Below are positions 1-64,000 of a stretch of 64,000 bases of DNA, in pieces. The notes under the pieces were generated by a model. That model was not told where the DNA came from and did not search any database. It was given only the letters and a program-made list of their open reading frames with translations. Position numbers and translations under genes: made by a program. The stretch is from Flavobacteriales bacterium (GTDB lineage: Bacteria; Bacteroidota; Bacteroidia; Flavobacteriales; Schleiferiaceae): NCBI GenBank assembly GCA_017795025.1, contig CP051243.1, forward strand, positions 2,938,897 through 3,002,896. The letters run 5' to 3'. Positions within the stretch are counted from its first letter, which is position 1; every line of letters starts with the position of its first letter.

Positions 1-1
1 T

Positions 2-1099
2 GTAGAAGGCTCCGTAATGCTGGTTGGCGGTGAACCCGGAATTGGTAAGAGTACCTTGCTGTTGCAAATGGCCTTGGGGCTGCAGCATAAAGTACTGTAT
101 GTGAGTGGGGAGGAGAGCGAGCAGCAAGTACAAATGCGGGCCCGCAGGATTGGGATTAAGAACGAAGATTGTTACCTCCTAACGGCCACTTCCACCCAAG
201 AGATTTTTCAGCAAATAAAAAATGAGGACCCCGATGTTTTAATCGTGGACTCCATTCAAACCTTGCACTCCCAATTAATTGAATCGGCCCCAGGCTCCGT
301 TTCTCAAATTAGGCAATGTTCTTCCGAGCTCATCCAGTTTGCTAAGGAAAGCGGCACGCCGGTGTTTTTAATTGGGCATATTACAAAGGAAGGGCAAATA
401 GCCGGACCTAAGCTTTTGGAGCATATGGTAGACACCGTGCTTCAGTTTGAGGGCGACCGACATCATATTTACCGACTTCTAAGATCTCATAAAAACCGCT
501 TCGGCTCTACCCACGAAATTGGGATTTACGAAATGCATGGAGATGGAATGCGGGCGGTGAGCAATCCCTCGCAATTGTTATTATCTGAGCGAGATGCCGA
601 TTTAAGTGGAAATGCAGTCGCCGCCACCTTGGAGGGTATTCGTCCCATGTTGATTGAGATTCAGGCCTTATGCAGTACCGCGGTTTATGGCACTCCACAG
701 AGGAGCACCACGGGTTTCGACACCCGCCGACTTAATATGCTGCTCGCGGTATTGGAAAAACGCTGTGGCTTCCGATTGGCGACTAAGGATGTCTTCTTAA
801 ACATTACTGGCGGTATTCGAGTGGATGATCCCGCAATTGATCTCGCGGTGGTGGCCGCTATTTTAAGTAGCAATGAAGATATGGCCCTTTCGCCGCAAAT
901 ATGTTTTGCCGCCGAAGTTGGACTTTCAGGCGAGTTAAGGCCCGTTCCCCGCCTCGAACAACGGATTAGTGAAGCTGAGAAATTAGGCTTCGAAGAAATT
1001 GTATGTAGTGCCCACAGTAAGTGGAACCGGAAATCGAGTGCCATTAATGTGCTGGAATTTAAAAAGATAGAAGAGGTGTTTCAGCACCTTTTTGGTTAA
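2..1099 (+). CDS. radA: DNA repair protein RadA/Sms, 5' end outside the window
   Basis: This is a RecA-like ATPase that acts in homologous recombination by promoting branch migration. The visible 365 residues start just before the Walker A motif GEPGIGKST, followed by the Walker B strand DVLIVDSIQT, the RadA-specific KNRFG motif near residue 165, and a C-terminal Lon-like domain. RadA is usually about 455 residues, so about 90 are missing, including the zinc-finger N-terminus. The reading frame is open through the left window edge, so the ATG at 17 is internal and not the true start. A hairpin with a T-run follows the stop, which suggests the transcript ends there. The family assignment is secure. 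Confidence 0.95.
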   Translation, partial: VEGSVMLVGGEPGIGKSTLLLQMALGLQHKVLYVSGEESEQQVQMRARRIGIKNEDCYLLTATSTQEIFQQIKNEDPDVLIVDSIQTLHSQLIESAPGSVSQIRQCSSELIQFAKESGTPVFLIGHITKEGQIAGPKLLEHMVDTVLQFEGDRHHIYRLLRSHKNRFGSTHEIGIYEMHGDGMRAVSNPSQLLLSERDADLSGNAVAATLEGIRPMLIEIQALCSTAVYGTPQRSTTGFDTRRLNMLLAVLEKRCGFRLATKDVFLNITGGIRVDDPAIDLAVVAAILSSNEDMALSPQICFAAEVGLSGELRPVPRLEQRISEAEKLGFEEIVCSAHSKWNRKSSAINVLEFKKIEEVFQHLFG

Positions 1100-1102
1100 A
1101 GT

Positions 1103-1129
1103 ATAGTCCAAGCTTATGGACTATTTTTG
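1103..1129 (+). terminator. Intrinsic terminator after radA
   Basis: A perfect 8-bp stem (ATAGTCCA / TGGACTAT) with a 6-nt loop is followed at once by a T-run. It lies 4 bases after the radA stop and before the promoter of the next operon. Confidence 0.8.
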
Positions 1130-1166
1130 GTGATAGATATCATTATTTATTGCTAATCACTTAGCG

Positions 1167-1174
1167 TATTTTTG
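1167..1174 (+). promoter_or_regulatory. Bacteroidota -7 box for the mrp operon
   Basis: TATTTTTG matches the Bacteroidota -7 consensus TAnnTTTG and lies 19 bases before the mrp start codon, which predicts a short leader. No clear -33 TTTG was found at the right distance, so this call is moderate. Confidence 0.5.
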
Positions 1175-1193
1175 ACAAAATTTTAGAATCCCC

Positions 1194-2330
1194 ATGGCAT
1201 ATACCAAACAAGAGGTATTACAAGCTTTAAAAGATATACCGGCCACTAAAGGCGGCACCAATTTGGTGGATGCTGGTCATGTGAAAAATGTGCAAATTTT
1301 TGGCGATGAGCTCGTGGTTGATGTAATCAGCGAGTCTCCCGCTTTGCACGTAAAGAAAAAGTTGGAGGTGGATATCCTCAAGGCGGTCCACGAGAAGGTG
1401 GATGCCAAGATTAAGATCACCGTAAATATTGAAGTCCCCAAGGCGGCAGAGGAGCGGGCGAATATGATTCGCGGTGCCGAATTACCCGGGGTGAAAAACA
1501 TAATTGCCGTGGCTTCCGGAAAAGGAGGCGTGGGCAAATCTACAGTGGCTTCCAACCTTGCGATCAGCTTAAAGCAGATGGGCTTTAAAGTGGGATTAGT
1601 AGATGCTGATATTTACGGACCATCGGTGCCAACTATGTTCGATGTTACCACGGCTCGCCCTGGAACCATTAACGTGAATGGTGAAAGTAAGATGGACCCG
1701 GTAGAAGCCTACGGTATAAAGATCTTGTCGATTGGCTTTTTTGCTAAGCCCGATCAGGCGGTAGTTTGGCGAGGTCCTATGGCTTCCAAAGCCTTAAATC
1801 AGTTGCTTCGCGATGCCCATTGGGGAGAACTCGACTTTATGATTTTAGACCTGCCTCCAGGTACAGGTGATATTCACCTTTCTACGGTGCAGGCTGTTCC
1901 CATTACAGGCGCCGTTATTGTGAGTACGCCCCAAAATGTGGCTTTGGCCGATGCCCGAAAAGGGGTGGCTATGTTTAAAGTAGAGAATATCAATGTTCCG
2001 GTTTTAGGCTTAATTGAAAACATGGCCTATTTCACGCCACCGGAATTACCCGAAAATAAATATTACATCTTTGGTGAAAATGGGGTTAAGAACCTCGCCA
2101 ACCAATTACAAGTGCCTTTCTTAGGGGAATTGCCCATCGTGCAAAGTATCCGGGAAGCAGGGGATGTTGGACATCCTGCCGCCTTGCAAGAAGGTACCGA
2201 GGTGCAAAAGGCCTTCGAAAGCATTGCGCGTCGAACCGTTGAGGAATTAGTTCGCCGTAATGAAGAACTTCCACCAACAGAAGTGACTAGAATTACTACT
2301 ATGGCCGGTTGCTCGGCTGCTAAGAATTAA
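1194..2330 (+). CDS. mrp: Mrp/ApbC-type P-loop ATPase, Fe-S cluster carrier
   Basis: This cytosolic MinD-like ATPase of the Mrp/ApbC/Nbp35 family carries or delivers iron-sulfur clusters. A MIP18/DUF59 domain occupies about residues 1-85. The deviant Walker A motif GKGGVGKST is at residues 109-117 and the later switch motif DLPPGTGDIH is present. Where many Mrp proteins carry CPxC after ENMSYF, this one reads ENMAYFTPPELPENKYY with no cysteines. From memory, other Bacteroidota Mrp proteins share that form. The only other C-terminal cysteine seen is in MAGCSAAKN. It is the first gene of an operon with an Nfu-like scaffold 4 bases downstream and then KorAB, which fits a role in maturing Fe-S enzymes. 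Confidence 0.93.
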   Translation: MAYTKQEVLQALKDIPATKGGTNLVDAGHVKNVQIFGDELVVDVISESPALHVKKKLEVDILKAVHEKVDAKIKITVNIEVPKAAEERANMIRGAELPGVKNIIAVASGKGGVGKSTVASNLAISLKQMGFKVGLVDADIYGPSVPTMFDVTTARPGTINVNGESKMDPVEAYGIKILSIGFFAKPDQAVVWRGPMASKALNQLLRDAHWGELDFMILDLPPGTGDIHLSTVQAVPITGAVIVSTPQNVALADARKGVAMFKVENINVPVLGLIENMAYFTPPELPENKYYIFGENGVKNLANQLQVPFLGELPIVQSIREAGDVGHPAALQEGTEVQKAFESIARRTVEELVRRNEELPPTEVTRITTMAGCSAAKN

Positions 2331-2334
2331 AGCT

Positions 2335-2583
2335 ATGGAGAACCGTAACGACATCTTGAACCGCATTCATGCTGCTTTAGAAGAGGTGCGCCCTTTTTTA
2401 AAGTCGGATGGAGGCGACATTACTCTAGTAGACCTAGAGGATGACGGTACCGTAAAAGTACAATTGCATGGAGCCTGCATTGGCTGCAGTGTGAATCAAA
2501 TGACCCTGAAAAGCGGGGTGGAAATGACGATTAAAAAACATGCACCCGAGGTCACCTCGGTGGTCGAGGTCAGCATGGTCTGA
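2335..2583 (+). CDS. NifU C-terminal-domain (Nfu) Fe-S scaffold
   Basis: An 82-residue protein made only of the NifU C-terminal domain. The cluster-binding CxxC is residues 48-51 (GACIGCSVNQMT). SDGGDI at residues 24-29 is typical of the family. Stand-alone Nfu domains pass a [4Fe-4S] cluster to client proteins, and two such subunits normally share one cluster. The gene sits 4 bases after mrp and 5 before korA, so the three are almost certainly co-transcribed. The assignment is firm; the client is inferred from the neighbours. Confidence 0.92.
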   Translation: MENRNDILNRIHAALEEVRPFLKSDGGDITLVDLEDDGTVKVQLHGACIGCSVNQMTLKSGVEMTIKKHAPEVTSVVEVSMV

Positions 2584-2588
2584 ACTCA

Positions 2589-4412
2589 ATGAAAGAGAAC
2601 CAAAGCCTTAAAAAGGTTACTATACTTTTTGCCGGAGATAGTGGAGATGGAATCCAATTGGCCGGCTCACAATTTGCCAATACCGTTGCCTTAGCGGGGA
2701 ACGATTTGAGCACTTTCCCTGATTTCCCTGCCGAGATCCGCGCCCCTATTGGTACGGTTTCGGGGGTGTCTGGCTTTCAAATAAACTTTGGTAGTGAAGA
2801 GATTCACACCCCCGGGGGTCGCCCCGATGTTTTAGTGGCCCTCAACGCTGCCGCTTACCGCAAGAACTTTCCTAATCTTAAGTCGGCCGGAACCATCATT
2901 GTTGATCCAGCGGGTTTTGACAAGAAAAACCTCCGTTTGGCGGGTTATGATGACGAGGAAAACCCTTTGAACAATAAGCCTTCCGACTATCAGTTTTACG
3001 AAATTGAGGTTACCCGTTTAAATCGCGATGCCATGAAAGAGCTTGACATCGCTCCACGCGACCGCGATCGTTCCCGCAATTTCTTTGTACTGGGCTTCAT
3101 CTATTTCCTCTACAACCGTGATGTGCAGGTAACCTTAAATTTCTTAGACGAGAAGTTTAAACATAAACCATCTGCCCTTGAGGCAAACCGGAAAGCGCTA
3201 ATGGCGGGATACAACTATGGAGATACCATAGAGGCCATTACCCGCTATCGAATTGAGAAGGCGAAATTACCGCCGGGGAAATACCGCAATATTACGGGGA
3301 ATCAGGCTTTAGCCTTGGGCTTGATTGCCGCAGCTAAAAAGAGTGAATTGGAGCTTTTCTATGGTTCCTATCCTATTACCCCCGCTTCCGATATTCTTCA
3401 CGAATTAGCGGCCAAAAAGAACTATGGCGTAAAAACCTTTCAGGCCGAAGATGAGATTGCAGCGATCACATCCGCTATTGGCGCCAGCTTTGGAGGAGCC
3501 TTAGGCGTAACCGGAACCTCGGGACCAGGTATGGCGCTAAAAACCGAGGCCTTGGGTTTGGCTATGATGTTGGAATTGCCCTTGGTGGTGGTTAATGTGC
3601 AAAGAGGTGGACCTAGTACCGGCCTGCCGACTAAAACTGAGCAAAGTGATTTGATGCAGGCGCTGTACGGTCGTAACGGCGAAACGCCCATTCCCGTAAT
3701 TGCGGCCTCATCGCCATCCGATTGCTTTTGGACCGCCTTTGAAGCGGCGAAATATGCCATTGAGCACATGACCCCAGTGATTGTGTTGAGTGACGGCTAT
3801 ATTGCCAATAGCTCCGAACCTTGGTTGTTTCCAAAGTCGAGTGACCTAAGCGAGATCAACCCGCCCTTCCGCAAAGAGGCGGCGAACTATTTGCCTTACG
3901 AACGTGATGCCCGCGAAGTTCGCGAATGGGCCATTCCTGGAACTGCTGGATTAGAGCATCGCTTAGGAGGCTTAGAAAAGGAAGACAAAACCGGTAATGT
4001 GAGCTACGATCCCGAGAACCACGAGTTAATGGTAAAAACACGGGCTCGCAAAGTTGCCGTACTGGCCAAAGATTACCCGAAAACTGAAATACTACTCGGT
4101 AAGCCGGAGGGCGATTTACTAGTGCTAGGCTGGGGGAATACCAAGGGCGCTATTCACGTGGCGGTGACGCAGGCTTTGGCCGAAGGTTTAGCAGTTGCGC
4201 AAGTGCATTTAAGGCATCTTAACCCCTTACCCGATGACCTGGGGGCTGTACTTAAAAACTACAAGCGCGTGCTTATTCCTGAGCTTAATGACGGGCAATT
4301 GGTGCGATTGATTAGAGACCGATATTTGGTGCCAGCTGAGGTCTTGGATAAGATTCAGGGTAAACCCTTCTTAGCCGAGGAGATTCTGTTTGCGATAAAA
4401 AAAATGATTTGA
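2589..4412 (+). CDS. korA: 2-oxoacid:ferredoxin oxidoreductase, fused gamma-alpha subunit
   Basis: This subunit of a thiamine-diphosphate enzyme oxidatively decarboxylates a 2-oxoacid to acyl-CoA and reduces ferredoxin. Residues about 1-190 form the gamma domain (FAGDSGDGIQLAG near the start). The alpha subunit follows, with GSYPITPASDILHELA and then the pyrimidine-binding region GTSGPGMALK. The 607-residue gamma-alpha fusion is the usual arrangement in Bacteroidota, where it is called 2-oxoglutarate ferredoxin oxidoreductase. The substrate is inferred from that usage, not seen. korB starts 1 base after the stop. Confidence 0.9.
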   Translation: MKENQSLKKVTILFAGDSGDGIQLAGSQFANTVALAGNDLSTFPDFPAEIRAPIGTVSGVSGFQINFGSEEIHTPGGRPDVLVALNAAAYRKNFPNLKSAGTIIVDPAGFDKKNLRLAGYDDEENPLNNKPSDYQFYEIEVTRLNRDAMKELDIAPRDRDRSRNFFVLGFIYFLYNRDVQVTLNFLDEKFKHKPSALEANRKALMAGYNYGDTIEAITRYRIEKAKLPPGKYRNITGNQALALGLIAAAKKSELELFYGSYPITPASDILHELAAKKNYGVKTFQAEDEIAAITSAIGASFGGALGVTGTSGPGMALKTEALGLAMMLELPLVVVNVQRGGPSTGLPTKTEQSDLMQALYGRNGETPIPVIAASSPSDCFWTAFEAAKYAIEHMTPVIVLSDGYIANSSEPWLFPKSSDLSEINPPFRKEAANYLPYERDAREVREWAIPGTAGLEHRLGGLEKEDKTGNVSYDPENHELMVKTRARKVAVLAKDYPKTEILLGKPEGDLLVLGWGNTKGAIHVAVTQALAEGLAVAQVHLRHLNPLPDDLGAVLKNYKRVLIPELNDGQLVRLIRDRYLVPAEVLDKIQGKPFLAEEILFAIKKMI

Positions 4413-4413
4413 G

Positions 4414-5421
4414 ATGGAGGCTACCGAAAAACTAAACGCACGCGACTTTAGCAGCGATCAAGAGGTAAAGTGGTGCCCAGGATGTGGAGATTATAGCATC
4501 TTAAAACAAATGCAATCTGTTTTACCCGAAATGGGGATACCGCGGGAGAATATTGTTTTCATTTCTGGTATTGGCTGTAGTTCCCGTTTCCCGTATTACA
4601 TGAATACTTATGGGATGCACAGTATTCACGGACGCGCTCCGGCTGTGGCCACGGGCCTTAAGCTTAGTAATCCCGACTTAAGCGTTTGGGTAATTACCGG
4701 AGATGGTGATGGAATGAGTATTGGCGGGAATCATTTAATTCACGTGCTACGACGTAATGTAGACCTTAATATTCTGCTCTTTAACAATCAAATTTACGGA
4801 CTCACCAAGGGACAGTATTCCCCCACATCTGAGGTGGGTAAAAAAACCAAAAGCTCCCCAATAGGTAGTTTGGATCATCCTTTTAATCCTGCAGCTCTGG
4901 CCTTGGGCTCCGATGCTACTTTTGTGGCCCGCAGTATCGACCGTGACCCCAAGCATATGCGTAGCATTTTAGCGGCGGCCGAAGCACATAAGGGCAGCAG
5001 TTTTGTTGAGGTGTATCAAAATTGTAATGTCTTTAATGATGGCACCTTCCTAAACTTCACCGATAAAAAGCTAAAGGATGCCTATATCCTCCACCTAGAA
5101 GAAGGGCAGCCTTTAATTTATGATGAAGGGAAAAAGGGAATTCGCTTAAATGGCTTAAAGCCCGAAATTGTTAATCTCGAAGATGGTGCCTCGGCAAATG
5201 ACCTTTGGATTCACGATTCTAAGGACCCCACCAAGGCCTATATTTTAAGCCGCTTTTTTGATGCTAACTTCCCCCGTCCTTTTGGTATTTTATACCAAGA
5301 AGATCGCCCTTGTTACGAAGATGGGGTGGTAGATCAAATTGAACGTGCCCAGGCGGTGCAAGGGGAGGGGGATTTGGATGCCTTACTCGAAGGAAGCCGC
5401 AGTTGGGAAGTAGAAGCCTAG
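4414..5421 (+). CDS. korB: 2-oxoacid:ferredoxin oxidoreductase beta subunit
   Basis: This is the thiamine-diphosphate-binding beta subunit, partner of the preceding korA. WCPGCGDYSILK near residue 20 and GIGCSSRF near residue 53 supply conserved cysteines. The diphosphate/Mg motif is GDGDGMSIGGNH, followed by LLFNNQIYGLTKGQYSPT. At 335 residues it is the normal length. The last 4 bases overlap the 3' end of the convergent histidine kinase gene, and no separate terminator is visible. This closes the mrp-nfu-korA-korB operon. Confidence 0.92.
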   Translation: MEATEKLNARDFSSDQEVKWCPGCGDYSILKQMQSVLPEMGIPRENIVFISGIGCSSRFPYYMNTYGMHSIHGRAPAVATGLKLSNPDLSVWVITGDGDGMSIGGNHLIHVLRRNVDLNILLFNNQIYGLTKGQYSPTSEVGKKTKSSPIGSLDHPFNPAALALGSDATFVARSIDRDPKHMRSILAAAEAHKGSSFVEVYQNCNVFNDGTFLNFTDKKLKDAYILHLEEGQPLIYDEGKKGIRLNGLKPEIVNLEDGASANDLWIHDSKDPTKAYILSRFFDANFPRPFGILYQEDRPCYEDGVVDQIERAQAVQGEGDLDALLEGSRSWEVEA

Positions 5422-6776
5422 GTTTCGCAAAAGCAAAGTTTAAATAAGGTGCCTTCGCCCTTTACACTTTGCACTTTAAGGTCCCCTTGATGAGACTTCA
5501 TGATATTTTTACTCAAGCTTAAGCCTATGCCCGTTCCACTTTTACGCGTGCTAAAGAAGGGAACAAAAATTTGAGAGAGTAAATCGGGGTCAATGCCTTC
5601 ACCATTATCACGCACGTAAAGGGTTAAACCCTCCTCTCGTAGTTCGGCACTGAGCTCAATAAAGGCATTTTCAACACCTTCCAGGGCCGGAAAAGCATTC
5701 TTAATCAGATTGATGAGTACCTGCTCAATCATCTTTTTATCTGCCTTTAGGGCGAGGCGGTTTTGCAATAGGCGATAGCTAAGCTGCACCTGATGCGATT
5801 CGGCCTCCTTTTTCATCAGCTGTACCACTTCATCGAATAGCTCCTGAACGGGAATCACGGATTTTTCGGGGGCTGGCAGTTGACTCAATTTCCGGTATTC
5901 TTCTACAAAGCTGAGCATGCCCTTACTGCGTCGGATAATGGTACGGAGCGCTTCGTGCATGTCGGTTAAATCCTCCACACTTAGCTCTTCAGGTTTCTTG
6001 GTTTTGCCCTCTTGCTGAATCATCCCTTGCAAGGTTTCACTTAAGCTCACCACAGGCGTCACCGAATTCATAACCTCATGAGCTAGAATACGAATCAGAC
6101 GATGCCAAGCCTCCATTTCTTTTTCCTCTAAAGCGTGGCGCATGGTGCCTATGCTAATTAAATGGTAGTTCATGCCCGCCAGTTGCAAGTGCTGCAAATC
6201 GAGGTAGTATTCTTCTGCCCCCGAGCTGCTTTCTCGGGTCCATAACTTGCGGCCGGTAAAGTCAAAGTCGCCAATTACTTTAGCTAAATCCGGCAAGCGT
6301 TCCTCCAGGCGCTTCCAATGTTGAAAGCCTGGAATGTCGAGCAGTTCCTGGCATTTTTCGTTGGTGAGCAAAATCTTTCCTTCTTCATCTACCAAAAGAA
6401 TTCCCAAGCTTAAATTTTGCAGGATTAAGGATAAAATTTGATCGCGATGATCACCTTTAACCTTCGACTCGTGAATAATACTCAGCATGCGATTAAACTC
6501 CTGCTCTAATTCGGCGAAGGCCTTTCCAGATCGCGCCAAATCAAAGCGGGTGCTGAGGTCTCCGTAGCGAACCGCTTCTAAAAACTTTCGGGTTTCAACC
6601 AGCAGCTTCCGCTGATAATACCACCACTCTAATACTTGTCCTATAATGATGAGGACCAGAACGATTTTAATGAAAATGAGGTTGTAGGCATAGGAGGTAT
6701 AGAATAAAAGCCCCATGCTAAACAGGAGGAAAATGAGCCTCAGGCTGCTTTGTATAGAATAAGACCTAAAGTTCAT
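5418..6776 (-). CDS. NtrY-like sensor histidine kinase
   Basis: A membrane-bound kinase that should phosphorylate the response regulator encoded just upstream. Two adjacent membrane segments lie at about residues 13-48, with almost no periplasmic loop. A HAMP-like linker and a PAS-like region (about 110-215) follow. The H-box AHEVMNSVTPV puts the phosphorylated His near residue 233. N and G boxes (LINLIKNAF, DNGEGI, GTGIGLSLS) follow. I chose the ATG at 6776 because it overlaps the regulator's 3' end by only 11 bases; a longer reading from 6848 would bury 24 extra residues in that gene. With almost no outer sensor domain, the signal is probably in the membrane or cytoplasm. Confidence 0.88.
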   Translation of the reverse strand: MNFRSYSIQSSLRLIFLLFSMGLLFYTSYAYNLIFIKIVLVLIIIGQVLEWWYYQRKLLVETRKFLEAVRYGDLSTRFDLARSGKAFAELEQEFNRMLSIIHESKVKGDHRDQILSLILQNLSLGILLVDEEGKILLTNEKCQELLDIPGFQHWKRLEERLPDLAKVIGDFDFTGRKLWTRESSSGAEEYYLDLQHLQLAGMNYHLISIGTMRHALEEKEMEAWHRLIRILAHEVMNSVTPVVSLSETLQGMIQQEGKTKKPEELSVEDLTDMHEALRTIIRRSKGMLSFVEEYRKLSQLPAPEKSVIPVQELFDEVVQLMKKEAESHQVQLSYRLLQNRLALKADKKMIEQVLINLIKNAFPALEGVENAFIELSAELREEGLTLYVRDNGEGIDPDLLSQIFVPFFSTRKSGTGIGLSLSKNIMKSHQGDLKVQSVKGEGTLFKLCFCET

Positions 6777-8127
6777 ACTTTTCCATTCTTCGGTATAAGG
6801 CGGCACGGGTGAGTCCAAGGTCCTTAGCGGCTTTCGAAATATTGCCACGGTGTTTATCCAAGGCTTGTAGCACTAAGTGACGCTCCATTTCTTCTAAATT
6901 TAAACCAGCGGGCTTGGCCGCCTGGCCGCCCCGTAATTGTAAATCTTCTGCTTGGACCTCTTTACCAGTGCTTAAAATTACCGCTCTTTCCATGCTATGC
7001 TCTAACTCCCGCACATTTCCGGGCCAGTGGTATTCGCAAAGCGCATCAATGGCGGCTAGGCTTAAGTGCAAACTTTCTTTCTGATATTTTTTACAAAATC
7101 GCTCAAAGAATTTCCGCGCTAATAGTGGAATATCTTCCTGCCGATCCCGTAAGGGAGGAACCACTACCTCCACAGTGTTAATGCGGTACAAGAGGTCTTG
7201 ACGAAAGCGCTTTTCTTCCACCCAGTCGTGCAAAGGGCTATTGGTTGCACAAATAAGGCGCACATTAACCTTACGACTTTGATTTTCGCCAACCCTTCTA
7301 ATTTCTTGGGATTGCAAGGCATGCAAAAGTTTGGATTGCAGACTGAGGTCTAAATTCCCGATTTCATCTAAGAAGAGGCTGCCCTCATCAGCCGATTCAA
7401 AACGACCGGGCTTGTCTTCTGAAGCATCCGTAAAGGATCCCTTCTTATGTCCGAAAAGCTCGCTTTCAAACAAGCTAGGGGCAATAGCGCCAAGGTCTAC
7501 CGTAACGAAGGGTTCCGTTTTTCGCATGCTCATCCGATGGATGCTTAAAGCTAAGGCACTTTTACCCGTTCCATTTTCGCCCAGCAAGAGAATATTGGCG
7601 TCGGTTTCAGCCACCTTTCGCAAGGTTTCCAAAACGCTCTGCATGCTTGGGGAACGACTAATTAAGTCCTCCTCTTTTAAGGCCGCTTGATCTTCCCACT
7701 GCTTATTGGTGTTTTGCAAGCGCGCTACCTTTTGCTTTTCCCGCGCAAGCTTGAGGGCATTGTTTATAGTAGCCAGCAATTTTTCGTTGGTCCAGGGCTT
7801 CAGCACAAAATCAAAGGCCCCTTCTTTAATCGCTTTTACGGCCAATTCCACTTCTCCGTAGGCGGTCATTAATACGACCTGCGTACCCGGACTTAATTCC
7901 CGAATATGTTTAAGCCAGTAAATTCCCTCGGCCCCATCATTGCGCCCCTTGCGAAAGTTCATGTCTAAAAGAACCAAGTCAATGGCTTGCCGACTAAGGA
8001 TTTGGTTGAGGTCGGAAGGGTCTTCGGTGGTCTCTACTTTTTGAAAGTGTTGCTTAAGCAGAATTCGAGCGCTGGTAAGCACGTCAGGGTCATCATCAAC
8101 AATGAGTATGTGGTAAGGCTTTTTCAC
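6766..8127 (-). CDS. NtrC-family sigma-54-dependent response regulator
   Basis: A 453-residue activator with a receiver domain (acidic DDD at 11-13, phospho-Asp near 55 in LLDMNF), a sigma-54 AAA+ domain (Walker A GENGTGKSALA, then SLFLDEIGNL) and a C-terminal Fis-type helix-turn-helix (NISKAAKDLGLTRAALYRR). The loop that contacts sigma-54 reads GSFTDA instead of GAFTGA. From memory, GAFTDA-like variants are common in Bacteroidota, so it should still be active. It is divergent from an ABC transporter operon, and two palindromes plus a sigma-54 promoter lie in the gap, so that operon is its probable target. The palindromes begin 21 bases from its own start, which suggests autoregulation. Confidence 0.93.
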   Translation of the reverse strand: MKKPYHILIVDDDPDVLTSARILLKQHFQKVETTEDPSDLNQILSRQAIDLVLLDMNFRKGRNDGAEGIYWLKHIRELSPGTQVVLMTAYGEVELAVKAIKEGAFDFVLKPWTNEKLLATINNALKLAREKQKVARLQNTNKQWEDQAALKEEDLISRSPSMQSVLETLRKVAETDANILLLGENGTGKSALALSIHRMSMRKTEPFVTVDLGAIAPSLFESELFGHKKGSFTDASEDKPGRFESADEGSLFLDEIGNLDLSLQSKLLHALQSQEIRRVGENQSRKVNVRLICATNSPLHDWVEEKRFRQDLLYRINTVEVVVPPLRDRQEDIPLLARKFFERFCKKYQKESLHLSLAAIDALCEYHWPGNVRELEHSMERAVILSTGKEVQAEDLQLRGGQAAKPAGLNLEEMERHLVLQALDKHRGNISKAAKDLGLTRAALYRRMEKYEL

Positions 8128-8147
8128 ATATCGAAGGTAAGGGTCTC

Positions 8148-8185
8148 TGTTCGAAAACGAACAAACAACTGTTCGGAAATGAACA
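8148..8185. promoter_or_regulatory. Twin palindromic enhancer sites for the NtrC-type regulator
   Basis: Two 16-bp palindromes lie in tandem: TGTTCGAAAACGAACA at 8148-8163 (perfect) and TGTTCGGAAATGAACA at 8170-8185 (one mismatched pair). Their centres are 22 bp apart, about two helical turns, which suits cooperative binding of dimers on one DNA face. They lie about 80-117 bp before the transcription start predicted from the sigma-54 promoter at 8238. That is the normal range for enhancer-binding proteins. Binding by the adjacent regulator is inferred. Confidence 0.8.
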
Positions 8186-8237
8186 GCATTTTAAATGGGA
8201 TAAAACATAAACACCTGTAAAAAAGGCACTTAGGTTT

Positions 8238-8254
8238 TTGGCACAGCCTTCGCC
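8238..8254 (+). promoter_or_regulatory. Sigma-54 (-24/-12) promoter
   Basis: TTGGCACAGCCTTCGCC matches the sigma-54 consensus TTGGCACGnnnnTTGCT. The invariant GG (8240-8241) and GC (8252-8253) have the required spacing. It predicts a start near 8265 directed at the ABC transporter genes. It sits downstream of two palindromes and beside a sigma-54 activator gene, which makes chance unlikely. Confidence 0.8.
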
Positions 8255-8289
8255 TTATAGAAGGATGAAAACTAAAGCGTAAAAATTTT

Positions 8290-8440
8290 AATAAAAACCC
8301 CGGCGCTCACCAAGGCAACGTTCTTTTAAAATTCGTTCGGACTGCAAAATTGAATTTGGTTGTTTAATTAGTTCAAGTAGCAGAATTTAGGGTTAAATCG
8401 GTTATCCTCTGCAGTCCCACGAACCTCCGGGGTTTTTATT
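8290..8440 (+). ncRNA. Long structured RNA element (leader or small RNA), unidentified
   Basis: A perfect 14-bp pairing closes the element: 8290-8303 with 8427-8440 (CCCCGG / CCGGGG core, then a T-run). Inside it, GACTGCA (8340-8346) pairs with TGCAGTC (8410-8416), and GTTCG (8334-8338) pairs with CGAAC (8420-8424) across a small bulge. About 30 unpaired bases lie on the 5' side, and an AT-rich arm forms the tip. No open reading frame explains it. It lies in the predicted 5' leader of the sigma-54 transcript, so it could be a regulatory leader or attenuator. A free small RNA (the rod shape recalls 6S-type RNA) is the alternative. The pairing is clear; the class is not. Confidence 0.5.
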
Positions 8441-8459
8441 TCAATAAGCGTCCTATCCT

Positions 8460-8516
8460 ATGATCATCTTAGCTATTATTCTTTGCATCGGTATTCTTAT
8501 TAGCAAGTTGTTTTAA
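8460..8516 (+). CDS. Possible 18-residue hydrophobic leader peptide
   Basis: An ATG-initiated reading frame encodes MIILAIILCIGILISKLF and stops 32 bases before the ABC ATPase. It has the form of a single membrane helix ending in Lys-Leu-Phe, like KdpF-type micro-proteins. There is no Shine-Dalgarno sequence, but that is normal here. So short a frame could be chance; position and hydrophobicity are its only support. Confidence 0.25.
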   Translation: MIILAIILCIGILISKLF

Positions 8517-8548
8517 GCATTTGCTTTACTTTGTGTGAAAGCCTAGGT

Positions 8549-9238
8549 ATGATCCGTCTTCACAATATTTCCAAGCTCTATCGCAGTCAGGGTATTGAAA
8601 CCCGGGCCCTTAACGATGTCGACCTTCGAGTTCAGGAAGGGGAGTTCCTCAGTATTATGGGTCCTAGTGGTTGCGGAAAAACCACCCTCTTAAATATTAT
8701 TGGTCTTTTAGATACCTATGAAGAAGGTCTCTTTGTGTTTCGGGATCAGGACATCAGTCAGCTCGACGAAAAAACAAAGTTGCAGATCCGGAAGGAGCAG
8801 ATTGGCTTTGTTTTTCAGAACTTCAATTTGATTGACGACCTCACGGTGGCCGAGAATATTGAGCTCCCTTTACATTATCTAAAGGTCCCTCGTTCCGAGC
8901 GTCGCGAACGCGTATTAAAAGTACTTGATGCCATATCCATGGGGCACCGTCGCGAGTTTTTCCCCTATCAACTTTCGGGCGGACAACAACAAAGAGTGGC
9001 GGTGGGTCGTGCCATTGTTAGCGAGCCGAGTTTAATCTTGGCGGATGAGCCTACTGGAAACCTCGATTCGGCTCAAGGAAACGACATTATGGAAATGCTG
9101 GCCCGACTCAATGATCAAGGGACTACCGTTGTTATGGTAACGCATAGCGCGCACGATGCCTCCTATTCGCAGCGTATTGTGCGTTTATTGGACGGGGAGG
9201 TTACTTCAGAGAAAAAAGTCTTGCATGCTCCTTTCTAA
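8549..9238 (+). CDS. MacB/LolD-like ABC transporter ATP-binding protein
   Basis: The ATPase of an FtsX-type ABC transporter. Walker A is [12 protein letters not shown], the signature is [14 protein letters not shown] and Walker B is [13 protein letters not shown]. At 229 residues it is the usual length of LolD/MacB-type ATPases. I chose ATG 8549 ([12 protein letters not shown]), where family members begin, over an in-frame TTG at 8531. The 3' end overlaps the permease gene by 14 bases, so the two are translationally coupled. These transporters drive periplasmic or envelope movements, such as export or lipoprotein release, rather than classic import. The substrate is unknown. Confidence 0.9.
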
Positions 9239-11633
9239 GCTACCTTTTGCTTTTCGGACCCTTTACCGGCACCGACTTTATACCCTCTTAAATTTAGGGG
9301 GATTAGCAATTGGCTTGGCGGTTTCTATTGTGGTAGCCTTGTATCTTCACGGGGAGTTTACCTATGATCAACATTGGACCGACCATGAACGCATTTACCG
9401 TGTTAATTCCGAATTTAATTTAAACGGAACCGAGGAGGTTTATGGTGGCAGTGGCTTTGGAATGGCCCAATTACTTGAAGAACATTATCCTGAGGTGGAG
9501 GCGGCCACCCACCTATTTCATTTAGAGAACAGCATCTTCTTCCGATCCGATAGCTTGAGGCAGTATGAGGAGCAGGTTGCAATTGCAGATGCCCATTTTT
9601 TTGAAGTTTTTAATCAGCAATTTTTACACGGAAACCCAAAGGAGGCGCTTGCAGAACCTAGGAGTATAGTGCTTAGTAAGTCCTTTGCCGAGCGGTACTT
9701 TGGTCGTAGTGATGTCTTAGGTCGAAAAATTAATACCAGTAACTACGAGTATACGGTAAGCGGGATTATCGAGGACTTACCCGAAAATACCCATCACTTT
9801 TTTCAAGCCCTAATTTCTCAAGCTGCTTCCCCAATGGACTCTCATGATTTAGCAGTAAGCCTTTGGCAGGTGAGCCATTACACCTTCTTAAAACTAGAGG
9901 AGGGACACAGCGCTGAAGAAATCGAAGCTGGTTTTTCCAGTTTCTTTGACCGGTATATGTCGGGACTGGCGGATATCGTGCAGGGCACCTACAAGCTGCA
10001 TTTAAGGTCGATTTCGGACCTGCATTTTGGTGAGCCCGTGAATTACGACTTGCCTTCGGGGCGACTGGCTTATGTGTATGGCTTTGCCGGTATCGGACTC
10101 CTTATTTTGGTATTGGCCATCATCAATTATATAAACATGGCTACCGCCCGGAGCCTAAAGCGTATTCGCGAATCTGCCATGCGTAAGGTTTTAGGGGCCA
10201 GTAAGTTTGATATAAGGCTCTTAATTTTAAGCGAGTCGGTGTTGATGTCGCTCATCGCCCTTTTACTAGCCTTTGCGGTGGTGGAGGCCTTAACTGCTAT
10301 TTTACCCTTTAATGAAGCGATTGGCAAACAGCTTAGCTTGAACTTCGAGCGCTTCCCCGAACTCTTACCGCTCTCCCTAAGCCTAGCTCTATTGGTGGGT
10401 TTCATCAGCGGAAGCTATCCGGCCTTAAGTCTGGCCAGGGTGAGTCCCCTAGATGCCTTTACCAATAAAAAGGGAATTCAGCGTAGAAACTCCATGCCCC
10501 GCAAGTTTTTAGTAGGCTTCCAAGTGTGTGTATCGGTAGCGGTCGTAACGACGGCTATCTTTATGTACCGGCAAATGGAGTTTATTAAAAATCGAAACTT
10601 AGGTTTTAACGCTGATCATGTATTGGTGATTAATGTTCAGGACTCCACCAGCATTCATCGAATTCAAGATTTAGCGCAAAACTTTCGTCGCAGCACCATG
10701 ATTCAATCGGTAACGGTTGGCGCCAGTGCTACAGGAAGCGGCACCTTTAGAAGTTTGTTCGAACTGGAAGAGGAAAATGGCTTGGATTTTCGGCGTTTGA
10801 GTAGTGACTTTTTGGGAGTTGGGCCGCGCTATTTAGAAACTATGGAAATACCACTCCTAGCTGGCAGGGGCTTTAGACAAGGTGATTTGGAGGATAGTTT
10901 GCGCCCTAAGGTTATTGTAAATAGAGCATTGGTGCGCGAGATGGCATGGGAACGCCCACTAGGGAAAATGGTGCGCAGTGCTTTTGATGAATCGGGAACC
11001 GCCACTCAGGAAGCCGAGGTAATTGGCGTATGCGATGATTTTAACGCCCAAAGCCTGCATAATAAAATGGCCCCACTCATCTTAACCCTTAATCGGGAAA
11101 CCTTTAGAGTATTGCAAATTAAGGTGGAGCCTGACCAGGTATATGCTGCTTTAGATGATATGGAGCGGCGTTGGACGGCCATGGTTCCCGATGTGCCTTT
11201 TCAATTCTCCTTTTTAAATAAAGATCTGTTGCAGATGTATGAAGAGGAAATGCGGCAATCACGACTTATTTTATACCTCACCATTATTGCCATCTTAATC
11301 TCCTTATTGGGCTTTGTGGGCTTAGCTTCTTTTACCACTGGATTGCGAACCAAAGAGATTGCAATTCGCAATGTACTGGGGGCAAATGGCTGGGATTTGG
11401 TGAATTTGATTTATAAGGAATTGGTCTCCGTAATTCTAAGTGCGGTGCTAATTGCTGCGCCGCTATCGGTGTTTATTACTTGGCAGTGGCTGCAAAATTT
11501 CGCCTACCGCACTTCGGTAGAGCCGATTATCATTTTAATTACCGTAATGCTTACCTTGCTCATCGGTTATGGGATAGTTGCCATTCATTCTTTAACTATT
11601 TCCCGTCGAACATCGGTTCAGAGTTTAGTATAA
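9225..11633 (+). CDS. FtsX-family ABC transporter permease with two FtsX domains
   Basis: An 802-residue inner-membrane permease. An N-terminal helix (LYTLLNLGGLAIGLAVSIVVA) leads into a periplasmic MacB-PCD-like domain, then three helices of the first FtsX domain at about residues 275-415. A second helix (LVGFQVCVSVAVVTTAIFM) leads to another periplasmic domain and a C-terminal FtsX domain with the ALRTKEIAIR-like GLRTKEIAIRNVLGA element. I chose ATG 9225, which overlaps the ATPase gene, rather than 9156 deep inside it. Duplicated-FtsX permeases of about 800 residues are typical of Bacteroidota. Expression is probably sigma-54-dependent from the promoter at 8238. Confidence 0.88.
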   Translation: MLLSKLPFAFRTLYRHRLYTLLNLGGLAIGLAVSIVVALYLHGEFTYDQHWTDHERIYRVNSEFNLNGTEEVYGGSGFGMAQLLEEHYPEVEAATHLFHLENSIFFRSDSLRQYEEQVAIADAHFFEVFNQQFLHGNPKEALAEPRSIVLSKSFAERYFGRSDVLGRKINTSNYEYTVSGIIEDLPENTHHFFQALISQAASPMDSHDLAVSLWQVSHYTFLKLEEGHSAEEIEAGFSSFFDRYMSGLADIVQGTYKLHLRSISDLHFGEPVNYDLPSGRLAYVYGFAGIGLLILVLAIINYINMATARSLKRIRESAMRKVLGASKFDIRLLILSESVLMSLIALLLAFAVVEALTAILPFNEAIGKQLSLNFERFPELLPLSLSLALLVGFISGSYPALSLARVSPLDAFTNKKGIQRRNSMPRKFLVGFQVCVSVAVVTTAIFMYRQMEFIKNRNLGFNADHVLVINVQDSTSIHRIQDLAQNFRRSTMIQSVTVGASATGSGTFRSLFELEEENGLDFRRLSSDFLGVGPRYLETMEIPLLAGRGFRQGDLEDSLRPKVIVNRALVREMAWERPLGKMVRSAFDESGTATQEAEVIGVCDDFNAQSLHNKMAPLILTLNRETFRVLQIKVEPDQVYAALDDMERRWTAMVPDVPFQFSFLNKDLLQMYEEEMRQSRLILYLTIIAILISLLGFVGLASFTTGLRTKEIAIRNVLGANGWDLVNLIYKELVSVILSAVLIAAPLSVFITWQWLQNFAYRTSVEPIIILITVMLTLLIGYGIVAIHSLTISRRTSVQSLV

Positions 11634-11652
11634 TTATCTGATATTAAACAGA

Positions 11653-11682
11653 TTAATTAGTGAATAGCTATTCATTAATTAA
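11653..11682. repeat. 30-bp near-perfect AT-rich palindrome
   Basis: The 15-base arms are centred on AGCT at 11666-11669 and are complementary except for one G/T position. The palindrome lies 20 bases after the permease stop. It is not followed by a T-run, so it is not a standard terminator. It may be an RNA-stabilising hairpin or a protein-binding site. Confidence 0.5.
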
Positions 11683-11731
11683 ATCCTTACCAGTAATTAA
11701 TTCCTTTTTTTAGAAAGATAAGTATCAGCAT

Positions 11732-11760
11732 AAAAAAATCCGTAGCCAATGACTACGGAT
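11732..11760 (-). terminator. Terminator of the TM2-domain gene
   Basis: ATCCGTAG (11738-11745) pairs with CTACGGAT (11753-11760) around a 7-nt loop. Read on the minus strand, the stem is followed by seven T residues. It sits 31 bases past the stop of the minus-strand gene. Confidence 0.8.
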
Positions 11761-11791
11761 CTTTATTGCATTTAAATGCTTGTCTTGTTTC

Positions 11792-12190
11792 TTAGAACTT
11801 ACGCTGAAGGATTTTCACCAAGTCAACGATGGCCCAGATACCACAACCACCAGCAGTAAGGATGAAAAGAATGTTCCAACCAACTGGCTTACCACGGTAC
11901 CAACGGTGAGCGGCAAATCCTCCTAAGAAGAACCAAAGGGCAAGGGTAATCCAAAACTCTTCGTCAGACATACGTAGTAAGTCTTCTTCAGAAGCGCTTT
12001 CTTCCATAGAAGCTTGATCGGCTTGAGCGTTCTCAAGGCTAGCTTGCATTTCTAAAGCAGCTTGGTCGTCAGCAGACTGTGCTTGCTCAGTTTGAACGGC
12101 CTTGTTCTCTTTGTCAACTGGGAAAGATGCATTAGCTGTTCCAGCTAAAAGCACGAAGCAAAATGTTAAGTAATAGAAAGATTTTTTCAT
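11792..12190 (-). CDS. TM2-domain protein with signal peptide
   Basis: A 132-residue envelope protein. A signal peptide at residues 1-22 (MKKSFYYLTFCFVLLAGTANA) is followed by about 50 residues rich in Gln, Ala, Glu and Asp. Then comes a TM2 domain: two membrane helices with the conserved aromatic/Gly pattern LWFFLGGFAAHRWY and GGCGIWAIVDLVKIL. TM2 domains are found in many Bacteroidota but have no settled function. It is a single gene with its own promoter and terminator. The domain is clear; the function is unknown. Confidence 0.82.
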   Translation of the reverse strand: MKKSFYYLTFCFVLLAGTANASFPVDKENKAVQTEQAQSADDQAALEMQASLENAQADQASMEESASEEDLLRMSDEEFWITLALWFFLGGFAAHRWYRGKPVGWNILFILTAGGCGIWAIVDLVKILQRKF

Positions 12191-12219
12191 AATGTTGAAT
12201 TGATATAGATTCTTTGTCT

Positions 12220-12227
12220 CAAATATA
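12220..12227 (-). promoter_or_regulatory. -7 box upstream of the TM2-domain gene
   Basis: On the minus strand the sequence reads TATATTTG, an exact TAnnTTTG, 30 bases before the ATG at 12190. No convincing TTTG at -33 was found. Confidence 0.4.
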
Positions 12228-12248
12228 ATAAAATGAGATATTTGTCAT

Positions 12249-13148
12249 GTGAAAAGCCTATATAATTTAACATTTCTCCTCTGCACTCTCTTTTTTAGCT
12301 CCTTTATATACGGGCAAAAGGTGGAGCTCATCGGAACTTTAATTCCAGACGGGATGAAGCCCATTGCCCTCAAGCTCAGCTTTCAGGTTCAAAAGGATGG
12401 TAGTTTAGAAGGGGTATCTATAACTGATTTCTACGGGGCCAATCAAACCGTTTCGGAAATTAAGGGTAGGCTCAACTTAAAAACCAAGCGCCTAAGTTTT
12501 CAAGAGATCAATAATCTAAGCACCTATTCGGAGGCCGATTCTGGCGATTTCTGTTATATCCAGGTAAAAGACTTAGAGCTCGATTTAGATTCAGATAGTG
12601 CTCTGGTACAAGGGGACTTTGAAGGTGCTTACGCTGATGGCTCCTTTTGTGCCAAAGGACAAATTCATCTGTTGGGGGCAGCTTACTTAGAGCATTTAAT
12701 TGCCGATGCGACCCGAAACACGGCTAATACCTCCGCCAAAGATCCGGAGCAAGAACCCCCTACAAGTAATGGGGTACATCTTACTCATGTATTAGATGCC
12801 TTAGATCCCAAGAAGCCTCTTGTAAATGGCGATGAAATAAATCTCAAATGGAGTAGTGATACCCTCAAGTTCGAATTATGGGATAGCTTTGAAGAGGATG
12901 GCGATCGCGTAGATGTGTATATAAATGGACGCAAGGAAATTAGCAGCTTTAAGGTAAAAGAACGCAAAGCGTCCTTTTTATTTATCCCCGGAAAGGGGCA
13001 AGTTGAGCTGAAGATTGTTGCCGTAAATGAGGGCAGCAATCCACCCTGCACGGTGCATGCGCATTTATGGGATGGAGATAAACTGCAGGCGACTGTGGTG
13101 AAGCTCAAAAAAGGGGAATCTGTGGCCTTAACCCTATACAGGCCGTGA
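12249..13148 (+). CDS. Secreted protein of unknown function
   Basis: A 299-residue protein with a signal peptide ending near FIYGQ (residue 22). I do not recognise the family. The N-terminal half (about residues 23-145) is beta-rich and polar. The C-terminal half (about 175-299) reads like a small beta-sandwich with a designed-looking repeat of hydrophobic and charged residues. The start is GTG, because the overlapping ATG one base earlier runs into a stop. The stop overlaps the next start by 4 bases, so the two are co-translated. It is probably periplasmic or at the cell surface. Confidence 0.65.
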   Translation: MKSLYNLTFLLCTLFFSSFIYGQKVELIGTLIPDGMKPIALKLSFQVQKDGSLEGVSITDFYGANQTVSEIKGRLNLKTKRLSFQEINNLSTYSEADSGDFCYIQVKDLELDLDSDSALVQGDFEGAYADGSFCAKGQIHLLGAAYLEHLIADATRNTANTSAKDPEQEPPTSNGVHLTHVLDALDPKKPLVNGDEINLKWSSDTLKFELWDSFEEDGDRVDVYINGRKEISSFKVKERKASFLFIPGKGQVELKIVAVNEGSNPPCTVHAHLWDGDKLQATVVKLKKGESVALTLYRP

Positions 13149-13459
13149 GACTACCTGCATTCATAGACCGAATATCCAATAAGCATAAGGCCTTAGTATC
13201 CTTGGGTTTGATGCTATTTGCTTTAGGATTCTTACTCTATTTACCGGCCGACCATTTTGATGATGGTCAGAGCATTTGCTTATCGGTAGTACTTTTTGAT
13301 ATGGAATGCTATGCTTGTGGCATGACACGCGGCATTCAACACCTATTGCATTTTGATTTTGCGGAAGCGGCGGCGTATAATAAACTCTCTTTTGTGGTAT
13401 TGCCTTTATCGGTGTACTTGCTTGGCTCAGGAGTGTATCAGCTTTATCGTAAAAAATAA
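13145..13459 (+). CDS. DUF2752 membrane protein
   Basis: A 104-residue protein with two or three membrane helices and the DUF2752 signature, here ECYACGMTRGIQHLLHFDF followed by AAYNKLSF. The usual motif is CPxCGxTRAxxxLLHGD...NPL, and here the first C-P pair is replaced by CYAC. Function is unknown; these proteins are small inner-membrane proteins found beside many surface-protein genes. It starts with GTG inside the stop of the preceding gene. A weak GATGCT/AGCATC hairpin at 13480-13497 follows. Confidence 0.75.
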   Translation: MRLPAFIDRISNKHKALVSLGLMLFALGFLLYLPADHFDDGQSICLSVVLFDMECYACGMTRGIQHLLHFDFAEAAAYNKLSFVVLPLSVYLLGSGVYQLYRKK

Positions 13460-13529
13460 GCGCGTCATTGGCCCGTTTTGATGCTTACCTTAGCATCGGT
13501 TTAAAAGGCAACCTCTAAGAAATTTAACT

Positions 13530-15389
13530 ATGCGTAAAGGGCAAAAGCTCCGAATCGTTCTTCTACTTTCAGTATTTTTTTTCGGCTTACCTCAAGCCTA
13601 CTCCCAGTATTTTCAATTAGAGGATCGCTACTTGGTCATCCAAGATTTGAACCGCTTAAAGGATGATGCCATTCCTATTGAGATTATTCCTCCCTTAGTA
13701 AGCGATAGTATCGCCATCTTCCAAATGCCTAAGGTGGTACCCGGCACCTATGATGTTAACAATTACGGGCAGTTCGTTCGCGAGTTTTTAGCCCTTTCGG
13801 CGCAAGGCGACACCTTGCCAGTTAAGCGTTTAGGAGTAAATTCATGGGAAATTCGAGAGGCTACCGAGCTCTACCGAATTTATTATTGGGTAGAAGATAG
13901 TTACGATTCCGAAGATGGTTCCTCCATTTTCGCACCAGGCGGCACCAGTAATGATAGCGCTGCTTTTGTGCTAAACCAGTTCGGTTACATCGGTTATCTA
14001 GAGTCGTATGCCGATTTAGAATTTGAAGTTTTACTGCGCCACCCGAGTATGTTTTATGGTTCCACCGCCTGGGAAGCGGAGCGAACGGATAGTTTGGACC
14101 GACTAGTATACCCCGATTATTTCACTTTGCATGATAATCCCTTGCTTTACTGTGTGCCGGATACGGCAAGTTTATGGATTGGCGAATCCAAGGTGGAACT
14201 TAGTCTGTATAGTCCTAACCGTGTAGTATCGGCCGAAAAGGCCATGCAAATAATTGAAGAGGTATTAGTGGCCAGCGCTAATTATCTGGGAGGAGAACTG
14301 CCAGTAGATAAATATTCCATCCTGGTTTATTGCGACCCCGATTTAAGTGGGAACTATAGCTATGGTGCCCTGGAGCATCACCGGTCGACGCTTCTTTATA
14401 TGCCCGAAATGGATGATGATTTCCTCTATTCTGCCATTCGCGATATTGTAGCACATGAGTTTTTACACATCATCACCCCACTGCGTATTCACTCGGAAGA
14501 AATCCAATATTTTGATTTTGCCAATCCTAAGATGAGCCGTCATATTTGGTTATACGAAGGGGTAACCGAATACAATAGCCATTTGGTACAGATTAGGGAT
14601 AGTATTTATACGCCCAGTCAGTTTTTGGAGGTGATTCGTGATAAGTTTACGAGCAACGACCAATATGAGGATATACCCTTAACGGTTGCAAGTAAATACA
14701 CCTTAGATGTATACAACGACTTTTATCAAAACTTCTACGATGGAGGTGCCCTAGCGGCGATGGCGCTCGATTTGTATTTAATCGAACTTTCACAAGGACA
14801 GATGCGCTTAATGGATCTGCTCAACAATCTGTCGGCGGTATATGATGCCGATACCTCCTTTGTTGACGAAGACCTTTTTCAAATCATGGGCGACCTTAGC
14901 TTTCCACAGGTTACCACCTTTATGATTCGCCATTTTGAGGCGGGGGAGCCCTTTCCTTTCGAACGACTACTTAATAATGTAGGGGTGCGATATACGGAGG
15001 TGGGCAGTTCTCTGGGTTGGTCCTTAGGTTTTGAGGATTTAAGTTATGATTTAGAGACCGACCGTTTTATTGTTTCTTCAGAAGAAGGCATTGATGACTT
15101 TGGGGAGGATTTAGGTTTACGCTATTTGGATCAAATCGTGAGTATTAACGGCGATACCCTGGGGCTCTTTAACTTTCAAGAAGTGCTTAATAAATACCAA
15201 GTAGAGGGATTTGAAGGTAAGAAAGTGGAGTTTGAGATTGCCCGCCCAAAGAAGCGCGGCGGCTTTCGCTACAAAACCTTAAAGGCCACCGCTCAACAAG
15301 TGAGCTACGAAGAATTTCATCCACTAGAACTCGTGGAAGAGCCCAGTCCGCGACAACTTGCTTGGCGGCGGTTTTGGTTAAATTGGTAA
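13530..15389 (+). CDS. M61-family metallopeptidase with PDZ domain
   Basis: A 619-residue exported peptidase of the M61 (glycyl aminopeptidase-like) family. The signal peptide ends near AYSQ (residue 26). The N-terminal beta domain spans about residues 27-190. The zinc site is AHEFLHIITPLRIH near residue 310, with the third ligand Glu in WLYEGVTEYN. A PDZ-like domain lies at about 485-590 (RYLDQIVSINGDTLG). M61 peptidases remove N-terminal Gly or Ala from peptides; specificity here is not visible. No gene partner is evident, since a promoter follows 39 bases after the stop. Confidence 0.88.
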   Translation: MRKGQKLRIVLLLSVFFFGLPQAYSQYFQLEDRYLVIQDLNRLKDDAIPIEIIPPLVSDSIAIFQMPKVVPGTYDVNNYGQFVREFLALSAQGDTLPVKRLGVNSWEIREATELYRIYYWVEDSYDSEDGSSIFAPGGTSNDSAAFVLNQFGYIGYLESYADLEFEVLLRHPSMFYGSTAWEAERTDSLDRLVYPDYFTLHDNPLLYCVPDTASLWIGESKVELSLYSPNRVVSAEKAMQIIEEVLVASANYLGGELPVDKYSILVYCDPDLSGNYSYGALEHHRSTLLYMPEMDDDFLYSAIRDIVAHEFLHIITPLRIHSEEIQYFDFANPKMSRHIWLYEGVTEYNSHLVQIRDSIYTPSQFLEVIRDKFTSNDQYEDIPLTVASKYTLDVYNDFYQNFYDGGALAAMALDLYLIELSQGQMRLMDLLNNLSAVYDADTSFVDEDLFQIMGDLSFPQVTTFMIRHFEAGEPFPFERLLNNVGVRYTEVGSSLGWSLGFEDLSYDLETDRFIVSSEEGIDDFGEDLGLRYLDQIVSINGDTLGLFNFQEVLNKYQVEGFEGKKVEFEIARPKKRGGFRYKTLKATAQQVSYEEFHPLELVEEPSPRQLAWRRFWLNW

Positions 15390-15427
15390 TGTGATTCGCA
15401 TCACCGCCCGCTCTTGCTTAAGGGCCG

Positions 15428-15435
15428 TATTTTTG
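15428..15435 (+). promoter_or_regulatory. -7 box of the rhodanese-thioredoxin operon
   Basis: TATTTTTG fits TAnnTTTG and precedes the ATG at 15456 by 20 bases. Because it lies inside a longer possible reading frame that starts at 15414, it supports the shorter start. Confidence 0.5.
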
Positions 15436-15455
15436 CCGCAAAACACAGAAAAACT

Positions 15456-15728
15456 ATGCAAGAACTAATTAATAATCCCAGTACCTTTTTAGTAGATGTA
15501 CGCACCGAGGCGGAAGTAGCAGAGGTTAGCGTTCCCGGTGCAATTAATATACCTTTGGATCAGGTTCCGGCTAATTTAGATCGTTTTAAAAACGCCGAAG
15601 GAGCAGTAGTGGTTTTTTGTCGCAGCGGTGCCCGCAGTGAAAACGCGAAGAACTGGCTTATCCAAAATGGGGTTAGCGATGTACATAATGCCGGAGGTTA
15701 CCCTTCAGTATTAAGCTTAAAAAATTAA
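15456..15728 (+). CDS. Single-domain rhodanese
   Basis: A 90-residue cytosolic sulfurtransferase domain. The active-site loop is FCRSGARSENA with the catalytic Cys that carries a persulfide. VDVRTEAEVAEVSVPGAINI is the conserved N-terminal strand region. I chose ATG 15456 (MQELINNPSTF) because the longer frame from 15414 runs through the promoter. A lipoprotein rhodanese starts 2 bases after the stop and a thioredoxin follows, suggesting a sulfur-relay or redox operon. Confidence 0.88.
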   Translation: MQELINNPSTFLVDVRTEAEVAEVSVPGAINIPLDQVPANLDRFKNAEGAVVVFCRSGARSENAKNWLIQNGVSDVHNAGGYPSVLSLKN

Positions 15729-15730
15729 TT

Positions 15731-16132
15731 ATGAGTAGAGTTTTAGGAGTTGTTCTCGTTTTATTCTCATTAGGTGCCTGCGCACAATCTGCCCAATCGG
15801 ATGGCGATGGGAAAAAAGAAAACCTGAACGTACAAGAGGTATCCCAATTGGTGAAGGATAATCCAGAAGTGGTATTAATCGATGTGCGTACCCCCAATGA
15901 ATACCAACAAGGTCATTTGGAAGGTTCGGAGCTGATTAATTTTTACGATCCTCAGTTTAAGGAGAAGGTGGCCGAATTGGATAAAGAAAAAGAATACGTG
16001 ATTTACTGCCGTAGCGGTGGTCGCAGTGCCAATGCGGTTTCAATCATGAAAAAAATGGGCTTCTCCAATATCCATAATATGACCGGTGGAATGCTGGCTT
16101 GGGACCGCGCCGGATTACCTAGCGAAAAATAA
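15731..16132 (+). CDS. Rhodanese-domain lipoprotein
   Basis: A 133-residue exported rhodanese. A lipobox LGAC at residues 14-17 follows a short hydrophobic stretch, so Cys17 should be lipidated. The linker is charged. The rhodanese domain has the catalytic loop YCRSGGRSANAVS and the substrate strand VLIDVRTPNEYQQGHL. It probably acts on the periplasmic face, as the partner of the cytosolic rhodanese before it and the thioredoxin 2 bases after it. Confidence 0.88.
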   Translation: MSRVLGVVLVLFSLGACAQSAQSDGDGKKENLNVQEVSQLVKDNPEVVLIDVRTPNEYQQGHLEGSELINFYDPQFKEKVAELDKEKEYVIYCRSGGRSANAVSIMKKMGFSNIHNMTGGMLAWDRAGLPSEK

Positions 16133-16134
16133 AG

Positions 16135-16434
16135 ATGGCTAGTTTTAAGGAATTGATTCAAGCGGAGAAACCCGTTTTAATTGATTTTCATGCTACTTGG
16201 TGTCAGCCCTGTAAAGTGGTAAGCCCCATCGTAAAGCAGGTGAAGGAAAAAATGGGCGACCGGGTTTCGGTATTAAAGATTGACGTGGATCGTAATCAAT
16301 CCTTAGCGCAATCGCTTTCCATTCAAGGGGTGCCTACCTTAATGATTTACCGGAAGGGCGATTTAAAATGGCGCCAAAGTGGAGTGGTTTCAGCTGAAGC
16401 TCTGATTCAACAATTAGAGTATTTCGGGGCTTAA
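16135..16434 (+). CDS. Thioredoxin
   Basis: A 99-residue thioredoxin with the active site WCQPC in DFHATWCQPCKVVSP and the cis-Pro segment GVPTLMIY. The variant WCQPC (WCGPC is classical) still has both redox cysteines. No signal peptide is visible, so it is cytosolic. It is the last gene of the rhodanese operon and overlaps the convergent deacetylase gene by 21 bases. Confidence 0.9.
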   Translation: MASFKELIQAEKPVLIDFHATWCQPCKVVSPIVKQVKEKMGDRVSVLKIDVDRNQSLAQSLSIQGVPTLMIYRKGDLKWRQSGVVSAEALIQQLEYFGA

Positions 16435-17049
16435 GGCTTTAAAAACATAAGCCTGTTTAGCGTACTCTTCTAAAATCTTCGGGAGTACCACCTTAAGTCG
16501 GGGCCAGGCTTTAATGCTATCGTGGAAAACCACAATGGAGCCAGGCTTTATATGGCGTCGTAAGCTTTGTAAACTTTGCTCGGGACTGCGCATCGCATCC
16601 CAATCTGCCGCAAGGCAATCCCACATAATTATTTTGGAACCAGCCTGAGTAATTGCTCGGGCTTGTTCTTTTTTTAGCCTACCATACGGAGGCCGAAAGA
16701 GCTTGCTCGGCACTACTTCTGCGCACTGCCTATAATTTTTCAGATAGGTCTGTGTATTGGTTTTAGCTCCGTTAAGGTGATGAAAAGTATGGTTGCCAAT
16801 GCTGTGACCCTCGGCTTGGATTTGCGCTAGTATTTCGGGATGTTTTTGGGCATTATCGCCAATGCAAAAGAAAGTGGCTTTCGCCTGATGGGCTTTAAGA
16901 ACTTCTAGTACCCAAGGGCTAACTCCGGGCACCGGACCATCATCAAAGCTGAGATAAATCGTCTTTTCATCCGCTGTAGCGGGTACCGACCAAACCAAGT
17001 CTTTTCGCAAAGCTTGATACCATTTAGGGATGTAAGTGAAGTATGGCAT
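16414..17049 (-). CDS. Polysaccharide deacetylase (NodB family)
   Basis: A 211-residue carbohydrate esterase. The NodB metal-binding triad is present: LSFDDGPVPG (two Asp) and GNHTFHH (two His), with LFRPPYGR and the C-terminal VVFHDSIKAWP. It would remove N-acetyl groups from peptidoglycan or a surface glycan. The N-terminus is polar, without a signal peptide, so it may act in the cytosol or near the membrane. It follows the terminator of the DUF2723 gene and probably has its own promoter. The substrate is not visible. Confidence 0.85.
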   Translation of the reverse strand: MPYFTYIPKWYQALRKDLVWSVPATADEKTIYLSFDDGPVPGVSPWVLEVLKAHQAKATFFCIGDNAQKHPEILAQIQAEGHSIGNHTFHHLNGAKTNTQTYLKNYRQCAEVVPSKLFRPPYGRLKKEQARAITQAGSKIIMWDCLAADWDAMRSPEQSLQSLRRHIKPGSIVVFHDSIKAWPRLKVVLPKILEEYAKQAYVFKALSPEIL

Positions 17050-17050
17050 A

Positions 17051-17086
17051 AAAAATCCCGATCCTCAAAGTTCGAAGATCGGGATT
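17051..17086 (-). terminator. Terminator of the DUF2723 gene
   Basis: Read on the minus strand, AATCCCGATC pairs with GATCGGGATT (17077-17086 with 17054-17063) and is followed by a T-run. It ends just before the ATG of the deacetylase gene at 17049. Confidence 0.75.
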
Positions 17087-17106
17087 AAATGGAATTAAAT
17101 AAAGGT

Positions 17107-20100
17107 TTACGCTAAACCAAGTGGGCGTAAAGCGTCCACATAGCGTTTGTAAATTTCATCCTGACTTAAGCCTTGCTGGTCGCCCTGATATTCGAATTGA
17201 TTCACCAATTGAACAATCATTCGGAAATAGTTAGCTGCCTCGTTCATATCTCTTTGAATGAGCTTACGGTCGCTTCCTTTAAACTGACCGTAGTAAGCTA
17301 ATTCCTCTTCCAAGCGATCGGCAAAGGTGAGCAGGATTTCTCGGGCTTCTGCCTTAGCATCTGCCTCATAATAGCCTTCAATGATATTGAACATGAAGTA
17401 GTCGAAAGCATACTTCTCTTCCGGCATTTTTTCCATGGCTCTAGACAAAACTTTAAGTGCTTTGTCCTTTTGACCACGAGCGGCCAGGTCTTTGGCCAAG
17501 CGTCCGTAGATGTTACGCAAGTTGTAAATGGTACGACGGTTTGTTTCATCAAGGTATACTCCCGGTACTTCCATGTTTCCTAGAGAGAACTTGTTCATCA
17601 GGTTGTCGTACATCACGTCGCTGGCAATTTTACCAAAGTCGGGCGAGTCTCCCTGACGTTTGTTTTCTACCGGTACAAAGCGGTAGGCCAAGCCTTCTAA
17701 TTGGAAGTAATCATCCAGCCAGAAGAAGCTCTTACTGCTGTTTCCTACCGTTACGCTAAAGTAAATGGGTCGACTCCAATCGTTATTGGCAATAAGATCG
17801 ATTACCATAAGATCACGTTTGCTAAGTACATTGGTTTTAAGGTTCCAATCGATATGGTCTACAATGCGTCCAGTGTCTTCTGGCAATACGGCATTATTGG
17901 CCAATACTTGCTCCTTATCAATGTCGATTCGCAATTTACGTACAGGGTAGTACATCAGTTCCTTGCTGTTACCGTAAGGTTTCCAAAGGTTCTGACCGTC
18001 GTCTAATTTAACCCATTCGATAAAGGTGCTTACCGGCCAACGACCGCTACGACGCAATTCTTTAGGTGGGAAATAAAGTACATCGCGGGTACCTTGCTTG
18101 TATTGATCGTGCTCAAAGCTAAAGGGCACAGGTTCGGCTTCGTAAACTGCACGCTTGGCTTGATCAATGTACCAGTCGGTATTTAATAAGGAGAGGTTAA
18201 TTACCCGCACATCGGTCCGATAGCCTTCAATTTCCTGGGCATACCAGAGCGGGAAAGTGTCATTATCGCCATTTGTAAATAAGATGGCATTGGGTTTACA
18301 CGAATCGAGGTAAGCAAAGGCGATATCGCGGGCTACATAGCGGTTACTACGATCGTGGTCGTCCCAGTTTTGAGCCGCCATCAATCCCGGTACTGCCACT
18401 AGGCTTATAGCCGTGATTCCACCGGCAATCGCCGTTTTTTGCTTATTGATAAATTCAAAGATTGCCAGTACGCCTAAGCCAATCCAAATGGAGAAGGCAT
18501 AGAAAGAACCCACATAGGCGTAGTCCCTTTCTCGTGGTTCAAATGGTTTATGATTTAGGTACACGGCAATGGCCAAACCTGTGAACAGGAAGAATAAGGA
18601 GACCACCCAGGCATCATTACTCGCGCGCTGGTATTGGAATACTAAGCCAATTAAGCCGAGGATTAGGGGTAGCATGAAGTACACATTACGCGCCGGATTA
18701 TTTTCGGCATGATAGTGCAAATTGCTTTGCGGCCCGAGGCGTGCTTCATCAATAAAGGGAATTCCCGAAATCCAGTTTCCTTTGGTGTATTCAAAGCGGT
18801 GTTGCTCGTCGTTCTGACGACCGGCAAAGTTCCACATGAAGTAGCGCCACCACATGTGACCAACCTGGTATTCGAGGAACCAAGAAATGTTTTTCGCTAA
18901 AGGAATGGGGATGGGTTTACTTTGGTCGGGTCGTCCACGCGCATCCGTTTCATAGCCTTTTACGCCGGCATGCTGCTGGTAATTTTGCACTGAGTTAGGA
19001 TCGTCGTTCCACATCCGTGGGAAAAAGCCTACAAACTCAGGATCAAATACGCGTACGGAGCCTTTACGGTCGTCGCTAATTACGTATTTCCCGCTTTCAT
19101 CATCACGACGGTAAACGGGGTTTCCGTCTTCGAAGTCGATAACCGGCGCATTAAAAGACTGACCGTAAAATACCGGGAAGTCGCCATATTGCTCACGCTT
19201 GTAGTAGGCGAGCAGTGACATCGCATCTTCGGGGTTGTTCTCATCGATAGGCGTGTTTGCATTGGAGCGCACCGCCAAGGTGATGAAGGTAGAGTACCCG
19301 AGGATGATGAATAGAACGGAAAGAATTAAGGTGTTCCAAATTGGGGTATCCAGTTTACGGGTATAGTTCAATCCGTAAGCAGCTCCACCACCAATAAGGA
19401 GAAGGGTAAAGATGGTACCACTGTTAAAGGGAAGCCCAATACTATTTACCATAAAGATCTCCAGCTTGCCAAAGGTCCAAAGCACAAAAGGTATGATGGC
19501 GGAGAAAATCATCCCAAGAATGAGGATGCCGATAATATTGTAGAAGATAAATTTAGAGGGACTGATTTTGCTGTCCATCTTATAGAAATATACCATTACG
19601 ATGGCCGGAATGGTAAGGAATACCAGAATGTGAACACCAATAGAAAGGCCAATCATGTAGGCAATGAAAATCAGCCAACGGTGGGCGCGGCTGCTATGAT
19701 CAATTTCTTGTTCCCATTTTAAGATGGCCCAAAAGGCGATGGCAGTAAAGAGGGAAGACATGGCGTAAACCTCACCTTCAACGGCCGAGAACCAAGCGCT
19801 ATCGCTAAAAGTGTAGGCCAAGGCACCTACTGCTGCGGCACCTAATAGGGCTAAAACACGGGAGTCGTTGAGTTCCCCGTATTTTAAAATCATTTTACGA
19901 CCCAATGCGGTAATGGTCCAGAAAAGGAAAAGTACCGTAAAGGAACTGGCTAAGGCCGAAAGGAGGTTCACCATCATCGCCTGACGGGTTACATCTCCAA
20001 AGGCAAATTGAGAAGCGAAGTTCCCCATTAATTGGAAGAGTGGGGCACCGGGAGGGTGACCTACTTGAAGTTTTACCGAAGTGGCGATGTATTCGCCACA

Positions 20101-20208
20101 ATCCCAAAAACTTACCGTGGGCTCAATGGTAATAAAGTAAGTTACTGTGGCGATGGCGAAAACCAGCCATCCCAACAAGTTGTTCAGTTTCTTGTAATTG
20201 GAAAGCAT
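17107..20208 (-). CDS. DUF2723 polytopic membrane protein with TPR-like C-terminus
   Basis: A 1033-residue protein. The first helix is followed by the DUF2723 signature FWDCGEYIATSVKLQVGHPPG, which resembles the first loop of GT-C glycosyltransferases. About ten to twelve membrane helices run to about residue 600. A large soluble region follows (about 610-1033), and its last part (about 880-1000) reads as TPR-like helices (KALKVLSRAMEKMPEEKYAF). From memory, DUF2723 has been linked to protein O-glycosylation in Bacteroidota; I treat that as inference. The gene stands alone on the minus strand with its own terminator. Confidence 0.8.
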   Translation of the reverse strand: MLSNYKKLNNLLGWLVFAIATVTYFITIEPTVSFWDCGEYIATSVKLQVGHPPGAPLFQLMGNFASQFAFGDVTRQAMMVNLLSALASSFTVLFLFWTITALGRKMILKYGELNDSRVLALLGAAAVGALAYTFSDSAWFSAVEGEVYAMSSLFTAIAFWAILKWEQEIDHSSRAHRWLIFIAYMIGLSIGVHILVFLTIPAIVMVYFYKMDSKISPSKFIFYNIIGILILGMIFSAIIPFVLWTFGKLEIFMVNSIGLPFNSGTIFTLLLIGGGAAYGLNYTRKLDTPIWNTLILSVLFIILGYSTFITLAVRSNANTPIDENNPEDAMSLLAYYKREQYGDFPVFYGQSFNAPVIDFEDGNPVYRRDDESGKYVISDDRKGSVRVFDPEFVGFFPRMWNDDPNSVQNYQQHAGVKGYETDARGRPDQSKPIPIPLAKNISWFLEYQVGHMWWRYFMWNFAGRQNDEQHRFEYTKGNWISGIPFIDEARLGPQSNLHYHAENNPARNVYFMLPLILGLIGLVFQYQRASNDAWVVSLFFLFTGLAIAVYLNHKPFEPRERDYAYVGSFYAFSIWIGLGVLAIFEFINKQKTAIAGGITAISLVAVPGLMAAQNWDDHDRSNRYVARDIAFAYLDSCKPNAILFTNGDNDTFPLWYAQEIEGYRTDVRVINLSLLNTDWYIDQAKRAVYEAEPVPFSFEHDQYKQGTRDVLYFPPKELRRSGRWPVSTFIEWVKLDDGQNLWKPYGNSKELMYYPVRKLRIDIDKEQVLANNAVLPEDTGRIVDHIDWNLKTNVLSKRDLMVIDLIANNDWSRPIYFSVTVGNSSKSFFWLDDYFQLEGLAYRFVPVENKRQGDSPDFGKIASDVMYDNLMNKFSLGNMEVPGVYLDETNRRTIYNLRNIYGRLAKDLAARGQKDKALKVLSRAMEKMPEEKYAFDYFMFNIIEGYYEADAKAEAREILLTFADRLEEELAYYGQFKGSDRKLIQRDMNEAANYFRMIVQLVNQFEYQGDQQGLSQDEIYKRYVDALRPLGLA

Positions 20209-20327
20209 CCTCTTGAATTTGTTGCTGCGGGCGAATTTATGAAATAAAGCAAGTTAGGCCGTGTCAATATCTTGTTAAAGCCTAGAAAGCTTTATTCCGG
20301 AAAAAAATCAATTCCCTTAATTTTTTA

Positions 20328-20359
20328 TTTGCGGGAATAAAATGAGCAACTTACTTTTG
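20328..20359 (+). promoter_or_regulatory. Full Bacteroidota promoter of tRNA-Gln
   Basis: TTTG at 20328-20331, a 20-base spacer and TACTTTTG at 20352-20359 match TTTG-N19/20-TAnnTTTG. The predicted start near 20365 lies 13 bases before the tRNA. This is the clearest housekeeping promoter in the window. Confidence 0.75.
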
Positions 20360-20377
20360 CCCTCCCAAAATGAACGA

Positions 20378-20449
20378 TGCCCCATCGTCTAATTGGCAGG
20401 ACAGCTGGTTTTGGTCCAGTCAGTCGAGGTTCGAGTCCTCGTGGGGCAA
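20378..20449 (+). tRNA. tRNA-Gln (anticodon TTG)
   Basis: The acceptor stem pairs TGCCCCA (20378-20384) with TGGGGCA (20442-20448). The anticodon loop TTTTGGT gives anticodon TTG, which reads CAA/CAG glutamine codons. The T-arm contains GGTTCGAGTCC. The 3' CCA is not encoded. A perfect hairpin terminator follows. Confidence 0.92.
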
Positions 20450-20460
20450 CAAAGACAAAA

Positions 20461-20489
20461 AGTCCGAACGTGAGTTCGGACTTTTTTTA
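20461..20489 (+). terminator. Terminator of tRNA-Gln
   Basis: AGTCCGAAC (20461-20469) pairs perfectly with GTTCGGACT (20474-20482) around a GTGA tetraloop, followed by seven T residues. Confidence 0.9.
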
Positions 20490-21149
20490 TGCCCAAAAGC
20501 TTCCCGAGCTTGCTCGAAGGGAGCGGCTTGGGCATAAAAAAAGGAGGCCAGGCGCAGCCGCGGCCTTTTTGTCTTTGGGTAAACTGCCAAATGCATTAGG
20601 ACCGACCGCAGGGAGAATCCTCGTGGGAAGCTTCCCGAGCTTGCTCGAAGGGAGCGGCTTGGGCATAAAAAAAGGAGGCCAGGCGCAGCCGCGGCCTTTT
20701 TGTCTTTGGGTAAACTGCCAAATGCATTAGGACCGACCGCAGGGAGAATCCTCGTGGGAAGCTTCCCGAGCTTGCTCGAAGGGAGCGGCTTGGGCATAAA
20801 AGAAGGAGGCCAGGCGCAGCCGCGGCCTTTTTGTCTTTGGGTAAACTGCCAAATGCATTAGGACCGACCGCAGGGAGAATCCTCGTGGGAAGCTTCCCGA
20901 GCTTGCTCGAAGGGAGCAGCTTGGGCATAAAAAGGAGGCAAGGCACAGCCGTGGCCTTTTTGTTTTTGGGTAAACTGCCAAATGCATTAGGACCGACCGC
21001 AGGGAGAATCCTCGTGGGAAGATTCCCGAGCTTGCTCGAAGGGAGCGGCTTGGGCCTAAAAAAAGGAGGCCAGGCGCAGCCGCGGCCTTTTTGTCTTTGG
21101 GTAAACTGCCAAATGCATTAGGACCGACCGCAGGGAGAATCCTCGTGGA
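20490..21149 (+). repeat. Five-copy ~131-bp tandem repeat carrying a tRNA-Gln 3' end tail
   Basis: Copies are anchored at 20500, 20631, 20762, 20893 and 21022, giving periods of 131, 131, 131 and 129. Each copy has three parts: a hairpin (CCCGAGC TT GCTCG), a GC-rich hairpin flanked by an A-run and a T-run (GGCC...GGCC, terminator-like on both strands), and a tail ending in TCCTCGTGGG. That 10-mer is identical to bases 20436-20445 in the tRNA. The tails lie at 20618, 20749, 20880 and 21009, and the last at 21140 ends TCCTCGTGGA. Copy 4 is the most diverged. The open reading frames through it are repeat artefacts. The family is not recognised. Confidence 0.85.
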
Positions 21150-21203
21150 CTGCTTCTCTACCCGTACGGCTTCCCAAACTTTAGTAAATCACGCTTGCGC
21201 TTT

Positions 21204-21211
21204 TAATTTTG
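21204..21211 (+). promoter_or_regulatory. -7 box just after the repeat block
   Basis: TAATTTTG matches TAnnTTTG. An ATG follows at 21222. It may drive the short frame described next or be a remnant. Confidence 0.35.
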
Positions 21212-21221
21212 TACTTCCTTC

Positions 21222-21501
21222 AATGGCAATGTTGCCAAAAAATGCCATGCTTATTCCTCAACTCTGCGGCAAGCTAAGCGCAAGGACCTCTGCTTCCTTC
21301 CGTAACTTTTTATCGCGTCTTCCTTAAGAAATCTAAAAAACCTCAAGAGCTTTTTAAAAAAAGTACTTGAGGTTTTTCCCAAAAGCCCAAGAGGATTTTG
21401 AAAAAGCCCTTGAGCTTTTGATAGGTCCTTCCCTTGATAAGGAGACTTTTATAAGCTTGATGCGGCAATTTACTGCTGTACGAATGATGAAGGCTTACTA
21501 A
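21222..21501 (+). pseudogene. Possible decayed small gene after the repeat array
   Basis: A 34-residue frame (MAMLPKNAMLIPQL..., 21222-21326) follows a -7 box. A second frame then gives ...TFYRVFLKKSKKPQELFKK and is cut at 21370. A third frame, open from 21358, gives YLRFFPKAQEDFEKALELL... and ends at 21501 after RQFTAVRMMKAY. The second and third frames share a Lys/Glu-rich helical character and meet at an A-run, as expected after a frameshift. I cannot name a parent protein. It may equally be non-coding; apart from this, 21150-21610 shows nothing else. Confidence 0.28.
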
Positions 21502-21610
21502 ACTAGCTCGATTTCAGAAGTCAAGCATAAACTATTTAAGCATTGGGTTTTTCCTTTAAGTCATATCGATTAAAGCAATCCCCAATCCCCTTCATCTATT
21601 CGCAATCCTT

Positions 21611-21618
21611 TAATTTCG
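21611..21618 (+). promoter_or_regulatory. -7 box of the PLP-enzyme gene
   Basis: TAATTTCG is one base from TAnnTTTG and lies 20 bases before the ATG at 21639. It sits inside an upstream extension of the frame and so supports the shorter start. Confidence 0.45.
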
Positions 21619-21638
21619 TCGCTCTAAAAACGAGAAGC

Positions 21639-23480
21639 ATGATGAACTCCCAATTGCAGCAATACCTTCTAAAAATTGTAGAAAATTGTCCTCAGGACTG
21701 GTTAAGCCTAACCACCCATCGATTGGATATCTATAATGAGGAGCAAGCCAAAACGGAGTTTCTTAGCGTTCTAGAGCGTTTGTATCAATCGGGGGCTGCA
21801 AGCTCGGAACAGCTAGCCGCTTTACCCACCGCCTACGATTATATCCGTTTGGGACATCCCCTGTCTTCAGTTTTAGAATGGGCTTTGGCCAAACATCTTG
21901 GTTTAAACGCCGCTCAAGTAATCGCCTTCGATTCGCGCAGCATGCCCTTGCTGGCCATCTTGCGTCATAACGCCCTACAAGGACGAAAAACCCGAATTTA
22001 TTATCAGGCACAGTTGCCCAATTACCTCGACTTCCAAAGCCTTCGCTCAGTGTATCAATATGAAGCCGAACTTAAAGACTACGCGACATTCGATTCCCAA
22101 GAAAACTTCGAGGGGAGCACCGTATTGATATCTAAAAATGAGGGTTTAAGTGATATTCAGCTTCCGCAAGGCATCGACTTCTTTTTATCGCTACAGGGAT
22201 CAAGAGGAAGTATCCTCGTACAAAATGGGGATTTGAACCGGGAGTATATCGGCGCTATTCAACATGTACGTCGCCGCGAAAGTATTGCTATGACCCCCAC
22301 CAACTGCTTCGACAGTTTAGAGTTCTGGCTCAATAATAAAGTTGCGTCAGGAGCGGCTGATAGTGAGGCCCATTTGCAATCGGTTCGCGCCACGATTAAA
22401 GAGATTACGGGGGCGCCGTCTAAGGCCTTAGTGGCTTCTAGCGGATTATCCATGCAGTATGCCATTATGATGGGCTTAATTGATGCGGCCTGGCAGGCTC
22501 ATCCTGAAAAGGAAATAAAAATCATTGTGCCCCCCAATTGCTACGGTGGAACCAATGACCAGGCGCGCAGGGTGGCAGCAAGCCTAAAGGGTGTGTCGGT
22601 TATGGACCTTCCGGTAGATGGAGACAATGATATGGTGCAAAGTACCGAGCAGGTTTTGCAAGCTTGTGCGGAGCTTGATGCGGTGCCCTTAATTATCGCC
22701 GAAATTCCAACCAACCCGAGGGTAGAGGTGCCTAATTTGGAAGATCTGAGACAGGCATTAGCGAGGGAACGCCAAACGCCATCTGGGCAAACCGCGGTGG
22801 ATCCGGTCTTTATTTTAGATCAAACCTTTTGTCCCAATGTGCAATTTCTCAAACAAGAAGGTATCCTAGCTTCCATTCGCACCATTTCCTATGTAAGTGG
22901 CTCCAAATTTCCTAGTGGCGGAAAATGTACCGCGGGTTACTGTGTGGCCAATAAGGAGGCGGCAGAGCTTATCACGCCGATCGAGAAGCACCTACAGCTA
23001 TGTGACAATGCCGCTACACCCTTGCAATTAGCGATTTTAGCCGCTCAAATGCCCTCGATGAATAGCCGTATTAAGGACGCTTACCTAAACACGCGCGATT
23101 TTGTGAATTTCATTCAGGAACAGCTACCAGCGGCGAAGATCAATTTTGTTTCGGAAGCCTTGGCGGCAGATGGTTTTACGCCTTCGGTGTTTTCCTTGGA
23201 TTTGCCAACAAAGGGCGATAGTCCCGAGGAACGTGAGGCCTACAAAAGGAAGCTTAACCTTAAGCTTATCCAAAAAATGATTACCGAAATCCCCGAGGAT
23301 AGCAAGTACTGCGTGAGTTACGGGCAGTTAAAAGGTTGCTACTGGACCATTCCGGCCACTTCTACCCAAGGGACCACTAAGGAGGCGGATAAAGATTACA
23401 TCGCTCGGGTGTCGGTATCCCCCAATTTAGATTTGGAAAAACATAAAGCTGTATTTGCCGCTTTTGTTGCTGAATTGTAA
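21639..23480 (+). CDS. Cys/Met-metabolism-type PLP-dependent enzyme, long form
   Basis: A 613-residue cytosolic enzyme of the cystathionine gamma-synthase fold. The PLP lysine is in YVSGSKFPSGGKCTAGY. The upstream cofactor region has VASSGLSMQYAIMMGLI, followed by EIPTNPRVEVPNL and LDQTFCPN. About 180 extra N-terminal residues precede the family's usual 400-residue core; they resemble no domain I know. Family members handle sulfur amino acids by gamma- or beta-elimination or replacement; the exact reaction is not visible. I chose ATG 21639 (another ATG follows at once) over 21543 because the promoter lies between them. It stands alone, not in an operon. Confidence 0.78.
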   Translation: MMNSQLQQYLLKIVENCPQDWLSLTTHRLDIYNEEQAKTEFLSVLERLYQSGAASSEQLAALPTAYDYIRLGHPLSSVLEWALAKHLGLNAAQVIAFDSRSMPLLAILRHNALQGRKTRIYYQAQLPNYLDFQSLRSVYQYEAELKDYATFDSQENFEGSTVLISKNEGLSDIQLPQGIDFFLSLQGSRGSILVQNGDLNREYIGAIQHVRRRESIAMTPTNCFDSLEFWLNNKVASGAADSEAHLQSVRATIKEITGAPSKALVASSGLSMQYAIMMGLIDAAWQAHPEKEIKIIVPPNCYGGTNDQARRVAASLKGVSVMDLPVDGDNDMVQSTEQVLQACAELDAVPLIIAEIPTNPRVEVPNLEDLRQALARERQTPSGQTAVDPVFILDQTFCPNVQFLKQEGILASIRTISYVSGSKFPSGGKCTAGYCVANKEAAELITPIEKHLQLCDNAATPLQLAILAAQMPSMNSRIKDAYLNTRDFVNFIQEQLPAAKINFVSEALAADGFTPSVFSLDLPTKGDSPEEREAYKRKLNLKLIQKMITEIPEDSKYCVSYGQLKGCYWTIPATSTQGTTKEADKDYIARVSVSPNLDLEKHKAVFAAFVAEL

Positions 23481-23724
23481 TTTAAAAATCATTCGGAGGT
23501 CCTCAATCAGGAAAAACGGGCAGGTGAAAATCTATTTCTCGGCCTTCTACTTAGAGGGTGTTTTTTAAAGCGGTATATACCTATATGCCTCCAATCTTCA
23601 GAGTTTATCAGGGATTCAGTTTTGAAGGAATAAAAGGGCTATATGTGTTTGAGTGTCAAAAAAGTACTTTCCAAAAACTGAAGAATATTTTTACCTTGTG
23701 GGGCTAACTAACCAATCAGGCCCT

Positions 23725-26700
23725 ATGCGAAAAATTTACCTCGCTCTGCTCAGCTTAACCTGTCTGTCTGCGGCTGGTCAAATTGTTTCTGATTCTGCAA
23801 CTTCTGCGCTCGCCGTGGGGGTTCAGGATGTCAACTTTGTGCCCACAACTAATAGTATTTCTTCATGCGCTTCTACCTTAACCGTTAATGTACCTGCGGG
23901 CAATTGGGTGTATGGAGTTGATGTTTATTACACCGTAAACACCGTAGGTGGCTTTACGGGTATGTCGCCCGCCGGAATTTACTCTTACCTAGAATGTACT
24001 TCCAAAAGTGCTAAAGAAGCTCAGGTTTACCAAGGGACCATACCCACTAATGGGGCTTCCGAGAACATGTCTCGCACCAACTTGCAGTTTATTAACGGAA
24101 GCTATGCCGGGACTTCCCTCGATTTTAAGCTCCATGCCTTCGACATTGCCTTTTTTAGTAGCGGCTGCGATACCAACGACGCGAAGATTCAGGCGGGTAC
24201 CTTTAAAGTGGTGGTGCATCACGGGCCTGCGCCTACTTGTAATAAACCCAGTAATCTTGGTTCGGATTGGACCATGCACGATCGTGCTTCCTTAAACTGG
24301 ACCAGCGGTGGTGCGGCTAATTGGCAGATAGCCTATGGGGCTCCTGGCTTGGCTGCAGGAGCAGGAACTATTGTAAATGCTAGCTCCAACCCTTTTGTTC
24401 TATTTGGATTAAGCCCCAGCACGAATTACGAGTACTACGTGCGCGATAGTTGTGGTGTAAATGATGTTAGTGTTTGGGAAGGCCCTTTTAGCTTTAGCAC
24501 GCTTTGTAATCCTCAAACATTCACCACCTCATACAGTGAGGATTTTGAAGGAGCTGCTTGGACTAATGGCGCAGGTGGCACAAATGCTAATAATGCGATT
24601 GATAATTGTTGGACTCGTAACCCCGACGCACCTACAGGTGGCTTCGGTGGAGGGGCCTATGCCTGGGGGACTGGAAATGGTGGGACCCCCACTGCTAATA
24701 CAGGCCCCAGCGGCGCGCACTTGGGAAGTAAATACATTTATGCCGAGGCCAGCAGTGGACAAAACCAAGATATAGCGGTAATTACTTCCCCATTAATCGA
24801 CTTAACCGCCCTCACTACTCCCACCTTGGAGTTTTATTATCATCGTTATGGAGCTTCGGTGGGCGGATTAAAAGCTCAGGTTTGGAGTCAGAGTTTAGGT
24901 TGGACCGACGTGTGGACCAAAACGGGGTCTCAGGATCAAAGTGCCACTACGGATGCTTGGATCAAAGAAAGTATTACCCTCACCGCTTTTGTAAACGATA
25001 CTGTACGAGTGCGCTTTCGGGCCGTGCGTTCTTTTCAGCCGCAAGGCGATATGGCTATTGATGAACTGGAAATTAAAGAGGCTCCCAATTGTCCTAATCC
25101 GGCGAGCTTAAGCGTAAACGGCAGAACCACTTCCAGCGTAAGCCTAAGTTGGTCATCCGTAAACGCCAGTTCCTGGCAAGTGGAGTATGGTCCTACGGGC
25201 TTTAGTCAGGGAGCCGGCAGCTATACCGTAGTTAACAGCAATCCTGGAACGATTACCGGACTAACTTCGGGAACGGTATACGACTTTTATATACGCTCCA
25301 TTTGTGGAGGCGGGGATACCTCGGGCTGGATTGGTCCGGTAACGGCCATGCCTTATTGTGCCTCGGTGGCCGCTCCCTACTCGGAAAACTTTGATGGCAG
25401 TGGGTGGACTGCCGGTACGGGAACTTATAATGCCGCTGATGCCCTCGCCACATGTTGGTGGCGAAACCCCAATGCCGGCACTGGAGCAACCGACCCTGTG
25501 TATTGGGGCGTAAGGAGTATTCCGGGCACTACCCCCAATACTGGACCAGATCAAGATCATACCGGTGGGAATTTCGTTTATCTCGAATCCTCCGCCGGAT
25601 CTACCGGGCAAACGGCTGGTTTAGAATCTCCCCTCATCGACTTAAGTCCATTGGTTTCCCCCGAGCTGCGCTTTCATTATCATATGTATGGCAATAGCAT
25701 GGGAAGCTTACGGGTGGATATTTACGATGCTAATTCCTCTACCTGGTTTAATGGTATTTGGACCCAAAGCGGGCAGCAGCATACGGCAGCTACGGACCCC
25801 TACACCGAGGCTATCGTTGACCTTAGCCTTTTTGCCGGCGATTCTATAATTGTGCGTTTTTCGGGAATCAAGGGCAATGAACGTCGTGGCGATATGGCTA
25901 TTGATGATGTGCGGATTGATGAGGCTCCGGCCTGTCCGCAACCCACCATGCTAAGCTCGAGTAATGTAACCACCACTTCCGTAGATATTTCCTGGACCTC
26001 CGGGGGCGCCAGTAATTGGCAAATAGAGTATGGTCCAAGCGGCTTTACACCTGGTATTGGTCAGGGGACCATTGTAAACGCTTCGAGCAATCCCTACACC
26101 TTGAATTTGGGGAGTTCCCAAGTGTATGATATTTATGTACGCGATAGTTGCGGCTTAGGAAATGTGAGTGCCTGGACGGGCCCAGAACCGGTGTCAATGC
26201 CTTGCGGTATTGCAGTCATACCCTGGCTAGAAACCTTTGATGGCAGCAACTGGATTCCCGGGTTTGGCGGCACCAATAATGGCAACGTGATTAGCGCTTG
26301 CTGGTCGCGCCCCTCCTTTGCAAACCCCAACTTTGGTACCAATGCCGGTGGCACGGGATCGGCCAATACCGGCCCCAATGCCGATGTAAGTGGGAATGGA
26401 CAATACATCTACACCGAAGCTAGTGGCGGCGCTACTGGTCCGGGTGAGATTACCAGTCCGCAAATTATCCTGAGTAGTTCGGTGGCCAATCCAACCCTCA
26501 CCTTCTATTACCACATGTATGGTAATGCCATTGATTCCCTTTACGTAGAGATTAATAATGGCAGCGGCTGGACTCAGATTTACAGTATCGCCGGTCAACA
26601 GCAAACCTCCAATGGAGCGGCTTGGAACTTAGTACAACAGAGCTTACTTGCCTATTCGGGAGATACCGTTCAACTGCGTTTTACCGGTGTAAACAGCGGC

Positions 26701-29700
26701 TTTGCGGCTGATATTGCAATTGATGAGGTGGCGATTCAGGATGTTGCCTGCCCGCAATCGAGCAACTTTGCCATTTTAAATGTGAGCAGTAGTTCAGTAG
26801 AACTGGATTGGACCAGTGGTGGTGCGCCGGGTTTTAGAGTGGAGTACGGACCAAGTGGATTCGCTTTAGGAACCGGCACCACAGTAAGTGCAGGCAGCTC
26901 GCCATTTATCCTAAATGGCTTAAGTGCCGGTACGACCTACGATTTTTACTTAAGAGATAGTTGTGGGGCTACTAGTTACGGACCGTGGATTGGTCCTATT
27001 AGCGGCACAACACTTTGCAACACCTTTACGGCGCCTTATACCGAGAATTTCGACGATAGCACTTGGGTGGTGGGCTTAACTACCAATAACAATCAGGGTA
27101 ACCGCATTAATAATTGCTGGACCCGTCCATCGGATAACAATCCCAATTTTGGTCCTTATGCGGGGCAAACGGCTTCGGCAAATACTGGACCGCTCGATGA
27201 TGTAAGCGGGGGAGGAAAGTATATCTACACCGAATTCTCGGGGGTTAATGGCTTTGGGGAAATCAGTTCGCCAGAAATCCTGATTCCCACCAGCATTGCC
27301 AACCCGGTGGTGCAATTCGATTATTTCCTTTTCGGAGCGCAGATTGATAGTTTATCGGTTTACGTGGACCAAGGAGGTAGTTTAACTTGGATTACTAGCC
27401 TTGTAGGACCGCAGCAAACCAGTATTAATGATAGTTGGCTTTCTACCAATGGAGACTTATCGCCTTGGAGCGGAGATACCATTCGTGTTGTCTTCCGTGG
27501 CTATAGTACCGGTTTTCAAGGTGATATTGCCATTGATGAATTTAAGGTATTTGATGATCCTTGTCCTAAACCCAGTAATCTTCAGGCGGGTACGGTAACT
27601 AAAAACAGCATTAGCCTAAGCTGGACCAGTGGTGGTGCCAGTAATTGGCAAATTGAATATGGTAGCCCAGGATTCCAGCCGGGCACAGGAACTATTGTTA
27701 ATGCGGGTACTAACCCCTTTACAGTTACCGGTTTAAATGCTAGCACCTATTACGAGTTTTATGTGCGTGATAGTTGCAGCGCCACCGATTTGAGTTTATG
27801 GCTTGGGCCTATCCTACAAGCCACACTTTGTGATACCGTGGCGGCTCCATACTTCGAAAACTTCGATATTGCTTTTGATCGCGGAACCGATAATGCCCAG
27901 GCCCAAAATATGGGTTCAACGATTTCGCCTTGCTGGACCCGAGATTCGGACACCAACTATTTTTGGGGCGGTGGCACCGGACAAACACCTACAGCTGGCA
28001 CGGGTCCTTTTGGAGATCATACCGGAGGTGGAAATTACATATTTGTAGAGTCTTCATTTGCACCCGGAGGTAGCACCGCTTGGATCGAAACCCCTTACAT
28101 CGATTTAAGTCCATTGAGCTTCCCTGAACTACGCTTCTGGTATCAAATGTGGGCGCAAAATGGCTCGCAAGGCGACCTGTATTGGGAAATTGACTCCGGT
28201 AATGGGGTTTGGAATCAAATTGGGACTTACAGTGGTAGTCAGGGTTTTGCTTGGCAAGAGCAGGTAGATGATCTTCGTGATTATGCCGGCAAAACGGTTA
28301 AGCTCCGGTTTAGAGCCATCAAATCAAATGGGGCCACTGCTCAGCAAGGTGATATTGCTATCGACGACCTCAGTATTATTGAAGGTCCGGCTTGTCCAGA
28401 TGGCGATTCCTTGCAATTAGTTTCACGCAGCTCCAATTCATTGAATATATCATGGGTGGGGGCCTCGGCAACTGATTTTAACGTGACCTGGCAAAATGTA
28501 TCCGGGGGCGGAAATGGTTCGGCCAATACTAGCGTGAGCAATTACAATATTACGGGCTTAAGTGCATCTTCCGCTTATGTGGTTTGCGTACGCGATAGTT
28601 GTGGTCCGGGGCAAGTGGCGAACTGGTTATGCGATACTTTTTACACCTTGTGTAACCCGGTTGGTTTGCCTTTTACTGAGAACTTTGATGGTGGAACCTG
28701 GACCGCTGGAACCGGAGCCTTAAATGATGGCAATGTTATTGACAATTGTTGGGATCGGCCATCTGAGGATAATCCAAACTTTGGTACGGGAACGGGTGCT
28801 ACGGGGTCTGCGGGAACGGGACCGGCAACCGATGTTAGTGGGAATGGAAATTACCTCTACACCGAATACTCGGCGGCTGCGGCAGCATTTGGCGAAATTT
28901 ACAGTCCCTACATCGTGATTACCTCAAGTTTTAGCAACCCAGAATTAAGCTTTGCCTACCATATGTTCGGTAATCAGGTGGATAGCCTCTCGGTGTGGGC
29001 CGAAACCGCATCGGGCTTAAGCTGGTTGTGGAGTGCTTCCGGAGCTCAGCAATCGGCTAATAACGATCCCTTCCTCAATGCTCAGGTTAATATGAGTGCT
29101 TTTAGCGGGGATACCATTCGAATATTATTCCGTGGTCATGGTTCGGGATTCGCCTCCGATATTGCCATCGATGAGGTGGAGATTGACTCGGTTTCTTGCC
29201 CTATTCCTACCAGCTTAAGTGCAGGAGCAACCACCACCACTACGGTACCGATTACCTGGGTTTCTAGTGGAGCGAATTCCATTTTAGAGTATGGTAGTCC
29301 TGGTTATACTGTGGGTAGTGGCACCAGCGTAGCGGTAAGTGGTGGTAGTTCTACCTTAACGGGTTTACAGCCGGGCACTTATTACGATTTATACCTAAGG
29401 GATGTATGTGGACCAGGCGATAGTTCGGCTTGGTATGGCCCGATAAGCTTTGTTACGCAATGCGGTACCTATATAGCACCTTATTACGAAAGTTTTGATA
29501 ATGGTTTTAGTGAAGGTACAGGAGCTTTGAACACCGGCGCCACCATTTCACCTTGTTGGACTCGAAACACCGATTCCCTTTTCTTTTGGGGTGGCGGACA
29601 AGGAGGTACTCCGAGTGGTGGTACAGGACCTACGGGCGATAAAACTTCTGGCACTGGAGGATACGTTTACACAGAGGCCAGTGCAGGAGCGGGAGGAGAT

Positions 29701-31803
29701 ACCGCTATTTTAGAATCTGGTTTGATTGATATGTCGGCCTTGAGTAATCCCGAATTGCGTTTTTGGTACCATATGTTTAGTCAGAACGGTCAAAACCTTT
29801 GGTTCCAATGGGAGATTCAAAGTGGAGGCTCTTGGACTGTACTCGGTACTTTGTCTGGGGACCAAGGAGATACCTGGATTGAACAGCGAAATGATCTAGC
29901 GAGCTATACAAATCAAACCGTGAAATTCCGCTTTTTAGTAGTTAAGCCTACGGGTGCCGGCGCTTTCACTTCGGATGTAGCCATCGATGAAATGGTGGTG
30001 GATGAGAAGATTGCCTGTAATCCTTATACTATGCCTTTCGTAGAGAACTTTGATGGATCTACATGGCAGGAGGGTACCGGAGCCTTAAACGACAATGATC
30101 AGATTGACCCTTGTTGGATTCGACCCAATACCACCCAAATGCGCTGGGGAACAGGTTCTGGGACTACCGCTTCGGCCAATACCGGACCCAATACCGACAT
30201 CAGCGGAAGCGGAAACTACATTTATACCGAGGCCTCCCGCGGTGCTGGAGCAACCACCATTAGCACCCCACCTATTATTGTAGATACTGCCATTGCGGCT
30301 CCGCATATCTTTTACAGTTACCATATGTATGGGGCCTCCATTGTTAATTTAAGTATTGAAATTGATAATGGCTCCCCAGTTCTGTTGAGGACTCATTTAG
30401 GTCAACAACAAACAAGTAGTGCGGCGGCTTGGATTAGCGACTCTATCGACATTACTGCATACCAAGGGGATACCATCACCATCACTTTTGTGGGCGATGC
30501 CACCACCTTTACCGGAGATATGGCCTTAGATGGTATTGAGGTGCGCGATGCGATTTTACCTTGTCCGGACCCTACCAATCTTACTATTTCCGCGATTGGG
30601 CAAAACGACTTTACCATGGCTTGGTCGAGCAGCAATGGGCCTAATACCTCTATCATCACCTATTATGATATTGCCGCTGGCCCAGGTACTATGGTAGTGC
30701 TCACCGGCCTTAACTCTCCTTATACCCTTAGTGGTCTTAATCCGAACGCCAACTATGCGATATCGGTTTACGATTCTTGTTCGGTAGGTCAGTTTAGCGG
30801 CAATTTGTTTGATACGGTAAGCACTTTGCCTTGCGACACTGTCACCGCGAACTTTAGCAATACCAATGCCTACCTGGGAGTGACATACGATGGAGGAACT
30901 TCCGTAAATGCGGATACCTTGATTTGGGATTATGGTGATGGCAACAGCGGAGGCGGTAACCCGGTAAACCACGTATATGCTGCAGCCGGAGTTTATAATG
31001 TGAGTTTATATGCCTTAAACGATTGCGGTACAGGAGATACCTTAACGCTGCCCATAAGGGTTTGCGACACCTTGACCCCGCAACAATCCTTTACGGTATA
31101 TTCGGACAGTTTAGTATTTGATGCCAGCGGCTCCAATGCCAATTCCTTTAGATGGGATTTTGGCGATGGTAGTACGGATACCAATCGCATGGGTTCTTAT
31201 GTGTATGCCTTGTCGGGTACCTACACGGTTAGTCTTACGGTATATAACCTCTGCGGCGATTCGGCCACCGTTTCCCAAAGTGTGCAGATTTGTGGGGCCC
31301 CCAAAGCCGATTGGACCTACACCGTGTTACCACCAGTTAACAATGGTCTGCGCATCCAGTTTGATGCCTCGGCCTCCACAAATGCCAGCTCTTATGCTTG
31401 GGATTTTGGCGATGGAAATACCGGTACTGGAGTTAACCCCATCCATATTTATGTAACTCCAGGCTTGTTTTATTACGTAAAACTAACCGTTACTAATGCT
31501 TGTAATAACACCCATGCTTGGGGTTGGAACTTATATGCTATTGGCTTAGAGGAGCAGGACGGTATAACTAAAGTGGAAGTGTATCCTAACCCTGCGGATG
31601 ATGTGTTGATGATTGAATGGGATGCGGAGCAGTTCGAGATGCAAAGCTTATACCTACGCGATGCTAGCGGCAGAATTTTGCAGCAGGTAAAACCCGATCA
31701 GTCACCCTACCAGTGGGATGTAAGCCGACTACCAGCCGGAACCTACTTCTTGGAGATGACGCATCGCCATGGACAGCAAAGCTTACCGATAGTGATTCAT
31801 TAA
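23725..31803 (+). CDS. Giant T9SS-secreted adhesin: FN3 and MAM-like repeats, PKD domains
   Basis: A 2692-residue surface protein. The signal peptide (MRKIYLALLSLTCLSAAGQ) is followed by a beta-rich N-terminal domain. Eight fibronectin-III-like units (cysteine-led CP.P.., then YDFYIRDSCG) alternate with eight MAM/jelly-roll-like units (PYxENFDGxxW ... GDIAIDEV). The order is FN3-MAM six times, then FN3-MAM7-MAM8-FN3; MAM7 and MAM8 abut with no FN3 (junction near 30013). Three PKD domains follow (WDYGDGN, WDFGDGS, WDFGDGN; about 30835-31540), then a T9SS type A sorting domain (VEVYPNPADDVL to the end). Units 5 and 7 are alike, as are 3, 4, 6 and 8. I chose ATG 23725 because the signal peptide starts there. 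The preceding 244 bases show no clear promoter. Confidence 0.9.
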   Translation: MRKIYLALLSLTCLSAAGQIVSDSATSALAVGVQDVNFVPTTNSISSCASTLTVNVPAGNWVYGVDVYYTVNTVGGFTGMSPAGIYSYLECTSKSAKEAQVYQGTIPTNGASENMSRTNLQFINGSYAGTSLDFKLHAFDIAFFSSGCDTNDAKIQAGTFKVVVHHGPAPTCNKPSNLGSDWTMHDRASLNWTSGGAANWQIAYGAPGLAAGAGTIVNASSNPFVLFGLSPSTNYEYYVRDSCGVNDVSVWEGPFSFSTLCNPQTFTTSYSEDFEGAAWTNGAGGTNANNAIDNCWTRNPDAPTGGFGGGAYAWGTGNGGTPTANTGPSGAHLGSKYIYAEASSGQNQDIAVITSPLIDLTALTTPTLEFYYHRYGASVGGLKAQVWSQSLGWTDVWTKTGSQDQSATTDAWIKESITLTAFVNDTVRVRFRAVRSFQPQGDMAIDELEIKEAPNCPNPASLSVNGRTTSSVSLSWSSVNASSWQVEYGPTGFSQGAGSYTVVNSNPGTITGLTSGTVYDFYIRSICGGGDTSGWIGPVTAMPYCASVAAPYSENFDGSGWTAGTGTYNAADALATCWWRNPNAGTGATDPVYWGVRSIPGTTPNTGPDQDHTGGNFVYLESSAGSTGQTAGLESPLIDLSPLVSPELRFHYHMYGNSMGSLRVDIYDANSSTWFNGIWTQSGQQHTAATDPYTEAIVDLSLFAGDSIIVRFSGIKGNERRGDMAIDDVRIDEAPACPQPTMLSSSNVTTTSVDISWTSGGASNWQIEYGPSGFTPGIGQGTIVNASSNPYTLNLGSSQVYDIYVRDSCGLGNVSAWTGPEPVSMPCGIAVIPWLETFDGSNWIPGFGGTNNGNVISACWSRPSFANPNFGTNAGGTGSANTGPNADVSGNGQYIYTEASGGATGPGEITSPQIILSSSVANPTLTFYYHMYGNAIDSLYVEINNGSGWTQIYSIAGQQQTSNGAAWNLVQQSLLAYSGDTVQLRFTGVNSGFAADIAIDEVAIQDVACPQSSNFAILNVSSSSVELDWTSGGAPGFRVEYGPSGFALGTGTTVSAGSSPFILNGLSAGTTYDFYLRDSCGATSYGPWIGPISGTTLCNTFTAPYTENFDDSTWVVGLTTNNNQGNRINNCWTRPSDNNPNFGPYAGQTASANTGPLDDVSGGGKYIYTEFSGVNGFGEISSPEILIPTSIANPVVQFDYFLFGAQIDSLSVYVDQGGSLTWITSLVGPQQTSINDSWLSTNGDLSPWSGDTIRVVFRGYSTGFQGDIAIDEFKVFDDPCPKPSNLQAGTVTKNSISLSWTSGGASNWQIEYGSPGFQPGTGTIVNAGTNPFTVTGLNASTYYEFYVRDSCSATDLSLWLGPILQATLCDTVAAPYFENFDIAFDRGTDNAQAQNMGSTISPCWTRDSDTNYFWGGGTGQTPTAGTGPFGDHTGGGNYIFVESSFAPGGSTAWIETPYIDLSPLSFPELRFWYQMWAQNGSQGDLYWEIDSGNGVWNQIGTYSGSQGFAWQEQVDDLRDYAGKTVKLRFRAIKSNGATAQQGDIAIDDLSIIEGPACPDGDSLQLVSRSSNSLNISWVGASATDFNVTWQNVSGGGNGSANTSVSNYNITGLSASSAYVVCVRDSCGPGQVANWLCDTFYTLCNPVGLPFTENFDGGTWTAGTGALNDGNVIDNCWDRPSEDNPNFGTGTGATGSAGTGPATDVSGNGNYLYTEYSAAAAAFGEIYSPYIVITSSFSNPELSFAYHMFGNQVDSLSVWAETASGLSWLWSASGAQQSANNDPFLNAQVNMSAFSGDTIRILFRGHGSGFASDIAIDEVEIDSVSCPIPTSLSAGATTTTTVPITWVSSGANSILEYGSPGYTVGSGTSVAVSGGSSTLTGLQPGTYYDLYLRDVCGPGDSSAWYGPISFVTQCGTYIAPYYESFDNGFSEGTGALNTGATISPCWTRNTDSLFFWGGGQGGTPSGGTGPTGDKTSGTGGYVYTEASAGAGGDTAILESGLIDMSALSNPELRFWYHMFSQNGQNLWFQWEIQSGGSWTVLGTLSGDQGDTWIEQRNDLASYTNQTVKFRFLVVKPTGAGAFTSDVAIDEMVVDEKIACNPYTMPFVENFDGSTWQEGTGALNDNDQIDPCWIRPNTTQMRWGTGSGTTASANTGPNTDISGSGNYIYTEASRGAGATTISTPPIIVDTAIAAPHIFYSYHMYGASIVNLSIEIDNGSPVLLRTHLGQQQTSSAAAWISDSIDITAYQGDTITITFVGDATTFTGDMALDGIEVRDAILPCPDPTNLTISAIGQNDFTMAWSSSNGPNTSIITYYDIAAGPGTMVVLTGLNSPYTLSGLNPNANYAISVYDSCSVGQFSGNLFDTVSTLPCDTVTANFSNTNAYLGVTYDGGTSVNADTLIWDYGDGNSGGGNPVNHVYAAAGVYNVSLYALNDCGTGDTLTLPIRVCDTLTPQQSFTVYSDSLVFDASGSNANSFRWDFGDGSTDTNRMGSYVYALSGTYTVSLTVYNLCGDSATVSQSVQICGAPKADWTYTVLPPVNNGLRIQFDASASTNASSYAWDFGDGNTGTGVNPIHIYVTPGLFYYVKLTVTNACNNTHAWGWNLYAIGLEEQDGITKVEVYPNPADDVLMIEWDAEQFEMQSLYLRDASGRILQQVKPDQSPYQWDVSRLPAGTYFLEMTHRHGQQSLPIVIH

Positions 31804-31822
31804 AAGTGGGAATTAGATAGTA

Positions 31823-31858
31823 AAAAGGCCCGCTCGGAAAATTCCGGGCGGGCCTTTT
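31823..31858. terminator. Bidirectional terminator between convergent genes
   Basis: A 15-base arm at 31823-31837 pairs with 31844-31858 (core GGCCCG / CGGGCC) with A- and T-runs on the two sides, so it can end transcripts from both directions: the adhesin and the NTF2-like gene. Confidence 0.85.
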
Positions 31859-31881
31859 ATTTAATCAACGGGAACAAAAGT

Positions 31882-32370
31882 TTAAACGAAGCTCCAGAAA
31901 ATCTTCTCGATTTTCCAACCGTCGCCAACCTTTACTAGGGTAATGTATTCTTTCCAACGCTGTCCTTCTGGACCGGTAATGAGCTCCACGGTAGCGAACT
32001 TATCGTTCATTTCGGTAACAGTGATAACGTTGTTTTGAGACTCTGGAGCAATAACCTCTTGATTGGTCATCATGCGTTTAAGGTCGTCGATTTTTTGCAC
32101 TTCGGTAAGGGAACCATCGCGGTTTAATCCTTGGTTAGTGAAATTGTCGCTTAAAACCTTACGCATTTCTTCAAAGTCGCGCTCATTAAAGTTTTCGATG
32201 TACTCCTGTACGGCGTACTCGGGACTGTTTTTTGGTTCGCCTTCATCAGCGAAAGCTACCATGTAAATTGGTAATTGAAGGTCAGATGATTCGGCTTCGG
32301 TGCCGGTAACCCCTGCTGAAGCGGACATAACGGTGCCAGCCATCAGCAATGCACTTAATAGTGATTTCAT
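31882..32370 (-). CDS. Secreted NTF2/SnoaL-like protein
   Basis: A 162-residue protein with a signal peptide ending near SASA (residue 19). The mature part is an NTF2-like cone fold: helices in AVQEYIENFNERDFEEMRKVL, then curved strands ending GDGWKIEKIFWSFV. This resembles DUF4440 or putative lumazine-binding proteins. The fold is used for many roles, so no activity is claimed. It is transcribed alone, convergent to the adhesin and sharing its terminator. Confidence 0.7.
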   Translation of the reverse strand: MKSLLSALLMAGTVMSASAGVTGTEAESSDLQLPIYMVAFADEGEPKNSPEYAVQEYIENFNERDFEEMRKVLSDNFTNQGLNRDGSLTEVQKIDDLKRMMTNQEVIAPESQNNVITVTEMNDKFATVELITGPEGQRWKEYITLVKVGDGWKIEKIFWSFV

Positions 32371-32505
32371 GATGTGTATGTTTTAGTTTCGTATGGCTAA
32401 TGTAGGTGCTTCCCCCTTTTAGGCTTGTTAAGAAATACTTAAAGACCAGCCACTTGAGGATTTAGGTCGGTGAATAGGGGAAAAGAAGCTGTAGAGAAAA
32501 GAGGC

Positions 32506-32688
32506 TTAGTCTACCGAGCAATGATCATCGGTGCAAACCTCCTTAGCGAAAGTGCGATAGCTGAAGTATAATCCGGGCAGTAGCAACCACCATTCCTCTT
32601 CGAAATAGGCGGTGCCGAGAAAAGAAATTCCCACGAGTCCATTAAGGCCCCGTAGGAATAACTTATACGTTTTTGGTTTGATGTGCAT
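32506..32688 (-). CDS. Small two-helix membrane protein with Cys-rich tail
   Basis: A 60-residue protein with two hydrophobic segments (LNGLVGISFLGTAYF and WWLLLPGLYFSYRTF) and a C-terminal tail EVCTDDHCSVD with two cysteines. The rhodanese stop overlaps its ATG by one base (TAATG), so it is translationally coupled. Rhodanese plus a membrane segment recalls YgaP, where the two parts are fused; here they are separate genes. I do not recognise the family. The tail cysteines may take part in sulfur or metal handling. Confidence 0.6.
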   Translation of the reverse strand: MHIKPKTYKLFLRGLNGLVGISFLGTAYFEEEWWLLLPGLYFSYRTFAKEVCTDDHCSVD

Positions 32689-32975
32689 TAAGCTTCACTT
32701 AGGCTCATAAAGTAATTAACATTTAGCCAAGATCCACCATTAACACATTCAATTCCATTTTCGCGCAGATAGCCCTCGGCCATTCCCGAGCGATTACCAC
32801 TGGCGCACACGAGGATTAAAGGCGCCTCGAGGCTGCGCAAGTCCTCCATTTTATTAGAGATTTGATCCAGTGGGATGTTTACAGAACCCGCTACGCTGCC
32901 TCCCGAGAATTCCAGGTGGCTTCTAACATCCACAACAGTTCCTTTGCCTTGAGCGATTAATTCTTGCACATTCAT
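32688..32975 (-). CDS. Single-domain rhodanese
   Basis: A 95-residue sulfurtransferase domain with the catalytic loop VCASGNRSGMA and the N-terminal VVDVRSHLEFSGGSV. The middle gene of a three-gene minus-strand operon, it overlaps the upstream membrane-protein gene by 4 bases (ATGA) and the downstream one by 1. No signal peptide is present, so it acts in the cytosol, probably against the inner membrane through its neighbours. Confidence 0.87.
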   Translation of the reverse strand: MNVQELIAQGKGTVVDVRSHLEFSGGSVAGSVNIPLDQISNKMEDLRSLEAPLILVCASGNRSGMAEGYLRENGIECVNGGSWLNVNYFMSLSEA

Positions 32976-33187
32976 TCTTTGGTCTTTTTAAGGTAGTCAT
33001 CAAGCATGCTTAACACTAATCCTCCCATTAAGCCACCATATAAGGTCGAGTTTACCGGACTGCCCGTAATGGTGCAACCTTCTTCGCAACCTACTTGTAT
33101 ATAATAGGTGTAGCCGGCAATAAAGCCTAAGCCAACCCCAATGAGGGTGAAGCGATGGCGAAATAGAAACTGTTTTAGTGTTTTCAT
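32972..33187 (-). CDS. DUF6132-like small membrane protein
   Basis: A 71-residue protein with two helices (LIGVGLGFIAGYTYYI and STLYGGLMGGLVLSML) around a loop with two cysteines, VGCEEGCTITGSP. From memory this resembles DUF6132 proteins of Bacteroidota that sit beside rhodaneses. I chose ATG 33187 (MKTLKQFLF) over 33217. It is the first gene of the rhodanese operon; TAACTTTG and CATCTTTG boxes lie just upstream on the minus strand. The loop CEEGC may bind sulfur or metal. Confidence 0.7.
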   Translation of the reverse strand: MKTLKQFLFRHRFTLIGVGLGFIAGYTYYIQVGCEEGCTITGSPVNSTLYGGLMGGLVLSMLDDYLKKTKE

Positions 33188-33244
33188 AATTGGACTGCAA
33201 AGATGAAGTAAGCTCAAAGTTAAAAAGGTGATTTTTATTACCTA

Positions 33245-33277
33245 TTGGGGGAGATGGTGATGAGCATCTTAAATTTG
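33245..33277 (+). promoter_or_regulatory. Promoter of the sorbosone-dehydrogenase-like gene
   Basis: TTGG at 33245-33248 and TAAATTTG at 33270-33277 are separated by 21 bases, close to the TTTG/TAnnTTTG consensus. The leader to the ATG at 33339 would be about 55 bases. Confidence 0.55.
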
Positions 33278-33338
33278 CGTACGATTAGGTCTGAAACAAT
33301 TCGACCGGCCCTGGTCTTAGATTATAAACCCAAGAAAA

Positions 33339-34625
33339 ATGGCAATGCAAAAAGGAATAAGCTTACTAAGTATTTTAGCTTTATTGGCCTGTGGAAATGG
33401 TGAAGAAGCAAGCAAGCAAACGGAAGCAGTTGCCGCAGCCGCGGATGCTGGAATTGTGGTTCCCAAGGGTTTTACCGCTAGCATTTATGCGGATAATCTG
33501 GGTAAAGGTCGGCATTTGGCCAGCCGTGCCAATGGCGACATTTATTTACGCCTGCAGTATCCGGAGCGGGAAGGTTCCATAGTTGCCATGCGCGACACCA
33601 ATTCGGATGGGATCGTTGATCAACAAATCACCTTTGAAGAGTCTGGAGGAGGCACCGGGATTAAGGTGCATAAAGGCTATTTATACTTCAGCACCGACAC
33701 CGAGGTTTATCGTCGGAAGTTTAAAGGCGACGAATTGATTCCCTCGGGAGAGCGGGAGCTGTTGCTTACACTACCAAACCAAAATCAGCATGCTGCGAAA
33801 CCTTTAGCTTTTGATGAAAGGGGAAACATGTATGTAACTATTGGTGCGCCCTCAAATGCTTGCCAAGATCCCAGTCGTACTGCCGGGGTTCCCGGTCAGG
33901 ATCCTTGCCCTTTACTCGAGACAAGCGGCGGAATTTGGCGCTTTTCGGACGCGCAAGCCAATCAAACTTTTGAGGATGGATTTCGCTATGCAACCGGTAT
34001 TCGCCATGCCGTTGGAATTACTTGGAATAAAAAGCATAAGAAGCTCTATGCTATGCAACATGGTCGGGATCAACTGCATTCTTTTTGGCCCGACCTTTAT
34101 ACTGAGAAGCAAAGTTCAGAGCTCCCGGCTGAGGAGTTCTTAAGGGTGGACAGCGCCAGTAACTTTGGTTGGCCCTATTGTTATTACGACTGGCAGAAAT
34201 ATACACGCATTTTGAACCCCGAATACGGTGGCGATGGCGACAGTATTGGTCGTTGTGCTTCGGCGGATATACCCTTGATGGGATTCCCCGGACACTGGGC
34301 CCCCAACGCGATAACTTTTTATCAGGGAGACCAATTTCCTGTTAATTATAAAGGGGGTGCCTTTATTGCTTTTCACGGTAGCTGGAACCGAGCTCCTTTT
34401 CCGCAGCAAGGTTATAAGGTGGTTTTTGTGCCCTTTAGCGGCATGGAGCCCATTACCGGATATCAATCCTTTGCTACTGAATTTGCTGGAAATAATGATG
34501 AACCCGATTCGCCAGCAGCTGCAGAATACCGTCCTTGTGGCTTAACGGTTGGAGCCGATGGTAGCCTATATGTGAGCGATTCGCAGAAGGGACGCGTTTG
34601 GCGCATCAGCTACAGCAAGAACTAA
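33339..34625 (+). CDS. Sorbosone-dehydrogenase-like beta-propeller lipoprotein
   Basis: A 428-residue exported protein of the PQQ-dependent sugar dehydrogenase (GSDH/sorbosone) family. The lipobox LLAC puts the lipidated Cys near residue 18. Propeller strands run from about residue 40 to the end; the family pattern includes NQHAAKPLAFDERGNMYVTIG, FRYATGIRHAVGI, HGRDQL, GFPGHWAPNAITFY and HGSWNRAP, with a closing GLTVGADGSLYVSD blade. It should oxidise a sugar or aldose with PQQ in the periplasm; PQQ synthesis genes are not in the window. The 3' end overlaps the convergent NRAMP-like gene by 4 bases. Confidence 0.85.
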   Translation: MAMQKGISLLSILALLACGNGEEASKQTEAVAAAADAGIVVPKGFTASIYADNLGKGRHLASRANGDIYLRLQYPEREGSIVAMRDTNSDGIVDQQITFEESGGGTGIKVHKGYLYFSTDTEVYRRKFKGDELIPSGERELLLTLPNQNQHAAKPLAFDERGNMYVTIGAPSNACQDPSRTAGVPGQDPCPLLETSGGIWRFSDAQANQTFEDGFRYATGIRHAVGITWNKKHKKLYAMQHGRDQLHSFWPDLYTEKQSSELPAEEFLRVDSASNFGWPYCYYDWQKYTRILNPEYGGDGDSIGRCASADIPLMGFPGHWAPNAITFYQGDQFPVNYKGGAFIAFHGSWNRAPFPQQGYKVVFVPFSGMEPITGYQSFATEFAGNNDEPDSPAAAEYRPCGLTVGADGSLYVSDSQKGRVWRISYSKN

Positions 34626-35893
34626 TATCGCAGGGAATAGAGGTAAACGAGGCTGAAACCGCTCAGGAATATCAATCCGAAATAGGATAAAAACCGCAAT
34701 ACCTTACCAGGCCGATCGGCAGGCGGCAAGGCTTGTACCAATCGAAAATTAGCATAGGCAATAATTGGCGCCACGAGGAAACTTATGGCGGTAGCAAAAT
34801 CGACAAGTGCCCGCAAGGAAGTACCGAAAGCTTCAATCACAATTAGGGCTCCAAGTCCTAAAACGATGAGCATTAGTTGGTAGCTTCGACTTTGATGTAA
34901 AGCGTCCTTTTTTTGTTTTGATTGCCCCAATAGTTCCCAAACCCGATGGGCACTGCGGGCATAACCGTCGAAAACGCCAATACTGGTTCCGAACATAATG
35001 CTAAATGCGGCGGCGCTGATGATTAAGGTACTCCACTTGCCAATACTTTCGGTGTAGAGATCGATGATACTTCCGGCAAAAGCCACGGAACTATTGGGTA
35101 AACTGCTTCCGCTGCCATAAACCAAGTAGGCCCCTAAAATCATAAAGCAAGGTGCGAGTAGTGCAGAAACGATATAGCCAAAACGAAATTCCCGCACTGT
35201 TTCCTGAGGGCTTCCTTTATAACCTGATTCCTTTTGACGCTCCAAGGTCCAGAGGCTATTCCAGGCCGAAAGGTCAACTGCGGTGGGCATCCAGCCCATA
35301 AGAGCGATTAGAAATGGAAAGGCCGGGTCGGAGATATGGAAGAATCGAGAATCGAACCATATAAAGTCATTGCTTTGGGGGCCGCGCCACAGGGTGCTAG
35401 CTACCGCTACTAAGGTGGAGATAAATAAAACCGAGCCTACAATTTTGATCAGTCGATCCAAGGCTTTGTACTGTCCTAAAAGTAAAATGCCCATACATAT
35501 GGCGAACAGTAAGTAATTGGTGGTGCTCAGGGAAATGAGGCCTTCGAGCGCAAAGAGTTGATACAGAAAACCTGCTGTTACCGCTCCTACCGCAGCTGTT
35601 ACAAAGAACATAGTGCCTGCGGTTATAAGTAGGTATAAAATAAGCATGCCTCGACCAAGTTCTCGATAGCCATCGATGAGCGAAATTCCCCGAGAAGCGG
35701 CAAAGCGAGACCCGTACTCGAAAAAGGGATATTTTAAGAGGTTGGCTAAAAGCACTGCCCAAAGCAGCCCAAAGCTATAATCGGCGCCAGCGCGCGTGCT
35801 TTGGACTAAATGACTTACCCCAATTGCGGTGCTGGCAAAGAGAAGTCCCGGTCCTAGGGTCTTAAAAAAATTCTGATACTTCCTTTTATTCAT
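34622..35893 (-). CDS. NRAMP-family transporter lacking the canonical metal-site motifs
   Basis: A 423-residue protein with about 11 membrane helices and the NRAMP fold. The opening LGPGLLFASTAIGVSHLVQ aligns with the first NRAMP helix. True Mn/Fe NRAMPs have DPGN there, but here the aligned stretch is AIGVS. The helix-6 motif MPH is MPT here (ALMGWMPTAVDLSAW). Without these ligands, ordinary Mn/Fe transport is doubtful. It may be one of the divergent NRAMP-related proteins found in Bacteroidota. I chose ATG 35893, because the frame from 36019 enters the divergent promoter and gene. Family confidence is high; substrate is unknown. Confidence 0.8.
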   Translation of the reverse strand: MNKRKYQNFFKTLGPGLLFASTAIGVSHLVQSTRAGADYSFGLLWAVLLANLLKYPFFEYGSRFAASRGISLIDGYRELGRGMLILYLLITAGTMFFVTAAVGAVTAGFLYQLFALEGLISLSTTNYLLFAICMGILLLGQYKALDRLIKIVGSVLFISTLVAVASTLWRGPQSNDFIWFDSRFFHISDPAFPFLIALMGWMPTAVDLSAWNSLWTLERQKESGYKGSPQETVREFRFGYIVSALLAPCFMILGAYLVYGSGSSLPNSSVAFAGSIIDLYTESIGKWSTLIISAAAFSIMFGTSIGVFDGYARSAHRVWELLGQSKQKKDALHQSRSYQLMLIVLGLGALIVIEAFGTSLRALVDFATAISFLVAPIIAYANFRLVQALPPADRPGKVLRFLSYFGLIFLSGFSLVYLYSLRY

Positions 35894-35929
35894 TGCGCTT
35901 GGAACCAAAGATAGGGGAGGAAAAGCGAT

Positions 35930-35937
35930 TATATTTG
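35930..35937 (+). promoter_or_regulatory. -7 box of the threonine dehydrogenase gene
   Basis: TATATTTG is an exact TAnnTTTG and lies 17 bases before the ATG at 35955. This makes the in-frame GTG at 35937 an unlikely start. Confidence 0.6.
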
Positions 35938-35954
35938 TGCCTCTCAAAAAAGCA

Positions 35955-36899
35955 ATGATGGCGGATAAGATTTTAGTCCTTGGTTCATCCGGGCAAATTG
36001 GAACCGATTTAGTGGACACCTTACGGGAGTCCTATGGCAATGATAATGTGGTTGCTTCCGATTTGCGGGAACCATCTGCCGAAAGGCTGGCGCAAGGCCC
36101 CTTCGAAACCTTAAACGCCCTAGATGCCAAGGGTGCTTTTGAGGTAATAAAGAAACACGGTATTACGCAGGTTTATCATTTGGTAGCTATGCTATCGGCC
36201 ACGGCCGAGAAAATGCCTATGAAAGGTTGGGATTTAAACATGACCAGCCTTTTTAATTTCCTAGAACTGGCCAAGGAAGGCCACATTAAAAAAATGTATT
36301 GGCCCAGTTCAATTGCCGCCTTTGGACCGAATACCCCGGTTAGCAACACCCCCCAGTATACAGTGATGGATCCTGGAACGGTGTATGGCATAAGTAAATT
36401 GGCGGGTGAGTTATGGGCTGATTATTACCACAAAAAGTATAGTTGTGATATTCGGGGACTGCGTTACCCGGGATTGATTTCGTATAAAACCGAACCCGGC
36501 GGTGGTACCACCGATTATGCGGTCGATATTTTCCATAAGGCCGTGAAAGGCGAAGATTATCATTGTTTCTTAAGCGAAAACCGACGCTTACCCATGATGT
36601 ATATGCCCGATGCGATTAAAGCCACGGTAGGCATTATGGAAGCTCCGGCTGAAGAGGTGAAGATTCGCACTTCCTATAATGTGGCTTCCTTCAGCTTTAC
36701 TCCAAAAGAACTCAGTGCTTTAATTGAGAAAGAGGTTCCAGGCTTTAAAACCGACTACGACAATGTAGATGAGCGCGATGCTATTGCCGCGGGTTGGCCG
36801 CAAAGTATTGACGATCGTGAAGCAAGAGCGCATTGGGGCTGGAAACCCGACTTTAGCCTTGAGGATATGGTTAAGGATATGCTAGGCAATTTGCGATAA
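35955..36899 (+). CDS. L-threonine 3-dehydrogenase, SDR type
   Basis: A cytosolic NAD-dependent enzyme of the epimerase-like SDR family, which oxidises threonine to 2-amino-3-oxobutyrate. The NAD site is LVLGSSGQIGTDLV near the N-terminus, and the catalytic YxxxK is in TVYGISKLAGELW. GLRYPGLISYKTEPGGGTTDY and RRLPMMYMPDAI are typical of the short-chain threonine dehydrogenases known from psychrophilic Flavobacterium, rather than the medium-chain Tdh of E. coli. Two ATGs in a row start at 35955. A terminator follows the stop. Confidence 0.88.
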   Translation: MMADKILVLGSSGQIGTDLVDTLRESYGNDNVVASDLREPSAERLAQGPFETLNALDAKGAFEVIKKHGITQVYHLVAMLSATAEKMPMKGWDLNMTSLFNFLELAKEGHIKKMYWPSSIAAFGPNTPVSNTPQYTVMDPGTVYGISKLAGELWADYYHKKYSCDIRGLRYPGLISYKTEPGGGTTDYAVDIFHKAVKGEDYHCFLSENRRLPMMYMPDAIKATVGIMEAPAEEVKIRTSYNVASFSFTPKELSALIEKEVPGFKTDYDNVDERDAIAAGWPQSIDDREARAHWGWKPDFSLEDMVKDMLGNLR

Positions 36900-36921
36900 G
36901 CTCCAAATCTCAAAGATAATA

Positions 36922-36963
36922 GCCGGCAAAAACATTGATTAACAGTGTCTTGCCGGTTTTTTT
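36922..36963 (+). terminator. Terminator after threonine dehydrogenase
   Basis: CCGGCAA (36923-36929) pairs with TTGCCGG (36950-36956), with an inner ACATTG / CAGTGT pairing, followed by a T-run of seven. Confidence 0.8.
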
Positions 36964-36977
36964 ATGCCTCGATAAAA

Positions 36978-37004
36978 CTTTATTTTAATTTAATCTAAAT
37001 AAAG
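36978..37004. promoter_or_regulatory. Upstream AT-rich operator of the haem-type uptake operon
   Basis: An imperfect 27-bp palindrome with arms CTTTATTT and TAAATAAAG. It ends exactly where the predicted -33 element starts. Its right half (ATCTAAATAAA) recurs in the second site at 37046. The pattern recalls Fur-family sites of Bacteroidota; that identity is inferred. Confidence 0.55.
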
Positions 37005-37035
37005 TTGATTGGCAATTCATCGTGTACTAGTTTTG
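37004..37035 (+). promoter_or_regulatory. Promoter of the haem-type uptake operon
   Basis: GTTG at 37004-37007, a 20-base spacer, then TAGTTTTG at 37028-37035 fit the Bacteroidota consensus. The predicted start is near 37041, between two similar operator-like sites. Confidence 0.6.
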
Positions 37036-37045
37036 CTGAATTATT

Positions 37046-37070
37046 AATTTTAATCAGTCTAAATAAAAAT
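37046..37070. promoter_or_regulatory. Downstream AT-rich operator of the haem-type uptake operon
   Basis: ATTTTAATCAGTCTAAATAA shares its ATTTTAAT start and TCTAAATAAA end with the upstream site at 36978. It covers the predicted start of transcription and ends 6 bases before the ATG, an ideal repressing position. Confidence 0.55.
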
Positions 37071-37076
37071 AGTGTA

Positions 37077-38036
37077 ATGAAGAAGCTTTACTCAGCGGCA
37101 CTTCTGTACGCCTTATTGCCATTGAACTTATCGGCACAAGCCCCTCAAAACGAAAAGTCCTACATCAAGCGAATGTGTGGTTGTTATGAGGTAGAATTTA
37201 AGTACACTGAAACTTTTTCGGATGCAGACGGCTATGAATTAAAAGAGCCCTATAGCGCGCGTGGCCTGGAATGGATTTTCGTTGATGCAGAAGCTCAGGA
37301 TTCCATCATCTTACAGCATTTATTAATTGTTGGTGGTGATCGTATAATTAAGCACTGGCGCCAAGACTGGATTTACGAAAATCAAGAGCTTTTAAGTTAC
37401 CAAAGGAATCTTGAATGGGCAAAAACAAGGCTTAGCCTTAAAGAGGCAAAGGGAACTTGGAGTCAAAAAGTGTATCAAGTAGATGATAGTCCACGCTATG
37501 AGGGCAACGCCACTTGGATTGATGTAGACGGAAAAATTTATTGGGAATCGCAAGTAGCTGCTCCCCTACCTCGTAGAGAATTTACCAAACGGGATGATTA
37601 CAATGTGATGTTGCGAAACAACAAACACAAAATTACTAAAGAGGGCCACGTGCACGAACTCGACAATGCCAAGCTTATTCGTACGGAAGCTGGCGACAGT
37701 GTTTTGGTTTGGGAGAAAGGCCTCAACTCTTACCGTAAGGTTGATGATAGTCGCTGCGAGTTAGCTCAAGCTTGGTGGGAGGAAAATAAAATCTTTTGGC
37801 AAGATGTGCGTCTGGTATGGGCTGAAGTGATAGACCAGAATGAGTATATCAATTTGGCGCGTTCGGTTGAAGGCTTGAAATTATACAGTCGACTGTTTGA
37901 TTTGGGAGATAAATGGGTGGCTGCAGAATCTTACGATAGTGAGGAAGCAAAAAAAGAGATTCGTGAAATTATTGCGCTATACTTAAGTGACCAACCTAGT
38001 TCTTGGGTAACAGTCGCCAACGAATCTGCTCAATAG
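37077..38036 (+). CDS. DUF6607-like secreted protein
   Basis: A 319-residue protein with a signal peptide ending near LSAQ (residue 20). From memory it fits DUF6607, seen beside HmuY/TonB genes in Bacteroidota. An early MCGCYEVEFKY contains two cysteines, followed by many Trp/Tyr-containing strands (WIFVDAEAQDSIILQHLL, IIKHWRQDWIYE). I chose ATG 37077 because the promoter and operator lie between it and 37005. First gene of a five-gene operon; a haem-linked role is inferred from position only. Confidence 0.7.
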   Translation: MKKLYSAALLYALLPLNLSAQAPQNEKSYIKRMCGCYEVEFKYTETFSDADGYELKEPYSARGLEWIFVDAEAQDSIILQHLLIVGGDRIIKHWRQDWIYENQELLSYQRNLEWAKTRLSLKEAKGTWSQKVYQVDDSPRYEGNATWIDVDGKIYWESQVAAPLPRREFTKRDDYNVMLRNNKHKITKEGHVHELDNAKLIRTEAGDSVLVWEKGLNSYRKVDDSRCELAQAWWEENKIFWQDVRLVWAEVIDQNEYINLARSVEGLKLYSRLFDLGDKWVAAESYDSEEAKKEIREIIALYLSDQPSSWVTVANESAQ

Positions 38037-38060
38037 TTATTTATTTTAAAACACCAAAAA

Positions 38061-39302
38061 ATGCACCATAGTCTACGAATTTTAACCCTAGTTCTATTGG
38101 GTTTTGGCTTACAAGCCCAAAGTTTTGACACAACCGGAATGGCCACTTGGCCCCAGCGCTATAATTCCTATGCCACTTGGGATCAGGGCGCATTCGATGC
38201 ATTTCGAGATACTAGCAATCCTGCTGATTTTGGTTGGGGAAATTACAGCGTTACTACACACCTAATTTCGGGGGACAGTATCTACATTTTGAAAACCGTT
38301 AATGGGAATTACAAGGCAATTTCTATCGACAATATCTCTGGCGGAACCTATACAATTACTTACAGCAATTTGGACGGCAGCGCCCAAACAACTAAGTCCT
38401 TCTCCAGAGCTGCTTATAACAGCCGAAATTTCTTTTACTATAACGTAGACCTGGACCAAGTAAAAGACATCGAACCAGTAAGCAGGGATTGGGATATCGT
38501 TTTTACGAAGTATCCTATCATTTTCCCGGGATTTGGAGCGTACCCAGTAGTTGGGGTTTTACACAATCGAGGAGTGCTTACGGCAAAGGTTGAGAAGGAC
38601 AGTGGTTTGGTAGCCAACATTACGGATACCCTTCAGTTTCCAATGCGCAGCGAAATAAACCAGATTGGTTACGATTGGAAGGATGCTTTTGCAGGAGTGG
38701 TACACGACACACTAAGCTACTTTGTGAAAGATCAGTTAGGGAATATTAACCATCTGCAGTTTGAGGAATATGGAGGAAGCTCCACCGGAACAATGAAATT
38801 CACCGTCAATGGTGTTTTAGACAGCGTTGTTTTAGGAGCCGGAAACAGCAATCAAGTTTACTACAGCCTGCAGAATCGGAACCAAGTAGCTCTAAACGCT
38901 GATCACGATTGGGATTTAGCCTTTTTTGCTCAAAGTAGTTTTGAAGCGATTCCCATTCGAATTAATGAGGTTCAAGGGGCCCAGTTAAAGGTTTATCCTC
39001 AGAAGGATATTATGCACTGGACGAGTATTGGATTAAAGGAAAGCCCGCTTCAAGTCCTCTCCGTTTACCCCAATCCAGCAAAGGATGAATTGAACTTAGC
39101 AATGAATTTAAAAAAGTCGGATTCAATCGAAATCCGGATGTACAATTCAAAGGGAGAGCTTTGTTTGAGTCGCAAGTTTAATGCGAGGTCAAGTTTTCAA
39201 GAACTCAGAATCGACTTGAGTGGATTAAATCAAGGAATATATCAAGTCCAAATACTAAGCAAGGGAGCAAGTGCGAATACCACTGTTTTAGTCCGAGCTT
39301 AG
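38061..39302 (+). CDS. HmuY-like haem-binding-type protein with T9SS sorting domain
   Basis: A 413-residue secreted protein. The signal peptide ends near LQAQ (residue 20). Repeated Trp-Asp motifs (DWDIVFTKY, DWDLAFFAQ) are the mark of HmuY-type outer-membrane haem-binding lipoproteins. A T9SS type A sorting domain closes the protein (VYPNPAKDELNLAMN onward, about the last 80 residues), so it is exported across the outer membrane rather than held as a lipoprotein. The two-His ligand set of P. gingivalis HmuY cannot be checked here. Second gene of the operon, 24 bases after DUF6607. Confidence 0.78.
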   Translation: MHHSLRILTLVLLGFGLQAQSFDTTGMATWPQRYNSYATWDQGAFDAFRDTSNPADFGWGNYSVTTHLISGDSIYILKTVNGNYKAISIDNISGGTYTITYSNLDGSAQTTKSFSRAAYNSRNFFYYNVDLDQVKDIEPVSRDWDIVFTKYPIIFPGFGAYPVVGVLHNRGVLTAKVEKDSGLVANITDTLQFPMRSEINQIGYDWKDAFAGVVHDTLSYFVKDQLGNINHLQFEEYGGSSTGTMKFTVNGVLDSVVLGAGNSNQVYYSLQNRNQVALNADHDWDLAFFAQSSFEAIPIRINEVQGAQLKVYPQKDIMHWTSIGLKESPLQVLSVYPNPAKDELNLAMNLKKSDSIEIRMYNSKGELCLSRKFNARSSFQELRIDLSGLNQGIYQVQILSKGASANTTVLVRA

Positions 39303-39359
39303 AAGAAATGCAGAAATCAAATACCTAGCTTCCTTCAGGAAGCTAGGTTCCTCTAGTTT

Positions 39360-41624
39360 ATGCGAAATTATTGGCTTTTATTATTCACGTTATTTGGAAG
39401 TTCTTTTATTCATGGGCAGTCGACACTAAATCAGCTGCAAATTTTAGATGCACACACAGGTCAAAGCATTGCTGGTGTGCACCTCAAACTCTTGGTTGAT
39501 GAGGATACGCTTTTTGATGTTTCAGACCAATTAGGTAAGGTGTATTGGCCACAAGGAATAGTGGTTACGCAGCTGTGGGCATACCATGTTAGCTTTGAGG
39601 ATTATCGAACAAATAATGTAAAGAACGGCAGCATTCACCTTATGATTCCCAAACGAGAAAGTTTGGAAGAGGTGGTAGTATCTGGCCAACAGAATCATGT
39701 TTTAAGCACTAAGTCGATTCGTCAAGTAAGGGTCATTGATCAAAAGCGAATTCAACAACAAGCGGCGGTGAATTTAGCTGATTTGCTTAGGCAAGATTTG
39801 AATTTTCAAATTACCGAGGATGCTGTTCTCGGTACTCAGATTAGTCTGCAAGGAATGAGCGGGTCAAAAATCAAAGTTCTAATTGACGGCGTTCCGGTGA
39901 TTGGTCGCCTCGATGGTAATATTGATCTAAGTCAGATTAACCTGAATGATATTGAGAGGGTTGAGATAATTGAGGGTCCTATGGCTGTTCAGTATGGTAC
40001 CGATGCCGTGGCTGGAACAATAAATCTCATTACCAAAAAGGCGCAGCATAGTAAGTTTCAAGCTGAAGTGAATTCCTATTTGGAAGCGATTGGACGTCAA
40101 AACTTCGATGGATCAGCACAGTGGGCAGCTAGCCCAAATTCGCAGCTTAGTTTCAGTTTCGGCCGAAATAATTTCCAAGGTTATGATCCTAATCCTGATG
40201 CTCGCAATTTGCAATGGAATCCAAAAGAACAATGGTTTGGCAGCGCCCAGTTCAAACAGCGCTATCGGAAGAATGTGTTTCGATTGCGCTCAGATTTTTT
40301 TGATGAGACTATCATCAATTTGGGTGCCGTTGGCTCTATGGATTCATTAATTGTGCCGATAGATACTGGAGCATGGCAAATTCCACGTGCTTTAGATGAT
40401 CAATATCGAACACGCCGCTGGAATAACTCGGTCTTTTGGCACGGTAATACTTCGAAGTTCGATTGGCGAGGCTTTGTGAGTTACAATTTCTTTCAACGCA
40501 ATAAGAACACCGAAATCCGCAATCTAAGTACTGGGGAAAGCAGCCTCTTTCCAGGCACTGACGCTCAGTCGGAAGACGTATTTCACTTATTCGCTTCGCG
40601 GGTATCTATAGGGGGTTCGGCTTTCTCCGAAAAAGCTAAATGGCAGGTAGGCTACGATGTAAACTGGGAAACCAATGCAGGTAGGCGAATTGCCGAAGGC
40701 GAGCAGGAAATGGTGGACTTAGCTCTTTTTGGTAGTATGGAGTACAGCATATTACCTGGTTTCGAACTTAAACCAGGTTTACGTTATGCTTATAATAGTC
40801 GTTTTGAAGCACCCTTAATTTCTTCTCTAGCGCTGCGCTGGGAATTGAACGAAAAATGGATTGCACGTGGTTCTTATGGAAGAGGGTTTCGGGCGCCAAG
40901 TCTTAAGGAAATGTACTTCATGTTTGTGGATGAAAATCATAATATTCTTGGAAATAGGGACTTGAAGGCAGAAACCAGCAATAACTTTCAAGCCGGCATA
41001 CATTACCTTAAGCAGGGTGATTTTTCATGGGCAGTTGATGCTATGTTCTTCTTTAATGACTTGCGCAATGAAATTCAACTTGTTTCAGTAGTGGAACCAA
41101 ACGGAGACTCGCCACAGGGCTTATTTCGAAATGAAAATATTGCTCGCAGTCAAAATGCGGGTGTAAACCTCAGCAGTCGATTTGACTATAAAAAATGGAA
41201 TGCAGAATTAGGCTTTGCTTATCTAGGTATGAAAAATCAATGGGCCTTTAGCTCGCCGTCGAATTTTGATTTTAATTTCTATCCTCAGTTTCGTTTCAAA
41301 TTGGCCTACGATTACACTTCTTTGGGCATTGAGCCCGTAGTGTTTATGAATTATACCGGTCGCCGTCAAGACCTAAGTTTAAATGCAGCAGGTGATTTGC
41401 AAACGACCGAGTTTATGGACTTTGCCTTTCTTGATTTCAATTTACGGAAGAGCCTATTCAAGAAGGCCATGCGAATTAGTATAGGAATTCAAAATATTTT
41501 GGATGTAACTAGCCTTCAGGCTAGCTCCCAGATTACGGGTGGAGCCCATAGTGCGGGCTCATCTAGCATACCGCTTAGCTATGGACGTACCTACTTTATA
41601 AAATGGCAATGGAGTTTCGATTAA
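39360..41624 (+). CDS. TonB-dependent receptor, HmuR-like
   Basis: A 754-residue outer-membrane receptor. The signal peptide ends near IHGQ (residue 19). A carboxypeptidase-like domain (about 20-100) is followed by a plug (about 115-230; ISLQGMSGSKIKVLIDGVPV, GPMAVQYGTDAVAGTINLI) and a 22-strand barrel with NLKAETSNNFQAG. It should import a haem- or siderophore-like ligand with TonB energy. The 3' end overlaps the next gene by 22 bases. Substrate is inferred from the two HmuY-like neighbours. Confidence 0.88.
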   Translation: MRNYWLLLFTLFGSSFIHGQSTLNQLQILDAHTGQSIAGVHLKLLVDEDTLFDVSDQLGKVYWPQGIVVTQLWAYHVSFEDYRTNNVKNGSIHLMIPKRESLEEVVVSGQQNHVLSTKSIRQVRVIDQKRIQQQAAVNLADLLRQDLNFQITEDAVLGTQISLQGMSGSKIKVLIDGVPVIGRLDGNIDLSQINLNDIERVEIIEGPMAVQYGTDAVAGTINLITKKAQHSKFQAEVNSYLEAIGRQNFDGSAQWAASPNSQLSFSFGRNNFQGYDPNPDARNLQWNPKEQWFGSAQFKQRYRKNVFRLRSDFFDETIINLGAVGSMDSLIVPIDTGAWQIPRALDDQYRTRRWNNSVFWHGNTSKFDWRGFVSYNFFQRNKNTEIRNLSTGESSLFPGTDAQSEDVFHLFASRVSIGGSAFSEKAKWQVGYDVNWETNAGRRIAEGEQEMVDLALFGSMEYSILPGFELKPGLRYAYNSRFEAPLISSLALRWELNEKWIARGSYGRGFRAPSLKEMYFMFVDENHNILGNRDLKAETSNNFQAGIHYLKQGDFSWAVDAMFFFNDLRNEIQLVSVVEPNGDSPQGLFRNENIARSQNAGVNLSSRFDYKKWNAELGFAYLGMKNQWAFSSPSNFDFNFYPQFRFKLAYDYTSLGIEPVVFMNYTGRRQDLSLNAAGDLQTTEFMDFAFLDFNLRKSLFKKAMRISIGIQNILDVTSLQASSQITGGAHSAGSSSIPLSYGRTYFIKWQWSFD

Positions 41625-42616
41625 AAAATTTGTTGTTAATCCTCAGCTTTTTCTTTATCTCTTGTAAGGAGGAGGAAGATCTTTTGGCCCCAAAATTTAT
41701 TACTGATAGGATTGGACAGGTCGACTTGGTTTCAGAAGCAGGTATCGATTATCAATACCAAATCTATTTCGATCTAAGTAGTGGTAAGGAAAAGGGACGC
41801 CACCGCAGAGACGCTTGGGATTTAGGGTTTTCTACCGATCCAAACAATCCTAATATTTTTTGCAACCCAGCTCTCATAATGGCGGTAGCATCAACCGCTA
41901 GTAATAATTTTTCTCAAACTTTTAATCCAAACGACTATGATTTTAATCATGAGCGAGTGGAACGAATGTGGAGAAAGTCGTGGATAGGCGATGACCTACA
42001 AGCGGGTTTAGATGGACCTAGCCAAGTATATTTGTTAGACTTAGGCTTGGATTTAAACAGCAGGCCAAGGGGTTATCGGAAATTACAAATTTTAGAATGC
42101 TCTGATGGCAACTATCACTTGCAAGTGGCACAATTAAATGGAGCCGGCCTACAAGACTTTTGGATAAATAGAATCTCAGGTCCAAATAACCTTTATCTAA
42201 ATCTAGCCAGAGTTGATTCCGTTCTTCAATTAGAACCTGAGTCAGAAACATGGGACTTGTTTTTTAGTCGCTATATGGAACTACTTTGGGATGGAGAGGA
42301 TAGCATAGAATATTCTGTAAGTGGAGTACTATTAAATCCCAGTGGTTCTGAGGCTTATTTGGATACAGTTTCCAAAATTGATTATGCCAGAATTAGTGCA
42401 ACAGATGTTATGGAACAGCTCTACACTCAAAAAACAGATGCCATAGGCTATAATTGGAAATACTTTAGTTTAGATGAGGGTGCCTTTAGGCTGCAACCAA
42501 ACTGGGTTTATTTCATTCGGGATAAGTCGCAGCAGGAGTATCGTTTTCGTTTTAGGGGTTTCTATAATGCTGAAGGGGCGAAAGGCGCTATAAGTTTCGA
42601 GTATTTACCACTTTAA
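41603..42616 (+). CDS. HmuY-like lipoprotein
   Basis: A 337-residue outer-membrane lipoprotein. Lipobox FISC near residue 21 follows the helix LLLILSFFF. The HmuY-type Trp-Asp motifs AWDLGFSTD and TWDLFFSRY are present, as in the T9SS-secreted paralogue earlier in this operon. It may pass ligand to the TonB receptor. It is encoded with a 22-base overlap into that gene (an ATG 6 bases later is an alternative start). A second DWDIVF-type pair in one operon suggests a soluble and an anchored carrier. Confidence 0.75.
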   Translation: MAMEFRLKNLLLILSFFFISCKEEEDLLAPKFITDRIGQVDLVSEAGIDYQYQIYFDLSSGKEKGRHRRDAWDLGFSTDPNNPNIFCNPALIMAVASTASNNFSQTFNPNDYDFNHERVERMWRKSWIGDDLQAGLDGPSQVYLLDLGLDLNSRPRGYRKLQILECSDGNYHLQVAQLNGAGLQDFWINRISGPNNLYLNLARVDSVLQLEPESETWDLFFSRYMELLWDGEDSIEYSVSGVLLNPSGSEAYLDTVSKIDYARISATDVMEQLYTQKTDAIGYNWKYFSLDEGAFRLQPNWVYFIRDKSQQEYRFRFRGFYNAEGAKGAISFEYLPL

Positions 42617-42627
42617 AATTTGTCAGT

Positions 42628-43035
42628 ATGAAAAAAAAGCTTGGGGGCATTTTGCTTGTTGCAGCTAACTTGTGGTTAGGGTACAAGTTTTTAAAGGAAG
42701 GTTTGGAGAAGTTTGAAGATCTCGAGCATCTCGCTGGCCGAAGTAGTCCCTTTATCGACTTTTACTTAGCCATGGGAGAAACCAATTATATGCTTACCTT
42801 AATTGGGCTAGTAGAAATAGCAGGAGCAATTTTGGTTTTAACGCAAGTGTACCGACTCCTAGGAAGTATAATACTTCTTCCAGTCGCACTTAACGTTAGC
42901 TTAGCGCATATCTTTTTAATTCAGAGCCCGAAAGGAATTAGTTACACCAGTATTTGGCTTACTATCATTCTTTTAAATTTAGTGCTAGAAAGAAGACGTT
43001 TAGTGCCAATTTTCAAACGAGGTAGGCTTTATTAA
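42628..43035 (+). CDS. DoxX-like four-helix membrane protein
   Basis: A 135-residue inner-membrane protein with four hydrophobic helices and the DoxX pattern: KKLGGILLVAANLWLGYKFLKEGLEKF, then MLTLIGLVEIAGAILVL. DoxX-family proteins are often tied to redox or uptake operons; the role is not known. It is the last gene of the operon, 11 bases after the HmuY-like lipoprotein. The stop codon lies in a hairpin shared with the convergent gene. Confidence 0.72.
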   Translation: MKKKLGGILLVAANLWLGYKFLKEGLEKFEDLEHLAGRSSPFIDFYLAMGETNYMLTLIGLVEIAGAILVLTQVYRLLGSIILLPVALNVSLAHIFLIQSPKGISYTSIWLTIILLNLVLERRRLVPIFKRGRLY

Positions 43036-43042
43036 GGCCTAC
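43022..43042. terminator. Hairpin spanning both convergent stop codons
   Basis: GTAGGC (43022-43027) pairs with GCCTAC (43037-43042). The loop holds the stop codon of the DoxX gene and the right arm holds the stop of the minus-strand gene. There is no strong T-run, so termination is moderate at best. Confidence 0.45.
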
Positions 43043-43542
43043 TTCTTCTCCATATAAACATCCATTAGGATGTCTACCGTACCAATGGTAGTATCGTTTT
43101 GGTAGCGTGTAGTAGCTACACAGGAGGTAGCTGTTTTGCTGCTGATATTATAGGTCATCGGGCCGTAACGTGGGTCATCAATTACAAACTGTGTTTCGCT
43201 GTTGTAAGTAACATCGCCACTACCATTTACATTGATGGGAACGGGAATCATTTGGCCAAATAGGTCGATGGTAATATTGCTTTCGACGCTGTAGTCTACC
43301 GTTTTAGCACGCGCGTCAAAAACGTAAGACCCTTGGGTTCCAGTGCCTGTTCCGGCTAAGGGAATATTACCTAAACCTGTTTGTAAGGAACCGTTGTAAT
43401 CGGCTCGAGTAACTTCAAACTCCCCATTTAAAAAAGCAGCAATTCCCGTGAGGGGTTTGGGTCCGGCATCATCGTCATCTCGGCGACAAGCACTTAAAAT
43501 TAAACCAATACTGATAAGGGATAAAAGAGCTACTTTTTTCAT
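43039..43542 (-). CDS. Lipoprotein of unknown function
   Basis: A 167-residue lipoprotein. The lipobox is LSAC (residues 16-19) and the mature start is Cys-Arg-Arg with an acidic stretch DDDDAG. The rest is beta-rich, with FNGEFEVTRADY-like strands and a short Gly/Thr-rich loop. It resembles a single lipocalin-like or calycin-like domain, but no family is recognised. It lies 3 bases from the uptake operon, convergent with it. Confidence 0.6.
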   Translation of the reverse strand: MKKVALLSLISIGLILSACRRDDDDAGPKPLTGIAAFLNGEFEVTRADYNGSLQTGLGNIPLAGTGTGTQGSYVFDARAKTVDYSVESNITIDLFGQMIPVPINVNGSGDVTYNSETQFVIDDPRYGPMTYNISSKTATSCVATTRYQNDTTIGTVDILMDVYMEKK

Positions 43543-43575
43543 TGGGATAAGGATTAGTAATTCAAAAGTAAAGTT

Positions 43576-44814
43576 TTAGGCGCTTGCTTCCCCTTTTCGA
43601 AGCTCCAATACTGTAATCTCTGGCCAGATTCCTACTCGACCTGGGAAAGCTAAAAATCCAAAGCCTCGGTTTACATAGAGATACCTACCATCTTCTTGGT
43701 AAAGCCCCGCCCATTTAGGGTAACGATATTTTACGGGACTCCAGCGGATTAAGCCGGGAATTTCAATGCCGAACTGCATCCCATGGGTGTGCCCACTTAA
43801 GGTGAGCGCCATTTTTTTGGGATGTAACTTTACAATTTCATCAAAATGCGAGGGGTCATGCGACATCAGAATGTGGAATTCCTGAGGGTCGGTATCTGCG
43901 AAAGCGCGCTCCAAGTCGCCATGTTGGGCAAAGCCTTTGCCCCAGTTTTCGACTCCTACCAAACGAATTTTGGCGCCATTGCGCTCCAATTGCCGGTTTT
44001 CGTTGCGAAGCAAATCAAATCCAATTTCGGCATGGGTGCGATACAGTTTTTCCATATTGGCTTGTTTGGCCTTCGGACTGGGCCACTCGGAATAATCTCC
44101 GTAATCGTGATTTCCTAAAATGGAATACATTCCCATAGGCGCTTCCAAGCGACTAAATATTTCCTTCCAGGGGTCCATTTCATCGGCACGATTATTCACC
44201 AAATCACCTGTGAAGAGAATCACATCGCTTTTTTGCTGATTAATAAGGTCGATGCCATACGCGATTTTTTCGGGGTTATCGAAACTTCCGCTATGCACAT
44301 CCGAAATTTGGGTAAGTCGAAAACCGTCAAATTCTGCGGGTAAGTCTGGGAAGAAAATAGTTTTCTTGATCACGCGATAGTTGTAGCGACCCTTAAAGAT
44401 GCCGTGTAAAATGCCGGCAAAGGGAATGGCGGCTAAAGCCAAGGCCAGCTGACTCACAAACTTCCTACGAGAAGGTAAAAAAGCATCATTGGCATTGGTG
44501 CCAGCAAACTTTCCGCTGATACCCACTAAAAGACGGGTAATGTCTTCCAGCAAGAGTGGGGCGCTGATAATCATTTTAGGAACAAAGAGCAGTACAAAGC
44601 TTCCCATCATCCATTTAAAGAGGGCATGCTGCGGACCGGCACTGCGATCAAAGTTGATAATTACGAGAATTACTAAAACCAAAAAAGCAATGCTGATTCC
44701 CCAGTAGAGATAGCGAGCCCAGATATGATCTTTAGTGAGAGTGCGAACGGCTTGATAAGCATAGATATCAACTATACTCATCAGCAAAATGGGAATTAAA
44801 ATTCGAAAGAGCAC
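43576..44814 (-). CDS. Membrane metallophosphoesterase (YkuE/YaeI-like)
   Basis: A 412-residue protein with four N-terminal membrane helices (about residues 5-150) followed by a calcineurin-like phosphoesterase domain. Five metal motifs are complete: QISDVHSGSF, FTGDLVNN, GNHDYGDYS, MSHDPSHF and SGHTHGMQFG. Such proteins cleave phosphodiester or pyrophosphate bonds at the membrane, for instance in lipid or nucleotide substrates; which one is not visible. The gene stands alone on the minus strand. Confidence 0.87.
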   Translation of the reverse strand: MLFRILIPILLMSIVDIYAYQAVRTLTKDHIWARYLYWGISIAFLVLVILVIINFDRSAGPQHALFKWMMGSFVLLFVPKMIISAPLLLEDITRLLVGISGKFAGTNANDAFLPSRRKFVSQLALALAAIPFAGILHGIFKGRYNYRVIKKTIFFPDLPAEFDGFRLTQISDVHSGSFDNPEKIAYGIDLINQQKSDVILFTGDLVNNRADEMDPWKEIFSRLEAPMGMYSILGNHDYGDYSEWPSPKAKQANMEKLYRTHAEIGFDLLRNENRQLERNGAKIRLVGVENWGKGFAQHGDLERAFADTDPQEFHILMSHDPSHFDEIVKLHPKKMALTLSGHTHGMQFGIEIPGLIRWSPVKYRYPKWAGLYQEDGRYLYVNRGFGFLAFPGRVGIWPEITVLELRKGEASA

Positions 44815-44856
44815 GTACTTAATTTTAGAGCCTAAACGCTTCTGGGAGAAAAAAGA

Positions 44857-44886
44857 TTTGGGCTTAGGTGAATAATGCTAATTTAG
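44857..44886 (+). promoter_or_regulatory. Promoter of polA
   Basis: TTTG at 44857-44860, an 18-base spacer and TAATTTAG at 44879-44886. The -7 box is one base off TAnnTTTG. Start codon at 44910. Confidence 0.5.
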
Positions 44887-44909
44887 GGCGTTCCTAAAGA
44901 ATTTTCCAA

Positions 44910-47714
44910 ATGTCTGATTCTAAGCCGACCTTATATTTATTGGATGCCTATGCTCTCATTTATAGGGCCTATTTCGCCTTTGTAAATAATCCCCGGATCA
45001 GCTCTAAAGGCTTGGATACCTCGGCGATTTTTGGGTTTACGGTGACTCTTCTCGAAATTTTGGAGAAGAAAAATCCTTCCCACATCGCTATTGTGTACGA
45101 TACCGCCAAGCCTACGGTTCGCCATATCGAATATCCGGAGTATAAGGCTCAGCGCGATGAAACTCCTGAAGGGATTAAAGTGGCTTTCCCCTACATTCAA
45201 AAGGTGGCCGAGGCCTTTCGCATCCCATTTTTAGGTGTCGATGGCTATGAGGCGGATGATGTGATTGGAACCCTTGCGAAACAGGCCGAAGCGAAAGGTT
45301 ATGAGGTGTATATGATGACCCCTGACAAAGACTTTGGTCAATTGGTTTCGGAAAACATTTTTATGTACCGCCCGGGTCGAAGCGGTAACCCTGCTGAGGT
45401 GTGGGGCATTGAGGAGGTATGTGCCAAATTTGATATTGAGCATGTAGATCAGGTAGTGGATTACCTTGGAATGATGGGGGATGCGGTAGACAATATCCCC
45501 GGTATACCCGGAGTGGGTCCCAAAACCGCTTCGAAACTGTTGAAGCAGTACGGGAGCATGGAAAAAATGTATGAGCATGCCGAGGAGATTAAAGGTAAGC
45601 TTGGGGAGAAGATCCGCGATAATCAAGAACAAGCCTTGCTTTCTAAAAAGCTGGCACGCATTCTTTTAGATGCTCCTATTGAATTTCACGAGGGGGATTT
45701 TAAGAAGGATCCCGCCGATGAAGACCAAATCAAGGAATTGTTTACCGAATTAGAGTTTCGAACCTTAGCCAAACGGGTATTAGGGGAAACCGTAAGTACG
45801 GCTGCCACCGAGGCCAAAAAGCCGAGTACTAAGGCCGACCCAAGCGGACAAACGGATTTATTTGCTCAAGTACCAACCGAGCAGCCAGAGTCGAGTACTG
45901 ATGAGGGAGGCACTCGAAACTTGGCTAATACCGATCATTTCTATCAATTAGTGCAGCATCCTAAAGAACGGAAGCTCTTACTTGAAAATTTATTAAAACA
46001 GCGCGCGGTTTGTTTTGACACCGAAACGACCGCCCTCGACATTCGGGAGGCGAAATTGGTCGGCTTAGCCCTTAGCTATCAGCCGGGACGCGCCTATTAT
46101 GTTCATCTGCCGGAAGGCGAAGAGCAAAATATAATTGAGGAGTTTAAACCCTTTTTTGAGGCCGAAGAAATTGAGAAAATTGGTCAGAATCTGAAGTATG
46201 ATATTTCGGTACTGTCTAATTATGGAGTTAAAGTAAATGGCCCCATTTTCGACACGATGCTGGCTCATTATCTCATAAACCCGGATATGCGTCATAATAT
46301 GGATATTATGGCCGAGACCTACCTAGCTTACCAAACGCAAAGTATTGAGGAGCTAATCGGGAAAAAGGGTAAAAACCAAAAGACCATGCGGCAGGTTGAT
46401 CCCGAGAAAGTAGCCGAATATGCAGGTGAAGATGCTGACATCACTCTACAATTAGCCGCTATTTTTAAAGAAAAGCTGGAGCCAAGCACCGCAAAAGTGT
46501 TAAAAGATATCGAAACGCCTTTAGTGCAGGTGCTTTCGCGGATGGAAATGGAAGGGATAAACCTCGATCGCGAGGCCTTAAGTCGATTGTCGAAGGAGTT
46601 AGAGGAGGATATCCTCCGTTTGGATACTGAAATCCATGATTTAGCCGGAAATCCCGATTTCAATATTGCTTCCCCCAGGCAGCTGGGTGAGGTTTTATTT
46701 GGGGAGATGAAGCTTCTCGAGAAACCTAAAAAAACCAAGAGTGGTCAGTATTCCACTTCCGAGGATATTTTAGTGGATCTGGCTAAGGAGCATGAAATTG
46801 CCCAGAAGATTTTGGATTACCGCCAAAGTGTAAAGCTAAAGAGCACTTACGTAGATGCTCTTCCAGAGATGGTGAGTGCGAAAACTAATCGCTTACACAC
46901 AAGCTTTAATCAGGCGGTAGCAGCAACCGGACGTTTGAGCAGCAATAATCCCAATTTGCAAAACATTCCCATTCGCACGGAGCGTGGCCGTGAAGTGCGC
47001 AAGGCCTTTATTCCACGCGATGCCAATCATGTGATTTTAGCTGCGGATTACAGTCAGATCGAATTGCGTTTAATCGCGGAGCTAAGCGAGGAGAAAACCA
47101 TGATGGAAGCCTTTATAAATGGCGAAGATATTCATGCCGCTACGGCCGCTAAGGTTTTTGGAGTCCCGCAAGATGAGGTAAGCCGCGAGATGCGAAGCAA
47201 TGCTAAAACGGTAAACTTTGGAATTATCTACGGAGTAAGCGCCTTCGGTTTAAGTCAGCAAACCAGTTTGAGTCGCAGTGAAGCCTCGGATATTATTAAA
47301 TCCTACTTCCGCACCTACCCTGGGATTCAGGATTACATCGAAGCGCAGAAGGAATTGGCGCGTAAACAAGGTTATGTAGAAACCATGTTGGGTCGACGTC
47401 GCTATTTGAAGGATATTAATAGTCGAAATGCGGTGGTACGCGGGCACGCCGAGCGTAATGCCGTTAATGCTCCCATTCAAGGCTCGGCGGCCGATATTAT
47501 TAAGCTGGCCATGATTAAAATTGATGCGGCTTTAAAGGAGTATAAAACCCAGATGCTCTTGCAGGTGCATGATGAATTGGTGTTTGATGCGCCCAAGGAG
47601 GAACTGGATACAGTGAGGCCCATTATTGAAGATTTAATGCAGAATGCGATCGAAACCAAGGTGCCCTTGGAAGTGGAAAGCGGATATGGGGCCAATTGGT
47701 TAGAGGCGCATTGA
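44910..47714 (+). CDS. polA: DNA polymerase I
   Basis: A 934-residue enzyme with all three domains intact. The 5'-3' exonuclease domain has LLDAYALIYRAYFAF and GDAVDNIPGIPGVGPKTASK. The 3'-5' exonuclease domain retains its acidic residues (CFDTETTALD, YAGEDADITLQL). The polymerase domain has ADYSQIELRLIAEL, RSNAKTVNFGIIYG and LQVHDELVFDAP. About 40 low-complexity residues (320-360) lie between the first two domains. It fills repair and Okazaki-fragment gaps. A small lipoprotein gene begins 4 bases downstream. Confidence 0.97.
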   Translation: MSDSKPTLYLLDAYALIYRAYFAFVNNPRISSKGLDTSAIFGFTVTLLEILEKKNPSHIAIVYDTAKPTVRHIEYPEYKAQRDETPEGIKVAFPYIQKVAEAFRIPFLGVDGYEADDVIGTLAKQAEAKGYEVYMMTPDKDFGQLVSENIFMYRPGRSGNPAEVWGIEEVCAKFDIEHVDQVVDYLGMMGDAVDNIPGIPGVGPKTASKLLKQYGSMEKMYEHAEEIKGKLGEKIRDNQEQALLSKKLARILLDAPIEFHEGDFKKDPADEDQIKELFTELEFRTLAKRVLGETVSTAATEAKKPSTKADPSGQTDLFAQVPTEQPESSTDEGGTRNLANTDHFYQLVQHPKERKLLLENLLKQRAVCFDTETTALDIREAKLVGLALSYQPGRAYYVHLPEGEEQNIIEEFKPFFEAEEIEKIGQNLKYDISVLSNYGVKVNGPIFDTMLAHYLINPDMRHNMDIMAETYLAYQTQSIEELIGKKGKNQKTMRQVDPEKVAEYAGEDADITLQLAAIFKEKLEPSTAKVLKDIETPLVQVLSRMEMEGINLDREALSRLSKELEEDILRLDTEIHDLAGNPDFNIASPRQLGEVLFGEMKLLEKPKKTKSGQYSTSEDILVDLAKEHEIAQKILDYRQSVKLKSTYVDALPEMVSAKTNRLHTSFNQAVAATGRLSSNNPNLQNIPIRTERGREVRKAFIPRDANHVILAADYSQIELRLIAELSEEKTMMEAFINGEDIHAATAAKVFGVPQDEVSREMRSNAKTVNFGIIYGVSAFGLSQQTSLSRSEASDIIKSYFRTYPGIQDYIEAQKELARKQGYVETMLGRRRYLKDINSRNAVVRGHAERNAVNAPIQGSAADIIKLAMIKIDAALKEYKTQMLLQVHDELVFDAPKEELDTVRPIIEDLMQNAIETKVPLEVESGYGANWLEAH

Positions 47715-47718
47715 TGGC

Positions 47719-48264
47719 ATGAAGCGGCCGTACCATTTTAGATTTTACGTATTTCTAAAGGGCTTATTGATGGCTTTAGCTTTAAGCTCTTGCTCTGGAC
47801 CACAGGCGCTGTCAAATCAGCCATTATCAGATTTAACATTTCCTGACACTCTGGGAGTGTTTGCCAACGCTTCCGATGGGAGTTCTAATGCGCTCTGGAA
47901 TCAAGTATATTTTAATAATAAGAGCGATACTAGTGAGTGGAGATCAAAGGAAGTTCGCCTGATTCTTTTATCCCAGAAAAGATTGCAAGTCCAATTGTTA
48001 GAAAAGGATACTGTACTGGAGTGCGTGATTTTCAGGGGAAGGTTAAAAGGATCTAATTTCAAATTAAACCGGCAAAACCACTACGATCCCCTCTTTTATA
48101 TTGTTTCTGTTTACGGCTATAATGATTCAAAAATAGCGCTAGACGCCAGTCGGAATTTGATTTGTGAAAGTGCCAGAGGAGCCCTCTTGCTGGGAGGATT
48201 TGTCCTTCCCTTTTTTGGCGCCGTTCCTCCTCCTGCGATCACGGTGTATCAGCGCCTACCTTAA
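47719..48264 (+). CDS. Small lipoprotein, unknown family
   Basis: A 181-residue lipoprotein. The lipobox LSSC follows the helix LKGLLMALALSS. The mature part is polar and beta-rich, with TSEWRSKEVRLILLSQKRLQ and a hydrophobic, glycine-rich end ALLLGGFVLPFFGAVPPP that could be a membrane segment. I do not recognise it. It begins 4 bases after polA, so it is probably co-transcribed with it, which is functionally unexpected. Confidence 0.55.
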   Translation: MKRPYHFRFYVFLKGLLMALALSSCSGPQALSNQPLSDLTFPDTLGVFANASDGSSNALWNQVYFNNKSDTSEWRSKEVRLILLSQKRLQVQLLEKDTVLECVIFRGRLKGSNFKLNRQNHYDPLFYIVSVYGYNDSKIALDASRNLICESARGALLLGGFVLPFFGAVPPPAITVYQRLP

Positions 48265-48271
48265 ATAAAAA

Positions 48272-48301
48272 AGGGCAATCCAATTTGAAATGAATTGCCC
48301 T
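48272..48301 (-). terminator. Terminator of the M43 protease gene
   Basis: On the minus strand, AGGGCAAT and ATTGCCCT pair and are followed by a T-run. The A-run on the other side may also stop the plus-strand lipoprotein transcript. Confidence 0.75.
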
Positions 48302-48322
48302 GTGAAAATGAATTCTTTGTGA

Positions 48323-50530
48323 TTATTCAATAAGCAATTTATGTTGTAGTTGCGTGTTTTCTCCTTTTACATCTACCAGGTAAACACCGGGAAGTAAATC
48401 TAAACTTAATTGTATATCCAAGCTCGGACCTTGTGTTTGCAGCTTTTGCTGATAAACGGTCTTTCCGCTTAAGTCGGAGATCCGTAACTCCAATTGGCGG
48501 TCCAGTAAATCGCTCAGCTTCACATTTAAGCGCCCATCACTCGGATTAGGATAGAGCGCCATATCAGCGGCCTCAAATTCTTGGATGCTCACATCCTGAC
48601 CTTCTCCAAAACGAATGTTATCGATGTAGAAGTTACCTCCGCCTCCATTTTGGAAAACAAATTTGATCAGGATGGGGTCGCTGCCGATGTAGGCATTGAA
48701 GTTAATCGTTTCGGTGGCCCACTGACTGGCATTGGGAACAAAATTGGCCGTGGTATTGGGAGCAGTGCGTAAGCGACCTCCATTATAAAAGCGACGACGA
48801 ATCCAAGTTTCGCCGCAGTCGCGGGAAACATAAACTTCCAATTCATCTTCATTATCGTTCTGACGGGCCGCAAAGGCATAATCGAAGAATAAATTTAAAT
48901 CGGTACCGCTGCTGGTATTGATGGCGGGAGAAATTAATTGATCTTTTAAGCCGTAAGAATTGCTGGCGCGAGGTAGAATGAGCGAGCTACTCTGATGAGA
49001 GCCGGCGTTAGCGAAGAAGGTGAAGGTATTGCCGTCACCATTTAAGCCATCATCGCCATCTCTCACGGTCATCAAAAGGGGAACCTGTCCATTTTCGAAG
49101 CTTTCGGTCCAGGTGGGAGCAAAGCTGCTGGCAGTGGAGTTGGTAACGGTGATTATGCCGTTTTCTGTTTTAGAGCTGGTACCGGCGCTATTGGTAACCG
49201 TTAGGCTAACATTATAACGCCCTGGGTTGGCATACGAAACGATGGGGTTTCTTTGGGTGCTACTGGCGGGAGTGCCACCAGGAAAGGACCAAGACCATGA
49301 AGTGGCAATTCCTTCTTCCGATACATCGAAAAATTGCACTTGCTCATTTTGGCAAATCACTTCCTTTTCCACTTCAATATAGGCCTGTGGCTGACAAACC
49401 GGTGGATTAAGAACACCGGTTGACTGCAGGTTGGCGGTAGAAACTAAATTGGCTCGCAGGCTCGAAGAACTAAGCACGGCATGAACCCTTGCTTTTTGGT
49501 CTTCGGTAAACATGTTTTGGCAATCCGAATAATCCATAAAGTTCTCGATCTGATCGGGTTGATCAGGCGAATCATTGCTGCAGCTATTAGTTCCAGGTGA
49601 GCATCCAAAATTGCTGGCAGCTGCTGGTGGAGTGTCCTCACAAAAATCCAAGAGGTTTTCAAAACCGGGAAGGTTGGTGGATGTGGGATTGGTAATGTGA
49701 TTTCTTAAACAGGGATCGGCGGCATTATTAGCCGATTGTTGACGGGATGGTGCGAAGGGATGATGCAAGGCTAAATAGTGCCCTACTTCATGACTAAGCG
49801 TGCGACCGGTATGATTACGGGTGCTGGCCGTGCCGATGGTGCCCATTTCATCATGACGAATAATCACGCCATCTCCAGAGCCGCCTGTTCCTGGCATAAA
49901 GGAATAACCTAAGGTATATCCGCCACCAGGATCTTGAGGGGTGGTATTCGCTACATTTCGTGTTACCCAAATGTTCAGGTATTTATTGCGATTCCATTTA
50001 ACCACTTTGGCACTCTCACCACCGGTAAGAGAAGCATTAGCGTTGGGCGTGCGCGTAATTCCATCGGTGCAATTTCCGTTGGGATCAATTTTGGCGAGCT
50101 TAAATTCAATTTGAAGGTCGGCCGCATCACCTTGAAAAACGGGGCGGGTTTGGCTGGCATCGGCGTTTAACCTTTGGAAGTCTTCATTTAAGATGCGTAA
50201 GGCATCCTCAATTTGAGCGACCGAAATATTATCATACTCGGAGGCATAAATAACATGCACTACAACTGGGATGGTGTAAAGGATGGTATTGGTTTTACCA
50301 TTGCGGCCATACGAAGCATAACCTTCCTGTTTAATTTCTTGTGCTTTTTCGTAGATCAAACGTTCAATCGCACTTAGCTTTGCCCGCGAATCTTCATTTT
50401 GAAGTTCCTGATGGTAAAGTTCGTCGAAGGTGCAACGTTTATGATTATGTCGAGGGTTATCAGTTGAGCCCGATTGCGCACTAAGAATAGAAGTACTAAA
50501 TAAGGCCAATAGCAGAATGATGCGCGTCAT
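48323..50530 (-). CDS. T9SS-secreted M43 (pappalysin-like) metalloprotease
   Basis: A 735-residue secreted protease. Signal peptide MTRIILLLALFSTSILSAQS; catalytic domain at about residues 75-330 with the zinc motif SHEVGHYLALHHPF and the Met-turn region IENFMDYSDC. A PKD domain (about 385-465, WSWSFPGGTP) and a MAM/jelly-roll-like domain (about 470-650, RRFYNGGRL, NFYIDNIRFGEG) follow. A T9SS type A sorting domain ends it (LYPNPSDGRLNVKL). I chose ATG 50530, where the signal peptide starts, rather than 50560. It is transcribed alone. Confidence 0.9.
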   Translation of the reverse strand: MTRIILLLALFSTSILSAQSGSTDNPRHNHKRCTFDELYHQELQNEDSRAKLSAIERLIYEKAQEIKQEGYASYGRNGKTNTILYTIPVVVHVIYASEYDNISVAQIEDALRILNEDFQRLNADASQTRPVFQGDAADLQIEFKLAKIDPNGNCTDGITRTPNANASLTGGESAKVVKWNRNKYLNIWVTRNVANTTPQDPGGGYTLGYSFMPGTGGSGDGVIIRHDEMGTIGTASTRNHTGRTLSHEVGHYLALHHPFAPSRQQSANNAADPCLRNHITNPTSTNLPGFENLLDFCEDTPPAAASNFGCSPGTNSCSNDSPDQPDQIENFMDYSDCQNMFTEDQKARVHAVLSSSSLRANLVSTANLQSTGVLNPPVCQPQAYIEVEKEVICQNEQVQFFDVSEEGIATSWSWSFPGGTPASSTQRNPIVSYANPGRYNVSLTVTNSAGTSSKTENGIITVTNSTASSFAPTWTESFENGQVPLLMTVRDGDDGLNGDGNTFTFFANAGSHQSSSLILPRASNSYGLKDQLISPAINTSSGTDLNLFFDYAFAARQNDNEDELEVYVSRDCGETWIRRRFYNGGRLRTAPNTTANFVPNASQWATETINFNAYIGSDPILIKFVFQNGGGGNFYIDNIRFGEGQDVSIQEFEAADMALYPNPSDGRLNVKLSDLLDRQLELRISDLSGKTVYQQKLQTQGPSLDIQLSLDLLPGVYLVDVKGENTQLQHKLLIE

Positions 50531-50640
50531 TTTTTGAGAGAAATTTTGAAATGGGTGCACAAATATAGACGCTTTGTTGGGCTTTAAGTTGGGTGAGGAA
50601 GATTACCTAGATAATTTTCAACGATTTATGGTTGATAAGG

Positions 50641-50673
50641 TTTGGCAGTTTGATAATTATTATTGTATTTTCG
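50641..50673 (+). promoter_or_regulatory. Promoter of the rplM operon
   Basis: TTTG at 50641-50644 and TATTTTCG at 50666-50673 with a 21-base spacer. The leader to the start at 50732 would be about 50 bases, with a small CCC/GGG hairpin (50677-50691) that could be part of an L13-type leader; this is not proven. Confidence 0.45.
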
Positions 50674-50731
50674 CAGCCCCTTTTTGGAGGGTTATGTGTT
50701 CGAAAGATAACGATTTAAATACTAGGTAGTT

Positions 50732-51187
50732 GTGAATACAATGAGTTATAAAACAGTATCGGCAAACAGCCAAACTGTTGATAAGAAATGGGTTTTAGTT
50801 GACGCCGAGGGTCAAACCTTGGGTCGTTTGGCTTCTAAGGTAGCCTATTTATTGCGTGGAAAGCACAAGCCCAATTTCACACCTCATGTTGATTGTGGCG
50901 ATAATGTGATTGTGATTAATGCGGATAAAGTAAGCTTAAGCGGACAGAAAGCCACAGAGAAGCAATATGTACGTCACACCGAGTATCCTGGTGGTCAGCG
51001 TTTCACTACTCCTGCTGAGTTGATGATGAAGAATCCAATTAAGGTAGTAGAGAATGCCGTAAAGGGTATGTTGCCTAAGAATCGTTTAGGAAGTGATATT
51101 TATCGCAACCTTCACGCCTATGCCGGTACTGAGCATCCACATGCAGCTCAGAAGCCAGAAAAAATTGATATCAATACCATTAAATAA
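50732..51187 (+). CDS. rplM: 50S ribosomal protein L13
   Basis: A 151-residue protein of the large ribosomal subunit, which binds 23S rRNA early in assembly. Conserved WVLVDAEGQTLGRLAS, HKPNFTPHVDCGDNV and GMLPKNRLG are present. I chose the GTG at 50732 because it gives an N-terminus like the usual Bacteroidota MDTLSYKT; an ATG at 50741 would lose three residues. It starts the operon with S9, S2 and EF-Ts. Confidence 0.97.
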   Translation: MNTMSYKTVSANSQTVDKKWVLVDAEGQTLGRLASKVAYLLRGKHKPNFTPHVDCGDNVIVINADKVSLSGQKATEKQYVRHTEYPGGQRFTTPAELMMKNPIKVVENAVKGMLPKNRLGSDIYRNLHAYAGTEHPHAAQKPEKIDINTIK

Positions 51188-51196
51188 TAGCGGAGT

Positions 51197-51583
51197 ATGT
51201 CAGTGACTCACACTATCGGACGTAGAAAAACTTCCGTTGCGCGTATTTTCATGAAAGAAGGAAAGGGCGCTATTACTATCAATAAGAAGGATTACAAGGA
51301 GTACTTTAACACTCCGGCTTTACACTATAAGGTAGAGCAGGCTTTCGCGGTAACTGAAACTACAGGTCAATATGATGTAAATATCAATGTTGATGGTGGT
51401 GGTATTACCGGTCAAGCTGAAGCTGTACGCTTAGGTATTAGCCGTGCTTTATGTGAAGTAAATCCTGACTTCCGTCCTCAGCTTAAGCCTGAAGGAATGT
51501 TGACTCGTGATCCACGTATGGTAGAACGTAAGAAGTTCGGTCAGAAGAAAGCGCGTAAGAAATTCCAGTTCTCTAAGCGTTAA
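51197..51583 (+). CDS. rpsI: 30S ribosomal protein S9
   Basis: A 128-residue small-subunit protein whose C-terminal basic tail (KKFGQKKARKKFQFSKR) reaches the tRNA in the P site. GRRKTSVARIF starts the family and GGGITGQAEAVRLGISRAL marks the core. It sits 9 bases after L13, as in most bacteria, and 99 bases before S2, with two hairpins in the gap. Confidence 0.97.
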   Translation: MSVTHTIGRRKTSVARIFMKEGKGAITINKKDYKEYFNTPALHYKVEQAFAVTETTGQYDVNINVDGGGITGQAEAVRLGISRALCEVNPDFRPQLKPEGMLTRDPRMVERKKFGQKKARKKFQFSKR

Positions 51584-51588
51584 ACAAT

Positions 51589-51644
51589 ATTTGGGTTTAG
51601 TATCCAAATTCTGCGGGTGCTTCGGAGTAGTTTCGAAGTCCACC
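51589..51644 (+). promoter_or_regulatory. Two hairpins between rpsI and rpsB
   Basis: Hairpin 1 pairs ATTTGG (51589-51594) with CCAAAT (51604-51609). Hairpin 2 pairs GGTGCTTCG (51616-51624) with CGAAG-TC-CACC (51634-51644), with a 2-base bulge. Neither has a T-run. They may be an S2 autoregulatory leader or an mRNA stabiliser; identity is unknown. Confidence 0.4.
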
Positions 51645-51682
51645 GTAGAGTTGAATTAGTGAATGTAAACTAGAAATCATCC

Positions 51683-52462
51683 ATGGCAGATCAATTCGTA
51701 AAAGAAATGCTAGATGCGGGAGTGCACTTCGGTCACTTAACCCGTAAATGGAATCCAAACATGGCTCCTTATATTTTCATGGAGCGTAATGGAATCCACA
51801 TTATCGACCTGTATAAAACACAGGCAAAATTAGAGCATGCTGCAGAGGCAATGCAAAAGATTGCGGCTAGTGGTCGTAAAATTCTTTACGTTGCTACCAA
51901 GAAGCAAGCAAAAGACATCATCGAGAAAAACGCAGGTGGGGTAAACATGCCTTACATTACTGAGCGTTGGCCTGGAGGGATGTTAACCAACTTCGTAACC
52001 ATCCGTAAAGCGATCAAAAAGATGCAAAACATCGATCGCATGAAGGAAGATGGTTCTTACGAAACCTTAAGTAAGCGTGAGCGTTTGCAGGTTGATCGTC
52101 AGCGTGCCAAGTTAGACAAGCAATTGGGTTCTATCGCCGATATGACTCGTTTACCTGGAGCTTTGTTTATCGTTGATACTACTAAAGAACACATTGCGGT
52201 AAAAGAAGCTCAGAAATTAGGTATTCCAACCTTCGCGATTGTTGATACGAACTCGGATCCTACTGAAGTTGACTTTGCTATTCCTGGTAATGATGACGCC
52301 ACTAAGTCAATCGACATTTTGGTAAGTAAGGTTACCGACTATGTGCGCGAAGGACTTGCCGAGCGTTCTGCAGAGAAGAACAAAGCGAAAGACGCTAAAC
52401 TTCAGAAAGCTGCTGCCAAAGCCGAAGGAGCTGAGGAAGAAAAAAGTTCTGAAGAAGCTTAA
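51683..52462 (+). CDS. rpsB: 30S ribosomal protein S2
   Basis: A 259-residue small-subunit protein needed for S1 docking. Family marks are MLDAGVHFGHLTRKWNP and PYITERWPGGMLTNF, with NGIHIIDLYKTQ between. The C-terminal 40 residues are Lys/Ala/Glu-rich, as is usual in this phylum. It precedes tsf by 98 bases, the conserved rpsB-tsf pair, with a hairpin between them. Confidence 0.97.
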   Translation: MADQFVKEMLDAGVHFGHLTRKWNPNMAPYIFMERNGIHIIDLYKTQAKLEHAAEAMQKIAASGRKILYVATKKQAKDIIEKNAGGVNMPYITERWPGGMLTNFVTIRKAIKKMQNIDRMKEDGSYETLSKRERLQVDRQRAKLDKQLGSIADMTRLPGALFIVDTTKEHIAVKEAQKLGIPTFAIVDTNSDPTEVDFAIPGNDDATKSIDILVSKVTDYVREGLAERSAEKNKAKDAKLQKAAAKAEGAEEEKSSEEA

Positions 52463-52499
52463 TTTCACCTAAGCATAACAAGCATTTAATTCAATAGGA

Positions 52500-52523
52500 G
52501 GGGTGAAAAGCGATTTTTATCCC
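52500..52523 (+). promoter_or_regulatory. Hairpin between rpsB and tsf, attenuator-like
   Basis: GGGGTGAAAA (52500-52509) pairs with TTTTTATCCC (52514-52523), including G-U pairs, around a GCGA tetraloop. It is followed by a T-rich but broken stretch. It may be a partial terminator that lowers tsf relative to rpsB. Confidence 0.45.
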
Positions 52524-52560
52524 TTCTTTATTTTCCGACAATTAAATAATATCTGATACA

Positions 52561-53385
52561 ATGGCTAAAATTACCGCCGCTGAGGTAAATAAACTCAGAA
52601 AACAGACAGGAGCCGGAATGATGGATTGTAAGAAAGCCTTGGTGGAAGCCGAGGGTGACTTCGAAATGGCCATCGATATTCTACGTAAAAAAGGTCAGAA
52701 AGTAGCTGCTAAGCGCGCTGATCGCGAAACTTCCGAAGGTTGTGTACTTGCAGGAAGTAGCTCTGATAACAGCTTTGGTGCTGTATTGAGCCTTAATTGT
52801 GAAACCGATTTCGTTGCGAAGAACGATAGTTTTGTAGCGCTTACCCAAAGCATTTTGGATCTTGCTTTAGCGAACAAGTTTGCGGATAAAGACAGTCTTT
52901 TAGCCGCTAGTCTTGGTGACATGACAGTAGCTGATAAATTAGTAGAGCAAACTGGTGTAATTGGTGAGAAGTTGGAGATTGGCTCTTATGAGGTCGTAGA
53001 AGCTCCTTTCGTAGCCTCTTATATCCATGCTGGTAACAAACTTGCTACTTTAGTTGGTTTAACTAAAGAAGCTCCTGAAGCGGGAAGAAACGTAGCGATG
53101 CAAGCTGCTGCAATGAACCCTATTGCTTTAAACCGTGATGGTGTAAATCAAGAGACTATCGACCGCGAATTGGAGGTTGGTAAGGACCTAGCTCGTCAAG
53201 AAGGTAAACCAGAAGAAATGCTGGATAAGATTGCGATGGGTCGCTTGGGTAAATTCTACAAGGAAAACACCTTAGTAGAGCAAGCTTACATTCGCGATAA
53301 CAAACTAAGCGTAGAGAAGTACTTACAGTCTGAGGACAAAGAGCTTTCAGCTACCGCATTTAAACGCGTAGGTTTGGGCGTATAA
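52561..53385 (+). CDS. tsf: Elongation factor Ts
   Basis: A 274-residue guanine-nucleotide exchange factor for EF-Tu. The N-terminal helical domain has [16 protein letters not shown] and [22 protein letters not shown]; the core has [14 protein letters not shown]. The last residues include the family's [21 protein letters not shown] end. It follows rpsB and ends with a strong terminator. Confidence 0.96.
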
Positions 53386-53410
53386 GTTCCAAACCAATAC
53401 TATTTAAGAA

Positions 53411-53440
53411 GCCGTCTCCAATTATGGAGACGGCTTTTTT
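53411..53440 (+). terminator. Terminator of the rplM-rpsI-rpsB-tsf operon
   Basis: GCCGTCTCCA (53411-53420) pairs perfectly with TGGAGACGGC (53425-53434) around ATTA, followed by six T residues. Confidence 0.9.
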
Positions 53441-53510
53441 GTTTTTACTAGCCCTAAAAAATAGGAGAAAGCAAAGCTCAATTTCAGGTTTTATTTACGT
53501 CGTATCCTTG

Positions 53511-53518
53511 TATCTTTG
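53511..53518 (+). promoter_or_regulatory. -7 box of pyrH-frr
   Basis: TATCTTTG is an exact TAnnTTTG, 22 bases before the ATG at 53541. It shows that the longer frame starting at 53424, which begins inside the tsf terminator, is wrong. Confidence 0.6.
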
Positions 53519-53540
53519 CCAGCATACCGAATTCCAAACC

Positions 53541-54248
53541 ATGAAATACAATCGCATTTTATTAAAGCTCAGCGGAGAATCCCTAATGGGAGACCAAGAG
53601 TATGGCATTAATGGGGACCGCCTTAAGGAGTACGCCGAAGAGATTAAATCGGTTGTGGAACTGGGTGTTCAAGTAGCAATTGTAATTGGAGGCGGTAATA
53701 TTTTCCGCGGGCTTAAAGGGGCCAGTGAAGGAATGGATCGCACTCAAGCCGACCATATGGGCATGTTAGCAACCGTAATTAACGGTTTAGCCTTACAGAG
53801 TGCGCTCGAAGTGGAAGGAGTAAAAACTAGGTTGCAATCAGCCATCGAAATGAATAAGGTAGCTGAACCCTACATCAGAAGACGAGCGACGCGTCACTTA
53901 GAAAAGGGTCGCGTTGTTATTTTTGGCGCGGGAACTGGTAATCCTTATTTCACCACTGACACTGCTGCCACCTTAAGAGCTATTGAGGTAGACGCGGATG
54001 TGATTTTAAAAGGTACCAGAGTAGATGGTATCTACACTGCGGATCCTGAGAAGGATGCCTCCGCCACTAAGTACGAATCAATTTCCTTTAAAGAGGTTTA
54101 CGAGAAAGGTCTAAATGTAATGGACATGACGGCCTTTACTTTGAGTAAGGAAAATGACTTACCCATTATTGTATTTGATATGAACAAGCCCGGGAACTTG
54201 CATAATCTCTTAAAAGGAGAAAAAGTAGGTACCTTAGTGGCCAATTAA
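53541..54248 (+). CDS. pyrH: Uridylate (UMP) kinase
   Basis: A 235-residue amino-acid-kinase-fold enzyme that makes UDP from [20 protein letters not shown] opens the ATP site, GGGNIFRG is the UMP-binding turn, and [13 protein letters not shown] is typical of bacterial PyrH. Start is ATG 53541. frr follows 13 bases on, the conserved pyrH-frr pair. Confidence 0.96.
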
Positions 54249-54261
54249 GACTCTATTTCGG

Positions 54262-54816
54262 ATGGAAGATATCGATCTGATCATTAGCGAAGCAGGGGAT
54301 AGCATGAAGAAATCCCTGCAGCATTTGGAAAAGGAACTACTAAAGATTCGCGCCGGTCGTGCAAATCCAGCGATGCTCGAAGGGGTACGTGTGGAGTATT
54401 ACGGGGCCATGACGCCTTTAAGCCAGGTATCGAATGTAGCGACTCCAGATGCCCGAACTTTAAGTGTTCAGCCTTGGGAGAAAGGCTTAATCCCAGAAAT
54501 TGAAAAGGCCATCATGAACGCTAATTTGGGCTTAAACCCTCAAAATAATGGGGAGACAGTAATAATTAATATCCCACCCTTAACCGAAGAGCGTCGTCGC
54601 GATTTGGTTAAACAGGCTAAAGCCGAGGGAGAAGAAGCGAAGGTTTCCATTCGTTCGGCACGTAAGGACGCCAATGATATGCTTAAAGATTTAGATGGCA
54701 TTAGCGAGGATTTGGTTAAGGATGCGGAAGAACGCGTTCAGGCTTTAACCAATAAGAACGTAGCTAAGGTTGATACCGCCATTGAGATCAAGGAAAAGGA
54801 AATCATGACGGTATAA
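54262..54816 (+). CDS. frr: Ribosome recycling factor
   Basis: A 184-residue protein that, with EF-G, splits the 70S ribosome after termination. Its three-helix bundle has LLKIRAGRANPAMLEGVRVEYYG and the signature PPLTEERRRDLVKQAKAEGEEAKV. Length is normal. A terminator follows. Confidence 0.97.
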   Translation: MEDIDLIISEAGDSMKKSLQHLEKELLKIRAGRANPAMLEGVRVEYYGAMTPLSQVSNVATPDARTLSVQPWEKGLIPEIEKAIMNANLGLNPQNNGETVIINIPPLTEERRRDLVKQAKAEGEEAKVSIRSARKDANDMLKDLDGISEDLVKDAEERVQALTNKNVAKVDTAIEIKEKEIMTV

Positions 54817-54845
54817 TCTAAAGAGAATTTATTTCAATACAGAAA

Positions 54846-54871
54846 GGTCCGCGATTGCGGACCTTTTTTTT
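54846..54871 (+). terminator. Terminator of pyrH-frr
   Basis: GGTCCGC (54846-54852) pairs with GCGGACC (54857-54863) around GATT, followed by eight T residues. It lies between convergent genes; the matching A-run on its left side also gives the minus strand a short T-run. Confidence 0.88.
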
Positions 54872-54876
54872 GGCTT

Positions 54877-55557
54877 CTAAAATTTTAGATTAACTCCGAT
54901 ACCGAGATGGAGGTTGTGGACGGCAATACGCTTCTTAGTGAAGGGGTCGTCAAAAGATTCGATATCTAAAAAGCTTAAAAAATGCCCAGCGCCAAGGTTT
55001 AGATCCACCAAATTGTTGATGCTTATAGATCCATTAAAACCAACCTGGTAGGCGGCACTGAAAACGATATCCATTGAGCTAATCTTATTTGGTGCCTCTC
55101 CAGGCTTAGCTGGGAAGTATATAGGCTGTTCGGCATCTAGGAATGCCAAATTTAATCCAGCAAGGGCATAGGGCTGAATGCTTAAACCCTGACCGAGTCT
55201 AAAAATATAATTAAAGCCAAATAGAAAGCTACTGTTTTCAAGTCTAGCTGTTCGGTCAATCATGGTCATTAAATTCTCGTGAGCCCAAGGATCCAAATAA
55301 TTATAGGGGTAAAGACTTATTATTTGATTTGTTTGCCTGATGGTTTTAAAGCTTAGCCCCAATTTATCTTTATACACCATGCCAGCTATTTCCATACTAT
55401 AACCTAAGCCTAGACCCTGAATACTGGGTACCTCAAATATTCCATTTTGAGGCATAGTGCCAAAAAATTGAATGTTTAGATAGACGGTGGTGTCAGTTTC
55501 CTTTGTTTGAGAGCTCATTAAAAGTGGCAAGAATAGAAAAGCGACTAGATAACGCAT
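54877..55557 (-). CDS. Outer-membrane beta-barrel-like protein
   Basis: A 226-residue protein with a signal peptide (MRYLVAFLFLPLLMSSQ) and a run of alternating amphipathic strands ending in an aromatic-type barrel C-terminus GIGVNLKF. This is typical of small outer-membrane barrels, but no family is recognised. It is the last of a four-gene minus-strand operon, 28 bases after the propeller lipoprotein. It may be the pore or anchor for the other three exported proteins; this is inference. Confidence 0.6.
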   Translation of the reverse strand: MRYLVAFLFLPLLMSSQTKETDTTVYLNIQFFGTMPQNGIFEVPSIQGLGLGYSMEIAGMVYKDKLGLSFKTIRQTNQIISLYPYNYLDPWAHENLMTMIDRTARLENSSFLFGFNYIFRLGQGLSIQPYALAGLNLAFLDAEQPIYFPAKPGEAPNKISSMDIVFSAAYQVGFNGSISINNLVDLNLGAGHFLSFLDIESFDDPFTKKRIAVHNLHLGIGVNLKF

Positions 55558-55585
55558 CGATGTAGTATTAGGCTAGCAGTGAAAC

Positions 55586-56812
55586 TTAAAGCAGCTTAGG
55601 AATCTTCACGCAATAGGCGTAACGGCCATCATGGAAGTACATGACCCTCCGGTTGGGGTCAATTACTATTTTACTTTGAATTTCATCGAACCCTTCCATG
55701 TTATAGTCTTTCAACAAATCATCACCAAGTAGTGGGTCTATCGCAGCAATTCCGTCTTCGGTTGCAAAGAATATCTTGCCCTCGAAGTAAGTAAAGCGAT
55801 CTTCGATACCTGGGTCTAAGTCTTCCCTTACATAGCGTAAGGTGCCATTAGATTTATTAATAGAGACCAATTCGTTGCCACCGCCTTTTATTAGCATTGC
55901 GTCCCCGTAGATAAGGAAGTCGCCATCAAAGAACTGGACGCCATAGCTAAGTTTTACAAAGTCGGTTATTTTACGATACCATAGCATAGCACCAGAGTGC
56001 AAATCCATACAGAAAGCATGATACTTTACTAGCCCGTATACCCTATTATTCTCAACTTGCAGCGGAATAATACCTGAGTTAATATCAATATCCGTATTAC
56101 GCCACATCAATGTGTCGGCAGTAAGGTTATAAGCAAAAATGTCCGTCGGGATCTGACCGCCGAGCCATCTTCGGTTTTTCCAAACCATCACATCATCACC
56201 ATTGTCGAGCTGTCCGAAGCCAAACGAGTCGAAACCATGGTTGAAGCTTCCATCGCCTGAGAAGGAGTAGACCAATTCGAAACTTTTTTGATGTGCTTGA
56301 CTCCGAATAATCGTGGCGGTTTTACCATCGGCGCTTTCATACGAGGTGTATATGTGATTTTTATAGGGGTAAATATGAGGGCCGTTATTAGCTATGGGGG
56401 CACTCCAGTTAGTGGACATACTGGGTAAATGAATACAGTCTATTGACCTCTGCGTGCTTAAGAGTAGGTAGTTGTCAATTTGTGCCGTTAATTCTCCATA
56501 ATAGAGAGTTGTCCCGTAGCCATAATCAGACCAAGTGTTATTTATATTGCCATTTGCAGTATCGAGAAATAGAATAGGAGCAGCCTTTCCATGTAGATGA
56601 TACTCGGTGCCAAAAACAACATGATTTCCGTTTAGGACGGGATTCATGGCAATGGTATAATAGGAGCGAGCAGGCGAAGGCACCAATTGAGTCTGCCATA
56701 CAAGCTCTAAGGTTTTGGACTGATCAGGTTGAGGGGGTGACTTAACTCGAGTTCTACAGGATAACAATATGAAAACACATATTATCCATATTCTGGCACT
56801 ACTTCTTATCAT
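55586..56812 (-). CDS. PQQ-like beta-propeller lipoprotein
   Basis: A 408-residue lipoprotein; lipobox LLSC near residue 19. The remainder is built of repeated blades with a Trp/Gly rhythm like PQQ or WD40-type propellers (ALLWYRKITDFVKLSYG, GTLRYVREDLDPG, GKIFFATEDGIAAIDPLLG), about seven blades by eye. There is no evident catalytic site. It overlaps the lipase-like gene by 4 bases (ATGA), so the two are co-translated and may interact. Confidence 0.65.
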   Translation of the reverse strand: MIRSSARIWIICVFILLSCRTRVKSPPQPDQSKTLELVWQTQLVPSPARSYYTIAMNPVLNGNHVVFGTEYHLHGKAAPILFLDTANGNINNTWSDYGYGTTLYYGELTAQIDNYLLLSTQRSIDCIHLPSMSTNWSAPIANNGPHIYPYKNHIYTSYESADGKTATIIRSQAHQKSFELVYSFSGDGSFNHGFDSFGFGQLDNGDDVMVWKNRRWLGGQIPTDIFAYNLTADTLMWRNTDIDINSGIIPLQVENNRVYGLVKYHAFCMDLHSGAMLWYRKITDFVKLSYGVQFFDGDFLIYGDAMLIKGGGNELVSINKSNGTLRYVREDLDPGIEDRFTYFEGKIFFATEDGIAAIDPLLGDDLLKDYNMEGFDEIQSKIVIDPNRRVMYFHDGRYAYCVKIPKLL

Positions 56813-58365
56813 TTTTTATCAAGTTTAAATTTAATACCATATGTACCATCGAAAAGCTTGGTAAGTTCCTCTTTGGTTCTCGTACAGTTTCTAACCTGCA
56901 TATGATTGGTGTTTTCCAATTCCACACTCGCGTTCTTTGCGCCATAGTACGTTCTTTGAGATGAAATTGGAACCACTCCGTCACTTTCTTCCTCGTATAT
57001 CATGTGGCGTTCCCGAGGTGTGATATTGCACGAAATAGCATTACTGGTATTGCAGTCCGAAGGGTCTTGGACAACCGTACTTGAAAAGCTGTAGCCATTC
57101 ATTCCTCCGAGGTCATATAAGCAATCGCATTGGTAACCTTCTAGCCAAACCGAGTCCCTGCGGGCACCGATATATCTTTTCCAGCGAAGATTTGCAGAAC
57201 CGAGCCAATGGGCGGCAGAATTATAGATTCGAGCTTTTCCAATTGCTCTATTGTACGAGAATAGGCTGAAAGCATCATAGTGGCTTGGAGGTCTGAGCCA
57301 AGTATAAAACACTACTCTTCTGGACCTTTGAATCCAATAATTCTTTTTGCTGATGTAGTCACTTATCCGGTTGTTAACGAGCATTGGCAGTTCATCATCA
57401 TCATCTAGCCCGAATGGATTGTCTTTTAAGGTTTCCCCGGTAATCACTGAATCTGGAGTGAGGGTCATAGTGTGTATTAAGCGCCAAAAAACGGGCTCCT
57501 CCTCGGCTCCATAAAAGGTAACCACTTGAAAAAGGGGGTCGGTGCTTGCAAATTGATTTAAACTGTCTAAAATCGGGTGTCCCTTAGCATAGTCTTTAGA
57601 CAGGGGTGTCCTGATGGAGTTAACCAGCAAGGGTAAGACCGTTTTTTCCAATCCAGAACAAGCAGCAGTTGAGAACCTACTAATGAGGCTTGGTGGTAGG
57701 ACGTTACTTAAAATCCAATTGCCGTCGGTGAATATTGTTATTTCAGCTTTGCTAAGGGCTATGCAGCCTTCTGTTATCCAGTTTTGTACATGACCACTAT
57801 CCGAATAGTTTATAATAGCGGCACCTTGATGAGGCGTTCCGAAGGTTGCAAGGCCGGTAAAAAGGTTTGGTACGTGGGCATTGGGGTGTGTTGACTTGGA
57901 CATATAGCGCAGGGTGCGGCCCATAAGTCCGCCTTGACTATGAGCGATGGCAAATCTCTTCGAGGTATCAATCCCGGGATAAGGGGAACTGTTTAATTTG
58001 TTTTTTAAGATTTGGGCGTAGTTTATGGTGGCATTTAATAAATCGAACTGTTCCTCGGCCGTATACTCCTGATTGATTCCGTAGAATACCCTTTCCGGGT
58101 ATCCTGGAATAGGGTTGCCGCCTTGAAAGCGAGTAGCATGGTAAACATGACCCCAAGAGCTCTGATTGCCCGCGAGTCCATGAATCCAGAACACAATTTT
58201 CCTCCCCACCGTATCAGTACTATTACTGTCAAGACCTCCACCATTTAAGGGGTTTTCTGGGTTAGAACTAAGAATTCTGAGGGAGTCGGTAGAGATGGCT
58301 TCGACTTGGGCAAAAACGGGATAACTCATTAGGCCCAAGGCGCAACTTAGAATTAGCTTTTTCAT
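56809..58365 (-). CDS. Secreted PGAP1-like alpha/beta hydrolase (lipase)
   Basis: A 518-residue secreted hydrolase. The signal peptide ends near VFAQ (residue 20). Oxyanion motif IHGLAGNQSSW, nucleophile elbow AHSQGGLMGR (catalytic Ser) and GTPHQGAAI match PGAP1-like lipases or esterases. A likely Asp is in EESDGVVPISS and a likely His in NTNHMQVRN near the end. It starts 5 bases after the T9SS gene stop, in one operon. Cleavage of a lipid or ester at the cell surface is inferred. Confidence 0.82.
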   Translation of the reverse strand: MKKLILSCALGLMSYPVFAQVEAISTDSLRILSSNPENPLNGGGLDSNSTDTVGRKIVFWIHGLAGNQSSWGHVYHATRFQGGNPIPGYPERVFYGINQEYTAEEQFDLLNATINYAQILKNKLNSSPYPGIDTSKRFAIAHSQGGLMGRTLRYMSKSTHPNAHVPNLFTGLATFGTPHQGAAIINYSDSGHVQNWITEGCIALSKAEITIFTDGNWILSNVLPPSLISRFSTAACSGLEKTVLPLLVNSIRTPLSKDYAKGHPILDSLNQFASTDPLFQVVTFYGAEEEPVFWRLIHTMTLTPDSVITGETLKDNPFGLDDDDELPMLVNNRISDYISKKNYWIQRSRRVVFYTWLRPPSHYDAFSLFSYNRAIGKARIYNSAAHWLGSANLRWKRYIGARRDSVWLEGYQCDCLYDLGGMNGYSFSSTVVQDPSDCNTSNAISCNITPRERHMIYEEESDGVVPISSQRTYYGAKNASVELENTNHMQVRNCTRTKEELTKLFDGTYGIKFKLDKK

Positions 58366-58370
58366 CAGGT

Positions 58371-59423
58371 TTAAATTTTAGTAAAGGTTTGGGAGAAGAG
58401 TCCAGCTTGGGTTTGGACAATTAAAATCAAGACCCCATTGGGGTAAGCAGATCCATCAATACTTATGATGTCCTGACTTACAATGGGGTTTGGATAAGTC
58501 TGAATAATGTTACCAAGATGATCGCGCACTTGCACTTGAGAAACTTGAGCATCGGGAATCCCACGTAAAAGAATTTCAAATTGGTCTTCCACGGGATTTG
58601 GATAAACCTCTAAGTGAGCTTTGTCGGTGTACTTTTCAATTAGGTTATTTAAATCTTCGATAACATGATTATGGAAGGTGGTGGTTTTAGTAAAGGTGAC
58701 GGGATGACTTAAATCGAGTCGGTAATATTTCTCCTCTTCCCATAAGGGTACATAACCATAAGGAGCGTAAAGGGTGTATTGGGTATTTACTTCGTACTGA
58801 ACGCTATCTATAAGGTAGCGGCGGTATACCTTTTTTTCATTGGGCTCTATGCGAACAACATTTCCATTTAGGCTAAGTTGAAAAGCATTAAAGGGCAGTT
58901 GCTGTAGTGAGGCCCCATCGTTAATGGCAGCTTGAATATCAGGATCCCGCTTGCTCGGGAAAAACATCATGATTGGTTGAAACCCATTTTGTTGCAGATA
59001 GCTGATCTCCTCCACCATAGTCTGGTTCTCGGAGGCATTATTGGGGAAGTAATACTCTTGCTGGCCAGTAGAATCAAAACCAAAACTGCCAGTTGGGCTC
59101 ATCAGTTGGATATCTGGAAGGTGCATCCAATCTTCTAATGCACTAGCCTTAATGTTGATGGCCTGGAAATAAGGTTCGGATTGGTTATTTATACCAGTGC
59201 AGACCAAGCGATGAAATTCCATTGGTTTTAAGAGGTCTCGCTCAGATATATCAATCTCTTCAATGAGAGTTCCAGAGGGAATGGTCGCACTTTGATAAAC
59301 TTTTTCTTCAAAGCGATAACGAGCTTGGGTGCTATCGTTAATAAAGTTGGGGTAGTTTTCGGACTGAGCCTTTAGAATGGGACTCAAGCTGAATGCAATT
59401 AGCAGCAAAAGAAATGTTCGCAT
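58371..59423 (-). CDS. T9SS-secreted protein of unknown function
   Basis: A 350-residue secreted protein. The signal peptide ends near LKAQ (residue 20). The middle region (about 25-270) is of unknown fold, with two paired Glu/Tyr-rich parts (KVYRRYLIDSVQYEV). The T9SS type A sorting domain starts at LEVYPNPVEDQFEI and runs to the end, without cysteines. First gene of the operon: T9SS protein, lipase, propeller lipoprotein, barrel. A promoter upstream was not recognised in the 111-base gap to rsmI. Confidence 0.7.
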   Translation of the reverse strand: MRTFLLLLIAFSLSPILKAQSENYPNFINDSTQARYRFEEKVYQSATIPSGTLIEEIDISERDLLKPMEFHRLVCTGINNQSEPYFQAINIKASALEDWMHLPDIQLMSPTGSFGFDSTGQQEYYFPNNASENQTMVEEISYLQQNGFQPIMMFFPSKRDPDIQAAINDGASLQQLPFNAFQLSLNGNVVRIEPNEKKVYRRYLIDSVQYEVNTQYTLYAPYGYVPLWEEEKYYRLDLSHPVTFTKTTTFHNHVIEDLNNLIEKYTDKAHLEVYPNPVEDQFEILLRGIPDAQVSQVQVRDHLGNIIQTYPNPIVSQDIISIDGSAYPNGVLILIVQTQAGLFSQTFTKI

Positions 59424-59534
59424 GGTTCGAGGTTTTGGTTTGAAGCAAACCTCCTAATTGCGAATAGACCAACATAGGTGAAACTTGCACCTAGCTAAAA
59501 GAAAATGGGTAAAGCGTGCGCTTTTAGGGTAGTT

Positions 59535-60221
59535 TTAGTTCTGTTTACCTGTGCATCCCGACACGCAAAGAACTAATTCTCCTTTTGGAGCTTGGGCTTC
59601 GCAAGAAGCAATGAGCTCATGAAGACTACCGCGTCGGGTTTCTTCAAATTTTTTAGAGATCTCACGGCTCAAGCTAGCTTCACGATCGGCACCAAAGTGT
59701 TCACTAAGGTCTTTCAGGGTCTTGATAATCCGGTGGGGGCTCTCATAAAAAACGAGGGTACGTTCCTCAAGAGCTAGTTTTTGCAAACGACTTTGACGTC
59801 CTTTTTTAGGCGGTAAAAATCCTTCGAAACTAAAGTTATGGGCCGGCAAGCCACTAACAACTAGGGCCGGTATAAGGGCCGTTGCGCCTGGTAAGCAGAT
59901 GACTTCAATGTTTTCTTTGAGGGCTTCACGAACCATTAAGAAACCCGGGTCAGAAATTGCCGGAGTTCCCGCATCACTTATTAAGGCAATCGTTTTTCCG
60001 GCCGCCATTTGAGCAATAAACTGAGCGGTAATGCGGTGCTCATTATGCATATGATTGGCGCGCATGGGAGTTTCAATCGAAAAATGCTTTAGAAGCTTGC
60101 CGCTGGTACGGGTGTCTTCCGCCAAGATAAGATCGGCATCCTTAAGGCATTGAATAGCCCTAAAGGTCATATCCTCTAAATTCCCAATAGGAGTGGGGAC
60201 GATATATAGAATTCCAGCCAT
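59535..60221 (-). CDS. rsmI: 16S rRNA (cytidine-1402-2'-O)-methyltransferase
   Basis: A 228-residue tetrapyrrole-methylase-fold enzyme that methylates C1402 of 16S rRNA near the P site. LYIVPTPIGNLEDMTFRA begins the family; LISDAGTPAISDPGF and FYESPHRI are its marks. It lies 1 base after the alkyltransferase-like gene, co-transcribed with that gene and trmB. Confidence 0.96.
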   Translation of the reverse strand: MAGILYIVPTPIGNLEDMTFRAIQCLKDADLILAEDTRTSGKLLKHFSIETPMRANHMHNEHRITAQFIAQMAAGKTIALISDAGTPAISDPGFLMVREALKENIEVICLPGATALIPALVVSGLPAHNFSFEGFLPPKKGRQSRLQKLALEERTLVFYESPHRIIKTLKDLSEHFGADREASLSREISKKFEETRRGSLHELIASCEAQAPKGELVLCVSGCTGKQN

Positions 60222-60222
60222 A

Positions 60223-60558
60223 TTAAAAATCCGAGGGGTTTAAATGCTCCGCAGGGTCCCAAAAATACTGATCGAAGTTTTGTATCTGATCCTCCTTTAC
60301 CGGAATCCCTTCATTTTTAAGGAGATCTTCCATTAGGGTAGAGCCCCCAAAATGGTGCTTCCCACTGAGCATACCGAGTCGGTTAACCACGCGATGGGCC
60401 GGAACGCCATCTGCCGTAAGGCTTTTATTCATAGCATAGCCCACCAAGCGACTGCTTTTTGCCGCCCCTAAAAATTTGGCTATGGCACCGTAGCTGGTTA
60501 CCCGACCCTCGGGTATGTGCCGGCAAAGGGCGTAAACTCTGTCGTAAAAGTCACTCAA
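60223..60558 (-). CDS. Alkyltransferase-like protein (ATL), catalytic Cys replaced
   Basis: A 111-residue DNA-binding protein of the MGMT/ATL family. The active methyl acceptor of MGMT (PCHRV) is here PAHRVVNRLG, so it cannot accept the alkyl group. The family binds O6-alkylguanine and flags it for nucleotide excision repair. The Ala form is like T. thermophilus TTHA1564, while E. coli and yeast ATLs have Trp. Family mark GRVTSYGAIAKFLG is intact. It overlaps trmB by 8 bases. Confidence 0.9.
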   Translation of the reverse strand: MSDFYDRVYALCRHIPEGRVTSYGAIAKFLGAAKSSRLVGYAMNKSLTADGVPAHRVVNRLGMLSGKHHFGGSTLMEDLLKNEGIPVKEDQIQNFDQYFWDPAEHLNPSDF

Positions 60559-61225
60559 AGCTCCAGCGGATATAGGTGATGGGTTTCCCTTGCTGGCGGA
60601 AAAGATGCTCGTAATGGGTTTGAACTTCCACTAGTATGGGTTCGTCCTTGCGAGGCATTTGCTTGTCAATATCATGATACACCCGATGCACCGGAAAGCC
60701 CATTAATTGCAATAATCCTAGGGTGTAACCGTGTAAAAATTCGCTATCCGTTTTTAGATGAAGTAATCCTTTTGCCTGTAAAATATATTGGTAACGCATC
60801 ATGAAATTGGGATGCGTAAGGCGATGCTTGATTCGGGTGTGTTTTATTTGCGGATCAGGAAAAGTAATCCAGATTTCGGCAATTTCGCCAGCACCAAAGC
60901 AATGGTCGAGTAATTCGATTTGTGTCCTTAAGAAGGCTACATTTTTTAAGCCTTCTTCCTGAGCCTGCTTGGCACCATACCAAATTCGAGCCCCTTTAAT
61001 ATCTATGCCGATGTAGTTTACTTCTGGATTTCGACGCGCTAAGGCCAAGGTATATTCGCCCTTGCCGCAACCTAATTCCAATACAATGGGGCGGTCATTA
61101 CCAAATATTTCTTGGCCCCAGTTGCCTTGCAAATCAAGGCCTTTGAGAACTTCCTCTCGGCTGGGTTCCACCACATGTTTCATTTGCGCGTTTTCTTCGA
61201 AGCGCTGCAATTTTTTTCGTGCCAT
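60551..61225 (-). CDS. trmB: tRNA (guanine-N7-)-methyltransferase
   Basis: A 224-residue SAM-dependent enzyme that makes m7G46 in tRNA. SAM-binding LELGCGKGEYTLALARRNPE, YIGIDIKGARIW and substrate motif FPDPQIKHTRIKHRL are present. First gene of a minus-strand trmB-atl-rsmI operon, divergent from the glycosyltransferase gene. Confidence 0.95.
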   Translation of the reverse strand: MARKKLQRFEENAQMKHVVEPSREEVLKGLDLQGNWGQEIFGNDRPIVLELGCGKGEYTLALARRNPEVNYIGIDIKGARIWYGAKQAQEEGLKNVAFLRTQIELLDHCFGAGEIAEIWITFPDPQIKHTRIKHRLTHPNFMMRYQYILQAKGLLHLKTDSEFLHGYTLGLLQLMGFPVHRVYHDIDKQMPRKDEPILVEVQTHYEHLFRQQGKPITYIRWSFE

Positions 61226-61265
61226 GCTGCAAAAGTAATTGATTGCCTTTTCAGAACTTGCACCA

Positions 61266-62300
61266 ATGCAAAGAAGGGTTTTGTTTGGCGTCTTAAATTG
61301 GGGATTAGGTCATGCTACGCGAAGCAGCGTTTTAATCAAAGCCCTATTAGCTCAGGATATAGGAGTAATTCTTGCTTCAAACGGAATTGCTGGTGCCTGG
61401 CTGCAAACCGAGTTTCCGCATTTACAATTCCTGGAATTACCGGATTATGGGGTGCGCTATTCGAAGAGCAATAAGCAGTGGCCCCGACTACTAGCTTCCT
61501 TAGGGCCGATAGCCTGGGCTGCCCATAAAGAAAGGCAGAGTGCCGAAATGTGGGCCGAGGAATATGAAGTATCGGCGGTAATTTCCGACAACCGTTTGGG
61601 TTTTCGCTCTCGAAATCATAAATCTATTTACCTCAGTCACCAATTTAGGCCTCAGGCTGGTAACTTTAGTTCCTTGGCGGCAATGGCCCATCGTGCTTAT
61701 TATCATCGTTTTGATGAGCTTTGGCTTCCAGATCGGGCCGACGCTGCATTAAGTGGAGACTTGAGCATGAGTCCAAGGCCGGTGGTGCCTATTGGTATTT
61801 TAAGTGCCTTGGAAAATGCGCCAACGGAAAGGAATATTCCTGTCTTAATCATTCTTAGTGGTCCTGAGCCCCAGCGTAGTATTTTGGAAGCGAAGCTAAT
61901 GGACCATTCGGCCCTCTTTCCAGAAGGAAGTGTTTTGGTACGTGGAACCGACGGTGCTTGCCCGGATCGTTATAAAAAGCGCTTTAAGATTTATGATCGT
62001 TTAGGGAGTTTTGACCTATCGAGACTTATTTCGGCAGCAGATATTGTGATAAGCCGCAGTGGTTATAGCTCCTTAATGGATTACCGAAAATTAGGAAAGA
62101 AAGCCTTGTTAATCCCAACGCCCGGTCAGTATGAGCAGGAATATCTAGCAAAAAAACACAGTGGAAATTACGGATGGCTGATGGCAGAGCAGGATAATCT
62201 GCAATTGGAAAGGAATCTTGACCGTTTAAAGGCACTTCCTCAGCCAGAAGCTTGGGAGCTGAGTTTACCCCCGGATTTATTTAAGCCTTTTTTAGGGTAA
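61266..62300 (+). CDS. MurG-like GT-B glycosyltransferase
   Basis: A 344-residue cytosolic-side glycosyltransferase. N-terminal Rossmann domain LFGVLNWGLGHATRSSVLIK (like MurG family) and C-terminal domain with ADIVISRSGYSSLMDYRKL and LIPTPGQYEQEYLAKKH, the nucleotide-sugar binding segment. It is not MurG itself. I chose ATG 61266 (MQRRVLFGV) over 61239. Its 3' end overlaps the convergent PhoR-like gene by 20 bases. Acceptor and donor are unknown; UDP-GlcNAc-type donors are usual. Confidence 0.8.
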   Translation: MQRRVLFGVLNWGLGHATRSSVLIKALLAQDIGVILASNGIAGAWLQTEFPHLQFLELPDYGVRYSKSNKQWPRLLASLGPIAWAAHKERQSAEMWAEEYEVSAVISDNRLGFRSRNHKSIYLSHQFRPQAGNFSSLAAMAHRAYYHRFDELWLPDRADAALSGDLSMSPRPVVPIGILSALENAPTERNIPVLIILSGPEPQRSILEAKLMDHSALFPEGSVLVRGTDGACPDRYKKRFKIYDRLGSFDLSRLISAADIVISRSGYSSLMDYRKLGKKALLIPTPGQYEQEYLAKKHSGNYGWLMAEQDNLQLERNLDRLKALPQPEAWELSLPPDLFKPFLG

Positions 62301-63327
62301 AAGAAAAGGTAGAGCCTTTGTTCTCGCTGCTGCGCACATTAATCGTTTCTTTATGCGATTCAATAATGTGTTTCACTATGGAAAGACCTAAGCCTGTTCC
62401 GCCAGCATCGCGACTACGACTTTTATCAACCCGATAGAACCGCTCAAATACGCGTGGAAGGTCCTCGGGCGGAATGCCAACACCGTCATCATTCACTTCC
62501 GTTAGAATATGCTTATCCATATCGAAAAAGCGGATTTCAACTCGGCCATTCTCATTACCATATTTAATGGCATTTCCTACTAGGTTAATAAGCACCTGTT
62601 CAATTTTAGCACGATCGGCACGTACCTTTACCGGTCGGTCTAAATCCTTATTGATCAGCAGCTTAATCTTTCGCTTTTTAGCCTTGTCTTCTACCAGTTC
62701 ATGCACGCCTTCTACCAGTTCCACAAGGTCGAAGATTTCATAATTGATACGCACCCGATCGGATTCCAAAGCGGAGATGGTTTCTAAATCTTCGATGATA
62801 TTAATCATTCGATCCACCGATTTATTGGCGCGTTTTAGGTAGCGGCGATTTATTTCTTGATCATCAATAGCCCCATCGAGCAAGGTTAAGAGGTAACCTT
62901 GAATATTAAAGATGGGTGTTTTTAATTCGTGAGAGATATTACCAATAAACTCGCGGCGAAAAGATTCGCGCTCGCGGAGTTCGGCAATTTCGTTGCGGTT
63001 TTGGGTTGCCCATTCCGAAACCTCGCGGGTAACAAGGTCGAGGTCAGTACTACGCGCTAATTCTTCCTCTTCAAATTCAGAACCTATTTTTAGTTCATGA
63101 ATATTCTTATAGATGATTTTCACCTTGCGGTAGATGAATTGCTCTACCCCAAAACGAATTAAAAAATAGGCTAGGGCAAATATCAGGGCGCCAATTAATA
63201 GGGGTAGGTATACCGGAACACTATCCACCATGTAGGCAGCACGAAAGAGGCTCATCACTCCTGCGGCTATCAAACCTAGCACCAAGGCTAGGGTAAAGGC
63301 CAGTATTCCGGGTTTATCTAATCGCAA
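62281..63327 (-). CDS. PhoR-like sensor histidine kinase
   Basis: A 348-residue kinase with two N-terminal membrane helices (about 8-27 and 36-57), a short linker, the H-box FIGNISHELKTPIFNI and N, G1 and G2 boxes (LINLVGNAIKYG, NDDGVGIPPEDL, GGTGLGLSIVKHI). There is no periplasmic domain to speak of. A TTG codon at 63327, right after the regulator stop, is the only upstream start and is used here; this is less certain. Partner of the following PhoB-like regulator; phosphate or envelope sensing is inferred. Confidence 0.85.
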   Translation of the reverse strand: MRLDKPGILAFTLALVLGLIAAGVMSLFRAAYMVDSVPVYLPLLIGALIFALAYFLIRFGVEQFIYRKVKIIYKNIHELKIGSEFEEEELARSTDLDLVTREVSEWATQNRNEIAELRERESFRREFIGNISHELKTPIFNIQGYLLTLLDGAIDDQEINRRYLKRANKSVDRMINIIEDLETISALESDRVRINYEIFDLVELVEGVHELVEDKAKKRKIKLLINKDLDRPVKVRADRAKIEQVLINLVGNAIKYGNENGRVEIRFFDMDKHILTEVNDDGVGIPPEDLPRVFERFYRVDKSRSRDAGGTGLGLSIVKHIIESHKETINVRSSENKGSTFSFTLKKA

Positions 63328-64000
63328 TTACGCTTCAAATTTATAGCCTACGCCTTTTACCGTTTTAATCAGTTTATCACCAATTTTCTCGCGCAGTTTA
63401 CGGATGTGTACATCGATTGTTCTACCGCCTACTACCACTTCATTGCCCCAAATTTTATCGAGAATTTCATCGCGGTGAAACACTTTACCAGGACGTGATA
63501 TTAATAGGCTTAAGAGTTCAAATTCCTTTCGGGGTAAATCTAGCTTTTTACCTTTTAAGCTCACCTGATATTTATCAAGGTCGATGCTTAAATTACCAAA
63601 TTGTTGAAGGGAGTCGTTTTGCGCCGTTTGCCCATATCGGCGTAAGAGGGCTTTTATACGACTTATTAGCACTTTAGGTTTTATGGGTTTGGTGATGTAG
63701 TCATCCGCTCCTGCATCAAAGCCAGCAACCTGCGAATAGTCTTCTCCTCTTGCCGTAAGAAAGGCAATCAAGGTGCCCTCTAATCCCGGTGTTTTCCGAA
63801 TTTGATCGCATGTTTCGATACCATCCATACCGGGCATCATTACATCCAATAAAATTAAATGAGGCTTTTCTTGCTTGGCTTTGCGTAAACCGCTTTCACC
63901 GTCATTGGAGGTTAAAACCTTAAAATCCTCTTTTTTCAAATTATAGGATATAAACTCCAAGATATCGGGTTCATCATCCACTAATAGAATAGTGTAATCG
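63328..64000 (-). CDS. PhoB/OmpR-family response regulator, 5' end outside the window
   Basis: A response regulator with a receiver domain (YTILLVDDEPDILEF, phospho-Asp in LLDVMMPGMDG, KPIKPKVL) and a C-terminal winged helix (DLPRKEFELLSLL, GRTIDVHIRKLREKIG). The frame continues upstream through 63999 (D-Y-T-I-L-L-V), so the GTG at 63981 is internal and the start lies outside. The kinase gene begins right after it. Family is certain; its regulon is not visible. Confidence 0.93.
   Translation of the reverse strand, partial: DYTILLVDDEPDILEFISYNLKKEDFKVLTSNDGESGLRKAKQEKPHLILLDVMMPGMDGIETCDQIRKTPGLEGTLIAFLTARGEDYSQVAGFDAGADDYITKPIKPKVLISRIKALLRRYGQTAQNDSLQQFGNLSIDLDKYQVSLKGKKLDLPRKEFELLSLLISRPGKVFHRDEILDKIWGNEVVVGGRTIDVHIRKLREKIGDKLIKTVKGVGYKFEA

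Follow-up and report, generated by a model that had tools for sequence, protein, structure and literature searches.

The regulatory locus and its gene order

The window analysed here is a stretch of 64,000 nt from a Flavobacteriales bacterium (Schleiferiaceae; GCA_017795025.1, CP051243.1, positions 2,938,897-3,002,896 of the forward strand), and this account is concerned with the gap at 8128-8548 between the gene for a response regulator and that for an ABC ATPase (Table 1). According to its Pfam domains the regulator consists of a receiver, a sigma-54 AAA+ domain and a Fis-type helix-turn-helix, in this order, which is the arrangement of an NtrC-type enhancer-binding response regulator. The consensus of the loop by which such proteins contact sigma-54 is GAFTGA; the regulator has GSFTDA, most of its orthologs have GAFTDA, and one or the other of these, with one or two departures from the consensus, is present in all 26 loci listed. 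The Pfam domains of the neighbouring genes likewise bear out the divergent layout, an NtrC-type activator on one side and a MacB/FtsX operon on the other, that was described in an initial annotation of this DNA. Of 99 genomes in which the regulator was sought, 89 have a match at 1e-60, a count that includes paralogs. One paralogous cluster (L068, 4580-11811) precedes the window in the same genome by about 14 to 7 kb and comprises ORFs for a kinase-like protein, an NtrC-type regulator (50% identical), a 335-aa protein which by eye resembles a membrane-fusion protein, an ABC ATPase and a permease.

Table 1. Features at and around the gap, in window coordinates
Feature	Position	Strand	Remarks
Sensor histidine kinase	5418..6848	-	Pfam HATPase_c 9.1e-21; overlaps 3' end of regulator gene
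NtrC-type response regulator	6766..8127	-	GTG start at 8127; Pfam PF00072, PF00158, PF25601, PF02954
Palindrome 1, presumed regulator site	8148..8163	.	TGTTCGAAAACGAACA, 12/12 arm bases paired
Palindrome 2, presumed regulator site	8170..8185	.	TGTTCGGAAATGAACA, 11/12 arm bases paired
-24/-12 sigma-54-type promoter	8239..8253	+	TGGCAC-N5-TCGC; transcript start expected near 8265
Predicted primary transcript	8265..8441	+	about 175 nt, ending in U-tract; from promoter position and terminator-like stem
RNA1, predicted structured RNA	8290..8440	+	150 nt; closing stem AATAAAAACCCCGG/CCGGGGTTTTTATT running into U-tract
RNA1 seed a	8355..8364	+	TTTGGTTGTT, complement of AACAACCAAA in codons 2-5 of SusC-like mRNA
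RNA1 nearly invariant core	8370..8399	+	AGTTCAAGTAGCAGAATTTAGGGTTAAATC, alignable by eye with RNA2 seed
RNA1 seed b	8400..8407	+	GGTTATCC, complement of GGATAACC (-22 to -15 relative to SusC-like start)
RNA1 terminator-like stem	8427-8437	+	CCGGGG-TTTTT; between sigma-54 promoter and exporter
18-codon ORF	8460..8516	+	hydrophobic peptide MIILAIILCIGILISKLF; between RNA1 and ABC operon; 5/7 genomes of genus
Possible -7 element, housekeeping promoter of ABC operon	8526..8533	+	TTACTTTG
MacB/LolD-type ABC ATPase	8549..9238	+	Pfam ABC_tran 1.5e-32
FtsX/MacB permease	9156..11633	+	coordinates of longest ORF, with actual start probably closer to 9230; Pfam MacB_PCD, FtsX

A double palindrome and a sigma-54-type promoter

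The centres of the two palindromes are 22 bp, or two helical turns, apart, and the first palindrome begins 21 bases from the GTG start of the regulator gene, both as the initial annotation had it. The 3.44-Mb genome contains TGTTCGN4CGAACA in a single position and the control of this sequence gave 0 matches, so the palindrome is not a matter of chance. The promoter that had been placed downstream of the palindromes is present too, with the GG-N10-GC core; sigma-54 promoters have the consensus context TGGCAC-N5-TTGC, from which the TCGC of this one is the single departure. Its distance from the palindromes had been put at about 70 bp; palindrome 2 and TGGCAC are separated by 53 bases, and the count to the C of the -12 element is 67.

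Conservation was assessed in 21 orthologous gaps, which were obtained from 22 regulator loci (tblastn identity at least 53%) and do not include L022, where the ATPase gene is out of reach, or the more distant L024-L031. All 21 keep the order of regulator, promoter and ABC ATPase gene, and in all of them the two best palindromes are spaced by 22 bp, with at least 9 of 12 arm bases paired except in G083, where both are weak (8 and 8 of 12). In 19 gaps no more than 3% of shuffles reach the score of the promoter match (the two exceptions among the 21 being G022 with 10% and G030 with 8%), and it is in these 19 that a sigma-54 promoter, judged as GG-N10-GC in its context, can be said to be conserved. 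The match follows the centre of palindrome 2 by 61 nt in 14 gaps, by 60 in two, by 72 and 74 in one each, and by 94 in three. When up to two mismatches are allowed, the palindrome pair occurs once per genome in 17 of 59 genomes, each time adjoining this regulator and including a carrier from another family (G061), and the reversed control has no match in the 59; G021 has the locus, yet its double palindrome exceeds this tolerance. As the pair occurs once per genome and only beside the regulator, the activator seems to be dedicated to this single locus.

The comparison across genomes thus upholds the central claim of the initial annotation, insofar as sequence conservation can, in that a real sigma-54 switch, made up of regulator, double site and promoter, appears to be conserved in related bacteria. 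Its interpretation as a switch for the exporter is partly supported, since simple driving of the ABC exporter is made doubtful by a structured RNA (RNA1 hereafter) and a terminator-like stem that intervene and that were absent from the earlier reading.

A conserved predicted RNA between promoter and exporter

The sequence of 8264-8445 has a predicted fold of -45.3 kcal/mol, whereas shuffled sequences average -34.0 (sd 3.8), which gives z -3.0 with 2 of 200 shuffles as good. The consensus fold computed for the seven genomes of the genus has 44 pairs, 7 of which show a change of both partners in some sequence, although its covariation term is not favourable (+0.55). When the gap was compared by blastn with 99 genomes, 18 had a match, namely the genome itself, six others of the genus and 11 outside it; 10 of these 11 match in the RNA1 core (about 8353-8409; 38-93 nt, 81-95% identical) and two (G041, G061) at the palindromes. 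Across genera the core is kept while the inner stem and the flanks vary freely. The core is single-copy in its own genome. Of the 21 gaps, 20 have it placed after the promoter and before the exporter, G083 being without it (alignment A1 omits G043, G033, G021, G014, G030 and G038 from these 20). A search for the exact core over 84,980 species, which misses diverged copies and may have left out the nearest relatives, returned 16 loci, all of them at this locus and in one family, with assignments to Schleiferiaceae, Owenweeksia, Cryomorphaceae, Phaeocystidibacter, Flavobacteriia, Flavobacteriales and Bacteroidia/Bacteroidetes. Rfam release 15 has no family for RNA1 at the gathering cut-off, the four matches in 8100-8600 being all far below it, and the only feature of the window to reach the cut-off is a tRNA at 20378-20449. 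Searches of open-licence PMC articles other than preprints turned up no description of RNA1.

The short ORF behind RNA1 differs between genomes of the genus mainly in the third base of its codons (0,0,5 and 1,0,9, for instance, between the closest pairs), and its 18-aa peptide has no match in Pfam. It is followed by a housekeeping-like TNNNTTTG element, which is found 23-24 nt before the start of the ATPase gene in five of seven genomes of the genus, the flavobacterial housekeeping promoter consensus being TAnnTTTG (PMC9723704). With such an element in this place the exporter may be expressed on its own, from its own promoter, and merely be boosted by read-through. The first product of the switch would most likely be RNA1, the exporter being no more than a possible second output.

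A predicted target at the start of a SusC-like receptor gene

In the genus of the window RNA1 occurs without the second RNA, RNA2, of the sister genera. Its predicted target in the window's own genome is a gene that starts at G000:C1:2107601 on the minus strand and encodes a receptor with carboxypeptidase-regulatory, plug and barrel domains; the next gene, in the position of a SusD-like gene, encodes a lipoprotein-like protein of 478 aa for which Pfam gives a TPR match only. Each of the seven genomes of the genus has at this SusC-like gene a start region that resembles GGATAACC-aataaatt-aaAGCTATGCGAACAACCAAA, and RNA1 contains GGTTATCC, GTAGC and TTTGGTTGTT (TTAGGTTGTT in G003) in the antiparallel order that matches it. 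The bipartite pattern GGATAACC-N12-40-ACAACCAA has 17 matches in 99 genomes, against 4 for the reversed control, and these are accounted for by the opposite strand of RNA1 itself (8), the receptor start (7, one per genome of the genus) and two other places; the seeds of this pattern were chosen after the leader had been seen, out of three SusC-like groups.

Averaged across the genus, the duplex of RNA1 with the receptor start has -32.5 kcal/mol, compared with -23.7 (sd 2.3) in 39 other ortholog groups, each represented in four or more genomes, none of which is as low, and even the worst genome of the genus has -30.5, compared with -23.5 in the best other group. Three complementary 7-mers are conserved at the SusC-like start, against none in the 39 groups, and no shuffled RNA1 core out of 200 is as low in duplex energy; an earlier run with only nine background groups had the same sign (z -4.5). 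In the window's own genome alone the duplex was unremarkable in one test, where 5 of 56 start regions were as good, and unequalled in a second with a slightly shorter core (0 of 39 starts as good). No compensatory change was found between RNA1 and this target. Trans-acting antisense RNAs are marked by conserved complementarity near the start of a distant mRNA, and this is what is found here, with one single-genome test not significant; judged by its pairing potential, RNA1 looks like an RNA of this type.

Exact copies of parts of the core were also sought. The sequence TTTAGGGTTAA is found in the window's own genome at four places other than RNA1, none of them at a start, and in 12 genomes at 73 places, of which 11 are RNA1 and the other 62 were inspected. 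A weak candidate among them is a pair of related adhesin-like genes, one in G019 and one in G033 (46% identity along 555 residues), which have TTTAGGGTTAA between positions -20 and -10 relative to the ATG, and the sequence also precedes the start of single genes in G041, G043, G027 and others. For TTCAAGTAGCAG there are 16 places, 12 of them RNA1 and the remaining four not at a start.

A second, putative antisense RNA in the sister genera

The gap of the sister genera is mostly longer and contains the sigma-54 promoter, a small protein gene (in 8 of the 16 loci with the exact core), RNA1 and then the seed of RNA2, which follows RNA1 in 12 of the 21 gaps. The cultured relative Phaeocystidibacter luteus LMG 25704 (L060) has RNA1, RNA2, the small protein and also, as G014, the receptor match. 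Searched for in exact form, the RNA2 seed, TTTGTGTTAAACGT, has 24 matches in 11 of 99 genomes, compared with 7 for the reversed control: ten are RNA2, eight are SusC-like starts, five are further RNA-like loci and one falls within coding sequence of another family and looks fortuitous. In the eight, the match runs antisense over the start of the gene for a SusC-like TonB-dependent receptor with the leader ACGTTTAACACAAAATTTTACCTAC-ATG, subject to small variations, and the perfect complementarity between RNA2 and receptor extends over 17-22 nt within -27 to -4 of the start. Such a match is present in eight of the ten genomes with the RNA2 seed, and an exact one is missing in G041 and G027. The base after CGT provides one compensatory change, being G in RNA2 and C in the leader in g9 (two genomes) and T and A, respectively, in g4 and g19 (four genomes); in g14 (G019, G033) this position is mismatched. 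From its sequence RNA2 looks plainly like an antisense RNA. The receptor of the window's genus is 66-72% identical to the target of RNA2 in G033, G014 and G038.

Two further observations concern the RNA2 seed and its targets. In five genomes a separate RNA-like locus (L093, L086, L095, L088, L089) has the seed followed, by eye, by a G+C-rich inverted repeat and T-run, and possibly encodes a second RNA with the same target as RNA2. In one genus, receptor genes of two genomes (L079 and L080) have an identical 25-nt leader, a near-identical signal peptide and clearly different SusC-like bodies, as if the bodies had been swapped behind a constant start.

The RNA1 core can be aligned by eye with the RNA2 seed (GTAGCAGAATTTTAGGGTTAATCGG versus GTAGGTAAATTTTGTGTTAAACGTT), and if RNA1 acted like RNA2, its targets would be expected to have AACCCTAAAATTCTGCTA directly before the ATG. 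With up to three mismatches this sequence has 48 matches in nine genomes outside the genus, nine of them RNA1, and its reversed control has 56, so the number of matches is not raised. All 39 matches other than RNA1 were inspected, and five of them end at -1 to +2 of the ATG of exported-looking proteins (G019, G022, G024, G035, G009), with signal-peptide-like starts judged by eye; for three of these proteins Pfam gives matches that exceed the curated cut-off, one being a type IX secretion sorting tail. Shuffled patterns in 694 kb of DNA fell into the ATG register in 6 of 338 cases, which gives 5 of 39 a P of about 6e-4, and the unshuffled pattern had 12 matches in the same 694 kb with none in register. 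In the sister genera RNA1 would thus appear to fit the starts of exported proteins. Since its predicted targets differ between genera, the strong conservation of the core is not fully explained.

A small exported-looking protein upstream of the RNAs

The small protein encoded before RNA1 in the sister genera (117-121 aa; L054 2864-3223 and seven similar ORFs) looks exported, is absent from the window's genus and has no match in Pfam for the three members tried. Its structural model has a mean pLDDT of 80.8, with residues 1-28 mostly poor. The best Foldseek matches are TonB C-terminal domains, with a best E of 2.1e-3 at a probability of 0.99 and none at or below 0.001. In a second structure comparison all of the 23 best rows (Z 5.7-7.7) are C-terminal domains of TonB, TolA or TonB homologues, and although Z values below 8 are weak by themselves, this group stands clear of the rest, which begins at Z 4.1. 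The models are therefore suggestive of a protein with a TonB/TolA C-terminal fold that may be produced together with RNAs against TonB-dependent receptors.

A tentative extension, about which we are doubtful, is that the sister-genus operon is a module that shuts down TonB-dependent uptake at two levels, with a free exported protein of the TonB/TolA C-terminal fold (a possible decoy for TonB boxes) and, downstream of it, antisense silencers of SusC-like receptors and of exported proteins, all on one sigma-54 transcript. The window's genus would then be without the protein and keep the RNA only, and RNA1 would have been re-aimed at the receptor that elsewhere is silenced by RNA2.

The proposed circuit and its alternatives

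With the sites, the promoter match, the structure and conservation of the RNA and its complementarity to start regions directly legible in the DNA, the best reading of the locus, and one that we consider probable, is that a kinase/NtrC/sigma-54 circuit switches on RNA1 as an antisense silencer of a SusC-like receptor. The histidine kinase, which may sense an envelope condition, and the NtrC-type activator, bound at the two palindromes, would switch on the sigma-54 promoter, and the first product would be RNA1, a structured and terminated small RNA of 150 nt with its end near 8440. RNA1 would pair with the translation start of the mRNA for a SusC-like TonB-dependent receptor encoded elsewhere and block its translation, whereby an envelope signal would lower receptor synthesis. 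The downstream exporter would be made by read-through, from its own promoter, or both.

The same RNA could be viewed as a cis-acting leader, an attenuator or riboswitch-like element that governs read-through into the ABC operon, with the receptor match a coincidence. Its place between promoter and exporter in all but one of the gaps, its terminator-like closing stem and the aptamer-like conservation of its core are in keeping with such a role, which we nevertheless hold to be unlikely, as a coding gene precedes RNA1 in eight sister-genus loci, the RNA2 seed comes after it in 12 gaps, and RNA1 and the ATPase gene are separated by anything between 32 and 806 nt in nine gaps of sister genera. The plainly antisense look of RNA2, the fit of RNA1 to conserved start regions and the lack of an Rfam family at the cut-off also argue against a leader of this kind. 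The view of the initial annotation, in which the sigma-54 promoter simply serves the ABC exporter, taken together with a leader of no special function, seems improbable to us: the leader core is what remains alignable outside the genus, the leader folds well, its counterpart RNA2 has a long antisense match, and a separate promoter-like element precedes the ATPase gene in five of seven genomes of the genus, all of which outweighs the conserved order of regulator, promoter and ATPase gene in the 21 gaps. That RNA1 is a small RNA with a protein or other mRNAs as the partner of its core, and that its match to the SusC-like start is not its function, is favoured by the retention of AGTTCAAGTAGCAGAATTTTAGGGTTAA in genera where no match of RNA1 to a SusC gene was seen and other start-site matches occur, but is very improbable given that the SusC-like match is kept by every one of the seven genomes of the genus, ranks first among 40 groups, and belongs to a receptor whose closest relatives in G033, G014 and G038 bear the RNA2 target site.

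If the antisense circuit is true, a dedicated kinase/NtrC/sigma-54 system restrains SusC-like receptors by way of an RNA, in a phylum, the Bacteroidota, where the restraint of the many receptors of this type is only beginning to be understood. The locus offers three predicted elements, an RNA, its mRNA partner and the inducing system, within one small region, and it comes with a natural experiment, in that the closest relative of this receptor appears to be controlled by a second RNA in sister genera.

Comparison with known systems

Small RNAs linked to sigma-54 are familiar from proteobacteria, examples being Qrr, GlmY, CrcZ and NrsZ. What they share with the circuit proposed here is that an enhancer-binding protein and sigma-54 convert a signal into a small RNA; the RNAs and their targets differ. 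In the sigma-E response, an envelope signal leads to MicA and RybB, which silence outer-membrane proteins in an Hfq-dependent manner; the silencing of outer-membrane proteins is the theme in common with RNA1, whereas the sigma factor and the bacteria are others.

A further sigma-54-linked RNA of proteobacteria, derived from the 3' UTR of glutamine synthetase, belongs to another phylum and is a different RNA with different targets (PMC9731577). Closer in taxonomic terms is Flavobacterium psychrophilum, where sigma-54 promoters serve genes for envelope stress and exported proteins and where one of them is assigned to a putative regulatory RNA, Rfp36; this RNA comes from the same class of bacteria, but the part of the paper drawn on here gives no target, no NtrC/ABC locus and no link to SusC for it (PMC9723704).

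Antisense control of SusC homologs is known from DonS of Bacteroides, which shares this theme with RNA1 but is encoded in cis, and pairing in trans at translation starts without a Shine-Dalgarno sequence is known from GibS, also of Bacteroides, which has other targets and another promoter; the terms 'sigma-54' and 'RpoN' are absent from the main text of the paper on both (PMC7366714). The closest known mechanism is that of the FopS RNAs of Bacteroides thetaiotaomicron, which are induced by bile salts, one member coming from a 3' UTR, and which pair near the start codons of SusC-like mRNAs and stop their translation (PMC11697453), just as RNA1 is predicted to pair at the start of a SusC-like receptor mRNA. 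FopS RNAs are about 65-70 nt long, have 14 paralogs, are made from sigma-ABfr housekeeping promoters, are bound by RbpB and occur in Bacteroidaceae (PMC11697453). Unlike them, RNA1 is about 150 nt long, comes from one locus with a sigma-54-type promoter beside a kinase/NtrC pair and is found in another family; being single-copy and preceded by such a promoter, it does not belong to the multicopy, sigma-ABfr-driven FopS RNAs, as judged from the features that the source gives for FopS rather than from seed sequences (PMC11697453). The two halves of the proposed circuit, combined in one dedicated system, did not turn up in searches of open-licence PMC articles other than preprints; each half has its precedent, the one in the sigma-54 envelope genes of F. 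psychrophilum and the other in the repression of SusC by FopS.
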